Source of the DNA: Deltaproteobacteria bacterium HGW-Deltaproteobacteria-8
GTDB lineage: Bacteria; Desulfobacterota; Desulfovibrionia; Desulfovibrionales; Desulfovibrionaceae
Reading direction: 5' to 3'
DNA: 64,000 bases
NCBI GenBank assembly: GCA_002840405.1
Contig: PHAR01000004.1
Coordinates: forward strand, 346,239-410,238
Made by a program: the position numbers and the translations under genes. Below the pieces are notes generated by a model that was given only the letters and a program-made list of their open reading frames with translations, was not told where the DNA came from and ran no database searches. Of the stretch, positions 1 to 64,000 are shown piece after piece (position 1 is the stretch's first letter; every line of letters begins with the position of its first letter).

Positions 1-1
1 G

Positions 2-208
2 GCTGCTGGCGACTACTCTGACCACAAGGCGCTCGAAGCCGCCACCCAGGCCTTCCTGGACGCGCGCGAGCTGAAGTTCAAGGCCGTGGCCCAACCCCTG
101 CGCGTGGCCCTCACCGGCAAGACCGCCAGCCCCGGCCTGTTCGAGACCATGGCCGTGCTCGGCCGTGCCGAGTCTTTGGCGCGCATCAAGCGGGCTTTGA
201 GCCTGTAA
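2..208 (+). CDS. gltX: Glutamyl-tRNA synthetase, C-terminal fragment (truncated by window start)
   Basis: Frame 2 translates to [68 protein letters not shown]; the '[21 protein letters not shown]' C-terminal signature is typical of GltX. Confidence 0.9.
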
Positions 209-223
209 GCCGGGGCGCTGCAA

Positions 224-1282
224 ATGACCCACGCACCCTGCTTCGCCAGCGACAACTACGCGGGCGTGCATCCCCTTGTCATGGCCGCGCTGGCAACGGC
301 CAATGACGGCCCGGCCCCGGCCTACGGGGCGGACAAGCTGACCCAGGCCGCGCGCGCGCGCTTCAAGGAAGTGCTCGGCGAGAGCGCCGAGGTCTTCTTC
401 GTGTTCCTGGGCACCGCGGCCAACGTGCTCTGCCTCCAGGCCATGACCAGGCCGCACCACGCCGTGCTTTGCGCCAATACCGCGCACATCAACGTGGACG
501 AGTGCGGCGCGCCGGAGCGGCACCTCGGCTGCAAGCTTTTGTGCGTGCACACGCCCGAGGGCAAGCTCTCGCCGGAGCTGCTGCGGCCCTTCCTGCACCA
601 CCTGGGCAACGAGCACCACAACCAGCCGCGCGTGATTTCCATAGCCCAGGCCACGGAGCTCGGCACCGTTTACAGCATCGACGAGATCCGCAGCCTTGCC
701 AGCTTCGCCCACAATCACGGCCTGCTGCTGCACATGGACGGCTCGCGCCTGGGCAACGCGGCCGTGGCCCTGGGCTGCGAACTGCGCGACATGACCAATG
801 ACGCGGGCGTGGACGCGCTCAGCTTTGGCGGCACCAAGAACGGGCTCATGTTCGGCGAGGCTGTCGTCTTCTTTCGCCCTGAGTTGGCGCAGGACTTTCC
901 CTACCTCCGCAAGCAGGGCATGCAGCTCTGCTCCAAGATGCGCTTCATCGCCGCCCAGTTCCTGGCGCTGCTCCACGACGATGGCGAAGGCGGCAAAGGC
1001 GGCCTGTGGCGCAAAAACGCTGCCCAAGCCAACGCCATGGCCCGGCTTCTGGCCGAGCGCGTGGCGGAGATCCCGGGCGTCACCATCACCCAGCAGCCGC
1101 AGACCAACGCCGTGTTCGCGCAGCTCGCCCCGGCGGTCATCGCCCGGTTGCAGCAGCGTTTCGCCTTCTATGTGTGGGACGTTGAGCAGAGCGTGGTGCG
1201 CTGGATGACCAGCTTCGCCACCACCGAGGCCGAGGTGGAGCAGTTCGCCCAGGCCGTGCGCAAAGAAGCGCTGGCAGGCTGA
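224..1282 (+). CDS. ltaE: Low-specificity L-threonine aldolase
   Basis: 352 aa; N-terminal 'FASDNYAGVHP', 'LHMDGSRLGNA' and PLP-lysine motif 'SFGGTKNGLMFGEAVVFF'. Confidence 0.9.
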   Translation: MTHAPCFASDNYAGVHPLVMAALATANDGPAPAYGADKLTQAARARFKEVLGESAEVFFVFLGTAANVLCLQAMTRPHHAVLCANTAHINVDECGAPERHLGCKLLCVHTPEGKLSPELLRPFLHHLGNEHHNQPRVISIAQATELGTVYSIDEIRSLASFAHNHGLLLHMDGSRLGNAAVALGCELRDMTNDAGVDALSFGGTKNGLMFGEAVVFFRPELAQDFPYLRKQGMQLCSKMRFIAAQFLALLHDDGEGGKGGLWRKNAAQANAMARLLAERVAEIPGVTITQQPQTNAVFAQLAPAVIARLQQRFAFYVWDVEQSVVRWMTSFATTEAEVEQFAQAVRKEALAG

Positions 1283-1307
1283 GGCCAGCCGCGTAACCAC
1301 AACAACA

Positions 1308-1340
1308 AAAGGGGGAGCAAACGCTCCCCCTTTCCGTTTC
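1308..1340 (+). terminator. Rho-independent terminator, possibly bidirectional
   Basis: AAAGGGGGAGC-AAAC-GCTCCCCCTTT between ltaE and the convergent zraP-like gene. Confidence 0.75.
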
Positions 1341-1364
1341 AGACTGAGGCCTCAGCGAGAGGGA

Positions 1365-1871
1365 CTAGTAGCCGCCGTTCATCATGCCGCCGTAGCCCAT
1401 GCCGCCCCAGCCACCGCCGCCGCCATAGCCGCCGTTCATCATGCCGCCGTAGCCACCGCCACCGTAGCCCATGCCGCCGTTGCCCATCCCGCCAACGGGG
1501 AGCCCCTGCTTGACCAACTGCTTGCGCAAGTTCACCTGGTCCGCAAAAAGCTTGGCGTTGAGGTCAGCGATCTCCTTGGTCAGGGTCTCGACCCGCTTGT
1601 CGTCGGTCTTGCCGCTGTAGAGCTGGGCGTTCAACTCCGAATGCTTGGCAAAAAGCTGCTGCCGGAGCTGGGCCGTGGCCTGGTAGTGCTCGTTGTAGAG
1701 CTTCTGCATGGCCGCGAACTTCTCCTGGCTTATGCCCGTGTCGCCACCGCCCCCCCAGCCATAACCGCCCATCATGCCCGGCCCATACATCTGGGCGCTG
1801 GACAGGCCGCTTAAACCAAGCAGCAGCACCGCAGCGAAAGACACGCAAAGGATATACTTGCAGAATTTCAT
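1365..1871 (-). CDS. Periplasmic Spy/ZraP-like (zinc resistance-associated) protein with Gly/Met/Tyr-rich tail
   Basis: Signal peptide, central LRQQL...LNAQLYSGKTDDKRVETLTKEIADLNAKLF helical core, C-terminal GGMGYGG-type repeats. Confidence 0.7.
   Translation of the reverse strand: MKFCKYILCVSFAAVLLLGLSGLSSAQMYGPGMMGGYGWGGGGDTGISQEKFAAMQKLYNEHYQATAQLRQQLFAKHSELNAQLYSGKTDDKRVETLTKEIADLNAKLFADQVNLRKQLVKQGLPVGGMGNGGMGYGGGGYGGMMNGGYGGGGGWGGMGYGGMMNGGY
1371..1454. repeat. 27-bp direct repeat in the glycine-rich tail of the ZraP-like gene
   Basis: gccgccgttcatcatgccgccgtagcc at 1371-1397 and again at 1428-1454. Confidence 0.85.
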
Positions 1872-2243
1872 TGTCAGACTCCTTGCTTGAATGTGTGGAA
1901 CAACGAAAACAATGAATCTGCATTTGCTGTTAGCATAGGTCTGTGGTTATGGCTAGGCCTTGCCGCACATTTGACGAGCTCTTGGCCGAAGTCACGGCAA
2001 GCAGGCTCGTTTCCGCAGGCGTCTTGAATCGCCAAGGTGTCCACCCCAACTTTCCCGGCAGGAATCATTCATGGATCATTTTGGCAGACCGTCAGAACAC
2101 TGCGCGTGTGGGAGGAACTCCACGGCTCCGGTCAAGACAATGAGGCTGAAGGTCCTGACTGGCCGCCATATGGCGCTTCCCGCCCTTGCGCGAAATCCCC
2201 GCCTGGGATTAGGATGGTCCCGCACCCAACGCAGCGAGGGCCC

Positions 2244-3212
2244 ATGACCATCCGCATCCCCGACCCCGACGACTGCGCCGACAGCCAGGGCCAAGCCCCG
2301 GCCGGACCGCGCTTCCTGGCGCGGGGCGAGGTGGTGGAGGACTCCCTGACCGGGCTCGTCTGGTCGCGCTCGGCCAACCCGCTGGGCTATCCGCTATCCT
2401 GGCCCGACGCGCTCAGCGCCGTGGCTCAAATGAACCGCGACGGCTTCCTCGGCGCGCGCGACTGGCGCTTGCCCAACCGCCACGAGCTGCGCTCGCTGAT
2501 CTGCCACCCCGCGAAGCAGCCCGCCCTGCCCCCAGGCCACCCCTTCCGCGACGTGTTCCTGGGCTGGGTCTGGAGTTCCACCACCAAGGCCGGGCAGACC
2601 GCCTACGCCTGGAACGTGCACCTGGAAGGCGGGCGCATGTTCTACAGCCGCAAGGACGAGTTCCGGCTGGTCTGGCCCGTGCGCGGCGAAAGCCCCACCC
2701 TGCCGCAGACCGGCCAGAACGCCTGCTTTGACGCCACAGGAGAGCCGGTCCCCTGCCACGGCACCGGCCAGGACGCCGACCTGCGCCAAGGCCTGCCCTG
2801 GCCCGAACCGCGCTTCGAGCGCACCGGCATGGGAATGCGGGACCGCCTCACCGGCCTGTGTTGGCTTGAGCCCGAACGCCTGCTCGACCAGATCACCACC
2901 TGGCGCGAGGCCGTGGACTTCGCCGCCTCCTTCAATTCCGGACCCGACAACGCAAATAGCCCTCCCTGGCGGCTGCCGGACATCAACGAACTGGAGTCCC
3001 TGGTGGACTCCGGCCGCGCCAACCCGGCCCTGCCCCTGGAGCTGACCGCGACCCTGGCCCTGTCGGCCCTCTCGGCCGAAGGCCTCTGGTCCAGCACCAG
3101 CAGCGGCTTCGACCCGGACTGGGCCTTTGTGCTCTATGTCCAGAAAGGCGCTGTGGGCGTGGGCTTCAAGCCCGGCGCGGAGTTCCACGTCTGGCCCGTG
3201 CGCAGGCTGTAG
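2244..3212 (+). CDS. DUF1566 (Lcl C-terminal-like) protein with two tandem domains
   Basis: Two copies of 'DSLTGLVW...WRLPNRHEL...WSST...VWPVR' and 'DRLTGLCW...WRLPDINELESLVD...LWSST...VWPVR'; start taken as ATG 2244 inside ORF 2037..3212. Confidence 0.8.
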   Translation: MTIRIPDPDDCADSQGQAPAGPRFLARGEVVEDSLTGLVWSRSANPLGYPLSWPDALSAVAQMNRDGFLGARDWRLPNRHELRSLICHPAKQPALPPGHPFRDVFLGWVWSSTTKAGQTAYAWNVHLEGGRMFYSRKDEFRLVWPVRGESPTLPQTGQNACFDATGEPVPCHGTGQDADLRQGLPWPEPRFERTGMGMRDRLTGLCWLEPERLLDQITTWREAVDFAASFNSGPDNANSPPWRLPDINELESLVDSGRANPALPLELTATLALSALSAEGLWSSTSSGFDPDWAFVLYVQKGAVGVGFKPGAEFHVWPVRRL

Positions 3213-3467
3213 TCGTGGGCAAGGAGCAAGGGCCCAGCAACAAGGCCTGCCAGCACAGCAGCTGCAACAGGCAAGAACGGTTTCTTGGTTCCTCTCCCTT
3301 ATCTTGAATGATGAACCGGAATAATTCACTTCCCTGTTGCGCTGTGTCTTTTGGTGGAGTAGCCTCGGAACGGAGTGGGTATGGCCTGCGGAGAGCTGGC
3401 GCACAGACGTCAACCGCACCCGCCGCAAGAATGTCTTTTCAACCTGCAATTTTACAAGGAGAATGAG

Positions 3468-3866
3468 ATGCTGACATCCACCAGCTCGGCGCTCATGCGC
3501 CACACTGCCATGCTGCTGATCATGCTGATGACCACGCTCGCGTTTGTGCCCCGGGTCGAGGCCGGGATGGTCCCCACGTCCCTGTCCGACAGTTCCGGCA
3601 TCCACGCCCAGGACCTGGCCTCGGTCCAGAACGTGCTGGAGAACAAAGCAGTCAAGGCCCGGCTGTCTGCCCTGGGCTACACGGACAGCGAAATCTCGGG
3701 CAAGCTGTCCCAGCTCTCGGGCCAGGAGCTGCACGGCCTGGCCTCGCAGCTGAACGCCCTGGACGCTGGTGGTGACGGGCTGGGCCTGATCGTGGTCCTC
3801 CTGGTCATCGTCTTGCTTGTGGTGGTCATCCTCAAGGTCAGCGACAAGACCGTCAGCATACATTGA
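3468..3866 (+). CDS. PA2779-like small membrane protein
   Basis: N-terminal hydrophobic segment, 'SLSDSSGIHAQDLASVQNVLENKAVKARLSALGYTDSEISGKLSQLSGQELHGLASQLNALDAGGDGLG' and C-terminal TM segment. Confidence 0.65.
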   Translation: MLTSTSSALMRHTAMLLIMLMTTLAFVPRVEAGMVPTSLSDSSGIHAQDLASVQNVLENKAVKARLSALGYTDSEISGKLSQLSGQELHGLASQLNALDAGGDGLGLIVVLLVIVLLVVVILKVSDKTVSIH

Positions 3867-4456
3867 CCGACGTGCGCGCTCCCGGAGAGAGCCGCCTGAG
3901 CCAGGCCCATCACCTGGCCTGGGCTATTCTCTCCGGCCTTTTCTGTCTCTGGCTGACGGCCTGCGCCGCACACCTGCCACGGGACTTCTCCCCGCCGCAG
4001 GGGCGGGCCGTTGTGGCCGGGGTGCCCTTTCACGCCCAGGAGGACCACCAGTGCGGCCCTGCAGTCCTGGCCATGGTCCTCAACCACCATGGAGACATGG
4101 TGACACCCGAGGACATCGCCCAGGCGATCTTCCGCAAGGACCTGCGGGGCACGGTGAGCCTGGACCTGGCGCTGTACCCGCGCGGGCGCGGCTTCGCCAC
4201 CCGCTTCTTCCGCGGCACGGTCGCAGACATCGTCACGGCCGTGGACACCGGCAATCCCCCGGTGGTCATGGTTGACGAGGGGCTGGGGGGAATCCGCGTC
4301 TTTCATTACATGGTGGTCGTGGGCTACGAGCCCGAGGGCGTGCTGGTCAACTCCGGCCGACGACGGGGCCAAAGCATCCCCTGGCGTGAATTCCTCTCCG
4401 GCTGGAGCGGGGCCGACCGTTGGACCCTGCTGGTCGAGCCCAAGGAAACCAGATGA
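3863..4456 (+). CDS. PA2778-like lipoprotein with C39-type cysteine peptidase fold
   Basis: ATGA overlap with the upstream gene; LTAC lipobox-like site; 'VPFHAQEDHQCGPAVLAMVLNHHG' (Cys) and 'FHYMVVVGYE' (His) motifs. Confidence 0.7.
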   Translation: MTDVRAPGESRLSQAHHLAWAILSGLFCLWLTACAAHLPRDFSPPQGRAVVAGVPFHAQEDHQCGPAVLAMVLNHHGDMVTPEDIAQAIFRKDLRGTVSLDLALYPRGRGFATRFFRGTVADIVTAVDTGNPPVVMVDEGLGGIRVFHYMVVVGYEPEGVLVNSGRRRGQSIPWREFLSGWSGADRWTLLVEPKETR

Positions 4457-4938
4457 CGAACCCAAGAGCCATCCAGACCCCATGCGCCCTGCGGCTTCTG
4501 TCGCTGGCCCTGCTGCTGACGACGCTGACGGCCCTGGCCTCAGGCTGTGCCTTGCCGCGCATCGTGGTCCACGATGACCCGCTTTCCGCAGGGGAGCACC
4601 TCAAGCTGGGCATGGCCTACGAATCCGGCGGGGAACCCGAGCGGGCCGCTGCCGAGTATCGGCTGGCAGCGCGCAAGGAGCCCCTGGCCCGGCTCTATCT
4701 GGGCAACGTTTTGTTCGGGCAGGGACAGCTGGATGATGCCGAAACGGAATACCGCGCAGCCGTGAAGGGCCTGCCGGACAACCCCGAAGCGCTGAACAAC
4801 CTGGCTTGGCTGCTCTACACCCGCAAGTCCGACCTGGCTGAAGCCGAGGCGCTGGCTGTTAAGGCCGTGACCCTGGCCCCGGCCCGCCCTGCGTTCCAGG
4901 ACACGCTCAAGGCCATCCGCGCCGCCCAAGGCCAATAG
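4453..4938 (+). CDS. Tetratricopeptide-repeat lipoprotein
   Basis: Lipobox 'LASGC', TPR helices 'AYESGGEPERAAAEYRLAARKEP', 'GQLDDAETEYRAAVKGLPDNPEALNNLAWLLY'; overlaps upstream stop. Confidence 0.75.
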   Translation: MTNPRAIQTPCALRLLSLALLLTTLTALASGCALPRIVVHDDPLSAGEHLKLGMAYESGGEPERAAAEYRLAARKEPLARLYLGNVLFGQGQLDDAETEYRAAVKGLPDNPEALNNLAWLLYTRKSDLAEAEALAVKAVTLAPARPAFQDTLKAIRAAQGQ

Positions 4939-4958
4939 CCCTTGCAGCCCAGACATGA

Positions 4959-4995
4959 AAAGGCCCGGAGCAACATTGCCCCGGGCCTTTCGTTT
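4959..4995 (+). terminator. Rho-independent terminator
   Basis: AAAGGCCCGG...CCGGGCCTTTCGTTT. Confidence 0.7.
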
Positions 4996-5037
4996 CAGGC
5001 GTGATGAAGGGCCGCACGGTGGTGCCGCCCAGCCAGG

Positions 5038-5523
5038 TCAGGCCGAGATCCCGTCGCCGTCGCCATCCCCGCCCTCATCCATGCCGATGGCGGCCGGCGC
5101 GGCGTAGGGCTGGTGGATCTCCAGGAAGGCTTCCGGCTGCGCCAGCGGAGCAAAGCCGAGCGGGCGGTACAGGCCGTGCGCGTCCGCCGTGGCCAGCATC
5201 ATGCGCCGCAGGCCCTGCAGGTCCGGGTGCGCCAGCGCGCAGCCGAGCATCCATTTGGCCAGCCCCTGGCCCCGGTGCTCCGGCAGCACGAACACATCGC
5301 CCAGGTAGGCGAAGGTCGCGCGGTCAGTGACGGCCCGGCTGAAGCCCGCCTGCCGGCCTTTATGCATCAGGGAGAAGCAGAGCGAGTTTTCAAGCGACCG
5401 CAGGCAGGTCTCACGCGAGATGCCCTTGGCCCAGTAGGACTCACGCAGGAACCCGAACACGGCCTCCGCGTCCAGGGCAGAGCGGTCATCCGTGACGATA
5501 TACTCGTCCCTGCTCCACTCCAT
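5038..5523 (-). CDS. GNAT-family N-acetyltransferase
   Basis: 'AYLGDVFVLPEHRGQGLAKWMLGCALAHPDLQGLRRMMLATADAHGLYRPLGF' acetyl-CoA-binding motif. Confidence 0.85.
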   Translation of the reverse strand: MEWSRDEYIVTDDRSALDAEAVFGFLRESYWAKGISRETCLRSLENSLCFSLMHKGRQAGFSRAVTDRATFAYLGDVFVLPEHRGQGLAKWMLGCALAHPDLQGLRRMMLATADAHGLYRPLGFAPLAQPEAFLEIHQPYAAPAAIGMDEGGDGDGDGISA

Positions 5524-5535
5524 GCCTGTTGCCCC

Positions 5536-6807
5536 CTACAGCTTGACCTGGCGCGCGGCGTCCAGGGTCTTCCTCAGGTCCGCGTCCGTGTGGGCGAAGG
5601 AGGTGAAGCCGCACTCGAAGCCCGAGGGCGCGAGGTTCACGCCAAGCGCCCGCATCTGGCGGTAGAACTCGCCGTAGGTGGCGGAGTTGGAGGTCTTGGC
5701 GGTCTCGTAGTCCGTCACCGGGGTGGCTGTGAAGAAGAGCGTGAACATGGAGGCCATGTGGTTCAGGGTCACGGCCTGGCCCTTGGCGCGCAGGATCGCG
5801 GCCATTTCCTCGGCAAAGGCCTTGGTGCGGGCTTCGAGAGCGGCGTAGTCGCTGGCCATGAGGCCCTTGAGTGTGGCGATGCCCGCAGCCATGGCCACCG
5901 GGTTCCCGGAGAGCGTGCCCGCCTGGTACACCGGGCCGCAGGGCGCGATGTGCTCCATGATCTCGCGGCGTCCGCCGTAGCAGCCCACAGGGAAGCCGCC
6001 GCCGATGATTTTCCCCAGCGTGGTCAGGTCGGGCGTCACGCCGAAGCACGCCTGGGCGCCGCCCAGCGCCACGCGAAAACCCGTGATGACCTCGTCAAAG
6101 ATGAGCAGCGCGCCGTTCTTGGTGCAGAGCGCGCGCAGACCTTCCAGGAAGCCCTTGGCGGGCGGGATGAGACCGACGTTGCCGGCCACGGCCTCGATGA
6201 TGACGCAGGCGATGTCCGCGCCAAACGCCGCGAACTGGGCCTCCACGGCCGCCAAATCGTTGTACGGGGCCAGCAGGGTCAGGCTGGCGATGGCCTCGGG
6301 TACGCCCGGAGTGCCGGGGATGCAGAGGGTGGCCACGCCGGACCCGGCGTTGACCAGGAAGCCGTCGCTGTGGCCGTGGTAGCAGCCGTCGAACTTGAGC
6401 ACCTTGTCGCGCCCCGTATAGCCGCGCGCCAGGCGCACGGCGCTCATGGTGGCCTCGGTGCCGGAGCTGACCATGCGCACCATCTCCATGCTCGGCATGA
6501 TCTGGCGGATGAGTTCGCCCAGCTCGACCTCGGCCGGGCAGGGAGCGCCGAAGCTGGCGCCCTTGTCCATGGCGGCGAGCGCGGCGTCACGCACGCTTTT
6601 GTCGGCGTGGCCGAGCAGCATCGGCCCCCAGCTCATGACAAAGTCAATGAGCTCGTCGCCGTCCACGGTCCACATGCGGGAACCCTCCGCGCGGTCGATG
6701 AACACGGGCTCGCAGCCCACGCTCTTGCAGGCGCGCACCGGGCTGTTGACGCCGCCGGGCAGGATGTTTGCGGCACGCTGGAACAATGCTTCGGACTTGC
6801 TGGGCAT
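5536..6807 (-). CDS. hemL: Glutamate-1-semialdehyde 2,1-aminomutase
   Basis: '[18 protein letters not shown]...[27 protein letters not shown]' PLP motif; 423 aa. Confidence 0.95.
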
Positions 6808-6832
6808 GTGCTGGTTCTCCGACGTTTGGCGG

Positions 6833-7357
6833 TTAGAAGTAGCGCATGGAGATCTTCTTGAGCTCCCGGACGCTTTGCAGGATCTGGTAGTCGGTCACCC
6901 CGGTGCCCTCGGAGATGGCTCCCACCACCTCCATGCAGTCGCCGGGGTTCTTGCCGTGGATCATGGTGTAGAGGTTGTACCTCCACTGCGGATAGGTGCG
7001 GCGGATGTAGCAGTGGCTGATCTCCGGGCGGTCGGCCATGATTTTGCCCACGCGCTGGGCCTCGGCGGGGTCGTCCACGCGCCAGGCGACCATGGCGTTG
7101 TGGCCGTAGCCAGCCTTCTGGTGGCGCAGGGTGGCCCCGAAGCGGCGGATGACGCCCTCGTCCTTGAGCCGCGTGAGCAGCTCCAGCACCTCGGCCTCGG
7201 AGCAGCCGGCCTGCTCGGCGATGGCGGCGAAGGGCGCGGGCCCGTCCGGGAGGTCGGCCCCGGCCAGGGCCAGGATGCGCTGCTCGGTTTCGCTGAAGGT
7301 AGGCGCGGATTTCTTGGCTGCTGTGTGGCTCATGGAAGGTGGCGCTCGCTTGTTCAA
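6833..7357 (-). CDS. Siroheme decarboxylase subunit (AhbA/AhbB family, Lrp/AsnC-like)
   Basis: '[27 protein letters not shown]...[23 protein letters not shown]'; adjacent to hemL; alternative start at 7333. Confidence 0.8.
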
Positions 7358-7563
7358 GTCGTTTCAGGCCGTTTCGCCAGGCAAAGACGCGTACTTGTAC
7401 CCGCAAGCGCGGGCGCTTGCAACTCGTCGGGCGGTATGGCCGCACCCCGCTCCGGGTACGTCAATTCAGGGGCTTGCGCCCCAGGCCCCGGAAGAGCTAA
7501 TATGCCGTAACCGTCCACGCGCCCGGCGCACCCAGGACGGCAAACCCGCCAAGGAGCAACTGA

Positions 7564-8556
7564 ATGAAGATCGCAGTCGTCGGCGCCGGTGCCTGGGGCA
7601 CCACCCTGGCCGACATGCTGGCCCGCAAGGGCGTGGACACCACCCTCTGGGTGCGTGAGCCCGAGCTCTTGGCCGAGATGAAAGAAAAGGGCCGCAACAC
7701 CTGGTTCCTGCCCGACCAGCCCCTGTCCCCGGACCTGGCCCTGCACGCCAACCCGGCCCGGGCCTTTGCCGGGTGCAAAGTCTTTCTGCTGGTGGTTCCC
7801 AGCCAGTTTCTGCGCTCCACCCTGGTCAGCTTCCGCGACATCCTGCCCAAGAAGCCCATCGTGGTCTGCGCCAGCAAGGGCATCGAGAACGGCACCCTCG
7901 CCCCCATGTCCCAGGTGGTGGCCGAGGCCCTGGAGCCGCTTGGTCCCCGCTTCGCCGTGCTCTCCGGCCCCAGCTTCGCCAAGGAAGTGTCCATGGGGCT
8001 GCCCACCACCGTGAGCCTGGGCTGCGCGGACAAGAAGCTCGGCAAGGAATTGCAGGCCCTGTTCTCCACCGACTCCTTCCGGGTCTACACCAATGAGGAC
8101 TTCCTGGGTGTGGAACTGGGCGGGGCGCTCAAAAACGTCATGGCCATCGCCGCAGGCATCTCCGACGGCCTGGGCTTCGGGCACGACGCCCGCGCCGCGC
8201 TCATCACCCGCGGCCTGGCCGAGATGAGCCGCCTGGGCAAGGTCATGGGCGCCAAGCCCAAGACCTTCATGGGCCTGTCCGGCATGGGCGACCTGGTGCT
8301 GACCTGCACCGGGGACCTCTCGCGCAACCGCCAGGTGGGCATGAAGCTCGGCCAAGGCCGCAAGCTCAAAGACATCCTGGCCGAGACCAAGACCGTGGCC
8401 GAGGGCGTGCGCACCACCGAGTCCGTGCACTTCCTGGCCCGCAACCTGGGCGTGGAGCTGCCGCTCACCGAGCAGGTCTACCGCATCCTCTACGAGGACA
8501 AGGACCCGTCCCAGGCCGTGCGCGACCTGATGAGCCGGGAGTTGAAGGGGGAGTAG
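7564..8556 (+). CDS. gpsA: Glycerol-3-phosphate dehydrogenase [NAD(P)+]
   Basis: 'MKIAVVGAGAWGTTLADMLARKG', 'VLSGPSFAKEV', 'LGGALKNVMAIAAGISDGLGFGHDARAALITRGLAEM'. Confidence 0.95.
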   Translation: MKIAVVGAGAWGTTLADMLARKGVDTTLWVREPELLAEMKEKGRNTWFLPDQPLSPDLALHANPARAFAGCKVFLLVVPSQFLRSTLVSFRDILPKKPIVVCASKGIENGTLAPMSQVVAEALEPLGPRFAVLSGPSFAKEVSMGLPTTVSLGCADKKLGKELQALFSTDSFRVYTNEDFLGVELGGALKNVMAIAAGISDGLGFGHDARAALITRGLAEMSRLGKVMGAKPKTFMGLSGMGDLVLTCTGDLSRNRQVGMKLGQGRKLKDILAETKTVAEGVRTTESVHFLARNLGVELPLTEQVYRILYEDKDPSQAVRDLMSRELKGE

Positions 8557-8580
8557 TCCTCCGCAACGCTGCAGCCTTTC

Positions 8581-8613
8581 AAGCGGCCCGCCTCGGCGGG
8601 CCGCTTTCTTTTG
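8581..8613 (+). terminator. Rho-independent terminator of gpsA
   Basis: AAGCGGCCCGC-CTCG-GCGGGCCGCTT followed by TCTTTT. Confidence 0.85.
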
Positions 8614-8757
8614 GGGCAGGCGGCGCCCAGCCCCCCCTCCATACCGCTTCCCCCTTCCCATCCCGGCCACGCTCACGTACAGTATCACCAGAATTTGTTT
8701 CGCGATTTTGGGCGATAATGGACAGCACGCGGCTGGCCTTGTGCAGACACAACAGGA

Positions 8758-10722
8758 ATGGCTCCAATGAACGCAAACGTCGACTCGACTGCCATGAATC
8801 GCCACCTGAAGGCAATGCGCGCGCTTGGAATCGCCCTCACGCTGCTGCTCGCATGCGGGGCGTTTTCCCCGCTTTACGCCGCCTGGGCGCGAGATACCAG
8901 CCAGCCCATGCCCGAGCTCTTCAAGGCCATCGACAAAGGGGACCTTGACCGCGCACGGGCCGCCATTGATGGCGGCGGCGACGTGAACGGCGTGTACGAC
9001 CGGGACACCATGCTCTGTTGGGCCCTGCGCAACAAGAACCAGGAGATCACCAAGCTGCTGCTCCAGTCGCCCCGGCTGGACGTCAACAAGCGCGGCGTCT
9101 TGTACGACTCCTTCGGTGAGTGGGAACGCACACCGCTGATTTTGGCCTCGCACATGGGCCAGGCAGACACCGTGGCCCTGATGCTGCAGCGCGGCGCCAA
9201 AGTGAACGCGCGCGACCGGACGGACAGCACACCCGAGCCGCGCGGAAATACCGCGCTCATCAAGGCCGCGCAACGAGATCATACGGAAGTCATCCGGGTG
9301 CTCGTCACCCAGGGCAAAGGCATCACCGTCGATGCGCAGACCAAGGACGGCCAGACCCCGCTCTCCCTGGTCGTTGAGGCGGAGGATCTGGAGGCGGTGA
9401 AGCTCCTGCACCGCCACGGCGCGAGGATCAACCACCAGAACAACACAGGTGCCTCCATGCTCCTGGGCACGGTGCTGCACAAGAAGTTCGAGGTGCTGGA
9501 GTATCTCCTCGCCAATGGCGCGGACATCAACATGTCGGACAATAACGGCCAGTCGCCGCTGATGCAGGCCGTCCCTTACGGCAGCAATAAACCGAAGGAG
9601 ACCTACAAATGGGTGGAGAAGTTCCTCACCCACAAGCCCAAGCTGGACTTTGAGCAGCTCAAGGGCGACGGCGGCTTTTCCGCCATGCACCTGGCCGCGC
9701 GCTTCGGGCTTGTGGACATCGGCAAGCTCCTGCTGGACAGCGGCGCCACCCTTGACATCAAGAGCCTGCTCACCGGCGGCACGCCGCTGCACACCGCTGC
9801 CAGCGCCAACCAGATCGACTTCGCCAAGATGCTCATCAAGCGCAAGGCCAACCTGGAGATCGTCGACAAGTTCGGCTCCACCCCGCTCCTGACCGCCGCC
9901 TTGCGCATGGACCCGGACATGGTGGAGGTGCTGGTGGACGCAGGCGCCGCAGTCAACGTCAAAGCAACCGTGAACCCTCTTGTGACGCCCATGGTCTTTG
10001 CCGCCGGCAATCCCAATCCTCTTGAGCACAGAAAGAACGTCGCCATCATCAAGTACCTGCTGAGCCACAAGGGCGACATCAACTTCCCGTCCTCCAACGG
10101 CACCACCCCGCTCATTGCCGCTGCCCGGAAGCCAGACCATTCCGACGGCTACGACCGGGCGTCCCTGCTCATCGACAAGGGCGCCAAGCTCGACCAGACC
10201 AACGACAAGGGCGAGACCGCGCTCATGCTGGCGGCGGGCGCAGGCAACGAAAAGCTCGTCAAGCTGCTCATCGAGAAGGGCGCGGACGTGAACAAGAAGA
10301 ACGGCGCGGGCGAAACGGTGATGAGCTACGCCAAGCGCTCCGGCAACAAGGACAACACCGCGCTCCTGGAGTCCAAGGGCGTCAAGACGGAAGCCCCCAT
10401 CGTCCGCAAGAGCGTCCTCGTCCCCGCCCTGGTCGGAACCTGGAAGGGCTTCCACGACGGGCTGCCCCAGGCCCTGTACACCGTTGTCCTGAACAAGAAT
10501 GGCACCTTTGACTTCAATTCACGGCTCACGCCCGAAGCCCTGAAGCATATCCCCAAAGGCTCCATGAATCCGGTCATCGCCGCGCAGAAGGGAACCTACA
10601 CGTTGAACGATGACGTCATGATCTGGGACATTGTGGGCGCTGCGCCGCACTCCATGCACTGGAAGCTGGAAAAGGGCATGCTGATCCTCGACGACAAGAT
10701 CCGGCTGAAGAAGGGCAAGTAG
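8758..10722 (+). CDS. Secreted multi-ankyrin-repeat protein with distinct C-terminal domain
   Basis: N-terminal hydrophobic segment; many ankyrin repeats ('NTALIKAAQRDHTEVIRVLVTQG', 'ETALMLAAGAGNEKLVKLLIEKGADVNKKN'); C-terminal ~100 aa 'VGTWKGFHDGLPQALYTVVLNKNGTFDFNS...' is not ankyrin. Confidence 0.85.
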   Translation: MAPMNANVDSTAMNRHLKAMRALGIALTLLLACGAFSPLYAAWARDTSQPMPELFKAIDKGDLDRARAAIDGGGDVNGVYDRDTMLCWALRNKNQEITKLLLQSPRLDVNKRGVLYDSFGEWERTPLILASHMGQADTVALMLQRGAKVNARDRTDSTPEPRGNTALIKAAQRDHTEVIRVLVTQGKGITVDAQTKDGQTPLSLVVEAEDLEAVKLLHRHGARINHQNNTGASMLLGTVLHKKFEVLEYLLANGADINMSDNNGQSPLMQAVPYGSNKPKETYKWVEKFLTHKPKLDFEQLKGDGGFSAMHLAARFGLVDIGKLLLDSGATLDIKSLLTGGTPLHTAASANQIDFAKMLIKRKANLEIVDKFGSTPLLTAALRMDPDMVEVLVDAGAAVNVKATVNPLVTPMVFAAGNPNPLEHRKNVAIIKYLLSHKGDINFPSSNGTTPLIAAARKPDHSDGYDRASLLIDKGAKLDQTNDKGETALMLAAGAGNEKLVKLLIEKGADVNKKNGAGETVMSYAKRSGNKDNTALLESKGVKTEAPIVRKSVLVPALVGTWKGFHDGLPQALYTVVLNKNGTFDFNSRLTPEALKHIPKGSMNPVIAAQKGTYTLNDDVMIWDIVGAAPHSMHWKLEKGMLILDDKIRLKKGK

Positions 10723-10800
10723 CCCTCGCGGGGGCCGACAACGAGACGTCACCCGGCGGGCGGGGAGCAGTTGCGGCGCGCATGCTGCTCGGGCCAGCCA

Positions 10801-10829
10801 AAAGAAAAGCCCCCGGCGAAGGGGGCTGG
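10801..10829 (-). terminator. Rho-independent terminator for the minus-strand gene
   Basis: Minus strand reads AGCCCCCTTCGCCGGGGGCTTTTCTTTT. Confidence 0.75.
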
Positions 10830-10844
10830 ATGAGCTGAAACCGT

Positions 10845-11576
10845 CTACCTTCGGTACCCGCTGCGGTGGCGGCCGTCGCTGTCGTCGTCGCCCTTGCTGT
10901 CCGCACCTTGCGCGTCGTCCTTCTTGGCCTCGTCTTTCTTGACCTCTTCCTTCTTGGCCTCGTCCTTCTTGCGATCGTATCTCTTGCGTTCGTATTTGTT
11001 GGGCGCAGCTTTCTGCTGCTCAGCTTTCTTTATGTCCTCGCCCTGGCGCTCATCTCTTTTCGCGTTTTCGCCGCTGTGCTCTTCTTGCTTGACGTCTTCT
11101 CTCTTGTGGTCAGGCCTCATGCTTGCGCCCTTGGCGCGCTCTTCGCGCTCGCGCATTTCCTTGGCCTGGCGCATCTTGGCCTCATTGCCTTCATGCACTT
11201 TCTTCTCGCGTTCGCTCCTGAGACGCTCTTCGCGCATCTGCTGTTCGCTCTTGGAGGCCTTGTCCAGGCGCTCCTTCCACGCATGCTCTTCGCGCTCGCG
11301 TTCTTGCTTCATGCGTTCATGCTGCTCCCGTTCTCTGCGCATTTGCGCCGCGCTCATGCGCTCTCTCTTCATGCGTTCTTGCCACGCAAGCTCTTCACGC
11401 TCGTGCTCGTCCCTCATGCGTTCGTAGCGCTCGCGCTCCTCTCTTCTGGCTTCTTCGCGCAGACGCTCTTCCCGCCGGTACCGCTCACTATTATAGTCAG
11501 AATGGTCGACTGGGGCCGGAGGAATGCAAGCTGACAGAGAAAAGCCTAGGGCCAGGAGCAACACAATCTTTCGCAT
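10845..11576 (-). CDS. Lipoprotein with very long E/K/R-rich charged helical region
   Basis: Signal peptide with lipobox 'FSLSAC'; remainder almost entirely E/R/K/D/M/Q. Confidence 0.7.
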   Translation of the reverse strand: MRKIVLLLALGFSLSACIPPAPVDHSDYNSERYRREERLREEARREERERYERMRDEHEREELAWQERMKRERMSAAQMRREREQHERMKQEREREEHAWKERLDKASKSEQQMREERLRSEREKKVHEGNEAKMRQAKEMREREERAKGASMRPDHKREDVKQEEHSGENAKRDERQGEDIKKAEQQKAAPNKYERKRYDRKKDEAKKEEVKKDEAKKDDAQGADSKGDDDSDGRHRSGYRR

Positions 11577-11866
11577 GCAATCCCCAATGGTTGTAGATAG
11601 TTCAAGGTCATTACCCGTTCACCCAAGCCAAGGCGTGTCGGATTTCAACATTGCCGAGCGCATGCAATCAGCTCATCACCGACAGCAGTTCGCCTCGAAT
11701 ATCTAAAAAATAGTGTTATGGCAACGAGATACTGAATTCACCGACACTTGAGGGGGATGACTTCAAGCCCAGTCGCGGAGCGCGGACCATTGTTTCGTCC
11801 CGACTCGCATTACTGCGATGGACAGTCCCCACCGTTTCGGTGGGCTTGGCGGCTCATGGAGCCCGG

Positions 11867-13417
11867 CTATTTTCCGAGGCAGAACTTTGAGAAGATGTCT
11901 TCCAGCACCCCGTCCGGCGTGATCTCGCCGGTGAGTTCCGAGAGCAGGCGGCAGGCCGCCTCCAGGCGCACGCCCAGGATGTCGTAGGGCATCCCGGCCT
12001 CGGCGTCGTCGGCCAGGGCGACCAGTTCGGCCCGGGCCTGGCGCAGCACCGCAGCCTGGCGCGCGTTGGGCGCGACCTCGTCCACGCCCGGCTCGGCGCA
12101 GGTGCCCAGCAACCGTTCGCGCAAGCGCGCGCACAGCTCCTCCAGCCCCTCGCCGGTCTTGGCCGACACCGCCACGCACTCCAGCCCCAGGCCGCGGGCA
12201 ACGCCGAGCGCCTCGGCGGAAAGTTCTCGGCTGGCGGCGAGGTCGGACTTGTTCAGCAGCACCAGGGTGCGCGTGGGCGGAAGCCCCTCAAGGGCCATGC
12301 GGTCGACGAGGTGCAGGGGCGCTGAGGCGTCGAGCACGTAGAGCACGGCCTCGGCCCGGCCCATGAATTCGCGGCTCAGGTCCTGGCCTTCTCTTTCCAC
12401 CGGGTCGAGTGATTGGACTGAATCGAGAGGTTCTGGCGAATCGGGCGTTTTCGCCCTGGCAAGGCCTTCCACCGGGGGCGCGGCCATGAGCCCCAAGTCC
12501 CCGGCAGGGCCGCGCAAGCCAGCCGTGTCCACCAGGCGCACCAGCAGGCCCGAGAGGTCCAGCTGCTCCTCCAGATAGTCGCGCGTGGTGCCCGGCGTGG
12601 CGGACACGAGCGCCCGCCTGCGGCCCACAAGCGCGTTCATAAGACTCGACTTGCCCGCGTTGACCCGGCCCGCCAGCACGGCCAGCACGCCCTCGCGCCA
12701 GGCCCGCGCCCGCTCCACCCCGGCCAGCAGGCGCTCCACGCCTGCCGCCGCAGCCAGGGCCTCCTGGCGCAACTGCGGCAAGGGCAGGCACTCCACATCC
12801 TCGTCCGGGAAATCCACGGCCAGGCAGAGGCGCGCGCGCAGGGACTCCAACGCCTTGCGCAGGGCGGCTATGCGCTGCGAGAGCGCGCCGGAGAGCTTCA
12901 TCTGGGCAAGATGCAGGGCCGCGCGGGTGGGCGCGGCGATCATCTCGGCCACGGCCTCGGCCTGGGTCAGGTCGAGCCTGCCGTTCAGGAAGGCGCGCAG
13001 GGTGAACTCGCCGGGGGTGGCCAGCCGCGCGCCACGCGTGAGCAGCTCCTCCAGCACGGCACGCAGCACGGCCGGGCCGCCGTGGCAGAAAAGCTCCACC
13101 ACGTCCTCCCCGGTGAAGGAGCCGGGGCCAGGCATGAAGGCGACGAGCACCTCGTCCAGTACGCGGCCTGCGGCGTCCACAAGGCTGCCGTGGTGCAGGC
13201 GGCGGGGCTTGAGGCCGACGAAGCCGGGGTGCGGGGAGCGGAACAGGGCCTGGGCCAGGGCCGGGGCCTCTGGCCCGCTCAGGCGCACGATGCCCACCGC
13301 GCCGGGGCCTGCGGCCGTGGCGATGGCGACGATGGTGCCGAAGACAGTGCCAGGGGCGGTGTCGGGCGTAGTGCCAGGGGCGATGTCCGAGGCGTTGATG
13401 CTCACGCGGGCCTCCAA
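11867..13417 (-). CDS. mnmE: tRNA uridine-5-carboxymethylaminomethyl(34) synthesis GTPase MnmE
   Basis: 'TIVAIATAAGPGAVGIVRLSGP', GTPase G1 'AGRVNAGKSSLMNALVGRRRALVSATPGTTRDYLEE', C-terminal 'ILDxIFSKFCLGK'-type end. Confidence 0.95.
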   Translation of the reverse strand: MEARVSINASDIAPGTTPDTAPGTVFGTIVAIATAAGPGAVGIVRLSGPEAPALAQALFRSPHPGFVGLKPRRLHHGSLVDAAGRVLDEVLVAFMPGPGSFTGEDVVELFCHGGPAVLRAVLEELLTRGARLATPGEFTLRAFLNGRLDLTQAEAVAEMIAAPTRAALHLAQMKLSGALSQRIAALRKALESLRARLCLAVDFPDEDVECLPLPQLRQEALAAAAGVERLLAGVERARAWREGVLAVLAGRVNAGKSSLMNALVGRRRALVSATPGTTRDYLEEQLDLSGLLVRLVDTAGLRGPAGDLGLMAAPPVEGLARAKTPDSPEPLDSVQSLDPVEREGQDLSREFMGRAEAVLYVLDASAPLHLVDRMALEGLPPTRTLVLLNKSDLAASRELSAEALGVARGLGLECVAVSAKTGEGLEELCARLRERLLGTCAEPGVDEVAPNARQAAVLRQARAELVALADDAEAGMPYDILGVRLEAACRLLSELTGEITPDGVLEDIFSKFCLGK

Positions 13418-13487
13418 AGAGAACGCCGGGGCGGGAACGCAATAAACGTCCCCTGCCCCGGCGGCGGTGTCGGGTCTCTGGCCGGGG

Positions 13488-14921
13488 CTATTCCGCGGCG
13501 GGTTCGCTCAGGTCCTTGTAGACCTGGTCCAGCTTGTCCTGGCCCAGCTGTTCAGGCTGGCCCAGCTGGTCGTTGTTGTCCACGGGCGCGTCCTCAAGGT
13601 ACTCGCCGTCCTTGCCCTTGCGCTTGGTCATGATGAGCACGCGCTTCATGGAGCCCTCGCCCTTGCTGCGGGTAAAGACGTGCTCGTCCTCCTGCAGGGT
13701 CAGGTGCACCACGCGGCGGTGGTACGAACTCATGGGCCGGGTGCTCTGGGTGCGGCCGGTGCTCATGGCCTTGTCCGCCAGGTGCCGGGCGATCTGGCGC
13801 AGCCGCTCATCCTGGTTCTCGCGGTAGTCCCCGGCGTCGATCTGCACGCGCACGGAGGCGTCCATGCGTTTGCTGACCAGCCGGTTCACCAAGTACTGGA
13901 TGCTGGCCAGGGTCTGGCCCTCGCGGCCGATGAGCAGGCCGGAATTCTCGGGGTCCTCGATGCGAATGCTGACGCGGTCGCTCTGCAGGGTCACGGTGAC
14001 CTGGGCGTTCTCCACCAGGGGCAGGATCAGCTTCCGGGTCACCTCAAGGGCAACCTGCTCAAGCAGCACCTGGTCCAGATGGCCGATGCCCTGGGGCGCG
14101 CCGTTCTCATCCTCGGAACCGAAGTCACCGGGCTGGGCGTCGCGGCGCGGGGGCCGGGTGTCGCCGGAGTCGCGGCGGGGGCGGTCGTTGTCACGGTCGC
14201 GGCCACGGCCGCGGCCACGGCCGGAGTCGGAGCGGCTTTCGCCGGAACGGTTGGGGGCACGGCCGGAATCGCGGCCGGAATCGCGGCCGGGGTCGCGATT
14301 GCCGTCGCGGTCGGGCGGCAGGGGGCGCACCTCGGGGATGCGGTTGCCGTTGGGTTCTGGCCGGTCCTCGGGCGGGCGGTTGCCGTCGCGCTCAGGCTGG
14401 CGGTCGCCGCGCTCGGGCTGACCGGGCTGGCGGTCGGGCTGACGTTCGCCACGCTCGGGCTGGCCGGGCTGGCGTTCGCCACGGCCACGGCCACGGCCAC
14501 GGCGGCCGCGTTCGCTGCGGCGGGCCTCCTGGCCTTCGCCTGCCTCGCCCTGCGTGGCAGACTGGCCCGGCTGGGCGGCCTCGGCCTGCGCCTGCGCAGG
14601 CTTGGCTTCCGGCTCGCGGCGCGGACGTTCTTCCTGACGCGGACGTTCTTCCTGACGCGGCCTGTCCTCGCGGCGGGGCTTTTCAGCCTGGCGCGCGGGC
14701 TTGGCCTCTGCTGCGGGCTGGTCTTCCACCAGGGACTTCAGGCTGCCGCGCGGCTTGGCGCGCACGGTGGCCTTCTTGACGCCCACCAGGCCGAAGATGC
14801 CCGAGGAGCCGCCGGAGAGAATCTCGATCTCCAGCTTGTCGCGTTTCAGATCATAATGCTTGCATGCGGCCTCAATGGCCTCGTCCAGGTTCTTACCCTG
14901 GAATTCTTTGGCGTCGCTCAC
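13488..14921 (-). CDS. jag: Jag/KhpB RNA-binding protein (Jag-N, KH, R3H) with long R/G/D/P-rich disordered linker
   Basis: N-terminal 'KEFQGKNLDEAIEAACKHYDLKRDKLEIEILSGGSSGIFGLVGVKKATVRA'; KH 'LLIGREGQTLASIQYLVNRLV'; R3H 'PMSSYHRRVVHLTLQED'; next to yidC. Confidence 0.93.
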   Translation of the reverse strand: MSDAKEFQGKNLDEAIEAACKHYDLKRDKLEIEILSGGSSGIFGLVGVKKATVRAKPRGSLKSLVEDQPAAEAKPARQAEKPRREDRPRQEERPRQEERPRREPEAKPAQAQAEAAQPGQSATQGEAGEGQEARRSERGRRGRGRGRGERQPGQPERGERQPDRQPGQPERGDRQPERDGNRPPEDRPEPNGNRIPEVRPLPPDRDGNRDPGRDSGRDSGRAPNRSGESRSDSGRGRGRGRDRDNDRPRRDSGDTRPPRRDAQPGDFGSEDENGAPQGIGHLDQVLLEQVALEVTRKLILPLVENAQVTVTLQSDRVSIRIEDPENSGLLIGREGQTLASIQYLVNRLVSKRMDASVRVQIDAGDYRENQDERLRQIARHLADKAMSTGRTQSTRPMSSYHRRVVHLTLQEDEHVFTRSKGEGSMKRVLIMTKRKGKDGEYLEDAPVDNNDQLGQPEQLGQDKLDQVYKDLSEPAAE

Positions 14922-14957
14922 AATTGTCCTCCCAGCAGGTCGTTCTTGGCCGCCATG

Positions 14958-16580
14958 TTAGGCCTTCCGCATCATCCACCACTGCTGGCCGATGGAGAGG
15001 ACGTTGTTCACCAGCCAGTAGACGACCAGGCCAGCCGGGAAGTTCAGGAACATGAAGGTGAAGACCACTGGCATGAGCAGCATGATCTTGGCCTGCATGT
15101 TGTCGCCTCCGGTGGGCGTCATCTTCTGCTGGACAAACATGGTGGCCCCCATGATCAGGGGGGTGACATAGTAGGGGTCCTTCACCGACAGGTCAGCAAG
15201 CCAGACAAGGTCCGTGAACGGCACGTGGCTGATGAACGCAGCGTGCCGGAGCTCGATGGAGCCGAGCAGGGCCTTGTACAGACCGAAAAACACGGGAATC
15301 TGCACGACCATGGGCAGGCAGCCGCCGGCCGGATTCACCTTGTAGGTCTTGTAGAGGGCCATGACTTCCTGGTTCAGGCGCTCCTTGTCGTCGGCATACT
15401 TCTCGCGCAGCTTGGTCAGCATGGGCTGCAGCCGCTTCATCTGGTCCATGGACTTGTAGCTCTTCTGCGACAGGGGCCAGAAGATGAGCTTGATGAGCAC
15501 GGTCAAGAGGACGATGGCCACGCCGTAGTTGTGCACGTACTTGTAGAACCAGTTGAGCAGCTTGAGGAGCGGCACGGCGATGATGTGGAACCAGCCGAAG
15601 TCAACGGCATCGGCCAGCTTGTTCGGCATGTCGGCCAGGATGGCGCGGTCCGCCGGGCCCATGTAGTACGAACACTTGAGGGTCTGGGTCTGGCCGGGGG
15701 CGATGTTGGCCTCCTGGGCCACGGCCATGTTGAAGACCTCGGACTTGTACAGGCCGCTCAGCTCGGCGTTGCCAGGACCAGGCAGGATGGCGAAGAGGAA
15801 ATAGTTGCTCTCAATGGCGCCCCAGTTGACCGCGCCCTTGTCCTTGGAGTTGATGCCCTTCTTCTCCAGATCGCTCAGGCTGGTCACTTCCTCGAACCCG
15901 ACCTTGGCCGCGCCGTAAGCGATGCGCGTGGGATTGTACTTGTCGTCGCCGCTGGCCGAGAGGGTCTCGGAGGCGGCGGTGAAGGCGACGTACCCGGTGA
16001 CCGCGGCCTTGCCGGGGTTGGTCACCAGCAGTTCCTCAGTGATCAGGTAGGAGTCGGCGCTCAGGGTCAGGCGGCGCTCCAGGCGCAGTCCGCCGACCTC
16101 GCCGGTGAAGGTCAGGGTCTTCTTCTGCCCGGCCGCAAGCTCCGTATCCTGCCCGTCGGAGACCCAGTTGGGGCTGTTCCAGGTGTGGATCTCCTGGCCG
16201 GTGGGCCGCAGCACCACGCCCAGGGCGGAGCGGTCGCGGGCCTTGTCGCCGATCATGTCGATGGCCGGGGACTGGGGGTCGATGGTCTGGTGGTACTTGA
16301 GGAGGTCGAAGCGCTCAAGCACGCCGCCCTGGCTGCTGAAGCGGGCGAGGAACAGCGGGGTCTTGATGGAAATTTTGCGCGCCTTGCTGGCGGGCGGGAT
16401 GGCCTCGGCGGCCTCGGCGGCCTTGGTCTGGGCGCTGGCGCCGGGCTCAAGATTGGCGGCGGGCTGGCCCTGGGCGGCGGGCGGAGCCACGGGCTGCTCC
16501 ACAGGCGGGAAGAGGTAGCTCCAGCCGAAGAGCACGATGAGCGAAAGGGAAAGGGCAACGATCAGGCGTTTGGTATCCAT
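14958..16580 (-). CDS. yidC: Membrane protein insertase YidC
   Basis: 'MDTKRLIVALSLSLIVLFGWSYLFPP', C-terminal 60KD inner-membrane domain 'MKRLQPMLTKLREKYADDKERLNQEVMALYKTYKVNPAGGCLPMVVQIPVFFGLYKAL'; start refined to 16580. Confidence 0.95.
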   Translation of the reverse strand: MDTKRLIVALSLSLIVLFGWSYLFPPVEQPVAPPAAQGQPAANLEPGASAQTKAAEAAEAIPPASKARKISIKTPLFLARFSSQGGVLERFDLLKYHQTIDPQSPAIDMIGDKARDRSALGVVLRPTGQEIHTWNSPNWVSDGQDTELAAGQKKTLTFTGEVGGLRLERRLTLSADSYLITEELLVTNPGKAAVTGYVAFTAASETLSASGDDKYNPTRIAYGAAKVGFEEVTSLSDLEKKGINSKDKGAVNWGAIESNYFLFAILPGPGNAELSGLYKSEVFNMAVAQEANIAPGQTQTLKCSYYMGPADRAILADMPNKLADAVDFGWFHIIAVPLLKLLNWFYKYVHNYGVAIVLLTVLIKLIFWPLSQKSYKSMDQMKRLQPMLTKLREKYADDKERLNQEVMALYKTYKVNPAGGCLPMVVQIPVFFGLYKALLGSIELRHAAFISHVPFTDLVWLADLSVKDPYYVTPLIMGATMFVQQKMTPTGGDNMQAKIMLLMPVVFTFMFLNFPAGLVVYWLVNNVLSIGQQWWMMRKA

Positions 16581-16584
16581 GGTG

Positions 16585-16869
16585 TCAACTCGCGTGGGGG
16601 TCGGGGATGTTGTGGACGATGTGCGGGGGCACGGGATCATACCCGCACCGGCACAGGGGCTGGCAGCGCAAAAGGCGCCACGCAGCCAGCAGGCCGCCCT
16701 TGACCGCGCCGTGCATCAGCACAGCCTGCCGGGCGTATTCGGAGCAGGAGGGCTCAAAGCGACAGGAGCCCGCGAACAGGGGGGAGAGCAGCCGCTGGTA
16801 CAGCCAGATGAGCGCCAGCAAGACGGATCGCGCCGGATCGCGCAATAATGAGCGCAGGTCTTTGCGCAT
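16585..16869 (-). CDS. yidD: Membrane protein insertion efficiency factor YidD
   Basis: 'LIWLYQRLLSPLFAGSCRFEPSCSEYARQAVLMHGAVKGGLLAAWRLLRCQPLCRCGYDPVP'. Confidence 0.95.
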   Translation of the reverse strand: MRKDLRSLLRDPARSVLLALIWLYQRLLSPLFAGSCRFEPSCSEYARQAVLMHGAVKGGLLAAWRLLRCQPLCRCGYDPVPPHIVHNIPDPHAS

Positions 16870-17258
16870 CAGGGCCTCTCGTGGTGCGCCGCCGCCGGGG
16901 CCTCCCGCAGTACGCGGGAGAGCACGGGGGGGAACTCCTGTTCCACCAGGGCCAGATCGACGGTCTTCGGGTCCAGATTACGTTTCGGGACAACGACAAT
17001 GTCAAAAGGCCTGTCGATATCTTCCTGGTGCAGCCTGAAAAACTCGCGCAACACGCGTCGAATGCGGTTGCGCCGTACCGCCCGCCCAACCTTCCGGCTC
17101 ACGGTGAGCCCAAGCCTCAAGCCCTCGCCCGCGTCTACGCGGGACAGGACAAAGAGGACGAAATGCCGGGTGTAAAACTTCCGGCCCTGCTCGTAGCAGG
17201 CCGTGAACCGGGAGCTGGCGAGCAGGCGGCGGCTTCTTGGCCAGCTTAGAGGGCTAAT
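16869..17258 (-). CDS. rnpA: Ribonuclease P protein component; start codon uncertain (ATT at 17256-17258 proposed)
   Basis: '[20 protein letters not shown]...[47 protein letters not shown]'; between rpmH and yidD. Confidence 0.88.
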
Positions 17259-17383
17259 CTCTTGCGCCCCTTCTGACGGCGACGGCGAATCATCGCCTGG
17301 CCGCCCTTGGTGCGGGAACGGACGAGGAATCCGTGGGTGCGCTTCCTTCTGATCTTGCTGGGCTGGTAGGTACGCTTGCTCAT
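17246..17383 (-). CDS. rpmH: 50S ribosomal protein L34
   Basis: [45 protein letters not shown]. Confidence 0.97.
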
Positions 17384-17436
17384 ATGTTTTCTCCTGGGAG
17401 TGTCGGTCTTTTTTTTCCGCCAACGCGGAACCAAGC

Positions 17437-17465
17437 CCTATAGCCGGGTCGACGGCAGTCGTCAA
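17437..17465 (-). promoter_or_regulatory. Sigma70-like promoter of rpmH-rnpA
   Basis: Minus strand TTGACG-N17-TATAGG, about 55 nt upstream of the rpmH ATG. Confidence 0.6.
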
Positions 17466-17546
17466 GCCCCCGGCGGTCAGCCCGGTTCAGGTGACGGCAC
17501 GAGATGTCCCTTTTCGCCGCCGTTTCGTTCTGGTACCCTCTAACGC

Positions 17547-18299
17547 ATGACGAAGCAAGCCTTCCTTTCGGCTCATCGCAGCTACCGCGAGGCCATCACC
17601 CCGCAGCAGGGCGAGGTCACGTTCCAGGTGGTGGTGGAACAGACGGACCTCTTCGTCACCGCCGAGCGCGACCTCTCGCAGCCCATGATCGACCTGGTGC
17701 ACGGCTTGCGCGGCGAGCTCAAGAGCTTCATGCTCCTGACCCCCGGCTTCCGCGAGAGCCTGCGCCCCGTGCCCGCGCCGGACACGGCCCCGAGGATCGC
17801 GCGGGAGATGGCGCGCGCCGCCGAACTGGTCAACGTCGGACCCATGGCCGCCGTGGCCGGGACCTTCGCCCAGCTCGTGGCCGACCATTTCGCGCAGATA
17901 AGCCCCAACATCATCGTGGAGAACGGCGGCGACATCACCATACACTCCACCCGCGAGCGCCTGGTGGCCCTGCTGGGCGACCCGGCAAGCGGCGCGCGGC
18001 TCGGCCTGCGCCTGAAGAAGGGCGATTTCCCGGTGAGCCTGTGCGCATCCTCGGCCACCATCGGGCCATCCCTGTCGCTGGGCCAGGGCGAGCTGGTGGT
18101 GGTGCGCTCCAAAAGCGGCGCCTTTGCCGACGCCGCAGCCACGGCCCTGGCCAACCTGATCGACACCGGCGACGACCTGGACCTGGTGCTCAAAAGCGCG
18201 CGCAAGATGGCGCCGCTCGGCCTGGAGGGCGTGTTCGCCCAGGCCGGGGGCAAGCTCGGGGTCTGGGGCAAGATGGAGCTGGTGGCTCTGGAAGGCTAG
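17547..18299 (+). CDS. UPF0280 family protein (ApbE-like fold)
   Basis: 'VGPMAAVAGTFAQLVADHF...NIIVENGGDITIHS...SLCASSATIGPSLSLGQ'. Confidence 0.85.
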   Translation: MTKQAFLSAHRSYREAITPQQGEVTFQVVVEQTDLFVTAERDLSQPMIDLVHGLRGELKSFMLLTPGFRESLRPVPAPDTAPRIAREMARAAELVNVGPMAAVAGTFAQLVADHFAQISPNIIVENGGDITIHSTRERLVALLGDPASGARLGLRLKKGDFPVSLCASSATIGPSLSLGQGELVVVRSKSGAFADAAATALANLIDTGDDLDLVLKSARKMAPLGLEGVFAQAGGKLGVWGKMELVALEG

Positions 18300-18306
18300 T
18301 CAGCGG

Positions 18307-18993
18307 TTAGGCTTTCTCGGGCTTGGGGGTGTTGATGACCACGTGCAGCAGCTGCGGGGTCAGGATGTGCAGCACGCGCCGCCCGCTCGTGGCCGGGCCG
18401 CTGGCGCCGCTGGTGTCCACGCTGATGTGGCCCTTGGTCGCCAACCCCTGGAGATAGGCCTCGATGGTCTGCGGGCTGCACACGAAGATGTCCGACATCT
18501 GCCGCACGGCCTGGTCGTAGCCGATCTCAGTGATGCCGTTGGACTCGAACAGGTCCAGGATGCGCACGATGCTCATGGGCACGTTGGGCGCGCGCAGGGC
18601 CTTCCTGGTGGTGCTTTTCAGCCGGGCGACCATGGTGTTCAGCATGGCCGAAATGGCGGGCGGGGCGGCCTCGATGAAGCCCTGCAGATCGTCGCGGTTC
18701 AGGACCACGACCTTGCAGTCCTCCAGCGCGATGGCCGTGGCCGTGCGGCCGTGGTCTTCCAGGAACAGCGCCATCTCCCCGAACATGGACACGGGCTGGA
18801 GCACCGCGAAGACCTTCTTGCGGCCGTCCACGGCGCCGGAGATCTCCACCTTGCCGTCCACGAGCAGGTAGGCCTCCTCGCCCTTGCTGCCCTCGGTGAA
18901 GATGACGTTATGCTTGAGCACCGTGCGCTGCAGGAACGAGCCCTGGCTCACGCGCTTCATGACGACCGTGTCTTGACCACCGGGAAGGGGCAT
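18307..18993 (-). CDS. Crp/Fnr-type cyclic-nucleotide-binding domain protein
   Basis: cNMP fold 'LVDGKVEISGAVDGRKKVFAVLQPVSMFGEMALFLEDHGRTATAIALEDCKVVVLNRDDL' plus C-terminal winged-helix-like region. Confidence 0.8.
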   Translation of the reverse strand: MPLPGGQDTVVMKRVSQGSFLQRTVLKHNVIFTEGSKGEEAYLLVDGKVEISGAVDGRKKVFAVLQPVSMFGEMALFLEDHGRTATAIALEDCKVVVLNRDDLQGFIEAAPPAISAMLNTMVARLKSTTRKALRAPNVPMSIVRILDLFESNGITEIGYDQAVRQMSDIFVCSPQTIEAYLQGLATKGHISVDTSGASGPATSGRRVLHILTPQLLHVVINTPKPEKA

Positions 18994-18996
18994 TGC

Positions 18997-19536
18997 TCAC
19001 CTCGTGATAGCGTCTTCGCTGGCGAAAAACGTTTCCTTGCCACCCTTCACGTCCCGGCCTTCGGTCAGAACAACCCGGTAGCCGAAGGTGACGAACAGGG
19101 GCCTTTGACCCCACTGCTCCGGCCGCAGGGAGAACTCAAAGGCCACACCCTCGTCGGCGCTGGCCTCGCGGGGCAGGAAGCTGCGCGTATCCTGGGCCAT
19201 CACCTGGCCCTCGGGGTCGCTCAAGTAGACCGTCAGCACCAGCGAGTCGACCCACCTGGCCCAGGCCGGAACCTTGCTGGTGTCCAGATAGGCCCAGCCC
19301 TTGACCCCGGCCACGTCGCCCACCGGCTGGATCTGATAGTCGAAGCGCATGAACTTCACGATCAGGGAGTGCGGCTCCTCCAGCGACCAGGCGTCGCGAC
19401 GCATGTGGCCCACGGTCTGCTGCACCGGGGCGCAGGACCAGAGTACCAGCGCCACCAGCGCAAGAGCCGCCAGGGGCAGGAGCCTCCGGAGATTCAGGCC
19501 CGCTGGCGAAACGGCTGTGCGAAGTTCCTTTTCCAT
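18997..19536 (-). CDS. Putative lipoprotein of unknown function
   Basis: N-terminal hydrophobic segment ending in 'LVLWSC'; no family recognised. Confidence 0.55.
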   Translation of the reverse strand: MEKELRTAVSPAGLNLRRLLPLAALALVALVLWSCAPVQQTVGHMRRDAWSLEEPHSLIVKFMRFDYQIQPVGDVAGVKGWAYLDTSKVPAWARWVDSLVLTVYLSDPEGQVMAQDTRSFLPREASADEGVAFEFSLRPEQWGQRPLFVTFGYRVVLTEGRDVKGGKETFFASEDAITR

Positions 19537-19597
19537 GGTTCCAGCCCTAGCACAACCGCCTGTGGATGCAAAGCCCTTCCGGAGTTGCGGGCCTGCC

Positions 19598-21301
19598 TCA
19601 GCCTCCAGCCAGCTCCGCCCACTTGGCGGCCATGTCCGCCCACAGCGCCGCCAACCCGGCCCCGGACACGGCCGCGAGCTCCGCCTGGGCGAACTTGCCC
19701 TCCAGCTTCAGCTTGTTGCCCATGACCTGGCCGATGGCCGCCGGGCCCTTGGCCTTGGCCAGACTGGAGTGCTGCACATGGGCCACGGCCACGTCGCCGC
19801 AGTACACGGCCCCGCGCCCGGCCACGGCGGAGCGCAGGTCGCGCTCCAGGTCGTCGAACTGGGTGGGCGAGAAGGCGATGTCGAAGCCGCCCAGCTCGGC
19901 CAGGACGCTGGTGCGCAGGGCATGGCAGCAGCCGGACACGTGCACGGCCGGGCGCGTGTAGGAAAACAGCCCGACGTCCAGCCCGCCCGAGCAGTTGTCG
20001 AAGACGTTGACCAGGTCCGGCCGGTCCTCGAAGGTCCGCGCGCCCCGGCCAGGGGGGAAGAGCTGGTAGTCGGCGGACTGCAGGCCCGTGGGCAAGCTGG
20101 CCGAGACGATGCGGCAGCCCACGGCCCCGCAGCGCCCACCCGACAGGTCGTCGGCCATGCCAGCGCCCAAGAGGCGCGACAGCCAGGCCTGCGGCAGGAG
20201 CACGTCGTCGTCCAGGAACACGGCCCAGGCGCGCGCGCGCACCTCGGGCAGGGACAAAAGCCAGTTGCGCGCGGCGGGCGCGCCGATATTCACCGGCACC
20301 CGCACCACGTTCAAAACGTCCGGCGGGAACAGGGCCTTGGCAGCCTCCATGGCCTCGCCCGTGCCATCAGTCGATCCGTTGTCCAGGGCCCAGATTCGCG
20401 CCCCGGCGATGTCCGTGCCAGCCAGGCTCTCCAGCGTCTGGCGCACGAGATCGGCCTTGTTCCAGGAATAAAGGAGGATGGCGGCGTCTGCCGCGGCTCC
20501 GGGCCGGGCCATAGGCGGCGGAGAGCTCAGGGCGTGCAGCTTGAGCCCCAGGTGCGTGTGCCAGGGCAGCGAGGCAAAGACCCCGGCCAGAAGCGCTCGC
20601 CCAGTCTCAGCCCGGCCCAGGCGCAGCAGCAGCTCGGCCCGCAGGTAGGCGGCCCAGGCACCGAACAGGTTCTCGCCTGCACCGGCGTCCACCTCGTCGA
20701 GGGCGAGGAGCGCGGTCTCGGGCGCGTCGAAATGGAAGGACAGCTCTGCGGCCAGGCGCGCGCGCAGGGGCACAAGCGCCTCGGGCCAGGGGCAGGCCGA
20801 AAGCGCGGCGGCGCAAAGGTCCGGGCTGCCCAGGCGCAGCATGCCGTCCCAGGCCGAGGCCAGCCAGGCCACGCCCTGGGACGGGTCGCGCAGGCGCGGC
20901 AAGAGCAGGCGCACAGCCAGGGCGGTGTCGCCCGTGGCCAGCAGCCCGGCCACCTCGTCGGGCTCGGGCTGGCCCGCCAGGCTGGACTGCAGCCGGTTCA
21001 AAAAATCGGCCAGGGAGCCGGGCGGAGGGGAGGACGGGCTGAAGGCGGCCAGGGCCTCCAGCAGCAGCACGATGCGCCCGGGCTCCAGCGGTGCGCGCTG
21101 CCAAGACCAAAGGGCCAGGCCAGCGCCGCTGGCAAACAGGTCCGCGTCGCCGGACAACAGCGCCCGGGCGGCCAGGTGCCGGGCTAGGCCGGGCTCCTCC
21201 AGCCCCAGGCACCACTGCGGCAGGGCCAGCATAAGCTTGTCAGCCAGGGCCGGGGGGGCTATGGAGAGGGTCGGGAAGCCGGGCGGGAGCGGGCGGGCCA
21301 T
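19598..21301 (-). CDS. Glycosyltransferase family 2 protein with N-terminal extension
   Basis: 'AILLYSWNKADLVRQTLESLAGTDIAGARIWALDNGSTDGTGEAMEAAKA...WAVFLDDDVLLPQAWLSRL'. Confidence 0.8.
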   Translation of the reverse strand: MARPLPPGFPTLSIAPPALADKLMLALPQWCLGLEEPGLARHLAARALLSGDADLFASGAGLALWSWQRAPLEPGRIVLLLEALAAFSPSSPPPGSLADFLNRLQSSLAGQPEPDEVAGLLATGDTALAVRLLLPRLRDPSQGVAWLASAWDGMLRLGSPDLCAAALSACPWPEALVPLRARLAAELSFHFDAPETALLALDEVDAGAGENLFGAWAAYLRAELLLRLGRAETGRALLAGVFASLPWHTHLGLKLHALSSPPPMARPGAAADAAILLYSWNKADLVRQTLESLAGTDIAGARIWALDNGSTDGTGEAMEAAKALFPPDVLNVVRVPVNIGAPAARNWLLSLPEVRARAWAVFLDDDVLLPQAWLSRLLGAGMADDLSGGRCGAVGCRIVSASLPTGLQSADYQLFPPGRGARTFEDRPDLVNVFDNCSGGLDVGLFSYTRPAVHVSGCCHALRTSVLAELGGFDIAFSPTQFDDLERDLRSAVAGRGAVYCGDVAVAHVQHSSLAKAKGPAAIGQVMGNKLKLEGKFAQAELAAVSGAGLAALWADMAAKWAELAGG

Positions 21302-21465
21302 GGGTCCTCCTTGATTGTCCGCTACTTGGCGATTCTCGGTGATGCTTACTTGATGTGGGCGCAGATGAAAAGCGCGCGGCCTTCGGCCGGTTTATTGGCC
21401 TTCGGCCGTTTCATGGGGCTGCGGCCTCAGGCCCGGACTTGATGACGAACAGCGAAAGGAGCGAC

Positions 21466-22089
21466 ATGGACATTCAGGCTGCGGCAGATGCCGTCCGCTC
21501 CGGCGGAGTGGTCATCTACCCCACGGAAACACTCTATGCCCTGGGCTGCTCGGCAGACAACGCCGAGGCCTGCGCCCTGGTGGCCGCCCTGAAGAACCGC
21601 CCGCAGAGCAAGCCCTTCCCGCTCATCGTGGCCGACATGGCGGGCCTGCGCGAACTCCTGGCCCCCCTGCCCCAGGCCCTGGAGATCGATCTGGCCCTGG
21701 TGGCCACACGCTTCTGGCCCGGCCCGCTCTCGGTGCTCCTGCCCACCCGGCCCAATCTGCCCTCCCTGGTGCGCGACACCCAGGGCCTGACCTCGGTGCG
21801 CATCAGCCCCCACCCCCTGGCCAGGGAGCTCTGCCGCCTGGCAGGCGGGGCCATCGTGGCCACCAGCGCCAACGCCAGCGGCATGCCCGCCACGGCCGAC
21901 CCGCGCGAACTGGACCCGGCCCTGGTAGCAGGCTCGGCCGGAGCGGTCCTGGACCAGCCCTGGCCCGCTGGCGGCGCGCCGTCCACCCTGGTGCGCCTGC
22001 TGGGGCACGGACGCCTGGCCGTGCTGCGCGCCGGGGCAGTGCCTACCCTCGCCCTCACGGACCACTTCGCCCTGGCTTTCTCGGTTTAG
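21466..22089 (+). CDS. L-threonylcarbamoyladenylate synthase (Sua5/YciO/YrdC family)
   Basis: 'AADAVRSGGVVIYPTETLYALGCSADNAEACALVAALKNRPQSKPFPLIVAD...WPGPLSVLLP...ATSANASGMPA'. Confidence 0.9.
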   Translation: MDIQAAADAVRSGGVVIYPTETLYALGCSADNAEACALVAALKNRPQSKPFPLIVADMAGLRELLAPLPQALEIDLALVATRFWPGPLSVLLPTRPNLPSLVRDTQGLTSVRISPHPLARELCRLAGGAIVATSANASGMPATADPRELDPALVAGSAGAVLDQPWPAGGAPSTLVRLLGHGRLAVLRAGAVPTLALTDHFALAFSV

Positions 22090-22258
22090 ATTTTTGAACC
22101 CCGCCCGCGAAAACCCCGGCCTGGGCGGGTCCCGAGTTCAAATTTTTCGACCGTTTTCAGGGCCTGCGGGGCTTTGGGGCGGCTGGCAGCGACAAAAGCG
22201 AAACGGCAACATGCTGGAATAAAACAGAATTAATTTTAATTCCGCGCCACGCGACCAC

Positions 22259-22275
22259 TTGGCCCGCATATTGCT
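22259..22275 (+). promoter_or_regulatory. Sigma54-like (-24/-12) promoter candidate
   Basis: TTGGCCCGCATATTGCT: GG and GC elements with exactly N10 between them. Confidence 0.45.
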
Positions 22276-22285
22276 CTACTCAAAG

Positions 22286-22350
22286 TATCCTTCCTTCTTT
22301 TGCAGAAATCGGCTTCCCTGGGGTGGTCCCACGGGAAGCCGCTTTCATTT
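22286..22350 (+). ncRNA. Candidate short hairpin-ended transcript downstream of the sigma54-like site
   Basis: Hairpin CGGCTTCCC...GGGAAGCCG at 22310-22341 followed by CTTTCATTT; no convincing ORF. Confidence 0.25.
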
Positions 22351-22589
22351 CAAGCTCCAGCCCCCTCTCCCCTTCCCCCACTTGCGCCAGCGCGCCCCGC
22401 CCGATCCCAGGCCCGGCCTGGACAAATTCGCACGGCCACCCAGCCGGATCTTGCGCGCATCCCCCTGCGGCCAATGCGATTTTTTGCATCACCGTAACAC
22501 GAATATGCTTGTCATATGATGCGTGTTCCTCTATTCGAATCATTGACGGGCCACATCCATAGCTTTGCCCGCACCCTTGGAGGCGTCCA

Positions 22590-23039
22590 ATGTCCGGATC
22601 AGGCCAGCGCCCGCAAACCCCGCTTTTGACCGTGGACGTGCTGGTGCACCTGCCCGGGCGCGGCATCGTGCTGGTGGAGCGCAGGAACCCGCCTCTTGGC
22701 TGGGCCTTGCCCGGCGGCTTCGTGGATGTGGGCGAAAGCTGCGAGGCGGCCGCTCGGCGCGAGATGCGCGAGGAGACCGGCCTGGACGTGGAGCTGACCG
22801 CGCTGCTCGGCGTGTACTCCGACCCGGCGCGTGACCCGCGCGGGCACACGGCCAGCGCCGTGTACATCGCCCAGGCCCTGGACCCGTCCCGGCTCAAGGC
22901 CGGGGACGACGCGGCCAACGCGGCCGTGTTCCCGCTGGAGGCCCTGCCGCCCTTGGCATTTGACCACGGACAGATTGTGCGCGACTATGTCACCCGGCTG
23001 GCCAGCCTCCGCCCTCCCGGCGGGGACGCGACAGCCTGA
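22590..23039 (+). CDS. NUDIX hydrolase
   Basis: Nudix box '[27 protein letters not shown]'. Confidence 0.93.
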
Positions 23040-23083
23040 TCCGGTCCGGGCGCCCCGGCCCCGACCTCATGTGAGAGGAGCCA

Positions 23084-24541
23084 ATGGCCAAGCCTCTTGT
23101 CCTGTTCATGACCTCGGAGATGTACCCCTTCTCCAAGACCGGCGGCCTGGCCGACGTGCTCGGCGCGCTGCCCCTTACCCTGCACCGCATGGGCGTCAAC
23201 ACCGCCGTGGTCACGCCCATGTACGGCCGCTTCGCCACCTCCGGGTTCAACCTGCGCCTGCTCACCGAGCGCTGCCCCGTGGGCTACCCCTGGGCGCCCA
23301 TCACCGCCGAGATCTACCAGGCCGACTACTACGGCATGCCCGTGTACTTCGTGGGCCGGGGCGAATACTTCGACCGCCGCTTCCTCTACAACACCCACGC
23401 GGGCGACTATTTCGACAACTGCGAGCGCTTCAACTTCTTCTGCCGGGCCACCCTGGAGTGGGCGCGCAGGCTCGACTGGGCTCCGGCGGTCATCCACGCC
23501 CACGACTGGCAGAGCGCGCTGGTGCCCGCCTACCTGCACTTCTGGCGGCGCACAGATCCCTACTGGAAGGACACCAAGACGGTCTTGACCATCCACAACC
23601 TGGCCTTCCAGGGCCGCTTCGCCTCGCGCCTGTTCTTTGATTCCGGCCTGCCCGCCGAGGCCTGGAACATGGACGGGGCCGAATTCTTCGGCGACTTCAA
23701 CCTGCTCAAGACGGGCATCGCCTACGCCGACGCCGTGACCACCGTGAGCCCGGCCTACGCCGAGGAGATCCTGACCCCGGAGTTCGGCTGCGGGCTGGAG
23801 GGCATGCTGCGCCGCCGCCGGGGCGCGCTTCGCGGCATCCTGAACGGTGCGGACTACTCCGTGTGGGACCCACGCGACGACAAGTTTTTGCCCTGCATCT
23901 ACCGCTCCGGCAGCCCAGAGGGAAAGCTGGACTGCAAACGCGCCCTGCTGAAGGAGATGTGCCTTCCCGACCAGTTGGAGGACAAGCCGGTCCTGAGCTT
24001 CATCGGCCGCTTCCGGGGGCAGAAGGGCGTGGACCTTCTGATCGACATCATCCCCAAGCTCATGGAGCACGAGATCGGACTCATCGTCCTGGGCGAGGGC
24101 AAGCTGGAGCACGAGGCGAGGTTGCAGGAACTGGCCGAGGAGCACCACGACAGGCTCTGCGTCATCGTTGGCTACTCCGAGGACCTGGCCCACCGCATCC
24201 AGGCCGGGTCGGACATCTTCCTCATGCCCTCGCGCTACGAGCCCTGCGGCCTGACGCAGATGTACGCCCTGCGCTTCGGCACCCCGCCGGTGGCCACGGA
24301 CGTGGGCGGCCTGCGCGACACCATCGTGCCCTATCCGCACCCGCAGGCCACGGGCTTCACCTTTTCCGACCCCAATCCCGAGACCTTCTACCAGACCATC
24401 CTCGAGGCCGTGGATCTCTGGAAAAACAAGAAGGCCTACTGGCGCGGCATGGTCGAGCGCGCCATGGATCAGGATTTCAGCTGGGAAAGCTCCGCCGCCC
24501 GGTACATCGAGTTGTACCGCTCCCTGGGCGCGCGGGTTTAG
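23084..24541 (+). CDS. glgA: Glycogen synthase (ADP-glucose type)
   Basis: '[27 protein letters not shown]', '[14 protein letters not shown]', '[33 protein letters not shown]'. Confidence 0.95.
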
Positions 24542-24590
24542 CCAACCGTGTCACGCGGTCCGGGGAGGCTGCGATGAAGGGGGATGCATC

Positions 24591-24896
24591 ATGCCGCTGA
24601 CCAAGAAGTATTCCAAGGACAAGAGCACGTGCACGGTCGCCTTTTCCCTGCCCGTGGACGCCGCAGGCGGGGCCAAGAAAATATTCCTGGCCGGGGAGTT
24701 CAACGACTGGGAACCGACGAAGCTGCCCATGCGCAAGGCCAAGGGCCTGTTCAGCGTCAGCCTGGAGCTGCCCGCCGACGCGCCCTACCAGTACCGCTAC
24801 GTCACCGACGCGGGCGTCTGGCTCAATGACACCGAGGCCGACTGCTACGTTTACAACGCCTTTGCCGACGCCGACAACTCCGTGGTCGTGCTCTAG
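24591..24896 (+). CDS. Stand-alone glycogen-recognition (CBM48/isoamylase N-terminal-like) domain protein
   Basis: 'KKIFLAGEFNDWEPTKLPMRKAKGLFSVSLELPADAPYQYRYVTDAGVWLNDTEADCYVYNAFADADNSVVVL'. Confidence 0.85.
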   Translation: MPLTKKYSKDKSTCTVAFSLPVDAAGGAKKIFLAGEFNDWEPTKLPMRKAKGLFSVSLELPADAPYQYRYVTDAGVWLNDTEADCYVYNAFADADNSVVVL

Positions 24897-25014
24897 CCAA
24901 AGCGCCCTTGCCCTCCGGCGCGCTTCTGCGGTAAGCCCAGGCAATCATGACGCCACACAGTAAAAGAAGCACGCCGCACGCCGCACAGCCCGCAAGGATG
25001 CAGGGGAACCGCCC

Positions 25015-25878
25015 ATGACCGGGACGGCGTGCTCAACCACGGACCTCTGCGCCTTTGCCGGGGCCAGGCAGGTTCTGTCGCGCCTGCGCACGCTCTCGGC
25101 CCACGCGCCCCAGAGCCTGGTCATCGAGGGCGGCACCGAGGCCGACCGCACCACTGCGGCCCTGGCCTGGGCCGCCACCCTCAACTGCACCGGCCAGCCA
25201 GAAGCGCGCCCCTGCTGCCAATGCGCGCCCTGCGTGCAGATCGCCCAGGGCGTGTTCCTGGACCTCAAGGTCTTTGGCGGTGAGAGCAAGATCAGCACCG
25301 ACGAGGTGCGCGAGGCCCTGCCCGAATGGGGCCAGCCCCCGCGCGGCAATGGTCGGCGCGTGAGCATCTTCCTCGGCGCGCACGAGTTCCACCCGGCCGT
25401 GGCCAACCTGCTCCTCAAGACCCTGGAGGAGCCCCGGCCCGGCAACGTCTTCGTGCTCCTGGCCCCCCAGCGCGAGCGCCTGCTCCAGACGCTGGTCTCG
25501 CGCAGCTTCGTGCTCACCCTGCCCTGGCCCGAGCCCAAGGCCGCAGAGCCCGACGTGGCCGAGTGGCTGGCCGCGCTGCTCCATTTCTGGGACACCGGAC
25601 AGGGCTGGTTCGAGCGCACCGGGACCAAGGGCTCGGCGGACCGCGCCCTGGCCCTGCGGCTGCTCTCGGCCTGCCAGCGTGAGCTGACCCTGGCCGTGGC
25701 CGGGAACACCCAGCACTCTCCCGCTGCCAAGCGGCTGGCGCGGCTGGGCCCTGCGGGCCTGCGGCGCTTCGACCTGGTGCTGGGCCAGGCCCAGGAGGCC
25801 CTGAACCAGCCAACGGTAATGCCCGCGCTGGTGCTGGACTGGATCGCCACGGCCATGATCGCCAAAGGCTCGGCGTGA
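25015..25878 (+). CDS. holB: DNA polymerase III subunit delta'
   Basis: 'PCCQCAPCVQIAQGVFLDLKVFGGESKISTDEVREA...HEFHPAVANLLLKTLEEPRPGNVFVLLAPQRERLLQTLVSRSFVL'. Confidence 0.85.
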   Translation: MTGTACSTTDLCAFAGARQVLSRLRTLSAHAPQSLVIEGGTEADRTTAALAWAATLNCTGQPEARPCCQCAPCVQIAQGVFLDLKVFGGESKISTDEVREALPEWGQPPRGNGRRVSIFLGAHEFHPAVANLLLKTLEEPRPGNVFVLLAPQRERLLQTLVSRSFVLTLPWPEPKAAEPDVAEWLAALLHFWDTGQGWFERTGTKGSADRALALRLLSACQRELTLAVAGNTQHSPAAKRLARLGPAGLRRFDLVLGQAQEALNQPTVMPALVLDWIATAMIAKGSA

Positions 25879-26264
25879 AGCGGCAGGACCTTGTCCCCTG
25901 CTCCGCCGACCCTGCTTCTGGACCTCCGCCAACGTAACCACCTGTTTTCCAGAAGATCATTCCGCACACAGGGCCAGCGTGGCAACTCGCTGGCTCTTTC
26001 GTTTGAATGCGGCGGCGGCGACGCAGGCCCACCCGCTAAGCGCCACCTGGGTGAGCCGCTCGGCCTCGCCATTGACGCGCAGGGCAAACAGGCGGCGGTT
26101 GTGCTTCAGGCCAGGCTTTGCGCAGGCCAGGGCCATCCCAGGCACACGGCGCGAGGCGGGCGGTCTGCCGGGCTACCTGACAGGCGGGCAAACGAGTGGG
26201 CAAACTTGCGGACGAGAGGCGGCTGGAAAACGCGCGGGTGCAGGTCCCGCACGCGTGGCGGGGT

Positions 26265-26543
26265 CTAGAAGACCTTGATCCTGGGGCAGGCGGACCGCTT
26301 GGGGACGAAAATCTTGACCTCCGGCCGGGGCGGCACGGCCCTGGACAGGTTCTCGCGCAGGAAGGTCAGGGGTGAGACCGACAATAGCTGGGGCGGATTG
26401 TCGAAGCCCTGGCAGAACAGCTCGCCCCAGTTGGTGGCGTAGATCACCGATGCCTGGATGATCTTGTTCTTGTCCGGCGGCACCGGCAGGTTCAATATCA
26501 CGTAGGCCCTGGTCACGCGCTCATCCTGCAGATACTCCTCCAT
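26265..26543 (-). CDS. C-terminal part of class I adenylate cyclase, in the -1 frame relative to 26513..29926
   Basis: 'MEEYLQDERVTRAYVILNLPVPPDKNKIIQASVIYATNWGELFCQGF...' continues the upstream protein; sequence before the ATG reads HLFPKREILDPD in this frame. Confidence 0.75.
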   Translation of the reverse strand: MEEYLQDERVTRAYVILNLPVPPDKNKIIQASVIYATNWGELFCQGFDNPPQLLSVSPLTFLRENLSRAVPPRPEVKIFVPKRSACPRIKVF

Positions 26544-29500
26544 GTCCGGGTCCAGAATCTCGCGTTTGGGGAAGAGATGGGCGCGAGGGACTCCACTGCG
26601 GCCTTGCCCGTGGCCTTCTCCTTGCCCTTGACAGCCCAGACCGTGCGCTTGCCCGGGGCCTTTTCGGCGTAGAAATACAGTTCGGTGAAGGCCACGTCCT
26701 CTGACAGGAAGGGGACGAGGCTCACCTTGTGCTCATGCTGGGAGAAGTTCGCGGCGATGCGCCGGCCCAGGCGCGTCAGGTCCTGCGGGGTGATGCTCGC
26801 GGCCGCGCGGTCGGCCTTGATGCCGCCCTGGATGCGGCGGTAGCCCGCGATCATGAACTGGTTCACCAACCCGCCCAGGCGCAGGGAGTGGGCGAAGGTG
26901 CCGCTCGTGCGCGCGGCCTGCGCCACCTGGCCGAACTCCGGCGGCAGGTCTTCCGGCGCGACATCGGCCTTGAGGCGCAGGCACTCGGCCAGCAGGCTCA
27001 GGGAGCCCTCGTCGCCCAGGCGCGCGTAGTGCGAGCGGATGGAGGCGAAAAGCGCCAGGTACGGGTCCACCCATTCCGGCCGGGACCGCCCGCGCAGCAC
27101 CGCCTCCTTGATGCGGTCACAGAGCAGGCGCATGGTCTCGCCCTTGTCCGCGTACTTCTCGAGCAGGCCGAGCTTCATCACCGACTTGTAGGGGCTGTGC
27201 AGGGCCTTGACCATCTGCCACAGGCAGGCCCCGAAATACTCGCTGGCCGGGATGGGCTCGGGCTGGCCCAGATCCACCAGCTCGCCCGCCAGGCGCGGGT
27301 CCAGGGCGCTGATGTCGGTCAAGAGCGACTGCGCGGCGGCGGCGTCCGCGCCCGGCGGCACGGCCCACCAGAGCAGGTCCTTGCCCGCCAATTTCAGCGC
27401 CGTGCGGTAGAACTCCTCCTTGAGCAGGGCCGCCTGGGCCGAGCCGGAACTCTCCTTGTCGCTCATGCCGAAGGAGTTGGTGCGCACCTCGTCGATCGTC
27501 ATGGCGAAGAAATGCACCTCCAGGCCGAACTGCTCGTCAGCCCAGACCTCCAGGGCAGCGAGCTTGCGCTGCAGGCCCTCGCGGATGGCCTGGACCGGGC
27601 CCTCGGGCTCGGTGTGGCAGACCCAGCAGTCAATGTCCGAAGAGGGCCTCTGGGCCACGGAGCCCAGGCTGCCGATGGCGTACAGGGCCTCAATGCCCAG
27701 GGCCGGCGCTACCTGGCCTGCGGGATCCACGGCCGAGGGGGCCTGGCCCGGAAAAAACTTCTCCAGCAGGGCCAGGTCCACCCGGACCCCTGCCCCTCCC
27801 AGGGAGCAGGCCGGAACGCCCTTGAGCCCCTGGGCCTTCTCGAACACATCCGTGACCAGAAGCTGCGGCAGAAGCTTCAGGAACACGCCCTGCTGCTCGG
27901 TCAAACGCTCCAGGGCCAGCTCCGTGCGGCGCTGGTTCTGCCCGCGCATGGCCGCCAGGGTTCGGCGGGCCTCGTCCAGGCGCACGTGCCGACCCACGCA
28001 GGCCGCCACAAAGGCCGCGCCTGTGTCGCCTTGCAGGCCCTGGGGCAGCACGGTCAGCGCTCCGCCGGGCCGGGCCAGCTGGGCTGCCAGGGTGGCCACC
28101 CGCGCCTTGGACAGCTGCGGATTGTCCGTGTGGCCGCCCAGCATGGCAAGCCCAGGCAACGAACAGCGCGTAAACACCACCCCCAGGACATCGCAATGGC
28201 GCAGCCGGGCCAGGGCCAGTGTGCAGTCCACGAACTCCGAGCCGCGGCAGGCCGAGCGCTCCAGCACCGAGCCGGACAGGTCGCAGCGCGTGAAGGAGCA
28301 GTGCATCAAGGCGGTCTCCAGAGCGCGCATACCGGAAAAAGCGCTGGATCTGGCCATGAGGCGGTCCAGGCGCACCCGGGACAGGTACGCTCCGGCCAGG
28401 CTGGACTCGGCCACGGCGCACCCGGTGAGTACGCAGGAGGCCAGGTGCAGACGCGCGGCGTCGCAACGCTCGAACGTGCAGCCCTCGAAACGGCAGCCCT
28501 GAAAAACCGCGTCGCAGAGATCCACGCCCGCAAAGGTGCAGCCCTGGAAGGTGCAGCCCTCGAACGTGCTGCCCTGCAGGGTGCAAGCGCTCAGACGGAC
28601 CCTGAGGAAGGTGACAGATGAGAACTGGCTCGCCGAAAGGTTCACGGAAGCGAGGGTGGAGCCTTCCAGACTCTCACCGCTCAAGCTCGAATGCGAGTAG
28701 TCCTGGTCCTTCAGGGGGCTCAGGGCGTCCTTCAAGGCCTCGGCCAGGGAGGGACGGCGAGGTTTGACGGCCTTGGCCGGAGCCAGGCCTGCGGGCGGGG
28801 TCAAAAGCTCGGCGCGCTCGGTCTCGTCCGTGGCCAGTTGCGCGGCCAGCATCCCTGCCAGGGCCTGCAGCGAGGACGTGTCCAGCATGCCCTGCATGGC
28901 CTTGGCCGCGCGGCGCATAAAGTCCGGGTCGTGGCGGACCAGGGCGAGGAAGATCCGGGCGAGAACGGCTCCGCGCTCGGCCTCCGGCGTGTCCGCCAGC
29001 AGGGGCACAAGCCCCAGCCGGGGCAGAAGCGGCGTGAGCCTGAGGGCGCACTCCCGCAGCTCTCCGCCCTGGCGCAGCATGTCGGCCAGGACAAGTCCCA
29101 GGAGCTCCGGTTCGGCCTGGGCGGCCGGAAGCAGCAGCACCGGGGCCTCAGGCAATGCGGCCAGGCGACGCATCTCGCTCAGCAGAGCGGGCTCGCGCAC
29201 GGCCAGGTCAGGCGCTGCGGCAAGAAGCGGAGCCAGGCGGCTCGGCCCCACCACGCCGGAGGCGCGCAGGGCGTAGCCCAGGGCCTCTGGCTGGATGGCC
29301 GGGCTGGACAGGCTCTCGGAGGAATTGAGCAGGGCCTCGGCCGTGGCCGCATCGGGCTTGCCCGCAAAGGCCTTGGGCAGGGTCTCGGACATGCAGGACG
29401 CGAGCAGGGCGTCGCGCAGGGGCCGGGACAGGGGCGCCCCCTCGTCGGCCAGGGCGCTCAAAAACAGCATCGCCTCGCCGGGATCGCAGCGGCCGGGCAC

Positions 29501-29926
29501 GGGCAGCAGGCCCTTGAGCCAGGCCATGTACTGCTTGTCGTCGGCCAGGGGGGCCAGAAACATCTCGTTCACAAGGGCCAGGTATTCCCGGCCCGGCAGG
29601 GCCGTGAGGATCGGCGTGATCTGCGGCAGGGGGACGGCGCGGCCCTGGATGTGCAGCATGGCCAGGCAACGGCCAAACCGGCTTAGGGAGGCCAGGGCAT
29701 GCAGCACGCGCGACATGAGGGCCATGTCGCGCAGGGAGCGCACGATGGTGAACAGCAGGCAGGCGATCTCCCCCGCCGCTGCCAAGTCCTGCGGGGTGTC
29801 GCCCTGGGCTGCGGGGAGCTCCGCAAGGTTCGCCAGAAGTCCGGGCAGCACCTTGAGCGCATCCGCGTTCTCAGTGCGGACAAACCGCCTGAGCGCAACC
29901 GCGATTTCAACAGCAGACATACTCAT
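26513..29926 (-). CDS. Class I adenylate cyclase with central pentapeptide-repeat domain (C-terminus frameshifted)
   Basis: 'YAIGSLGSVAQRPSSDIDCWVCH', 'EVHFFAMTIDEVRTNSFGMSDKESSGSAQAALLKEEFYRT' class I AC motifs; pentapeptide-type 'SLEGSTLASVNLSASQF...TLQGSTFEGCTFQGCTFAGVDLCDAVFQGCRFEGCTF'. Confidence 0.88.
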   Translation of the reverse strand: MSMSAVEIAVALRRFVRTENADALKVLPGLLANLAELPAAQGDTPQDLAAAGEIACLLFTIVRSLRDMALMSRVLHALASLSRFGRCLAMLHIQGRAVPLPQITPILTALPGREYLALVNEMFLAPLADDKQYMAWLKGLLPVPGRCDPGEAMLFLSALADEGAPLSRPLRDALLASCMSETLPKAFAGKPDAATAEALLNSSESLSSPAIQPEALGYALRASGVVGPSRLAPLLAAAPDLAVREPALLSEMRRLAALPEAPVLLLPAAQAEPELLGLVLADMLRQGGELRECALRLTPLLPRLGLVPLLADTPEAERGAVLARIFLALVRHDPDFMRRAAKAMQGMLDTSSLQALAGMLAAQLATDETERAELLTPPAGLAPAKAVKPRRPSLAEALKDALSPLKDQDYSHSSLSGESLEGSTLASVNLSASQFSSVTFLRVRLSACTLQGSTFEGCTFQGCTFAGVDLCDAVFQGCRFEGCTFERCDAARLHLASCVLTGCAVAESSLAGAYLSRVRLDRLMARSSAFSGMRALETALMHCSFTRCDLSGSVLERSACRGSEFVDCTLALARLRHCDVLGVVFTRCSLPGLAMLGGHTDNPQLSKARVATLAAQLARPGGALTVLPQGLQGDTGAAFVAACVGRHVRLDEARRTLAAMRGQNQRRTELALERLTEQQGVFLKLLPQLLVTDVFEKAQGLKGVPACSLGGAGVRVDLALLEKFFPGQAPSAVDPAGQVAPALGIEALYAIGSLGSVAQRPSSDIDCWVCHTEPEGPVQAIREGLQRKLAALEVWADEQFGLEVHFFAMTIDEVRTNSFGMSDKESSGSAQAALLKEEFYRTALKLAGKDLLWWAVPPGADAAAAQSLLTDISALDPRLAGELVDLGQPEPIPASEYFGACLWQMVKALHSPYKSVMKLGLLEKYADKGETMRLLCDRIKEAVLRGRSRPEWVDPYLALFASIRSHYARLGDEGSLSLLAECLRLKADVAPEDLPPEFGQVAQAARTSGTFAHSLRLGGLVNQFMIAGYRRIQGGIKADRAAASITPQDLTRLGRRIAANFSQHEHKVSLVPFLSEDVAFTELYFYAEKAPGKRTVWAVKGKEKATGKAAVESLAPISSPNARFWTRTWRSICRMSA

Positions 29927-30101
29927 CCCATAGCTATATAGCGGATTGGCGGGTGAGTCGAGTCCCGCGCGCAGGCCCTGAGTCGTGACATTGTTGTCGA
30001 TCCCGTATTGGCACAGCCGATTAACAGGGATACATTTTTAATAAGACTATTGTAAAGTAGGTGCTCCCTCGCACCAGCTAAACATGTAACCGGAAGCAAC
30101 C

Positions 30102-30164
30102 ATGGGAAATACGCATCTCCTCAGCTCCCACGAGGCCCTGCTCGGCCTGCGCTACCGGTGCTAG
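30102..30164 (+). CDS. Candidate 20-aa small ORF (MGNTHLLSSHEALLGLRYRC)
   Basis: ATG with GGAAG about 6 nt upstream; TAG stop followed by a terminator 24 nt later; orphan on the + strand. Confidence 0.3.
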   Translation: MGNTHLLSSHEALLGLRYRC

Positions 30165-30187
30165 CTGGATATCCCCCGATCACGCCC

Positions 30188-30221
30188 AAGCGGCCCTGCT
30201 CACGCGGGGCCGCTTTTTTTG
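30188..30221 (+). terminator. Strong rho-independent terminator
   Basis: AAGCGGCCC-TGCTCACGC-GGGGCCGCTTTTTTTG. Confidence 0.85.
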
Positions 30222-30312
30222 CGCGCGCAAAGAACGCCGGACCAAACAAAAAAACCGGGGAGGATTCCTCCGCCCCGGCCCCGCGCCTGGCGCAAACAGT
30301 GCTTGTCGAGAC

Positions 30313-31965
30313 TTAGGCCCCTGCGGCCTCGAATGCCGCGTTCACGATGCCTTGCGCCTCGGCTTGGAGCCGCGCCAAGTGCTCGCGGCCCAGAAAGCTC
30401 TCGGCGTAGATCTTGTAAATATCCTCCGTGCCCGAGGGCCTTGCGGCGAACCAGCCGTTTGCGGCCACCACCTTGAGCCCGCCGATGTCCGCGCCATTGC
30501 CCGGCGCGCGCGTGAGCTTGGCCAGGATGGGCTCTCCGGCCAGGCTGGTGGCCTGGACCATCTCCGGCGTGAGCTTCTTGAAGGCCGCCTTTTGGGCCGG
30601 GGTGGCGGGCGCGTCCATGCGCTCGTACACCGGGCTGCCGAAGCGCGCCTCAAGCTCCTTGTAGTACAGGCCGGGGTCCTTGCCCGTGCGCGCGGTGATC
30701 TCCGCCGCCAAGAGGCCCATGATGATGCCGTCCTTGTCCGTGGTCCAGACCGAACCGTCCTGGCGCAGGAAGCTGGCCCCGGCGCTCTCCTCGCCGCCGA
30801 AACCGTAGGAACCGTCCAGCAGCCCGTCCACAAACCACTTGAAGCCCACGGGCACCTCGGACAGCCTGCGGCCAAGGCTCAGCGCCACGCGGTCGAGCAT
30901 GGAGCTGGAGACCAGGGTCTTGCCCACGGCGGCGTCCGCGCGCCAGCCGGGCCGGTTGCGGAACAGGTAGTCCACGGCCACGGAAAGGTAGTGGTTGGGG
31001 TTCATGAGCCCGGCGCTCCTGGTGACGATGCCGTGGCGGTCGAAGTCCGGGTCGTTGCCAAAGGCCACGTCAAAGGCGTCCTTGTGCGCGATGAGCCCCT
31101 GCATGGCGTAAGGCGAGGAGCAGTCCATGCGGATCTTGCCGTCCTTGTCCACGGTCATGAAGGAGAAGGTCGGATCCACGGTCTTGTTGACCACGGTCAG
31201 GTTGATGCCCCAGCGCTCGGCGATGGGCGCGAGAAAGCCGACGCCCGAGCCGCCCAGGGGATCGGCCCCGATGGAGATGCCCGAGTCCTTGATGCTCTGC
31301 ATGTCGACGACGTTGCCGAGGTCTTCCACGTAGGGCGCGATGTAATCGATCAGGTGCGTGGTTTCGGCCTTCAGCGCCTGCTCAAGGGGCATGCGCCGCA
31401 CCCCGGCCAGGCCGGAGCGCAACAGCGCGTTGGCCCGGTCCTGGATGGCCTTGGTGGTGCCCGTGTCCGCAGGGCCGCCCTCGGGCGGGTTGTACTTGAT
31501 GCCCCCAGCCTCGGGCGGGTTGTGCGAGGGCGTCACCACCACGCCGTCGGCCCGCCGGTTTTGGGGGTTCCTGTTGTGGCAGAGGATGGCGTGGGAGATC
31601 ACCGGCGTGGGCGTGAACCCGCCGCCCGCCTGGATCATCACGTCCACGCCGTGGGCCGCGAAGACCGTGAGCGCCGTGGCCAGGGCCGGAGCGCTGAGTG
31701 CGTGGGTGTCCATGCCCATGAACAGCGGGCCGCGAATGCCCGCCACGGCGCGGTGCTCCACGATGGCCTGGCTGATGGCGACGATGTGGGCCTCGTTGAA
31801 GCTGCCGTCCGTGCTGCAGCCCCGGTGGCCCGAGGTGCCGAAGCTGACCATTTGCGCCGGATTATCCGGGTCAGGCGAGCGGTCCTGGTAGTCCGCCAGC
31901 AGGCGCGGAATGTCGGCGAGAATCTCTTTGGGCGCGGGTTTCCCCGCCAGCGGATGAACGGCCAT
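30313..31965 (-). CDS. pgm: Phosphoglucomutase (alpha-D-glucose phosphate-specific)
   Basis: '[22 protein letters not shown]', '[21 protein letters not shown]', '[16 protein letters not shown]', '[25 protein letters not shown]'. Confidence 0.95.
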
Positions 31966-31993
31966 GCTGCCTCCGTATGGCTATGCCAGGGCC

Positions 31994-32503
31994 TCAGCCC
32001 TTTCTGGTGGTAAGTTCGGAAAGCTTTTTGTCCATTTCGCGCAGACGCACGGCCAGCACCTCGCAAAAGACGCGGTAGAGGATGGCCTGGACCGTGAAGG
32101 TGTCCTTGGCGGTCTGGCGGTCGAAGAGGGAGGCGTCCACGGCCACGCACAGGGTCGGGCTCAAAGCCTGGATGCTGGCCGAGCGCGGGCTGCCATCGAT
32201 GATGCCCATCTCGCCGAAGACGTCGCCAAGACGGCGGATGATGCCCACCTCCACGCCCTGGTGGGTGATCTTGAGGTCGCCCTTGACCAGGAAGAAGACC
32301 ATGGCGTCAAAGTCGCCCTCGCGGATGACGAACTCACCCGGCTCGTACTTGCGCATGCGGCTCATGCTCACGACTTCCTTGATCATCTTCTCCTCCAGTG
32401 AGGAGAAAGCCGGGATCTTCCGGAACTGGTCCAGGGTCTCGGCATTGGTCGGGTCGAACTCGTGTTCCTTCATCATAGCCACCTCGCTGGAAGGTTCTTC
32501 CAT
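31994..32503 (-). CDS. Cyclic nucleotide-binding domain protein
   Basis: 'FVIREGDFDAMVFFLVKGDLKITHQGVEVGIIRRLGDVFGEMGIIDGSPRSASIQAL'. Confidence 0.88.
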   Translation of the reverse strand: MEEPSSEVAMMKEHEFDPTNAETLDQFRKIPAFSSLEEKMIKEVVSMSRMRKYEPGEFVIREGDFDAMVFFLVKGDLKITHQGVEVGIIRRLGDVFGEMGIIDGSPRSASIQALSPTLCVAVDASLFDRQTAKDTFTVQAILYRVFCEVLAVRLREMDKKLSELTTRKG

Positions 32504-32711
32504 GCAAGATGCCTGAATCTTTTGCCACGGGCAAGCGAACAGGCCCCTGCGGCAGGATTACCCTCCTGCCGGCGCGCGGGCAACCGGTTCTTGCCCACAT
32601 TGGCTCACCACCCTTGATCAAGTGCAATAGCTGGGGTATTGCGGAGGGCGGGAAAGCCCCGAGAAACACGCCGCGCCAAGGCGCACAGCCAGGAAAAACC
32701 AAGAGGAGCGC

Positions 32712-33584
32712 ATGGACACCAGCCCCAAAAACGTCCGGGAGCACATCGCCCGCTCCAAATTCTTCCTACAGCGCAAGGACTTGCTGAAAAGCCTCAAGTC
32801 CCTGGGCCTCGCGCTGGAGCTTTTGGCCTCCGGGCAGATCTTTGGGCGTGAGCGCATCGAGATCGACATCCTCCTGGAGGAGGCCGTGCGCCTGCTCATG
32901 GAGCAGGAGGGGCTCAAGGCAGTCTTCCCCGCAGGGCTGGCCCACAAGAAGGGCAAGGAGCGCGAGCTTTCGGCCACCATCAACCGCGTGGCCAACGCGC
33001 TGGAGCTGGTGCTTGGCCGGGCCAAGAAAGAGGAGCGCCGCAAGCAGCTGGTGGAGCTGGACGAAGCCATCATAGCTGGACAGGCCGGGCTGGACCAGGG
33101 CCAACCCCTGGAAGCGCGCAAACATTTCCGCCGCGCGTCCGAGATCTGCGGCGACGAGCCAGGGCTGTACGCGGACATCGGCAACCGCTTCCTGCTGGCC
33201 GGGCTCCTGGCCGAGGCCGTGGAGTACCTGCAGAAGAACATCGAGGTGGCCCCGGCCGACCTGCGCGCCTACCCTGCCCTGGCCCAATGCTACGACTCTC
33301 TGGGCGAGCCCGACAAGGCTGAAGAGGTCCTGAAAGCGGCCTTGCGGCGCTTTGGCCCCATGGAGGCCCTGAACCTGCGCCTGGCCAAGGGCGCCCTGGA
33401 GCGCAAGAAATGGGCCGATGCCCTGCTCAACGCCCAGGAGGTGCTCAAGCTGAACGCCACGAACCAGGAGGGCCGGCGCCTGGCCGCAGAGGCCAGCCAG
33501 CGCATCTACGGCGACCCCCAGGCCTATCTGCGCGAGAACCCCCAAGCCAGCGTCAAATCCCAGGAGATCAAGCTCGACTTTTAA
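32712..33584 (+). CDS. Tetratricopeptide-repeat protein
   Basis: 'YADIGNRFLLAGLLAEAVEYLQKNIEVAPADLRAYPALAQCYDSLGEPDKAEEVLKAALRRFGP'. Confidence 0.75.
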   Translation: MDTSPKNVREHIARSKFFLQRKDLLKSLKSLGLALELLASGQIFGRERIEIDILLEEAVRLLMEQEGLKAVFPAGLAHKKGKERELSATINRVANALELVLGRAKKEERRKQLVELDEAIIAGQAGLDQGQPLEARKHFRRASEICGDEPGLYADIGNRFLLAGLLAEAVEYLQKNIEVAPADLRAYPALAQCYDSLGEPDKAEEVLKAALRRFGPMEALNLRLAKGALERKKWADALLNAQEVLKLNATNQEGRRLAAEASQRIYGDPQAYLRENPQASVKSQEIKLDF

Positions 33585-33647
33585 GCCGACAGGGCCACGG
33601 CCCGCCGCCGCCAAGACCGGCAGGCCGATCCCCCCCCGCGCATGAAA

Positions 33648-33681
33648 AAGGCCGGAGTCCTTGCGGACTCCGGCCTTGTCG
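33648..33681. terminator. Bidirectional terminator between TPR gene (+) and groEL (-)
   Basis: AAGGCCGGAGTCC-TTGC-GGACTCCGGCCTT, with A-run upstream. Confidence 0.8.
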
Positions 33682-33708
33682 TTTCTCTGGAGGCTTGGCG
33701 TCTGGGGG

Positions 33709-35367
<1,659 letters not shown>

Positions 35368-35451
35368 GATCAGACTCCTTGCAGAAATTTTATGCCTTGC
35401 GGCGTTGTTGTAGAGCTACAGGCAGAAGCCCGCTTAGGACCCGGAGGGTCT

Positions 35452-35742
35452 CTACTTCTCGACGATGGCGAGGATGTCTTCCTCGCGCAGCACCAGGTGC
35501 TCGTCGCCGTCGATCTTGATCTCCGTGCCCGCGTACTTGGTGAACAGCACCATGTCGCCCGCCTTCACGGCCATCTTCACGAGGGAGCCCTTGTCGTCGA
35601 GCTTGCCGGGACCGGCGGCGATGACCTTGCCGCGCTGGGGCTTCTCTTTGGCGCTGTCGGGGATGATGATGCCGCCGGCGGTCACTTCCTCGGACTCCAG
35701 GCGTTTCACCAGAACACGGTCATTCAGGGGCTTCAACTTCAT
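35452..35742 (-). CDS. groES: Co-chaperonin GroES
   Basis: '[47 protein letters not shown]'; start refined to 35742. Confidence 0.98.
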
Positions 35743-35865
35743 CGCTTCGTTCCTCCACAGGGGTATGGTGTGTGTTGTGCGCCAGCGTGCGCCGAAGTCC
35801 GGCGGACGGGCGCCTGTTGACTCAATAGCGCCCCGCACTTGGCGCGGGGCGTTTCAGGCATGGGG

Positions 35866-35893
35866 AAGATAACCACCACAGCCGCGCTGTCAA
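35866..35893 (-). promoter_or_regulatory. Sigma70-like promoter of groESL
   Basis: Minus strand TTGACA-N16-TATCTT; leader hairpin CGCCCCGC-N7-GCGGGGCG lies just downstream at 35828-35850. Confidence 0.6.
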
Positions 35894-35917
35894 CACGTGC
35901 GCGGTGAAAAAAACGGC

Positions 35918-37471
35918 CTAGTCCGGCGCCGGGTCGCTCTCGTCATCCTGGGGCGTGCGGCCGAACAGCTCGCACAGGCCGCGCAGGCCCTCGGCCCGGG
36001 CGCGGCCCGCTCCGCACACGCAGAGCTGGTCCTGGGGCAGCCGCCAACCCCAGTTGCCCTTGGAGGTGCCGGGGGTGTTCATGCGATGGCTGGCGTCCAG
36101 GTCCAGCAGGTCCTGGGCCGGGAGCACGGCGTCCCTGCCCGGGCTTGCGAGCGCCATGCGGATGAACTCACGCACAACGTTGTCTGCGGTGACCTTGCGG
36201 CCCAGGTAGCGCGCCAGCACCCGGCGCATGCCTGGCCCGGCCTCGCCGGACTCGAACCAGCCGCGCGTGGTGTTGTTATCGTGGGTGCCGGTGTAGACCA
36301 CGCAGTTCTGCTCGTGGTTGTGGGGGGCGTCCGGGCAGGTGGGGGTGTGCAGGCCAAAGCCGAACTGCAGGATCTTCATGCCCGGCAGGCCGAAGTGCTC
36401 CTTTAAGGCCACCACGTCCTCGGTGATGACGCCCAGGTCCTCGGCGATGAGCGGCAGGTGCCCGTGGGCCTCTTGGAGCGCGGTCAGCATCTCCAGGCCC
36501 AGGGCCGGAACCCACTCGCCGTTGATGGCCGTCTTCTCCTCCACCGGGATCTCCCAGTACCCGGCAAAGCCCCGGAAATGGTCCAGGCGCACCAGGTCGA
36601 ACAGGCCGAAGCTGTGGCGCATGCGCCTGATCCACCAGGCGAAGCCCTCGGCCCTGCAGGCCTCCCAGTGGAACACCGGGTTGCCCCAGCGCTGGCCGGT
36701 CTTGCTGAAATAGTCCGGCGGCACTCCGGCCACGAAGAGGGGCTGGCCGTCTTCGTCCAGCTTGAACAGGTGCGTGTTGGCCCAGACATCGGCCGAATCA
36801 AGGGTCACGTAGATGGGCACGTCGCCCACGAGCTCCACGTCGAGCCTGGCCAGCTCCCAGCGCAGGCGGCCCCACTGGCGGAAGAACAGCCACTGGCAGA
36901 ACTCCTGGAACAGGATCTCGCGGTGCAGCAGGGTGCCGTAGCCTTGCAGGGCCGAATCAAGGCGCAGGCGGATGTCCTGGGGCCAGCTGGGCCAGGCCAC
37001 GCCGCCGAAATAGTCCTTCAGGGCCATGAACAGGGCATAGTCCGGCAGCCAGGAGCCGTTGTGGGCCCGGAACTCCGCGAAGCCGGATTCGTCCTCCAGA
37101 TCGCCTGCCCCCATGCGCCGCTCAAAGACCTGGCGCAGCATGGCGCCCTTGCTGCGCTCCACGGCCTGGAAATCCACCAGGTCTTTCTCGGGCAGGACAA
37201 AGGACGAGAGTTCCTGGCGCGTCAACAGGCCATCGTCGCACAAGCCCTCCGGGCTGATGCACAGGGTGTTGCCCGCAAAGGCCGAGAAGCTGGAATAGGG
37301 CGAGTTGCCCAGGCAGGAGGCCGTGGGCGTGATGGGCAGCATCTGCCAGCGGCTCTGCCCGGCCATTGTCAAAAATTCCGCAAAGCGCAGGGCCTCTGGC
37401 CCCAGGTCGCCGATGCCGAAGCGCGAGGGCAGTGAGGTCAGGTGCAGAAGCACGCCGCTGGTTCGCCGCAT
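35918..37471 (-). CDS. malQ: 4-alpha-glucanotransferase
   Basis: 'RTSGVLLHLTSLPSRFGIGDLGPEALRF', 'GDVPIYVTLDSADVWANTHLF', 'VRLDHFRGFAGYWEIP', 'YTGTHDNNTTRGWF'. Confidence 0.95.
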   Translation of the reverse strand: MRRTSGVLLHLTSLPSRFGIGDLGPEALRFAEFLTMAGQSRWQMLPITPTASCLGNSPYSSFSAFAGNTLCISPEGLCDDGLLTRQELSSFVLPEKDLVDFQAVERSKGAMLRQVFERRMGAGDLEDESGFAEFRAHNGSWLPDYALFMALKDYFGGVAWPSWPQDIRLRLDSALQGYGTLLHREILFQEFCQWLFFRQWGRLRWELARLDVELVGDVPIYVTLDSADVWANTHLFKLDEDGQPLFVAGVPPDYFSKTGQRWGNPVFHWEACRAEGFAWWIRRMRHSFGLFDLVRLDHFRGFAGYWEIPVEEKTAINGEWVPALGLEMLTALQEAHGHLPLIAEDLGVITEDVVALKEHFGLPGMKILQFGFGLHTPTCPDAPHNHEQNCVVYTGTHDNNTTRGWFESGEAGPGMRRVLARYLGRKVTADNVVREFIRMALASPGRDAVLPAQDLLDLDASHRMNTPGTSKGNWGWRLPQDQLCVCGAGRARAEGLRGLCELFGRTPQDDESDPAPD

Positions 37472-37640
37472 GGAGCCTCCTTGGGCGTTGCAGGTGGTTG
37501 CCTGCGCGCCGTTTGGCGCCATGCTACACGCAACCGGGGTTCAGCGGAAGAGGCGCGCGCGGCGGGGGAAAATTCCCCTGGCACGCAAGGTGCAAGATTT
37601 TCGGCCAGGAAGCCCGCAACAGGGCTTGAAGGAGGCCGCT

Positions 37641-37982
37641 ATGCCGATGGCAAGCAGACAGCCGGTGCGCGAACAGGTACTTGAGGCCCTGGGCCAGACA
37701 AAGGACAGCCTGCATGAGCTGGACTACGAGGACGTCGCCCTCTCCGCAGCGGGGCTCGCCCTGGTGCGCCAGGCCGCGGCCGCCGTATTGCGCCGCCTCA
37801 GCGGCATGGCAGCCGAGGACCTGCCCCTGTCCCGCGCCCTGGCCCTGTTCCTGGACCACGTGTTCTGGAACGAGGCCACAGGCGGGCTCATCCTGTGCGC
37901 GGACCTCTCGGACAAAAGCGTCTGCCTGCCCATCCCGGCAGACTGCTGGGGCATCAAGCCCCACCTCGGCCTCGTGCAGTAG
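37641..37982 (+). CDS. Hypothetical 113-aa protein
   Basis: ORF with GGAGG Shine-Dalgarno just upstream of ATG 37641; no family recognised. Confidence 0.5.
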   Translation: MPMASRQPVREQVLEALGQTKDSLHELDYEDVALSAAGLALVRQAAAAVLRRLSGMAAEDLPLSRALALFLDHVFWNEATGGLILCADLSDKSVCLPIPADCWGIKPHLGLVQ

Positions 37983-38023
37983 GACCCCGGCAACGCCCCA
38001 GCGCCGACAGGCCGGGGCCGGGC

Positions 38024-39313
<1,290 letters not shown>

Positions 39314-39391
39314 TTATGACTACTTGCCCCGTCCACGCAGAACGATTGTTTTGCGGCAAGCGGATGATTTTCGTAAAAGAGGAATGAACAC

Positions 39392-40753
39392 ATGTCAACA
39401 ATTGCCCCGGGCAAAGCCCTGAGATGGGCGCGCCAATTCAGGCGCGAGCACATCATCATGGGCCTGTTGTCCATCGCCCTGTTCGGGCTGGTCTTCAACT
39501 ATATAAGGACGCTGCCCCTGCCGCAGGTCCTGGTGGTTGCTGCCCCGCTCCAGGCGCGCATGTCCGATACCTCCGGCCTAAGCCCGGAGCAGGAGCTGCT
39601 GGAACGTTTCCGCAAGCTCAACAGCGGGGTCGAGGTGCGCCTGGTGCTCACCCGGACCCCCGAGGAAGTCCTGGAGATGGTGGAGCAAGGCAAGGCCCAG
39701 ATCGGCCTGGCCCTGGGCGTGGCCCCCACCGAGGCCGACCGGCTGGAGAACGCCGATGCGGGCAAACGGCCACGCATGGCCTTTGGCCCGGAATACGACC
39801 GCCAGCCCATCTACACGGTTGACTGGGACGAAGGCTTCCTGCCACTGGGGCACGTCCGTCCCGCCATGGACGAGCTGCTGCGCGTGGCTGCGTCCTTTTC
39901 CCAGGACCCGGTGCTGGCCCCGGCCCTGCCGCTGGACGCCTTGCACCTGCTGCTGCCCTTTTTGCCCGAGGTGCGCGACGTGGCCCCCACGGGCCGCGAG
40001 GCCGGTTACCGCTTCGTCTGGCGCACCGATGTGCCCAGGCTGGACAAGGCCATGCGCAGCTTCTGGAAGCAGCTGGCCAAGGACGGCACCCTGCCTGCCC
40101 TGCGCGAGAGCACCATGGGCTTTCTGCCCGGAGACCCGGACCCCTTTGAGATGGAGATGCTGCGCCGCACCCTGGCGCTCTATGTTCCGCCCCACGTGGG
40201 CACCATCGCCAAGGCCTCCCGCCGCTGGCGGCTGGACCCCATGCTGCTGACCGCGGTGATCCACCAGGAATCGCACTTCGACCCCGGCGCGGTGAGCTCC
40301 ACGGGCGTGCGCGGCCTCATGCAGCTCACCGGCGACACCCTGGAACGCCTGGGCGTGCAGGACCCTGGCAACGACGTCGAGGTCATCACCGCCGGGGCGC
40401 ACTACCTGAACATGCTGCGCGCGCATTTCATGGAGCAGGGCTACGGCCGGGACGACGCCATGCTGCTGGGGCTGGCTGCCTTCAACGTGGGCCAGGGACA
40501 TGTGGAGGACGCCATTGAGCTGGCGAAACGCGGACGGACCAGCCTGCCCAGCTGGACGGTGGTGCGCCGTGTGCTGCCCACCCTGGCACAAGAGGAAGTG
40601 GCCAAGGACACCAAGCACGGCCTGTGCCGGGGCTTTGAGGCCGTGGATTTCGTGGATAAGGTGCGCTACTTCGCCTACGCCATCAAGGGTCTAGTCCTTA
40701 CCGGGGCGCAGCGGGATGAGCTTTCCGGCCTTCGGCTTGCCCTGGCGCGCTGA
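39392..40753 (+). CDS. Membrane-bound lytic transglycosylase (MltF-like: solute-binding-like domain plus SLT domain)
   Basis: N-terminal TM; 'LTAVIHQESHFDPGAVSSTGVRGLMQLTGDTLERLGV...AGAHYLNML...LGLAAFNVGQGHVEDA'. Confidence 0.88.
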   Translation: MSTIAPGKALRWARQFRREHIIMGLLSIALFGLVFNYIRTLPLPQVLVVAAPLQARMSDTSGLSPEQELLERFRKLNSGVEVRLVLTRTPEEVLEMVEQGKAQIGLALGVAPTEADRLENADAGKRPRMAFGPEYDRQPIYTVDWDEGFLPLGHVRPAMDELLRVAASFSQDPVLAPALPLDALHLLLPFLPEVRDVAPTGREAGYRFVWRTDVPRLDKAMRSFWKQLAKDGTLPALRESTMGFLPGDPDPFEMEMLRRTLALYVPPHVGTIAKASRRWRLDPMLLTAVIHQESHFDPGAVSSTGVRGLMQLTGDTLERLGVQDPGNDVEVITAGAHYLNMLRAHFMEQGYGRDDAMLLGLAAFNVGQGHVEDAIELAKRGRTSLPSWTVVRRVLPTLAQEEVAKDTKHGLCRGFEAVDFVDKVRYFAYAIKGLVLTGAQRDELSGLRLALAR

Positions 40754-41104
40754 TCCGCGCCCCGCAGGCTTGGCAGCGGCCGGAGCAGGCTCCGGCGCGG
40801 GTTCCGCTCCGGCGGGCCGGGACCGGGGTTCCGGCGCGGAGAGGTTCAGCAGATCCAGGCCCAGGCCCGGACCCGGCACGCCCGAACGCGAGGCCGATAG
40901 ATTGTAGTTGAAGAGCTGGTTCTTCATGCGCACGGACTGGATGAGGCCGAAGATCAGCGCGGCTTCCTCCCAGCGCCTGGTGGGTTCGAACCGGCGCACC
41001 ACCTCCGCGTATTTTTCCCACAGATCCATGAGCGAGGCTTCGTCAAAGGCGACGACCTGCCGGGCCAGCTTGACCAGGGCGTTTTCCAGATAGGACTCGG
41101 GCAT
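40691..41104 (-). CDS. Hypothetical protein with Pro/Ala-rich tail
   Basis: 'MPESYLENALVKLARQVVAFDEASLMDLWEKYAEVVRRFEPTRRWEEAALIFGLIQSVRMKNQLFNYNLSAS'. Confidence 0.6.
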   Translation of the reverse strand: MPESYLENALVKLARQVVAFDEASLMDLWEKYAEVVRRFEPTRRWEEAALIFGLIQSVRMKNQLFNYNLSASRSGVPGPGLGLDLLNLSAPEPRSRPAGAEPAPEPAPAAAKPAGRGSARQGKPKAGKLIPLRPGKD

Positions 41105-41284
41105 GAATAGGAACCTCCGTAGGCCGCTTGGGGCGGCGTCTGGACGGGTGCTATCAGAATTCCGCGCGGCCGCCAATGGCTCATTGCCCGCCCAGGCTCA
41201 TTGCCCGCCGGGAGAGGCTGTGCTATCCAGAACCACGCAGGATGCGCCAGAGCGCGCAAGACTTTTCACAACAAGGATGCGGCC

Positions 41285-42559
41285 ATGAGCGAACTGAAAA
41301 AGATGTACACCACCCTGTTGCGTGACCACTTCCCGGACGACCTGCGCCTGCAGCTCGGCACCCAGGAGCTGGTCTACAAGAAGCGCACCTGGAATATCGG
41401 CGGCGAGGTGCGCGGCCTGCGCTACGGCGAGAACCCGGACCAGCCCGCGGCCCTATACGAGCAGGTGGGCGGCGAGCTCATCCTGGACGGGGTGGCCTTC
41501 CGCGCGCCGGGCCAGGGCCTGGTCTCGGCCCTGACCGAGGAGCACATGCTGCAGGCCGGCAAGCACCCCGGCAAGACCAACCTGACCGACGTGGACAACG
41601 CGCTGAACATCCTCCAGTACTTAAGCGCACGCCCGGCCGCCGTGATCCTCAAGCACAACAACCCCTGCGGCGCCGCCTGGACCGACCTTGGCATCGCCGA
41701 GGCCGTTTCCCGCGCCTTCTGGTCCGACCGCATCGCGGCCTTTGGCGGGGCCATCGTGGTCAACCGGCCGCTGAACAAGGACGCCGCCGAGCTCATCAAC
41801 TCCTTCTATTTCGAGGTGGTTGCCGCGCCCGAGTTCGAGCCCGGCGTGGTGGACATCCTCAAGGCCCGCAAGAACCTGCGCATCCTGAAGATCCCCGGCA
41901 TCGCCAGGCTGGATGAACTCGCCCTTGCGCCGTATCTGGACATCAAGAGCCTGTTCGACGGCGGCCTGGTGCTGCAGAGCTCGTTTCAGAGCCGCATCCG
42001 CAGCGAGGCCGACTTCCTGCCCGCCACGGCGGAAAAGGACGGCGTGACCTATACCGCGCGCAAGCCCAACGCCAAGGAGATGCAGGACCTCATCTTCGCC
42101 TGGTCCATCGAGGCCGGGGTCAGCTCCAACTCGGTGATCTTCGTGCGCGACGGGGCCACCACGGCCATCGGCACCGGCGAGCAGGACCGCGTGGGCTGCG
42201 TGGATTTGACCATCACCAAGGCCCGCACCAAGTACGCCGACCTGCTCGCGTTCAAGGAGCAGGGCTGCTCCATCTACGAACTCATGCTGGCCGCCCGCGC
42301 CGACACGACCAAGGCCGAGATTCTGGCCGACATCCGCCAGCGCTCGGACTCGGCCCGTGGCGGCCTGCCCGGCTCGGCGCTGGTCAGCGACGGCTTCTTC
42401 CCCTTCCGCGACGGCGTGGACCTGTGCCTGGCCCAGGGCGTCACGGCCATCGCCCAGCCTGGCGGCTCCATGCGCGACTTTGAAGTCATCCGCGCGGTGA
42501 ACGAGGCCAGTCCGCAGGCGGCCATGGTCTTCACCGGCCAGCGCTCCTTCAAGCACTAG
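41285..42559 (+). CDS. purH: AICAR transformylase (PurH C-terminal domain only)
   Basis: 'LRYGENPDQPAALYEQ', 'GKTNLTDVDNALNILQYL', 'VILKHNNPCGAAW', 'DGFFPFRDGVDL...GVTAIAQPGGSMRDFEVI'; no N-terminal MGS-like cyclohydrolase domain. Confidence 0.88.
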   Translation: MSELKKMYTTLLRDHFPDDLRLQLGTQELVYKKRTWNIGGEVRGLRYGENPDQPAALYEQVGGELILDGVAFRAPGQGLVSALTEEHMLQAGKHPGKTNLTDVDNALNILQYLSARPAAVILKHNNPCGAAWTDLGIAEAVSRAFWSDRIAAFGGAIVVNRPLNKDAAELINSFYFEVVAAPEFEPGVVDILKARKNLRILKIPGIARLDELALAPYLDIKSLFDGGLVLQSSFQSRIRSEADFLPATAEKDGVTYTARKPNAKEMQDLIFAWSIEAGVSSNSVIFVRDGATTAIGTGEQDRVGCVDLTITKARTKYADLLAFKEQGCSIYELMLAARADTTKAEILADIRQRSDSARGGLPGSALVSDGFFPFRDGVDLCLAQGVTAIAQPGGSMRDFEVIRAVNEASPQAAMVFTGQRSFKH

Positions 42560-42565
42560 GCCCTC

Positions 42566-44698
42566 ATGACGAAATCCCCCAAGCTTTCCGGCTTCCTCAA
42601 GCCGGGCTCGGTCGTTGAATTCCTCCAGGACAACGAGGCGCACATCGCCTGGGTCCTGGAGGAGTCCGCCGGACGCCTGCGCCTGCTCACCCGCACACGC
42701 CGCGAGGTCAAGCTGCCGGACTCGCGCCTCTTGCCCTGGTCCGGCCCGGACTACCCGGCGGGCGCCACCCGCGAGGAGATCGGCCACCGGTTGGAGGCCC
42801 TGGAGACCCGGCGGCGAGAGATCATGGCCGAGGTGAACCCGCTGGAGCTCTGGGACATGGCCCAGGGCGAGGTGGAGCGCGCGCCCATCGAGTGGTTCGC
42901 CACGCTCCTCTGGCAGGAGCCGGGCGTCAACGAGCTGGCCGCCCTTGGCCGGGCGCTCATTGCCGCAAAGACGCACTTCAAGTTTCAGCCTCCTGATTTC
43001 GAGATCCACCCGGCGGACAAGGTCGAGGCCAGGCTGTCCAAGGACCGCGAGGCCAAGGAGCGCGAGGGCGTGGTCAACGCCGGGCACGCCCTGTTCGTGG
43101 CCCTGTGGAACCGCGTGAAGTCCGGCCAGCCGCCCATGCCCCCGGGCACGAGGGACCTGCCCGAGGCCCGCATCCCGGACGACGAGGTGCTGGAGCGCCT
43201 GCATGAGGTGCTCCTGGCCCAGGTGGCGGGCCGCTCCGGCTCCGGCGGCGAGTTCGACGCGCTGGCCAAGTTCTGGGAGAGCCTCAAGAAATCCCTGCCC
43301 GACGTGCCGCACCTGGCCCTGCAGCTGGCCCAGGCTTGGGGAATCCTGCCCCCGCACCACAACTACCTGCTCGACGAGGCCGGGTACGCCTGGGGCGACG
43401 GCTGGTCCGCAGACTTCTTCGCCGAGATCGACGCCCAGCTGGCGCGCTTCGACGAGCTGGCAGCCCTGGCTGAGAAAAACGGCGAGTTCGACCCCACACC
43501 CTTTGTGAGCATCGACGCGGCCACCACCCGCGACATCGACGACGCCTTCTTCGTCGGCCCGGCCGAGCTGCCGGACGGGAGCCAAGGCTTCCGCTGCGCC
43601 ATCGCCCTGGCCCGGCCCACCCTGGCCTGGGACTTCGGCGGCAGGCTCGACCGCGAGGTCATGGGCCGCGTCACCAGCCTGTACCTGCCCGAGGGCTCCG
43701 GCCACATGATGCCCGAGCGCCTGGGCACCGGCCTGTTCAGCCTGACCCAAGGCCAGGCCAAGCCCGCCCTGGTGGCCGAGTTCCTGCTCGACGGCCGGGG
43801 CGAGGTTGTCAGCGCCGCGCCGCGCCTGGCCTGGGTCACGATTACCCGCAACATCGCCTACCCCGACGCCCAGGCCGCCCTGAACGCCGATTCCGACCCG
43901 CACCTGAGCCTGGCCCTGGCTCTTTCGCGCCTGCTCCTGGAGCGCCGCCTGGAGCATGGGGCCGTGGTCATCGACCGGCCCGAGCCCGTGGTGGAACTGG
44001 AAGGCGAACCAAACGACCTGCGCGTGCGCATCGAGACCCGCGAGGCCTCCCCGGACGCGGAGCTGCTGGTCAGCGAGTTCATGATCCTGGCCAACTGCGG
44101 CCTGGCGCGCTGGGCCAGCGAGGCCGGTGTGCCGCTGCTGCACCGCACGCAGAACATCGCCCTGCCGCCCAGCGCCACCGGCGTGTTCCGCGACCCCCTG
44201 GACATCGCCCGCGTGGTCAAGCTCTTGGCCCCGCCCGCGCTGGAATGCACCCCGCGCCGCCACGCGGCCCTGGCCTGCGAGGCCTACGCCACGTGCACCT
44301 CGCCCATCCGACGCTACGTCGACTTCCTGAACATGGCCCAGGTGCAGGAATACCTGGCCACGGGCGCGCCGCGCCTGGACCTGGCCGGGCTGGAGGCCCT
44401 GATCCCGACCCTCTCGGCCCGCATCCAGGAGGTGGGGCAGATCCAGCGCTTCCGGCCGCGCTACTGGAAGCTCGTGTACCTTCTCCAGCACAAGCGCGAA
44501 CCCTTCCCGGCCGTGCTGGTGGACGACCAAGGCCCCTACCCCACCCTGGCCCTGCCGGACATGCAGCTCCAGGTGCGCCTGCCGCGCAACATGCTCGGCG
44601 ACAAGGCGCATCCCGGCATGGCGGTGACCATCCTGTTCGGCCGCATCGATCCCTTGACCAACGAACTCAAGGTCTTGGAGGCGCGGGAGGCGGACTAG
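42566..44698 (+). CDS. RNase II/R family exoribonuclease (RNB domain)
   Basis: 'VSIDAATTRDIDDAFFVG', 'TCTSPIRRYVDFLNMAQVQEYL'. Confidence 0.9.
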   Translation: MTKSPKLSGFLKPGSVVEFLQDNEAHIAWVLEESAGRLRLLTRTRREVKLPDSRLLPWSGPDYPAGATREEIGHRLEALETRRREIMAEVNPLELWDMAQGEVERAPIEWFATLLWQEPGVNELAALGRALIAAKTHFKFQPPDFEIHPADKVEARLSKDREAKEREGVVNAGHALFVALWNRVKSGQPPMPPGTRDLPEARIPDDEVLERLHEVLLAQVAGRSGSGGEFDALAKFWESLKKSLPDVPHLALQLAQAWGILPPHHNYLLDEAGYAWGDGWSADFFAEIDAQLARFDELAALAEKNGEFDPTPFVSIDAATTRDIDDAFFVGPAELPDGSQGFRCAIALARPTLAWDFGGRLDREVMGRVTSLYLPEGSGHMMPERLGTGLFSLTQGQAKPALVAEFLLDGRGEVVSAAPRLAWVTITRNIAYPDAQAALNADSDPHLSLALALSRLLLERRLEHGAVVIDRPEPVVELEGEPNDLRVRIETREASPDAELLVSEFMILANCGLARWASEAGVPLLHRTQNIALPPSATGVFRDPLDIARVVKLLAPPALECTPRRHAALACEAYATCTSPIRRYVDFLNMAQVQEYLATGAPRLDLAGLEALIPTLSARIQEVGQIQRFRPRYWKLVYLLQHKREPFPAVLVDDQGPYPTLALPDMQLQVRLPRNMLGDKAHPGMAVTILFGRIDPLTNELKVLEAREAD

Positions 44699-45178
44699 CG
44701 CAGAAATGGTGCAACGCGCAGCGCCATCAACCTGCGCGACTGCGCGATTCCCCGGCTCCTTCGCCTCCTGCCCTGCCCCGCGCGCCCCGCCCCGCACCTG
44801 GCAGCCCAAGTTCTCGTCCTTCCCGTCCAGGCACCCGCCCTGGCGCTCAAGTCGCGCGCGCCACTCTCACTCTAAAGAAACTCAAGACTCATCCGATTCC
44901 GTCCAGAGCGCAGGGCATCGCGCAGAGAATCCTGCAAGGGCAGGTGCGCCTGGCAGCATCAACCGCTTCACTCACAGCTCCCTCCGTTCTGCCTCCTCCG
45001 ACATGACCTTTCAAAATCCTGTCAAGCATTTTCCACCTGCCTTTTACCGGCCAATTTTGCCCGATTTCGGCCATTCTCAACCATTCTCAGTCGGCGTCCC
45101 AAACCCATGCTATGCTCTCCGGCAAAACCCGGCCAACGCCGGGACAGTCCGGAAACCTACAACCAGGAGAGCTGCGCC

Positions 45179-45700
45179 ATGAGTAACGATGGGATTCAAC
45201 ATATCGGGGAGGACCAGCTCGTTTTCGGCCTGCCGAAGCACATGGAGGCTGTTGCCGGAGATGGCGAAAACACGTATTGGGAAATCGTTCCGGGCGAGAG
45301 CGCCTGCGCTTTATGCAAGTCGCTTCGGGGAATGCGGTTCGAGAAAAATCCTGTCCCGGTTCATCCGAACTGCGCGTGTGAGGTCATACGGGTGCCCCCG
45401 CCGGAGAGGCAGCCGAGGGTTGTGGAGTCCGGGCGGTTGCAAGGGTTTGGAGACAACGAGACACACAGATTCGAAGCAGGGCAGAAAATCACCATCACAT
45501 TTCTGAATTTGGGACCATTCCCAGCTGGTGTGTATATGCGTGTTGACCAGGCGGAGGAGAAGTTATCGGGCAAACTGGTGCCTGGGCTACCAGAGTCTTT
45601 CGAATTCTCAAAGTTCGGGGACACCCCTTTGACGTGGAAACTTTTCCTCCTCTACCAAGGGCTAGACGGTTCGACTATTGAATATAAAGTCCGAGGGTAA
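45179..45700 (+). CDS. Small protein with phage MuF/minor-head-like CxxC...HPNCxC motif and a beta-rich C-terminal domain
   Basis: 'YWEIVPGESACALCKSLRGMRFEKNPVPVHPNCACEVIRV'; Shine-Dalgarno AGGAGAG upstream of ATG 45179. Confidence 0.65.
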   Translation: MSNDGIQHIGEDQLVFGLPKHMEAVAGDGENTYWEIVPGESACALCKSLRGMRFEKNPVPVHPNCACEVIRVPPPERQPRVVESGRLQGFGDNETHRFEAGQKITITFLNLGPFPAGVYMRVDQAEEKLSGKLVPGLPESFEFSKFGDTPLTWKLFLLYQGLDGSTIEYKVRG

Positions 45701-45705
45701 CTAGA

Positions 45706-46152
45706 ATGAAACGCATCCTTATCTTCCTGATGTTGCTGGTCCCGACATCAGCACTTGCTGGACAGACGTACGACATCTCTTGTAAAAACGTCACGAACAT
45801 TCTTATAATTCGGGATACTGACCAGTATTTAAAACAACACACCCCACAGGGGTTTGTTCATATCGTAACTTTTTTTCTGAATCCACTTGCCAGGGACGCA
45901 TTCCAGAAGTTCGTCGATGCGTCCCGGCAATCCCAACGTTCTCGCGATGCCGAAGGAGCGCATCCCTATGTATCTCTCTCCATTACAGCAAATGGCGAAT
46001 CGCTGCAGAACGACATACTGGAGATCCGTGGATATAGCGGGACAAAGGTTTGCACATTCATCCTCCTCGAAGAGGATGCCCTCGCCGCCGCACGTTCGGT
46101 TTGCCCGGCGCTGGTGCCCGGCGAAATAATCAAGGTCGGCAAGTGGGAGTAG
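45706..46152 (+). CDS. Secreted small protein, SecD P1-head-like fold suspected (copy 1)
   Basis: Signal peptide MKRILIFLMLLVPTSALAG; 'YDISCKNV...PQGFVHI...LSITANGESLQNDILEIRG...EEDALAAARSVCPALVP'. Confidence 0.65.
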   Translation: MKRILIFLMLLVPTSALAGQTYDISCKNVTNILIIRDTDQYLKQHTPQGFVHIVTFFLNPLARDAFQKFVDASRQSQRSRDAEGAHPYVSLSITANGESLQNDILEIRGYSGTKVCTFILLEEDALAAARSVCPALVPGEIIKVGKWE

Positions 46153-46159
46153 CCGACCA

Positions 46160-46603
46160 ATGAAGGTACTCTGCTTTCTCCTCTTGCTGCTGGTCCCCAC
46201 CGTAGTGTGCGCCCAGGCGACCTACGACCTCTCCTGCGGCAACGTGGCCAGGATACGTATTTTTCGCCTCAAGGCCGCTGGTTGGCAAATAGATGCCCCA
46301 CAGGGTTACTTTCATATACTCGCCCTAGACCTGACACCGGATGCGGCTCAAGGGTTTGGAAAACGGCTCAAGACAGCACCCATGACACACTTCCAGTACA
46401 ATGGGATGAACTTAAGAAAAGAAAATCTAACCATTACTGCAAATGGTGGGTCTCTCAGGAATGACACCCCGGCAATGACAGGTTTTTCGGATCAAGGGAT
46501 CGACATCGCCATCATCCGAGAGCAGGACGCTTTCGACGCGGCGCGGGCGGTGTGCCCGACGCTGGTGCCCGCCAAGGTGCTCGAAGACGGTCAGTGGGAG
46601 TAG
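46160..46603 (+). CDS. Secreted small protein, paralog of 45706..46152 (copy 2)
   Basis: Signal peptide MKVLCFLLLLLVPTVVCAQ; 'YDLSCGNV...PQGYFHI...LTITANGGSLRND...EQDAFDAARAVCPTLVP'. Confidence 0.65.
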   Translation: MKVLCFLLLLLVPTVVCAQATYDLSCGNVARIRIFRLKAAGWQIDAPQGYFHILALDLTPDAAQGFGKRLKTAPMTHFQYNGMNLRKENLTITANGGSLRNDTPAMTGFSDQGIDIAIIREQDAFDAARAVCPTLVPAKVLEDGQWE

Positions 46604-46610
46604 TCGACGG

Positions 46611-46715
46611 ATGAAATCACTCTGCTTCCTCCTCCTGCTGCTGGTCCCGGCGACCGCATTTGCCCAATCCACCTACGACCTCTCCCGCGCCCGCGCGCCG
46701 GTGACTCTGGCGTAG
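46611..46715 (+). pseudogene. Truncated third copy of the secreted paralog
   Basis: MKSLCFLLLLLVPATAFAQSTYDLS matches the start of copies 1 and 2, then diverges to RARAPVTLA*. Confidence 0.65.
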
Positions 46716-46755
46716 CGCTTTGACGGGCAGTCCGAGTCAAGGACGGCGGTCCAAC

Positions 46756-46793
46756 AAAAAGGCCGGAGCCCCCTGCGGAACCCCGGCCTTTGT
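46756..46793. terminator. Terminator hairpin between the cassette and aor
   Basis: AAAAAGGCCGG...CCGGCCTTTGTC; minus strand ends GGCCTTTTTGTT. Confidence 0.7.
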
Positions 46794-46816
46794 CATTGCC
46801 TCAAACGGTTGCGGAT

Positions 46817-48550
46817 CTAGCTGACCTTGGCGGCCTGCATCTCCTCAGCGGTGAAGTCCCATGTGGTGCCGTGGGGCATGAGCTTCTCGGTGCGGAAGAA
46901 GTCCGGCAGCTGGTCGTCCTTGGCCGTGAACCCGGCAGCCGTGTTGAAGGCGATCTCGTCCTTCAGGCAGGCCACGCCCAGCGCCACCACGTCGTCCACG
47001 GTGTAAGGCTTGCCGGTGAGGGCGGCCACCAGGTCGGCGATGCAGGGCACGCCGTCGGCGTTGTCCAGCACGGCAAAGGCCACGAACAGACACAGGCCCA
47101 GCGAGTCCACCGCCGCCGTGGCGATCTGCAGGTTCTTGCTGATCTCGATCTGGCCTTCCTTGCCGGTGGGCGACACGTCGCCGCCGACCTTCAGGATGTT
47201 CTGGCACACGGCGTAGCCAGCGGTGTGGTCCGCGCCCTGGGTGGTGGTGCAGTAGGTCACGCCGATGCCCTTGACGCTGCGCGGGTCGTAGGCAGGCAGG
47301 GCCTGGTTCTTGACCACGGGCACGCGGTCCACGCCGAAGGCCTGGGCGGCAAACCCGGTGCCGTTGCCCATGATGCGGCCCAGGGAGTCGTTCTTGTCGC
47401 CCACGCGCTGCAGAAGCTTCACAGCGGCCTTGCCGTCGCCCCAGGGCACGATGCCCGCCTCCATGGCCATGGCCAGGGCGTTGCCCAGGTCGATGGTGTC
47501 CATGCCCATGTCGTCGCAGGTGCGGTCGAGCATGGCGATGTCGTCCAGGTCCTTGATCAGCGTGTCCGCGCCGAAGGCCCACACGGTCTCATACTCAAAC
47601 CCGCTGGTCAGGTACTTGCCCTGCTTGTCCACATACTCCTGGGAGCACTGGATGACGCAGCCGGTGTGGCAGCCGTGCTTGACCTTGCCGCCGCGCTTGG
47701 TGATGGTCTCGGCGATGGCCTCGCCAGAGATTGCGGCGGCATGCTCGAAGCGGCCCTCGCGGAAGTTCTTGGTGGGCAGCGCGCCCGCCTCGTTGATGAT
47801 GTTCACCAGGATGGCGGTGCCAAAGGCTGGCAGGCCCTGGCCCGTGACCGGGTGGCCCAGCAGGATCTGCGCCCAGCGCTTGGCTGCGGCCTTGAACTTC
47901 TCCGGATCTGCGGCGGGGAGCATGCCGCAGCCCGCATCATCCAGGACGATGGCCTTGACCTTCTTGGAGCCCATGACCGCGCCCAGGCCGCCGCGCCCGG
48001 CCGCGCGGGACGGACGGCCCTCGGGGTCGGAGAACTGCACCGAGGCGGCCATGCGGCAGGTCTCGCCGGCCGGGCCGATGAGCATGGTGCCGGTCTTGGG
48101 GCCGTACTTGGCCAGGATCTTGTCCATGCTGGCGTAGGTGCCCAGGCCGATGAGCTCGTCCGCGGCCTCGAACTTCACGCCGTCCTTGGTGATGATGATG
48201 TTGGTGAAGGGCGCGTCAGCCTCGGGCTTGTCCTCCAGCACGATGGCCAGGATGCCCAGCTTGGCGAGCTTCTGCGCGAACTGGCCGCCGGAGTTGCTCT
48301 CCTTGATGGTGCCGGTCAAGGGCGACTTGGCGCCGAGGGAGACGCGGCCGGAGTTGGCCACGATGGTGCCCGTGAGCACGCCTGCGGCGGCCACCAGCTT
48401 GTTGGCGGCGGACAAGGCGTGGGCCGTGGCCGGGACCTCGTCCAGCACGATGCGCGAAGTCAGGGCGCGGCCGCCCAGGCCGAGGTACTTGCCCAACTCC
48501 TCGAAGTGGAATTCCTTGGTGCGGGTGTTGATGCGCAGTATCTTAGACAT
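46817..48550 (-). CDS. aor: Tungsten-type aldehyde:ferredoxin oxidoreductase
   Basis: 'GLGGRALTSRIVLDEVP', 'GPAGETCRMAASVQFSDPEGRPSRAAGRGGLGAVMGSKKVKAIVL', 'HGCHTGCVIQCSQEY'. Confidence 0.9.
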   Translation of the reverse strand: MSKILRINTRTKEFHFEELGKYLGLGGRALTSRIVLDEVPATAHALSAANKLVAAAGVLTGTIVANSGRVSLGAKSPLTGTIKESNSGGQFAQKLAKLGILAIVLEDKPEADAPFTNIIITKDGVKFEAADELIGLGTYASMDKILAKYGPKTGTMLIGPAGETCRMAASVQFSDPEGRPSRAAGRGGLGAVMGSKKVKAIVLDDAGCGMLPAADPEKFKAAAKRWAQILLGHPVTGQGLPAFGTAILVNIINEAGALPTKNFREGRFEHAAAISGEAIAETITKRGGKVKHGCHTGCVIQCSQEYVDKQGKYLTSGFEYETVWAFGADTLIKDLDDIAMLDRTCDDMGMDTIDLGNALAMAMEAGIVPWGDGKAAVKLLQRVGDKNDSLGRIMGNGTGFAAQAFGVDRVPVVKNQALPAYDPRSVKGIGVTYCTTTQGADHTAGYAVCQNILKVGGDVSPTGKEGQIEISKNLQIATAAVDSLGLCLFVAFAVLDNADGVPCIADLVAALTGKPYTVDDVVALGVACLKDEIAFNTAAGFTAKDDQLPDFFRTEKLMPHGTTWDFTAEEMQAAKVS

Positions 48551-48655
48551 CTCGTCGCTCCTTGTTTATTGTTGCCCAGGCACGCGGCCTTGACTCTGTG
48601 TGATGTTAAGATGAGGATACGTCCTGAAAATTTAAAGTCAAATATATTTGGTTGT

Positions 48656-48680
48656 TATGTCTTGTGTGACATATATCAAG
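48656..48680. promoter_or_regulatory. CRP/FNR-family-like operator candidate in the divergent aor/cysQ intergenic region
   Basis: TATGTC-N6-GACATA perfect dyad at 48656-48673, overlapping TGTGA-CATATA-TCAAG at 48665-48680. Confidence 0.45.
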
Positions 48681-48703
48681 CCCGACACACGGAGGGAGCC
48701 CTG

Positions 48704-50110
48704 ATGCCCCGGACACAGATTTTGATTGTTACCGCCCGCCCCGAGGCCCTGCTGGGCCTGACGCCGCTGCTGCGCGAGGGCGTGGCCGTGAGCCTGCGCC
48801 CCGGCCTGTCCCTGCGCCAGACCATGATCCAGGACCTGGGCTTCTGCCCGGAATGCGTGGAAGAGCGCGTGCAGACCGTGTTCCTTGACGGCTCTCCCGT
48901 GGACGACATCGACGCCGACAGCGCCAGCCCCGGCTGCACTCTGGCCCTGGCCGGAGCCCTGCCCGGCGTGGCGGGCATCGCCATGCGCCGGGGCAGCCCG
49001 GTGGGCGTGTTCCGCGAAGGCATCACCCATGACACCGGGCACGCCGAGGCCGCGCAAAGCGCCCCGAGCGAACCCCTGGCCGTAACCCTCAAGCTGTTCA
49101 ACTCCGTGGCCCTGGAATGCCTGACATCGGTGCTCGAACAGGGCGTGGAGCTGCGCGCAGGCAGACTGGCGGAGCTGCTCAAGGCCGACCCCGAAGCCCT
49201 GGCAGGGGCCTCCTTCCGCCTGGACGGCCAAGGAATCGACCACGCCGGGCTCGTCGCCGCGCTTTCGGGCCAGGAAGGAACCCTGCGCCTGACCGCCGAG
49301 CCCCTGGCCGCAGAAGCCCCGCACCCTGACCTCATCACCCTGGCGGACATCGCCGAGGCCGCAGGCGCGGCCATCATGGAGGTGCGGCGCACCGGCTTCA
49401 CCGTGCAGTACAAGGACGACACCTCGCCGCTCACCCGCGCCGACCTGGCCTCCAACGAAACCATCCTGCGCGGCCTGGCCGAGCGCTTTCCCGGGGTGCC
49501 GGTGCTTTCCGAAGAGGGCGCGGACATCCCTGTGGAAACCCGCCGCCTCTGGAAACGGCTGTTCATCGTGGACCCGCTGGACGGCACCAAGGAATTCGTC
49601 AAGGAATTAGGGGAGTTTTGCGTGTGCATCGCCCTGGCCAAGGACGGCTTCCCGGCCCTCGGCGCGGTGCACGTGCCCGCGTGGGGCAAGACCTACGTGG
49701 GCGGCCTGGGCCTGGGCGCGTTCCGCCGGGAGAACGGCGACGACAAGAGCGGCGCGTGGCAGGCCATCGCCGTGCGCCAGCCGGACGAGACAGCGTTGAC
49801 CGTCCTGGCCAGCCGCTCGCACCCCTCGCCGGAAACCGAGGCCTTCCTCGCGGACAAGCGCGTGGCCGAGCGCATCACCGCAGGCAGCGCACTCAAGTTC
49901 TGCCTGGTGGCCGAGGGCAAGGCCGACCTGTACCCGCGCCTGAGCGTCGGCATGCGCGAGTGGGACACAGCCGCCGGGCAGGCCGTGCTCGAAGGCGCGG
50001 GCGGCAGCGTGGTGTCCCTCGCGGACGGCCACCCCGGAGAGCGCCTGGCCGTGAACAAGCCCGACCTGCTGAGCGGCACGTTTTTGGCCTCGGCCACGCC
50101 CACCAGATAG
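48704..50110 (+). CDS. CysQ-like 3'(2'),5'-bisphosphate nucleotidase fused to an unidentified N-terminal domain
   Basis: C-terminal half 'VQYKDDTSPLTRADLASNETILRGL...VLSEEG...LFIVDPLDGTKEFVKELGEFCVCIALAKDGFPALGAVHVPAWG' is CysQ; about 200 aa N-terminal region precedes it. Confidence 0.85.
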   Translation: MPRTQILIVTARPEALLGLTPLLREGVAVSLRPGLSLRQTMIQDLGFCPECVEERVQTVFLDGSPVDDIDADSASPGCTLALAGALPGVAGIAMRRGSPVGVFREGITHDTGHAEAAQSAPSEPLAVTLKLFNSVALECLTSVLEQGVELRAGRLAELLKADPEALAGASFRLDGQGIDHAGLVAALSGQEGTLRLTAEPLAAEAPHPDLITLADIAEAAGAAIMEVRRTGFTVQYKDDTSPLTRADLASNETILRGLAERFPGVPVLSEEGADIPVETRRLWKRLFIVDPLDGTKEFVKELGEFCVCIALAKDGFPALGAVHVPAWGKTYVGGLGLGAFRRENGDDKSGAWQAIAVRQPDETALTVLASRSHPSPETEAFLADKRVAERITAGSALKFCLVAEGKADLYPRLSVGMREWDTAAGQAVLEGAGGSVVSLADGHPGERLAVNKPDLLSGTFLASATPTR

Positions 50111-50114
50111 CCGG

Positions 50115-50380
50115 GGAGCCAGGGGCGCTGCCCCTGCACTCTCCTTGCCAGGGGCTCCGCCCCCGGCACCCCCGCCAAAGGGCCTGAGGCCCTTTGGAAT
50201 CCCCAGTACGCCGAAAGAGTTGCTTCAGGTTCCTCCTGAAGCAACTCTTTCGGCTTTGGTGAGCCATGGAAAGCCTAGGCCGGGCTCTGACACCCACCCA
50301 AGCCAAAGGCCGGGTTCACGCTACGCATGAACCCGGCCTTTGGCTTGATATGAGGGGGTTCGGGGGGGATCATCCCCCCC
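50115..50380. repeat. Cluster of inverted repeats between convergent genes
   Basis: Perfect 20-bp stem 50210-50254 (loop 5), perfect 20-bp stem 50299-50347 (loop 9), CCAAAGGGCC-TGA-GGCCCTTTGG near 50175-50197, GGGGGGAT-C-ATCCCCCC near 50364-50381, GGGGC-type dyads near 50120-50155. Confidence 0.85.
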
Positions 50381-50397
50381 GGCCGCCGGAGGCTCCC

Positions 50398-51915
50398 CTA
50401 CTCTTCGCTCGCCTGGATCTCGCGCGCGGTGACCTCAAGCGGGTCGAGCACGGGCAGGTCCTTTTCGGGCGAGGCGGCCAGCTCCTTGAAGCGCCGGGCC
50501 TGCACGAGCACGCGCGATTCCAGCGAGCTGACGGTCTTGTTGTAAGCGTCCACCGCGCCAGACAGGCCCTTTCCCACGCGGGCGAAGTGCTCGGCCAGGG
50601 TCACGATGCGCTTGTAGAGCTCACGGCCCAGTTCGTTGATCTGCTGGGCGTTCTCGGCGATCTTTTCCTGCTGCCAGCCGTAGTACACAGCGCGCAGGAG
50701 CGCGATGAGCGTGGTCGGCGAGGCCACGATGACCTTCTGCTTGACGCCCTCCTCGATGAGGGCGGGGTCGTGTTCGAGGGCGGAGCTGAAGAAGATCTCG
50801 CCGGGCAGGAACATGACCACGAACTCCGGCGTGGGCTTCAGGTGATCCCAGTAGCTTTTCTGGCCGAGCTTGGTCATGTGGTCGCGGATCTGCCGGGCAT
50901 GGGACAGCATGTTCTGCTTGCGCGCGTCCTCGTCCTGGGACTCGTAGGCGTTGAGGTAGGCCTCCAGCGGGGCCTTGGCGTCGACCACGACGTTCTTGCC
51001 GCCGGGCAGGCGCACGATCATGTCAGGCCGCAGGCGCCCGTCCTCGGTGGTCACGGAGGTCTGCTCGGTAAAGTCGCAGTAGTTGATCATGCCCGCCAGC
51101 TCGACCACGCGCCTGAGCTGCATCTCGCCCCAACGGCCGCGCACCGTGGGCCGGCGCAGGGCGTCCACGAGCTTCTTGGTCTCCTTTTTCAGGTCAACCT
51201 GATCCGAGGCCAGGAACTTCACCTGCTGGGTCAGCTCCACATAGGCGTTCTGGCGGCTCTTCTCCATCTCCTGGATGCGCGCGTCAACCTGGGTCAGCGA
51301 GTCCTTGATGGGTTTGACCAGGCCCTCGATGTTCTTCTGACGCAGCTCCAGGTCGCCCTTGGCGGCCTCCTGGAAACTCCCCAGGTGCGCCTTGGCCAGT
51401 TCCACGAAGTTTGCGTTGTTGTCCTTCAGCGCATTGGCGGACAGGGCCTTGAAGGTGTCCTGAAGCTTGGCCTGCAGGTCCTCCAGCAGGGCCTGCTTCT
51501 CCAGGGCGGACTTGCGCTCCTCCTCCATGCGCGCGGCGAGGTCGCCCTCGCGCACCTTGAGGGCCGAAAGCTCCCCGCCCAGGGCGAGGAGGCGCTCCTC
51601 CAGGCCGGGCACGCGCGCGGCGGATTCTTCGGCCTTGGCGCGGCGGCCGGTCTCGAAGCGCAATTCGTCGCGCAAGCCCCTGGCCTCGCCCTGGGCGGCG
51701 TCCAGGTCGCAGGCCAGGGACGCCAGGCGCTCCTCGGCCCCGCGCAGGCGCTCAATGAGCCCGGCCTCGTTGGTGCGGGCCTGGGACAGGGCGGCCTCGG
51801 CCTCGGCGCGCAGGGCGGCGCAGTCTGCGGCGGCGCGGGCGCGCAGCAGGACAAAGACCAGGACAGCGCCCAGAACAAGGCCTGCGAGGAGGGCCGGGAG
51901 CATCGCGATGTCCAC
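50398..51915 (-). CDS. rmuC: DNA recombination protein RmuC
   Basis: 'RPTVRGRWGEMQLRRVVELAGMINYCDFTEQTSV...RLRPDMIVRLPGGKNVVVDAKAPLEAYLNA...FLPGEIFFSSALEHDPALIEEGVKQKVIVASPTTLIALLRAV'. Confidence 0.95.
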   Translation of the reverse strand: MDIAMLPALLAGLVLGAVLVFVLLRARAAADCAALRAEAEAALSQARTNEAGLIERLRGAEERLASLACDLDAAQGEARGLRDELRFETGRRAKAEESAARVPGLEERLLALGGELSALKVREGDLAARMEEERKSALEKQALLEDLQAKLQDTFKALSANALKDNNANFVELAKAHLGSFQEAAKGDLELRQKNIEGLVKPIKDSLTQVDARIQEMEKSRQNAYVELTQQVKFLASDQVDLKKETKKLVDALRRPTVRGRWGEMQLRRVVELAGMINYCDFTEQTSVTTEDGRLRPDMIVRLPGGKNVVVDAKAPLEAYLNAYESQDEDARKQNMLSHARQIRDHMTKLGQKSYWDHLKPTPEFVVMFLPGEIFFSSALEHDPALIEEGVKQKVIVASPTTLIALLRAVYYGWQQEKIAENAQQINELGRELYKRIVTLAEHFARVGKGLSGAVDAYNKTVSSLESRVLVQARRFKELAASPEKDLPVLDPLEVTAREIQASEE

Positions 51916-51918
51916 GGC

Positions 51919-52494
51919 CTAGTCCGCGATCTTCTTCATGAGCCAGGCCATGTTCTGGCCCAGGGTGCGCATGGTGGCCAGGGCCTCCTCGTCGCCGGAG
52001 ACCTGGCCGGGCTCGCGACCGTAGCCCATGTTCCAGTAGCTGGAGCCGGGCACGATCATCTGGCCGATGAAGAAGAAGTGGTTCAGGGTGTCGAAGGTAT
52101 GGATGGCCCCGCCCCGGCGAGCCGTGACCACGGCGGCCCCGACCTTGCGCTGGAACATGTCGGCGTTGGCGCGGGAGACCATGCCCGAGCGGTCCATGAG
52201 GGCTTTCATGTTGGTGGTCACATCAGCGAAATAGGTGGGCGAACCCAGCAGGATGCCGTCGGCCGCGAGCATCTTCTCGATGTAGCCGTTCAACCTGTCG
52301 TCATCCACGGCGCAGGCCTTGTCCTTGTTCTCGAAGCACTTGTAGCAGGCGATGCAGCCCTGCAGGCCCTTGGGTCCGAGCTGCACCAGCTCGGTCTCGA
52401 TGCCGTGGAGCTTCAGCTCATCCAGGGCCGTGTTCAGCATGATGGCGGTGTTGCCGTTAAGCCTCGCACTGCCGTTGATTGCCAGGACCTTCAT
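51919..52494 (-). CDS. Flavodoxin-fold NAD(P)H-dependent FMN reductase family protein
   Basis: 'MKVLAINGSARLNGNTAIMLNTALDEL...DGILLGSPTYFADVTTNMKALMDRSGMV'. Confidence 0.9.
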   Translation of the reverse strand: MKVLAINGSARLNGNTAIMLNTALDELKLHGIETELVQLGPKGLQGCIACYKCFENKDKACAVDDDRLNGYIEKMLAADGILLGSPTYFADVTTNMKALMDRSGMVSRANADMFQRKVGAAVVTARRGGAIHTFDTLNHFFFIGQMIVPGSSYWNMGYGREPGQVSGDEEALATMRTLGQNMAWLMKKIAD

Positions 52495-52506
52495 GCGCTG
52501 CCTCCC

Positions 52507-53373
52507 TTACATTTCGTTCGTGATGCGTTCGGTCCACCGCACGCCCTGCGGGGCGTTCCCGTCCAGGGCGCCCACGGCGGTGAAGCTTATGGCGATGCGC
52601 CGGAGCTTGTCGCCCGGGGCGCTGACGCCCCGCACCAGACCGGCGTACCAGTAGGGCTTAAACTGTTTCTCCTTGAACTGGAAAAGCGAGCACTTGAGTA
52701 CCACCGGGCTGCCGGACTCAAGGCCGGGCGGCACCAGCGCGGCGCGCACCTCCATGGCCAGGCCGCCGGGGGAGATGTCGGTGACGGCGTTCTCCCCGCC
52801 GTTCCGGCCGTCGTAGGCGTTGATCCAGATGTCCGGGGCGGCCTCGGGAAAGAACAGGCGGCTGGTCTCGGCGTCGGCGGTCCAGAGGCGCACGTGCACG
52901 AAGCGCGGGTCGCTGACGCGCTTGCGGGCGTGCCTGCGGCGCGGCACGGACCGAAGCTCCTGCGGGGGCCGCAGCACCACCTGGGGCGGCTCCAGCGCAC
53001 TGTGCTGAGCCTTGATCTCGGTCTCAAAGGAGTTGACCTTGCGCCCGCCCTGGCGCACCGGGGCGAAGAAGGCGGTCACGGCCCGGCCAGGGCGCAGCTC
53101 CTGGGACGTGGAGCTGTCCAAAAGCTCGCAGACCAGGCCCTCCGGCCCGGCGCTGACGGGCAGGCAGCGGGCCAGGGGCTCGCCTGAGGGGCCGGGCAAA
53201 AGGTCCAGGGGTGCGGCGTGGCGGATGAGGCCAGCCATGAGCGCCTCCGGGGTCGCGGCCGGGACAACGCGGGCAGGGCGCGGCGACCGGGCATACCGGC
53301 CCAGCGCGAAACCGCCCAGGACGCCCAGGACCACCAGGAGCGCAACACCAGACCACACGACCACATCACCCAT
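52507..53373 (-). CDS. Membrane-anchored PilZ-like (YcgR-like) protein
   Basis: N-terminal TM; 'PRRRHARKRV' and 'NAVTDISPGGLAMEVR' resemble the RxxxR and DxSxxG c-di-GMP motifs of PilZ. Confidence 0.65.
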   Translation of the reverse strand: MGDVVVWSGVALLVVLGVLGGFALGRYARSPRPARVVPAATPEALMAGLIRHAAPLDLLPGPSGEPLARCLPVSAGPEGLVCELLDSSTSQELRPGRAVTAFFAPVRQGGRKVNSFETEIKAQHSALEPPQVVLRPPQELRSVPRRRHARKRVSDPRFVHVRLWTADAETSRLFFPEAAPDIWINAYDGRNGGENAVTDISPGGLAMEVRAALVPPGLESGSPVVLKCSLFQFKEKQFKPYWYAGLVRGVSAPGDKLRRIAISFTAVGALDGNAPQGVRWTERITNEM

Positions 53374-53471
53374 GAACAGCTCCCACTTTGTCAGGACTGC
53401 CCACAGGATACGTGGCCCGCGCCAGGGTTGTCAAACCTGGGGGGAAATCAGGGGAAAGAAAGAGGCTGGAC

Positions 53472-53660
53472 CTAGCGGAAGACGTCGTACAGCTCGGGGC
53501 TGACCTCGACCACGAACATGCCCGCCTCAACGCGCATGCGCACGTTGAGCTCCGGGACCAGCGCCATGTCCTCGGCCACGTTGGCCCACTTGCGCAGCAG
53601 GGCCTTGGGATCGGTCTCGTCCACGGGAAGGCTCTCGGCTTGGATCCACTCATCGCTCAT
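53472..53660 (-). CDS. Hypothetical 62-aa protein
   Basis: Compact ORF in line with flanking minus-strand genes. Confidence 0.5.
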   Translation of the reverse strand: MSDEWIQAESLPVDETDPKALLRKWANVAEDMALVPELNVRMRVEAGMFVVEVSPELYDVFR

Positions 53661-53676
53661 CAGTAGCCTCCCTGAA

Positions 53677-54813
53677 CTAGATGTACACCCGCCGGTTCAT
53701 GCCCAGCAGGCAGAATACTTCATAGGAAATGGTGTCCCACCACGAGGCCAATTCCTCGGGGCTGATGGCCAGCGGGCCGTCTCCACCCAGGAGCGTGGCC
53801 CACTCGCCGGGCCGGGCGTCAGGGATGTCCGTGACGTCGCAGGCGGTGAGCTGCATGCAGACCCGGCCCACCACCGGCGCGCGGCGGCCCGCGATGAGCA
53901 TCTGCGCGCTCTTGCCGGTCAGACAGCGGCTGTACGCGTCGGCATAGCCCACGGCGACGATGGCCACGCGCATGTCGCGGTCGGCGGTGAAGGTGCAACC
54001 GTAGCTGATGCAGCCGCCCTTTGGCAAGGAATGCACCGAGACGATGCGCGTGCGCACGGTCATGGCCGGGGCCAGGCCGCGCCCGAGATGATCCCAGGCG
54101 GTGCCCGCGAAGGGGTTGGCCCCGTAGAGGGCGATGCCCGCGCGCTGGCTCTGGTGGTGCACCGAAGGGTGTCCCAGGATGCCTGCGGAGTTGGCCAGAT
54201 TGGCCTCCACCGCGTAGCCCGCTTCGGTCAGGGCGGACAGGATGGAGGTGAAACACTCGGCCTGGCCCATGAGGTAGTCCACGGACTCGGGCTGGTCGGC
54301 GGTGGCCAGGTGCGAGCTGGCCATGACCGGGCGCACCAGCGGGGCCTCGCGCAGGCGGTCCAGCAGCCGGGGCAGGTCCTCCATGCAGAAGCCCAGGCGG
54401 GCCATGCCGGTGTCGAACTTGAGGCTCATCTCGAGCCCCTTGCCCACGCGCGCTGCCTGGCGGGCCAGGGCCTCCAGCTGCCGGAAGCTGCCGATGAAGG
54501 GGATCAGCGAGTACTCCCAAAGGGGCGGATAATCGTCGGGGTCGATGGGGCCGAGGAGCACGATGATGCGGCTGTTCAGGCCCTTGGCGGTGAGGTGCTG
54601 GCGCAGGGCCGCGCCCTCGGCCACGGTTCCCACGGCGAAGGTGTCGCAGCCTTCCTTGGCCAGGGCGCTGGCGACCTCGGTCAGTCCGTGGCCGTATGCA
54701 TCGGCCTTGATAACGCCGATGATGCGGCTGCCGCGGCCGCACAAAAGGCGGTAGTTGGCTCGGATCGCTGTCAGGCGGATTCGGACCTCAAGTTTGTTGA
54801 AAGCTATGGTCAT
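53677..54813 (-). CDS. alr: Alanine racemase
   Basis: 'ANYRLL...IIGVIKADAYGHGLTEVASAL', 'KFDTGMARLGF'; start refined to 54813. Confidence 0.93.
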   Translation of the reverse strand: MTIAFNKLEVRIRLTAIRANYRLLCGRGSRIIGVIKADAYGHGLTEVASALAKEGCDTFAVGTVAEGAALRQHLTAKGLNSRIIVLLGPIDPDDYPPLWEYSLIPFIGSFRQLEALARQAARVGKGLEMSLKFDTGMARLGFCMEDLPRLLDRLREAPLVRPVMASSHLATADQPESVDYLMGQAECFTSILSALTEAGYAVEANLANSAGILGHPSVHHQSQRAGIALYGANPFAGTAWDHLGRGLAPAMTVRTRIVSVHSLPKGGCISYGCTFTADRDMRVAIVAVGYADAYSRCLTGKSAQMLIAGRRAPVVGRVCMQLTACDVTDIPDARPGEWATLLGGDGPLAISPEELASWWDTISYEVFCLLGMNRRVYI

Positions 54814-54943
54814 GGGACAAAAGACTCCTGAACGCGTGGATCTCAGAGGGATGAGGAAGCGCCGAGCGATCTTTGGCAGAGTTTTGGCTCCCGCGCAAGA
54901 TGCGTAGACGCCCTCTCCACGGTACGGCACAAAAATACGTAAT

Positions 54944-56821
54944 TCATTTGCGCTTGAACAGGCGCTCCAGGTCACCGGCCCCAAAGGCCACGGCCACGGG
55001 CCTGCCGTGCGGGCAGAAGTCGCGCTCCGGGGTGTCCAGCCAGGTCTCCAGCAGGCTCATGGCCTCGTCCTGGGCCAGGGGCTGCCCGGCCTTGATGGCC
55101 GACTTGCAGGACAGCATGGTCCACAGCTCGGCGAGCCCGCCGGTGCGGTCGGCCAGGGCGTCGCGCAGGAACTCCGCAGCCTTGCCCGCAGGCAGGCTGG
55201 GCGGCACGCCGCGCACCAGGAGCTTGTCCGCGCCGGACATTTCGAGCAGGAAGCCGCAGGACCGCAGCTCGGCCCAGAGCTCACTTGCGCGCGCGGCCTC
55301 GGCCGGGTGCAGGCTGAGCTCCACGGGCAGGGCCAGAGGCTGGGAGTCCCCGCTGCTGCGCGCCCGGCGCATGTTCTCCAGGATCACCCGCTCGTGCGCC
55401 GCGTGCTGGTCCACCAGCACCAGCTTCTCGCCTCCCTGGCGCAACACCAGGTACGTATTCGCGATCTGACCCAAGTACTCAAGCCCACCCTGGGACAGGG
55501 GTCTGGGCTCGGAACCAGCTGAAACAGAAAAATATTCTGGCGAGTGCTGAGAGAATGGCCCGGACGCTTGCCCAGCCTCGCCCACAGCGGTCTGCCGCGG
55601 TCCCAGGGGCAGGGGCACCTCGCGGGCGGGCTGCGGGTTCTGGAAGGACTGCCAGCCGCGCTGCATACCCGGCTTGTCGCCAACGGGCCAGGAGCCACGC
55701 GCGGCCGGGGAGCCGCCCTGCGCAGGCGGGGGCCAGGCCGAGGCCGAGACCGGGCCGGAGGAACCGCCGGCAAAGCCGCCCGCAGAACCTGCAGAAGAGC
55801 TGTAGACCGCGCCCTGCTCGGACAGCACCTCGCCCCCGGCGGCCGGGGCCAGGGCCAGACGCACCAGGGCGAATACCTGGCCCTCGTCGCGGAAACGCAC
55901 CTCCAGCTTGGCCGGGTGCACGTTCACGTCCACCTCCTCGGGCGGCAGGTCGAGGAACAGGAGCACCTGCGGGTACTCGCCGGAGAGGATGCGGCCCTTG
56001 TAGGCGTCGCGCGCGGCGCGTTGGAGCAGGCGGTCCTGCACCGGGCGGCCGTTGACGTAGAAGAGCATGCGGTCGGCGCGGTTCTGGGCGTGGGAGGGCC
56101 GCCCGGCCAGGCCGTGGGCCTTGAATTCGCCGTGCTCGCGGCTGAACTCCATCAGCCCCTCCAGCACAGCCAGGGGCCAGAACTGGGCCAGCCGCGCGGC
56201 AAGGGTCTGCCCGGCGGGCAGGCGAAAGATCTCCCGGCCGCCAAGGGTGAGCGAGAAGGCCACGTCCGGGCGGGCCAGGGCCATGCGCGTGAGGGCCTCC
56301 TGGCAGCGCTTGGCCTCGGTGGCCTCGGTGCGCAAAAACTTGAGCCGGGCCGGAGTGCCGGCGAAGAGCCTGCGCATCTCCACGCGGGTGCCGGAGGCCA
56401 GGGCGGCCGGGCCCTCGGCCAGAACCTGGCCGCAGTCCACGTCGATGCGCGCGGCCTCGGCCTCTTGGCGCACGCGGGAGGTGAGCGTCAGGTGCGACAC
56501 CGAGGCGATGCTCGGCAGGGCCTCGCCCCGGAAGCCAAAGCTGGTGACGGAGAAGAGGTCAGCCACGCTGGAAAGCTTGCTCGTGGCATGGCGGGTGACG
56601 GCCAGGCCGAGCTCGCCGGGTGGGATGCCCGCGCCGTCGTCCTGCACCACCATCCGCGCCACGCCGCCGCCCTCAAGGGTCACGTCAATGCGCGCGGCGC
56701 CTGCGTCCAGGCTGTTCTCCACCAGCTCCTTCAGCACGCTGGAGGGGCGCTCCACCACCTCGCCGGCGGCGATCTGGTTGCACAAAATTTCAGGGAGAAG
56801 GGTGATGGCTCGGCGCGTCAT
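54944..56821 (-). CDS. mutL: DNA mismatch repair protein MutL
   Basis: 'ITLLPEILCNQIAAGEVVERPSSVLKELVENSLDAGAARIDV', 'GFRGEALPSIASVS'; C-terminal 'CKSAIKAGQPLAQDEAMSLLETWLDTPERDFCPHGRPVAVAF'. Confidence 0.96.
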   Translation of the reverse strand: MTRRAITLLPEILCNQIAAGEVVERPSSVLKELVENSLDAGAARIDVTLEGGGVARMVVQDDGAGIPPGELGLAVTRHATSKLSSVADLFSVTSFGFRGEALPSIASVSHLTLTSRVRQEAEAARIDVDCGQVLAEGPAALASGTRVEMRRLFAGTPARLKFLRTEATEAKRCQEALTRMALARPDVAFSLTLGGREIFRLPAGQTLAARLAQFWPLAVLEGLMEFSREHGEFKAHGLAGRPSHAQNRADRMLFYVNGRPVQDRLLQRAARDAYKGRILSGEYPQVLLFLDLPPEEVDVNVHPAKLEVRFRDEGQVFALVRLALAPAAGGEVLSEQGAVYSSSAGSAGGFAGGSSGPVSASAWPPPAQGGSPAARGSWPVGDKPGMQRGWQSFQNPQPAREVPLPLGPRQTAVGEAGQASGPFSQHSPEYFSVSAGSEPRPLSQGGLEYLGQIANTYLVLRQGGEKLVLVDQHAAHERVILENMRRARSSGDSQPLALPVELSLHPAEAARASELWAELRSCGFLLEMSGADKLLVRGVPPSLPAGKAAEFLRDALADRTGGLAELWTMLSCKSAIKAGQPLAQDEAMSLLETWLDTPERDFCPHGRPVAVAFGAGDLERLFKRK

Positions 56822-56836
56822 GGCGCCAGCATGCCC

Positions 56837-59443
56837 CTAGGGCTTGCCGAAATCAAGCAGGTTGAAGCGCAGTTCCAGGCTCTGGTCGCTGGGCTTGCGG
56901 CTGAAGATGAGCTGCACGTTGTAGCACTGGTCGGTCCAGACAAGCCCGGCCGTCTTCTCCAGGTCCGCGTGCCCGGCAATGTCCAGACGGTAGTCCGAGA
57001 TGAACTTGACCTTGTCCGTGAGCTGCACATCAAGCCCCAGTCGCAGGGCCTGGACGTCCTTGGTGCGCTGCCGCTTGTACTCGTCCAGCGGGTACAGGTA
57101 GTCATATCCGAAGCGCACCTCACCCAGCTTCTCCTTGGTCAGGGTCAGCATGTTCTCGTGCTCGGTGGGGCGGCCCAGGTAGGGTGAGTAATAGGTCCTG
57201 GAAGTCAGGGTGACATACTTCTGCGGCGTCACCGAGGACTCCACCATGATGTCAGAGAGGGGCCTGCGGTTGTACTTGCCCAGCAGGTCGGTGCGCGCGG
57301 CCTCGTCGCGGTCAAAGGACTGCTCCACGCGCAGGCGGAAGAAGTCCAGGTAGTCCGTGGCGGACACCGGGATGGTGGAGTTCCCCTTTGGCGCGGCCAC
57401 TACGCTGGTGCGCTTGCGGTCCAGCACATTGGTCAGGGAGTAGGTGATGACGTTCTTGCGCTGGATGCGGTCCAGGGCGTCAAACGACGGCAGCCGGTTC
57501 TGGGACTGCGGCGCCGGAATGTAGGAGAAATCCAGTCTCGGGGCCACGCTGTGGCGCACCGCGCCCCACTCGCTCTTGCCCACGTTCTCTGTCTTGGCCT
57601 CCAGGGGGGCGCCCAGGGCGAAGACCCGGCTCATCTCCGTGAAGGCCGAGAACCCGAGCTCCGGGAAGGTCCGGTGCGGGGACTTGTTGCTGGTGGTGGT
57701 GGAAGGCTCGTTGGTGTACCCACCCACCCCGTAGGAGGTGGTGCGCAGCCCGGCGCTCGGGATCACCGTCACCGGCCCCAGGGTCAGGGGCAGGCTCAAG
57801 ATGGGATGCAGGTCCGTGCGGAAGCCGCGGGTGCCATACTGGCGCCAGAAGTAGTCGAAGCTGCCCGCAGCCTCCCACTCCAGCGGCGTGCCGGGGATGG
57901 AGTCCTTGAAGGCGTAGAGGTGGGCCTCGGGCAGGGTCTGGGTGGTGGGGTTGGCGCCAGCCGGATTGTTGCCGTTCAAGTAGGCCAGGTTCTGGGTCCA
58001 GGCCAGCTTGGCCACCATGCCGTACCGGTCCCAGCTGCGGGAGAGGTAGGCCGTGCTGGTGCGGGTGAGCGAGTCGGCCACGTCGATGTCGCGGCCAAAC
58101 TCCTTGAGGAAGGACGTGCGGCTGGCGGTGTATCCCGAGGAACTGCCGCCGAACTCGCGCAGGTAGTTCTGGTCGCTGACCATGTCCAGGTCCAGCTTGA
58201 CCTGCCAGGCCGGGTCCTTGATGAACCCGTTGAACTTGCTGCGCAGCCACCAGCGGTTGGAGTTCGGGCGCGTCAGGCCGTCGCTCTGGAGGTAGAGCTC
58301 CTCCTGGGACGTTTTCGCCGCGGTCTTGCGGTCATTCAGGAAATCGAAACGCCAGTCGCCCTTGGTATCCGGGTTCTCAACATGGCGATACTCCAGGCCC
58401 TGCATGAGGCCCCGGCGGCTCATGGCGTTCTCGAAGAAGGTCAGGTCGCGTTCGTCGTCGATGACCTGGTAATAGGGCTGGTTCACCCCGAAGCCGCGCT
58501 TGCTGCTGTAGGAGATCTCCGGCACGAGGAAACCGCTCTGCCGCCTGGCCCCGCCCGGCAGCGACAAAAACGGCAGGTAGGCCACGGGGGTGTCCTTCAC
58601 GTTGAAGCGCGTATGCCAAAGCTTGGTGCGGCCGTCGATGTTGATGTCACCCTCTTCCGCCGTCACGGCCCAGGCGGGCGTGTCGCCGTCGCAGCCGGTG
58701 ACCTTGGCGTTCTTGAAGCGGTAGCTCGAGGCGCCGTACTTGCGGATGGTATCGCTCTGCAAATAGATGTGGGACTTGCCCACAAAGACTTTGCCGTTCT
58801 TGAGCCAACCCAGCATGCTCGCAAGGTCGAACTCGGCCTCCTCGGCCTCAAGGATGTCACCCTCCCAGGTCACGCGCACGTTGCCCTTGAGCACCACCCA
58901 GCGGCTGGCCTGGTAGTAGCGCACGAAATCAGCCCGGAGCGTGTTCAGCCCCTTTACCAGCACCGCGTTGCCCGTGGCCTGCACGTACTCGCTGTCATGC
59001 TGGCCTTCGATGCGGTCGGCGGAGAGCTTCCACTGGTCCGGGCCAAGCTCCGTGGCCATGGGGAAGGACGGCGGAGGAGGCGGCAAAAGCGAGAGATCCG
59101 CCCCCGGAGGAGTGACGCCCATGCGCACGTCCTTGCCGCTGACGGCCATGCCCGGCCCCAACTGGCCCTGGATCTGGCTCTCGGCGAACACCGGCGGCTC
59201 TGTGCGGGAGGGTGTCGGAATCTCGACGCTTGTGGTGATGGTGGGCGGCGGCGGAACATGCGGCCCCGGCAACGCGTTGAGGAGGATCTGGCGGACGGAC
59301 GGGGTCAGCGCAGGCGGAGGCGTCACCGGCAGGCGCACTTCCGGCCCGTCAGCGGCGGTGCCGATGACCGCAAAGGTCGGCCCCGCCAGCAGGCAGTGGA
59401 GCAGGCCCAGGGCCAGGAAGAGCACGTACCGTTTGCGATTCAA
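56837..59443 (-). CDS. lptD: LPS-assembly protein LptD
   Basis: OstA-like 'WKLSADRIEGQHDSEYVQATGNAVLVKGLNTLRADFVRYYQASRWVVLKGNVRVTWEGDILEAEEAEFDL' plus beta-barrel; 868 aa. Confidence 0.9.
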   Translation of the reverse strand: MNRKRYVLFLALGLLHCLLAGPTFAVIGTAADGPEVRLPVTPPPALTPSVRQILLNALPGPHVPPPPTITTSVEIPTPSRTEPPVFAESQIQGQLGPGMAVSGKDVRMGVTPPGADLSLLPPPPPSFPMATELGPDQWKLSADRIEGQHDSEYVQATGNAVLVKGLNTLRADFVRYYQASRWVVLKGNVRVTWEGDILEAEEAEFDLASMLGWLKNGKVFVGKSHIYLQSDTIRKYGASSYRFKNAKVTGCDGDTPAWAVTAEEGDINIDGRTKLWHTRFNVKDTPVAYLPFLSLPGGARRQSGFLVPEISYSSKRGFGVNQPYYQVIDDERDLTFFENAMSRRGLMQGLEYRHVENPDTKGDWRFDFLNDRKTAAKTSQEELYLQSDGLTRPNSNRWWLRSKFNGFIKDPAWQVKLDLDMVSDQNYLREFGGSSSGYTASRTSFLKEFGRDIDVADSLTRTSTAYLSRSWDRYGMVAKLAWTQNLAYLNGNNPAGANPTTQTLPEAHLYAFKDSIPGTPLEWEAAGSFDYFWRQYGTRGFRTDLHPILSLPLTLGPVTVIPSAGLRTTSYGVGGYTNEPSTTTSNKSPHRTFPELGFSAFTEMSRVFALGAPLEAKTENVGKSEWGAVRHSVAPRLDFSYIPAPQSQNRLPSFDALDRIQRKNVITYSLTNVLDRKRTSVVAAPKGNSTIPVSATDYLDFFRLRVEQSFDRDEAARTDLLGKYNRRPLSDIMVESSVTPQKYVTLTSRTYYSPYLGRPTEHENMLTLTKEKLGEVRFGYDYLYPLDEYKRQRTKDVQALRLGLDVQLTDKVKFISDYRLDIAGHADLEKTAGLVWTDQCYNVQLIFSRKPSDQSLELRFNLLDFGKP

Positions 59444-59465
59444 CCCGTTGTCATCCTTTTCTTTT

Positions 59466-60452
59466 CTACACGTTCCTGGAATCCAGGTAGGGGTCGTCCT
59501 TGTCGAGGTAGCCGGTCACGTAGTCCCGGGCCGCGTCCTCCAAGCTGGTGAGAGGCGCCGTGTATCCCGCGGCGCACAGCTTGCTCATGTCGGCCTGGGT
59601 CCGGTACTGATACTTGTCTCGGATGGCCTCGGGCATCTCGATGTAGCTGATATCCGGGGTCTTCCCCATGGCCGAGAACACCGACAGCGCCAGGTCATTC
59701 CAGGTACGAGCAATTCCGGTGCCAACATTGAAAACCCCGTTCACCTGGGGATTCTCCAGGAGCCACCAGAGGATGTCCACACAGTCCTTGATGTAGACGA
59801 AATCGCGCATCTGCCCGCCGTCCGGGTACTGCGGCCGGTAGGACTTGAACAGGCGCATGCCCCCGGTCTGGCCGATCTGCTTGTGGGCCTTGCAGATGAC
59901 GCTCATCATGTCAGCCTTGTGGTACTCGTTGGGGCCGAAGACGTTGAAGAACTTGAGGCAGGCGATGCTGTTCAGCACCCCGGCGCGAGCGGCCCAGAGG
60001 TCGAAGAGGTGCTTGGAGTAGCCGTACATGTTGAGCGGCTTCAGGCGCTCCAGGCCCGCGTGGTCGTCGGAAAAGCCCTGCTCACCGTTGCCGTACGTTG
60101 CCGCGCTGGAGGCGTTGAGGAAGCGCACGGAGTTCTTGAGGGCGAACCGGCAGAGCACCTGGGTGTAGCGCAGGTTGTTCTCCATGAGGTAGTCGGCGTC
60201 GAGCTCGGTGGTGCTGGAGCAGGCCCCCATGTGGATGACGGCCTGGGTGCCGAAGGGGTCGTCGCCCTCGGCCATGAACTTGAGGAACTGGTCCTTATGC
60301 AGGTAGTCGGAAAACTTGAGGTTCACCAAGTTCTTCCACTTGTCCGTGGAGGCCAGGTCGTCCACCACCAGGATGTCGTCGATGCCCATCCGGTTGAGCT
60401 TCCAGATCATGGCGCTGCCAATGAAGCCCGCGCCTCCGGTGACTATGTACAT
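59466..60452 (-). CDS. hldD: ADP-glyceromanno-heptose 6-epimerase
   Basis: 'MYIVTGGAGFIGSAMIWKLNRMGIDDILVVDDLASTDKWKNLVNLKFSDYLHKDQFL', 'GACSSTTELDADYLMENN'. Confidence 0.93.
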   Translation of the reverse strand: MYIVTGGAGFIGSAMIWKLNRMGIDDILVVDDLASTDKWKNLVNLKFSDYLHKDQFLKFMAEGDDPFGTQAVIHMGACSSTTELDADYLMENNLRYTQVLCRFALKNSVRFLNASSAATYGNGEQGFSDDHAGLERLKPLNMYGYSKHLFDLWAARAGVLNSIACLKFFNVFGPNEYHKADMMSVICKAHKQIGQTGGMRLFKSYRPQYPDGGQMRDFVYIKDCVDILWWLLENPQVNGVFNVGTGIARTWNDLALSVFSAMGKTPDISYIEMPEAIRDKYQYRTQADMSKLCAAGYTAPLTSLEDAARDYVTGYLDKDDPYLDSRNV

Positions 60453-60602
60453 GCGGCGTCTCCCCTTCGCTGTTTATGGTCCACAGGCCTGCCAGGCCGG
60501 GCCGAACCGTACGTTTGAACCGTAAACTTTACCTGGAGCCGCCCTGGATGGCAACAGGCCCGACCGGGCCTGCCCTGGGGTAAATTTCTTTTGCGCTTTA
60601 TA

Positions 60603-60631
60603 TTGCAATGGCAGAGAATCTTTCCTATAGT
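60603..60631 (+). promoter_or_regulatory. Sigma70-like promoter for the VWA-OmpA gene
   Basis: TTGCAA-N17-TATAGT. Confidence 0.5.
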
Positions 60632-60701
60632 TGCACTGGTCGTAAATCCTCTCCCACGCGGCCATCTCTGTATAACACTGAAATACCAAGGAGACTTGTC
60701 A

Positions 60702-61754
60702 ATGAGCATACGCAAACGCCTTCTCGCCGTCGCCGTGCTGGCCGCCATGGCTGTCCTGATGCTTGCCGTCCAAGCCCCGGCCGAGACCATGAAGCCCAAG
60801 GTCGACAACTTCATCCTCTTCGTGGACCACTCCGGCTCCATGGCCATGACCAGCGAAGCCTTCAAGGGCGTCAAGATCAAGCTGGCCAAGGAACTCGCCA
60901 CCAAAATGAACGCCGAGATCCCTGAGCTGGGCTACACCAGCGGCGTGAACACCTTCGCCCCCTACGGCACGCAGCTGGCTCCCACCAAGTACAGCACCAC
61001 CGCAGTGGCTGGCGCCCTGGCCAAGATCGACACCAACTACGAGATCTACGGCCGCAACACCCCCATGGGCATGGGCCTGAGCGATCTTGACGCCGTGCTG
61101 GCCAAGATGAACGGCAAAACCGCGCTGATCATCTTCACCGACGGCGACTCCAACTACGGCAAGGACCCCGTGGCCGAGGCCAAGGCCCTGTACACCAAGT
61201 ACCAGGACCGCCTGTGCATCCATGTGGTCAGCTACGCCGACAACGCCCGCGGCAAGATGGTCGTGGACGAGATCCGCGCGCTGAGCCGCTGCACCGTGGT
61301 GGGCGATCCCAATGCCCTGGCCGACAAGGCCGCCATGAAGCAGTACGTGCATGACGTGTTCTACGACGTCGCCGCCGACGCCCCGGCCCGCTCCATGGCT
61401 CCTGCCCCGGCCGCCTGCGAGTCCATCACCCTGGGCAACATGAACTTCGGCTTCGACAAGTTCGCCATCACCCCGGACATGGAGCCCGCCCTGGAGCAGG
61501 CCCTGGCCGTGCTGAAGGACTCCTCCTGCAAGCAGTTCGTCGTTGAGGGCCACACCGACAGCGTCGGCACCGTGGCTTACAACCAGAAGCTCTCCGAGCG
61601 CCGCGCCAATTCCGTGGTCAAGTGGCTCACGGGCAAGGGTCTGGCCGCCGGGAAGCTGGTCGCCAAGGGCATGGGCAAGCTGGCGCCCAAGTTCGACAAC
61701 AAGACCGCTGAAGGCCGTCACCTGAACCGCCGCGTCGAGATCCGCAGCAACTAG
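60702..61754 (+). CDS. VWA-domain / OmpA-domain fusion, outer-membrane associated
   Basis: MIDAS-like 'FVDHSGSM' and 'IIFTDGDSN'; OmpA 'NFGFDKFAITPDMEPALEQALAVLKDSSCKQFVVEGHTDSVGTVAYNQKLSERRANSVVKWLTGKG'. Confidence 0.88.
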   Translation: MSIRKRLLAVAVLAAMAVLMLAVQAPAETMKPKVDNFILFVDHSGSMAMTSEAFKGVKIKLAKELATKMNAEIPELGYTSGVNTFAPYGTQLAPTKYSTTAVAGALAKIDTNYEIYGRNTPMGMGLSDLDAVLAKMNGKTALIIFTDGDSNYGKDPVAEAKALYTKYQDRLCIHVVSYADNARGKMVVDEIRALSRCTVVGDPNALADKAAMKQYVHDVFYDVAADAPARSMAPAPAACESITLGNMNFGFDKFAITPDMEPALEQALAVLKDSSCKQFVVEGHTDSVGTVAYNQKLSERRANSVVKWLTGKGLAAGKLVAKGMGKLAPKFDNKTAEGRHLNRRVEIRSN

Positions 61755-61770
61755 CACCCCAAACGTCCTC

Positions 61771-61800
61771 GGGCTGCGGGACGCCAAGTTCCCGCAGCCC
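61771..61800 (+). terminator. Terminator-like hairpin between VWA-OmpA and the next gene
   Basis: GGGCTGCGGGA...TCCCGCAGCCC without a clear T-run. Confidence 0.45.
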
Positions 61801-61825
61801 GCAGGGCGGCTTTTCGGAGTCCCAG

Positions 61826-62374
61826 ATGCGCCGAACCGCTTTTTTCCCCGCCGCCCTTTTCCTGCTGGCCCTGGCCCTGTCCGGGACCCTTGCAGTCCCG
61901 GCCCTGGCCGTGGAGCCGCTTTCGCAGCCAGGCCAGCAGCAGGCGGCGAGCACCCTGCCGCTCATGGACGCGTCCACCACCCTGCCGCTCCAGGCCAACC
62001 AGGCCAGCGCCCCGGTGTACATGGACCAGGCCCTGGCCCGGGAGCACGAGCGCTTCACCCAGTTCGCCATCGAGCAGATGCACCGGATGAACGCCAACAT
62101 CATCGGCGGCAAGAACAGCATGCAGGTGCAGAAGCATGGCAATGGCCTGTACCGGGCCAGCTACAAGGCCATCGACGTGGAGGGCATCGTCTGCCAGGTG
62201 CGCCGATCCCAAAGCAACCCCAACTATTTCGTGGGCAGCGTGCTCTACAAGGAGCACATTCTGGAGAGCGTGGCCCAGGCCCCGGAGGCCTGCCGCAGGG
62301 GAAACTTCCAGCCCGTTTCCGAGAAAGCCAACCGCATCATCTACAGCTCCAAGCACGGCGGCGGCTGGCAGTAG
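61826..62374 (+). CDS. Hypothetical secreted protein
   Basis: Signal peptide MRRTAFFPAALFLLALALSGTLAVPALA; no family recognised. Confidence 0.6.
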   Translation: MRRTAFFPAALFLLALALSGTLAVPALAVEPLSQPGQQQAASTLPLMDASTTLPLQANQASAPVYMDQALAREHERFTQFAIEQMHRMNANIIGGKNSMQVQKHGNGLYRASYKAIDVEGIVCQVRRSQSNPNYFVGSVLYKEHILESVAQAPEACRRGNFQPVSEKANRIIYSSKHGGGWQ

Positions 62375-62565
62375 CCCCGGCCTCGCCCGACGCCCACCCC
62401 TGCCCTTTTCCCGGCGCACCAGATCCGGGCGCCCAGCACCACGCCGAGACACAACGCCACAGCATCGCGGCCCGCGCGGCCTCAGAGCATTCGCCAGGGC
62501 ATGCCCCTGGCAATGCCGGTCCGGCAGGTCCAGTCGGCAGGTCTGGTCGGCAGGGATTTCCGGGA

Positions 62566-63348
62566 TCAGGCCGCCTTGGGACTCTTGCGCAGCATCAAAA
62601 ACAGCCCCAGGGCGATCATGGGCAGGCAGAGCACCTGGCCCATGCTCATCCAGTCAAAGGCCACGAAGCCCAGCTGGGCGTCCGGCTGGCGGAAGAACTC
62701 CACAAAAAAGCGGAAGGCCCCGTAGCCGATGAGGAACAGACCGCCCACGGCCCCGCGCGCCCTCGGCCCGGCCGAGTAGACCCACAGGATGACGAACAGG
62801 GCCAGGCCCTCCAGGGCGGCCTCGTAGAGCTGCGAGGGATGACGGGGCAGCGGCCCGCCCGTGGGGAAGATCATGGCCCAGGGCGCGTCGGTGACGCGGC
62901 CCCAGAGCTCGCCGTTGATGAAGTTGCCCAGCCGCCCGGCCAGCAGGCCCGGCGGCACCAGCGGCGCGATGAAGTCGCCCACCTCAAGCAGGGACTTGCC
63001 AATGTGCCGGCCGTACAGCCAGGCCACCAGGATCACGCCCGCCACCCCGCCGTGGAAGCTCATGCCCCCGCGCCAGATGGACAATATCTGCACGGGGTTG
63101 GACATGTAGTAGGAGAAATCGTAGAATAGCACGTAGCCTAGCCGCCCGCCCAGCACCACACCCGCCACGGCCCAGGTGATGAGGTCGTCCACCTGCACGG
63201 CCGACCAGCCGGAGCCGGGCCGGGCCGCGCGGCGGCGTGCCAGGAACCAGGCGGCGGAGAAGCCCACGGCGTACATGATGCCATACCAGCGGGCCGCCAG
63301 CGGGCCGATCTGCAGGGCGATGGGATTGATGACCGGATATTCGAGCAT
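62566..63348 (-). CDS. lgt: Prolipoprotein diacylglyceryl transferase
   Basis: 'LEYPVINPIALQIGPLAARWYGIMYAVGF', 'RLGNFINGELWGRVTDAPWAMIFP...PRHPSQLYEAALEGL'. Confidence 0.96.
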   Translation of the reverse strand: MLEYPVINPIALQIGPLAARWYGIMYAVGFSAAWFLARRRAARPGSGWSAVQVDDLITWAVAGVVLGGRLGYVLFYDFSYYMSNPVQILSIWRGGMSFHGGVAGVILVAWLYGRHIGKSLLEVGDFIAPLVPPGLLAGRLGNFINGELWGRVTDAPWAMIFPTGGPLPRHPSQLYEAALEGLALFVILWVYSAGPRARGAVGGLFLIGYGAFRFFVEFFRQPDAQLGFVAFDWMSMGQVLCLPMIALGLFLMLRKSPKAA

Positions 63349-63570
63349 GGCTGTGACTCCTCAAAAAGGGGCCCGTCGGGCGGGATCGGCCGGTGTGCCT
63401 GTCCTGCTGGGGCGGACAGGCCAGGCGTGTTTGTTTCCTGCGGGAAAATGCGCTAGGATCGCGCTCGGACAGCCGGGAGCCTCTGACTTTTTGCGGCCCG
63501 CGTCAACCTAGAAGACAGGCTCGAAAGAAAGGCTCGGAAAAAAGGCCCGGAACCACCACGGAGAAGCAGC

Positions 63571-64000
63571 ATGGACGCGAACAAGGAACTGGACATCCTG
63601 GAAATGCCCGTGGAGGCCCTGGCGGCCTACTGGCTGTCCATCAAGAAGCTCCTGGACGCCAAGAAGGACCTCTCGCTTCTGGCCGTGGAGGCCGAGAACA
63701 CCTCCGAGCCCTTTGTGCGCCACCTGCTCGACACCGCCCAGACGAAATTCGACCCGGAGCTGGCGCTGACCCTGGCCAAGGCCAAGCGCGGGGCGCTGCT
63801 TACGGTGTTCCGCCGCCGCCTGGAGATGATGCGCCGCGCCCTGACCGGGCTGGCCGCATCCGAGAATCCGCGCCTCACGCTGCTGGGCCTGAACGCCCTG
63901 GTCGGCTCCTCGCCCTTCCACGAGCCGCGCACCTTCGAGCTGGCCTCGGCGCTCATGGCCGCCGTAGCCCAGAAGGACGCAGACCGGCCCACGCTGCTCT
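63571..64000 (+). CDS. Hypothetical protein, truncated by window end
   Basis: 'MDANKELDILEMPVEALAAYWLSIKKLLDAKKDLSLLAVEAENTSEPFVRHLLDTAQTKFDPELALTLAKAKRGALLTVFRRRLEMMRRAL...' open to 64000. Confidence 0.6.
   Translation, partial: MDANKELDILEMPVEALAAYWLSIKKLLDAKKDLSLLAVEAENTSEPFVRHLLDTAQTKFDPELALTLAKAKRGALLTVFRRRLEMMRRALTGLAASENPRLTLLGLNALVGSSPFHEPRTFELASALMAAVAQKDADRPTLL

What the first reader, a model, noticed from the sequence alone, without database searches (positions are those of the whole stretch)
45107..46715. Accessory cassette: MuF-like CxxC/HPNCxC protein followed by a tandem array of secreted paralogs with a decaying copy
Sequence: four ORFs spaced 5-7 nt apart on one strand: a 173-aa protein (45179..45700), two paralogous signal-peptide proteins (45706..46152, 46160..46603) and a truncated third copy (46611..46715). 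The region is visibly more AT-rich than its surroundings and sits between RNase R-like and aor. Established: CxxC...HPNCxC is typical of the C-terminal part of phage Mu F / SPP1 gp7-like minor head proteins, which also occur in MuF-linked polymorphic toxins. Inference: a small effector-like protein with amplified periplasmic partners (immunity or inhibitor array) that evolves by tandem duplication and decay.
Basis: partly seen in the sequence, partly recalled or inferred. Interest (0 to 1): 0.72.

Follow-up and report, generated by a model that had tools for sequence, protein, structure and literature searches.

The report
Swappable bacterial toxin with immunity array
Next to a metabolic gene sits a small predicted antibacterial toxin gene, followed by the secreted protein that should neutralise it, a second such protein left over from an earlier toxin and a remnant of a third; sulfate-reducer relatives of this bacterium appear to swap the toxin tip and its antidote as one cassette.

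Summary
Four ORFs lie at the stated places in a low-GC block between an RNase-R-like gene and aor. The first gene (P1) has a conserved start (QHIGDDQLVxGMPKHM), the C-terminal CxxC/HPNCxC knuckle of phage MuF, and a ~90-residue all-beta C-terminal domain (CTD). It is not a decayed head gene. The N-terminal module occurs in 59 of 349 genomes of the order, fused to different CTDs: the window type, Ntox44, and a Tlde1/L,D-transpeptidase-like domain. The window-type CTD also sits at the toxin end of true Rhs proteins. In the loci examined a signal-peptide gene follows the window-type CTD almost directly. CTD and first secreted gene move as a unit. Between the window and its closest relative, CTD and P2 have dS 0.03 while flanking aor has dS 0.27. 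Against another species the two are replaced together while flanks stay similar. The second secreted gene is not a duplicate of the first: it is 95% identical to the first-position gene of another species. This is a polymorphic toxin with a cognate periplasmic immunity gene and orphan immunity genes, as described for Vibrio T6SS. New are the short MuF-knuckle toxin family, the CTD/immunity pair, and uncertainty about delivery (no T6SS in 36 genomes of the richest genus). Toxicity is untested.

The parts
45179..45427 (+). P1 N-terminal module: QHIGEDQLVFGLPKHM tag plus MuF-type CxxC...HPNCAC knuckle
   Evidence: PHROG 1522 head maturation protease E 4e-4; profile A3 in 59/349 genomes of the order
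45428..45700 (+). P1 C-terminal domain (CTD-A), predicted toxin domain, all-beta jelly-roll-like
   Evidence: AF2 block pLDDT 77-90; Foldseek to PPC/collagen-binding-type jelly rolls; same domain at the end of Rhs proteins
45706..46152 (+). P2, secreted predicted cognate immunity protein
   Evidence: signal peptide; homologue directly behind CTD-A in other loci; exchanged together with the CTD
46160..46603 (+). P3, secreted predicted orphan immunity protein
   Evidence: 95% identical to the first-position immunity protein of L005 but 38% to P2
46611..46715 (+). remnant of a third secreted copy: signal peptide plus about 8 residues
   Evidence: phmmer E 4.5e-6 to P3; relative L003 has copies 3 and 4 here
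44699..46816 (.). accessory-gene hotspot between RNB (RNase-R-like) and aor
   Evidence: empty site (about 90 nt) in G010/L216; other genes there in G004, G008, G014

Best explanation
P1 is a small stand-alone polymorphic toxin. Its conserved N-terminal tag and MuF-derived zinc-knuckle-like module act as address and linker, and its interchangeable beta-sandwich CTD is the toxic part, which works in the cell envelope of competing relatives. P2 is exported by Sec and neutralises this CTD in the periplasm. P3 and the third fragment are immunity genes kept from earlier resident toxins. New CTD plus immunity pairs enter by recombination between the conserved N-module or knuckle upstream and retained immunity genes downstream. 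Shown by sequence: the modular architecture, linkage, co-exchange and orphan identity. Inferred: toxicity, site of action, and neutralisation. Unknown: the export machine and the biochemical activity of the CTD.
For: One N-module carries different CTDs, including Ntox44 above the Pfam cut-off and a Tlde1/YkuD-like domain. The same knuckle plus CTD-A follows the Rhs core in L053, L176 and L177, again with a P2-type gene directly behind. CTD-A is followed almost directly by a signal-peptide gene in the loci I could read, even in a distant family where the N-terminal part is unrelated (L198). Co-exchange: window versus L003 dS is 0.03 for CTD and P2 against 0.27 for aor and 0.36 for the N-module. 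Window versus L004 dS is about 2 for CTD and P2 against 0.19 for the N-module and 0.27 for aor. In the genus, CTD distance tracks first-immunity distance (r 0.56, p 0.007) while N-module distance does not (r 0.19, p 0.18). Displaced CTD fragments with their own immunity gene occur in L053 and L162. 6 of 25 toxin genes but no first immunity gene are broken (p 0.02).
Against: No toxicity has been measured. The CTD has no evident conserved catalytic residues and resembles binding-type jelly rolls. No delivery system is identified: the T6SS marker is absent from all 36 genomes of the richest genus. P2 has no significant structural match. Some loci are MAGs, so a few broken frames may be errors.
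Confidence: 0.83

Rival explanations
1. P1 is a decayed phage head gene (the MuF C-terminus) and the secreted genes are unrelated hitchhikers.
For: The knuckle matches phage minor head and head maturation proteins; the region is AT-rich.
Against: P1 is conserved as a full stand-alone gene in many species. Its tag is not found in viral contigs: only partial matches over the knuckle at 30-47% identity. No head genes lie next to it. The CTD is attached to Rhs proteins as well and its partner is constant.
Confidence: 0.03
2. The pair is a secreted non-toxic system: the CTD is a carbohydrate- or protein-binding domain and P2 a periplasmic partner or inhibitor with a housekeeping or surface role.
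For: The fold resembles PPC and carbohydrate-binding jelly rolls; there are no evident catalytic residues; L198 is a surface-type multidomain protein.
Against: CTD-A shares its N-module with Ntox44 and Tlde1-like toxins and takes the toxin position of Rhs. Cassette swapping and orphan partner arrays are typical of conflict systems.
Confidence: 0.1
3. The secreted array arose by local tandem duplication for dose or diversification, as first proposed, and not by displacement of older toxins.
For: Real local duplicates exist in other genera: L052 87%, L171 74%, L181 95%.
Against: In the window's genus 14 of 14 later copies are closer to another species' gene; P3 nearly equals a first-position gene elsewhere.
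Confidence: 0.12

Closest known systems
Immunity gene arrays of Vibrio cholerae T6SS clusters (Kirchberger et al. 2017, PMC5361080)
   Same: A new effector-immunity pair displaces the old effector, the old immunity gene stays behind, and array members are closer to genes of other strains than to each other.
   Different: Here the toxin is a stand-alone gene with a MuF-type knuckle, not in a secretion cluster, and the immunity genes form one secreted family.
MuF polymorphic toxins of temperate phages (Jamet et al. 2017, PMC5576092; Zhang et al. 2012, PMC3482391)
   Same: A MuF-related module precedes variable toxin domains, with a small gene downstream.
   Different: Only the terminal knuckle is present, with no complete MuF domain and no head or packaging genes around it.
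Rhs toxins with C-terminal toxin/immunity exchange (e.g. Serratia Rhs NADases, PMC10539506)
   Same: The same knuckle plus CTD-A plus immunity cassette is found behind an Rhs core in L053, L176 and L177.
   Different: P1 itself has no YD repeats and no PAAR domain.
Homogeneous polyimmunity loci (Zhang et al. 2012, PMC3482391)
   Same: Tandem paralogues of one immunity family, and fused two-domain versions (L004, L046, L047, L048).
   Different: They sit behind an active-looking toxin gene and are secreted; P2 and P3 match no Pfam or NCBIfam family.

Membership tests
Polymorphic toxin system | Conserved N-terminal part with interchangeable C-terminal toxin domains | tested here: met
Polymorphic toxin system | Adjacent specific immunity gene exchanged with the toxin domain | tested here: met
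   (linkage and co-exchange; protection itself not tested)
Polymorphic toxin system | Displaced orphan cassettes or immunity genes | tested here: met
   L053 and L162 CTD fragments; P3
Polymorphic toxin system | Toxic activity | not testable with these tools
   needs expression assays
MuF toxin | Complete MuF domain | tested here: not met
   no PF04233 hit in P1; homologues match only about positions 46-111 of 112, below cut-off
MuF toxin | Location in a phage head/packaging module | tested here: not met
   flanked by RNB and aor in a chromosomal hotspot
Rhs toxin | RHS/YD repeat core | tested here: not met
   absent in P1; present in relatives L053 and L176
T6SS effector | T6SS present in carriers | tested here: not met
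   TssC in 0/36 genomes of genus g5; absent in near-complete carriers G001, G012, G013, G018, G027, G034, G061, but present in the window genome
eCIS cargo | eCIS genes (Pvc16_N) | tested here: inconclusive
   0/36, but the control genomes were silent too
Immunity gene array | Array members resemble cognate immunity genes of other strains rather than local paralogues | tested here: met
SecDF P1-head-like immunity fold | Profile match to PF22599 | tested here: inconclusive
   L198 partner E 6.5e-6, 26.5 bits against cut-off 27; L068 0.024; none for P2/P3; SecDF only at E 4-7 in Foldseek

The most novel reading that the evidence does not exclude
A previously undescribed class of short antibacterial toxins in sulfate reducers in which a MuF-derived knuckle with a 20-residue tag replaces the large delivery scaffold (Rhs, VgrG or a full MuF protein), exported by a machine that is not T6SS, with a non-enzymatic jelly-roll toxin neutralised by a SecD-head-like periplasmic protein.
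Probability: 0.3. Interest if true: 0.78.

Novelty: new variant of a known kind. Interest (0 to 1): 0.56.

Why it matters
It adds a toxin/immunity family in a bacterial family where polymorphic toxins are hardly described in the open papers searched, shows that a phage MuF knuckle serves as a shared linker for both stand-alone and Rhs toxins, and offers a compact natural test of immunity-gene retention: P3 should protect against a toxin that the strain no longer carries. It also poses a clear question of delivery, because the carriers richest in these toxins lack T6SS.

Tried and rejected
Pfam, PHROGs, NCBIfam and PDB sequence searches gave no family for P2/P3 and only knuckle matches for P1. 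P2 structure search gave nothing significant. Viral-contig searches found mainly phage-type MuF knuckle matches for P1 and no relative of P2. Phage and plasmid records gave only weak capsid-protein matches. T6SS was tested as the delivery machine and rejected as obligatory. eCIS was tested, but the control was silent. Structure predictions used only window sequences and loci from the search for related loci, because loci of the genome search are not named among the allowed inputs; the P1 alignment therefore had only 4 rows.

Full report
Observation. Searches confirm four + strand ORFs with gaps of 5, 7 and 7 nt. P1 is 45179-45700 (173 aa), P2 45706-46152, P3 46160-46603 and the fragment 46611-46715. 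The three intact genes have GC 50-59% and GC3 0.57-0.69, against GC3 0.94 in the neighbouring RNB and aor genes. P1 has no signal peptide by eye; P2, P3 and the fragment start with one.

Architecture of P1. The first ~75 residues hold a tag (QHIGDDQLVxGMPKHM in relatives) and a CxxCxxxxGxxF...HPNCxC knuckle. The knuckle matches PHROG 1522 head maturation protease at E 4e-4. Relatives match the C-terminal half of Phage_Mu_F, below the Pfam cut-off. AlphaFold2 with 4 sequences gives a disordered N-terminus and a confident all-beta C-terminal domain (block pLDDT 77-90). Foldseek places it near jelly rolls of the pre-peptidase C-terminal/collagen-binding type (1nqj, target TM 0.62; best E 5.8e-4 for 3afg). 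Conserved CTD residues are mostly G, W and Y, with no obvious catalytic set, so an enzymatic mechanism is not indicated.

The N-module is a carrier. A profile of it (A3) finds 59 of 349 genomes of the order, all but one in the same family; the exception and some weaker hits match the knuckle only. The attached domains differ: CTD-A as in the window; divergent CTD-A; Ntox44 above its Pfam cut-off in L055, L058, L070 and L072; and a Tlde1/YkuD-like domain in L173 and L174 (Tlde1 E 4.5e-5, below its cut-off). L062 (HH_signal 0.0018) looks by eye like an M15-type peptidase. The knuckle also sits directly behind the Rhs core, in front of CTD-A in L053, L176 and L177 and in front of other domains in L182, L185, L187, L188, L190 and L191 (some of these by eye). 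CTD-A therefore occupies the toxin position.

The partner. In the CTD-A loci I could read, a signal-peptide gene starts between about -40 and +8 nt from the end of the toxin gene, usually with a significant match to the P2/P3 profile. In some divergent g5 loci the match is by signal peptide and the S-C-x-x-V pattern only, and part of that output (about L061 to L166) was cut. In a distant family of the same phylum (L198) a multidomain surface-type protein ends in CTD-A and is followed after 12 nt by a secreted 120-aa protein that matches SecDF_P1_head (E 6.5e-6, just under the cut-off). P2 itself has a medium-confidence alpha/beta model with no significant PDB match, so the SecD-head reading is a lead, not a result. 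Lone members of the secreted family without a nearby CTD-A also occur (L065-L067, L069).

Co-exchange. Between the window and L003, dS is 0.27 for aor and 0.36 for the N-module but 0.03 for both CTD and P2. Identity rises to 95-100% from about 45348 to 46550. Between the window and L004 the upstream region and N-module are 83-95% identical, CTD and P2 are replaced (dS about 2), and identity returns to 97-98% within P3. In eight loci of the genus, CTD distance correlates with first-immunity distance (Mantel r 0.56, p 0.007), while the N-module does not (r 0.19, p 0.18). Across 21 loci both correlate, as expected from phylogeny.

Orphan immunity. P3 is 95% identical to the first-position gene of L005 and 38% to P2. 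All 14 non-first copies in the genus are closer to a gene of another species than to any neighbour. Part of this could be vertical inheritance of an old array, but the change of position (second in window, L003 and L004; first in L005) fits stepwise displacement. This is the pattern and model described for Vibrio T6SS arrays (PMC5361080). Displaced CTD fragments with their own immunity gene in L053 and L162 add to it. Six of 25 toxin genes with a P2-type partner are broken (L005, L045, L051, L054, L169, L171) and no first immunity gene is (Fisher p 0.02); assembly errors may contribute.

Site. aor is present in 14 of 15 genomes of the genus. The RNB-aor gap is empty in G010, holds a glycosyltransferase-like gene in G008 and other DNA in G004 and G014, and holds the cassette in the window, G005, G009, G012 and G013, with or without that gene. 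In G007 the cassette also lies next to aor, but the contig ends before RNB.

Delivery. The window genome has a T6SS, but 7 near-complete carriers and all 36 genomes of the genus richest in the N-module have no TssC. T6SS is therefore not the general route. The eCIS test was uninformative because its controls were silent.

Caveats. L003, L004 and L005 are the same contigs as G002, G012 and G011 and were counted once. Homologues were collected by similarity, so frequencies are not population estimates. No function was measured.

Noticed in passing
window 44699-46816: The RNB-aor interval is an accessory-gene hotspot in the genus: empty in G010, a glycosyltransferase-like gene alone in G008, unrelated AT-rich DNA in G004 and G014.
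   Followed up: partly
L055, L058 (downstream of the Ntox44 genes): Stand-alone Ntox44 genes with the same N-module are followed by a conserved small membrane protein, a likely immunity protein of a different type.
   Followed up: partly
L173, L174: N-module proteins with a Tlde1/L,D-transpeptidase-like domain, followed by a signal-peptide gene.
   Followed up: partly
L062, L070, L180, L181, L183, L061, L068, L074: The knuckle also follows other short N-terminal tags such as (T/S)EEFYxxLFA, AMTTEEFxxKEVF and LTxxDxxxYxKxPLxxWxWxA, which may be alternative address signals.
   Followed up: no
L185, L187, L188, L190, L191, L053:4943-6898: A family of Rhs proteins with the knuckle and other uncharacterised C-terminal domains, some followed by secreted proteins.
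   Followed up: no
G000:C8:537138-555257: The window's genome has a T6SS marker gene (TssC) plus a second, divergent VipB-like match about 17 kb away.
   Followed up: no
L048:16617-16826: An inverted copy of a CTD-A piece at a contig end, probably an assembly artefact.
   Followed up: no
L003 832-1812: A run of N joins a MacB-like reading frame to the end of the glycosyltransferase-like gene, so the contig may be chimeric.
   Followed up: no
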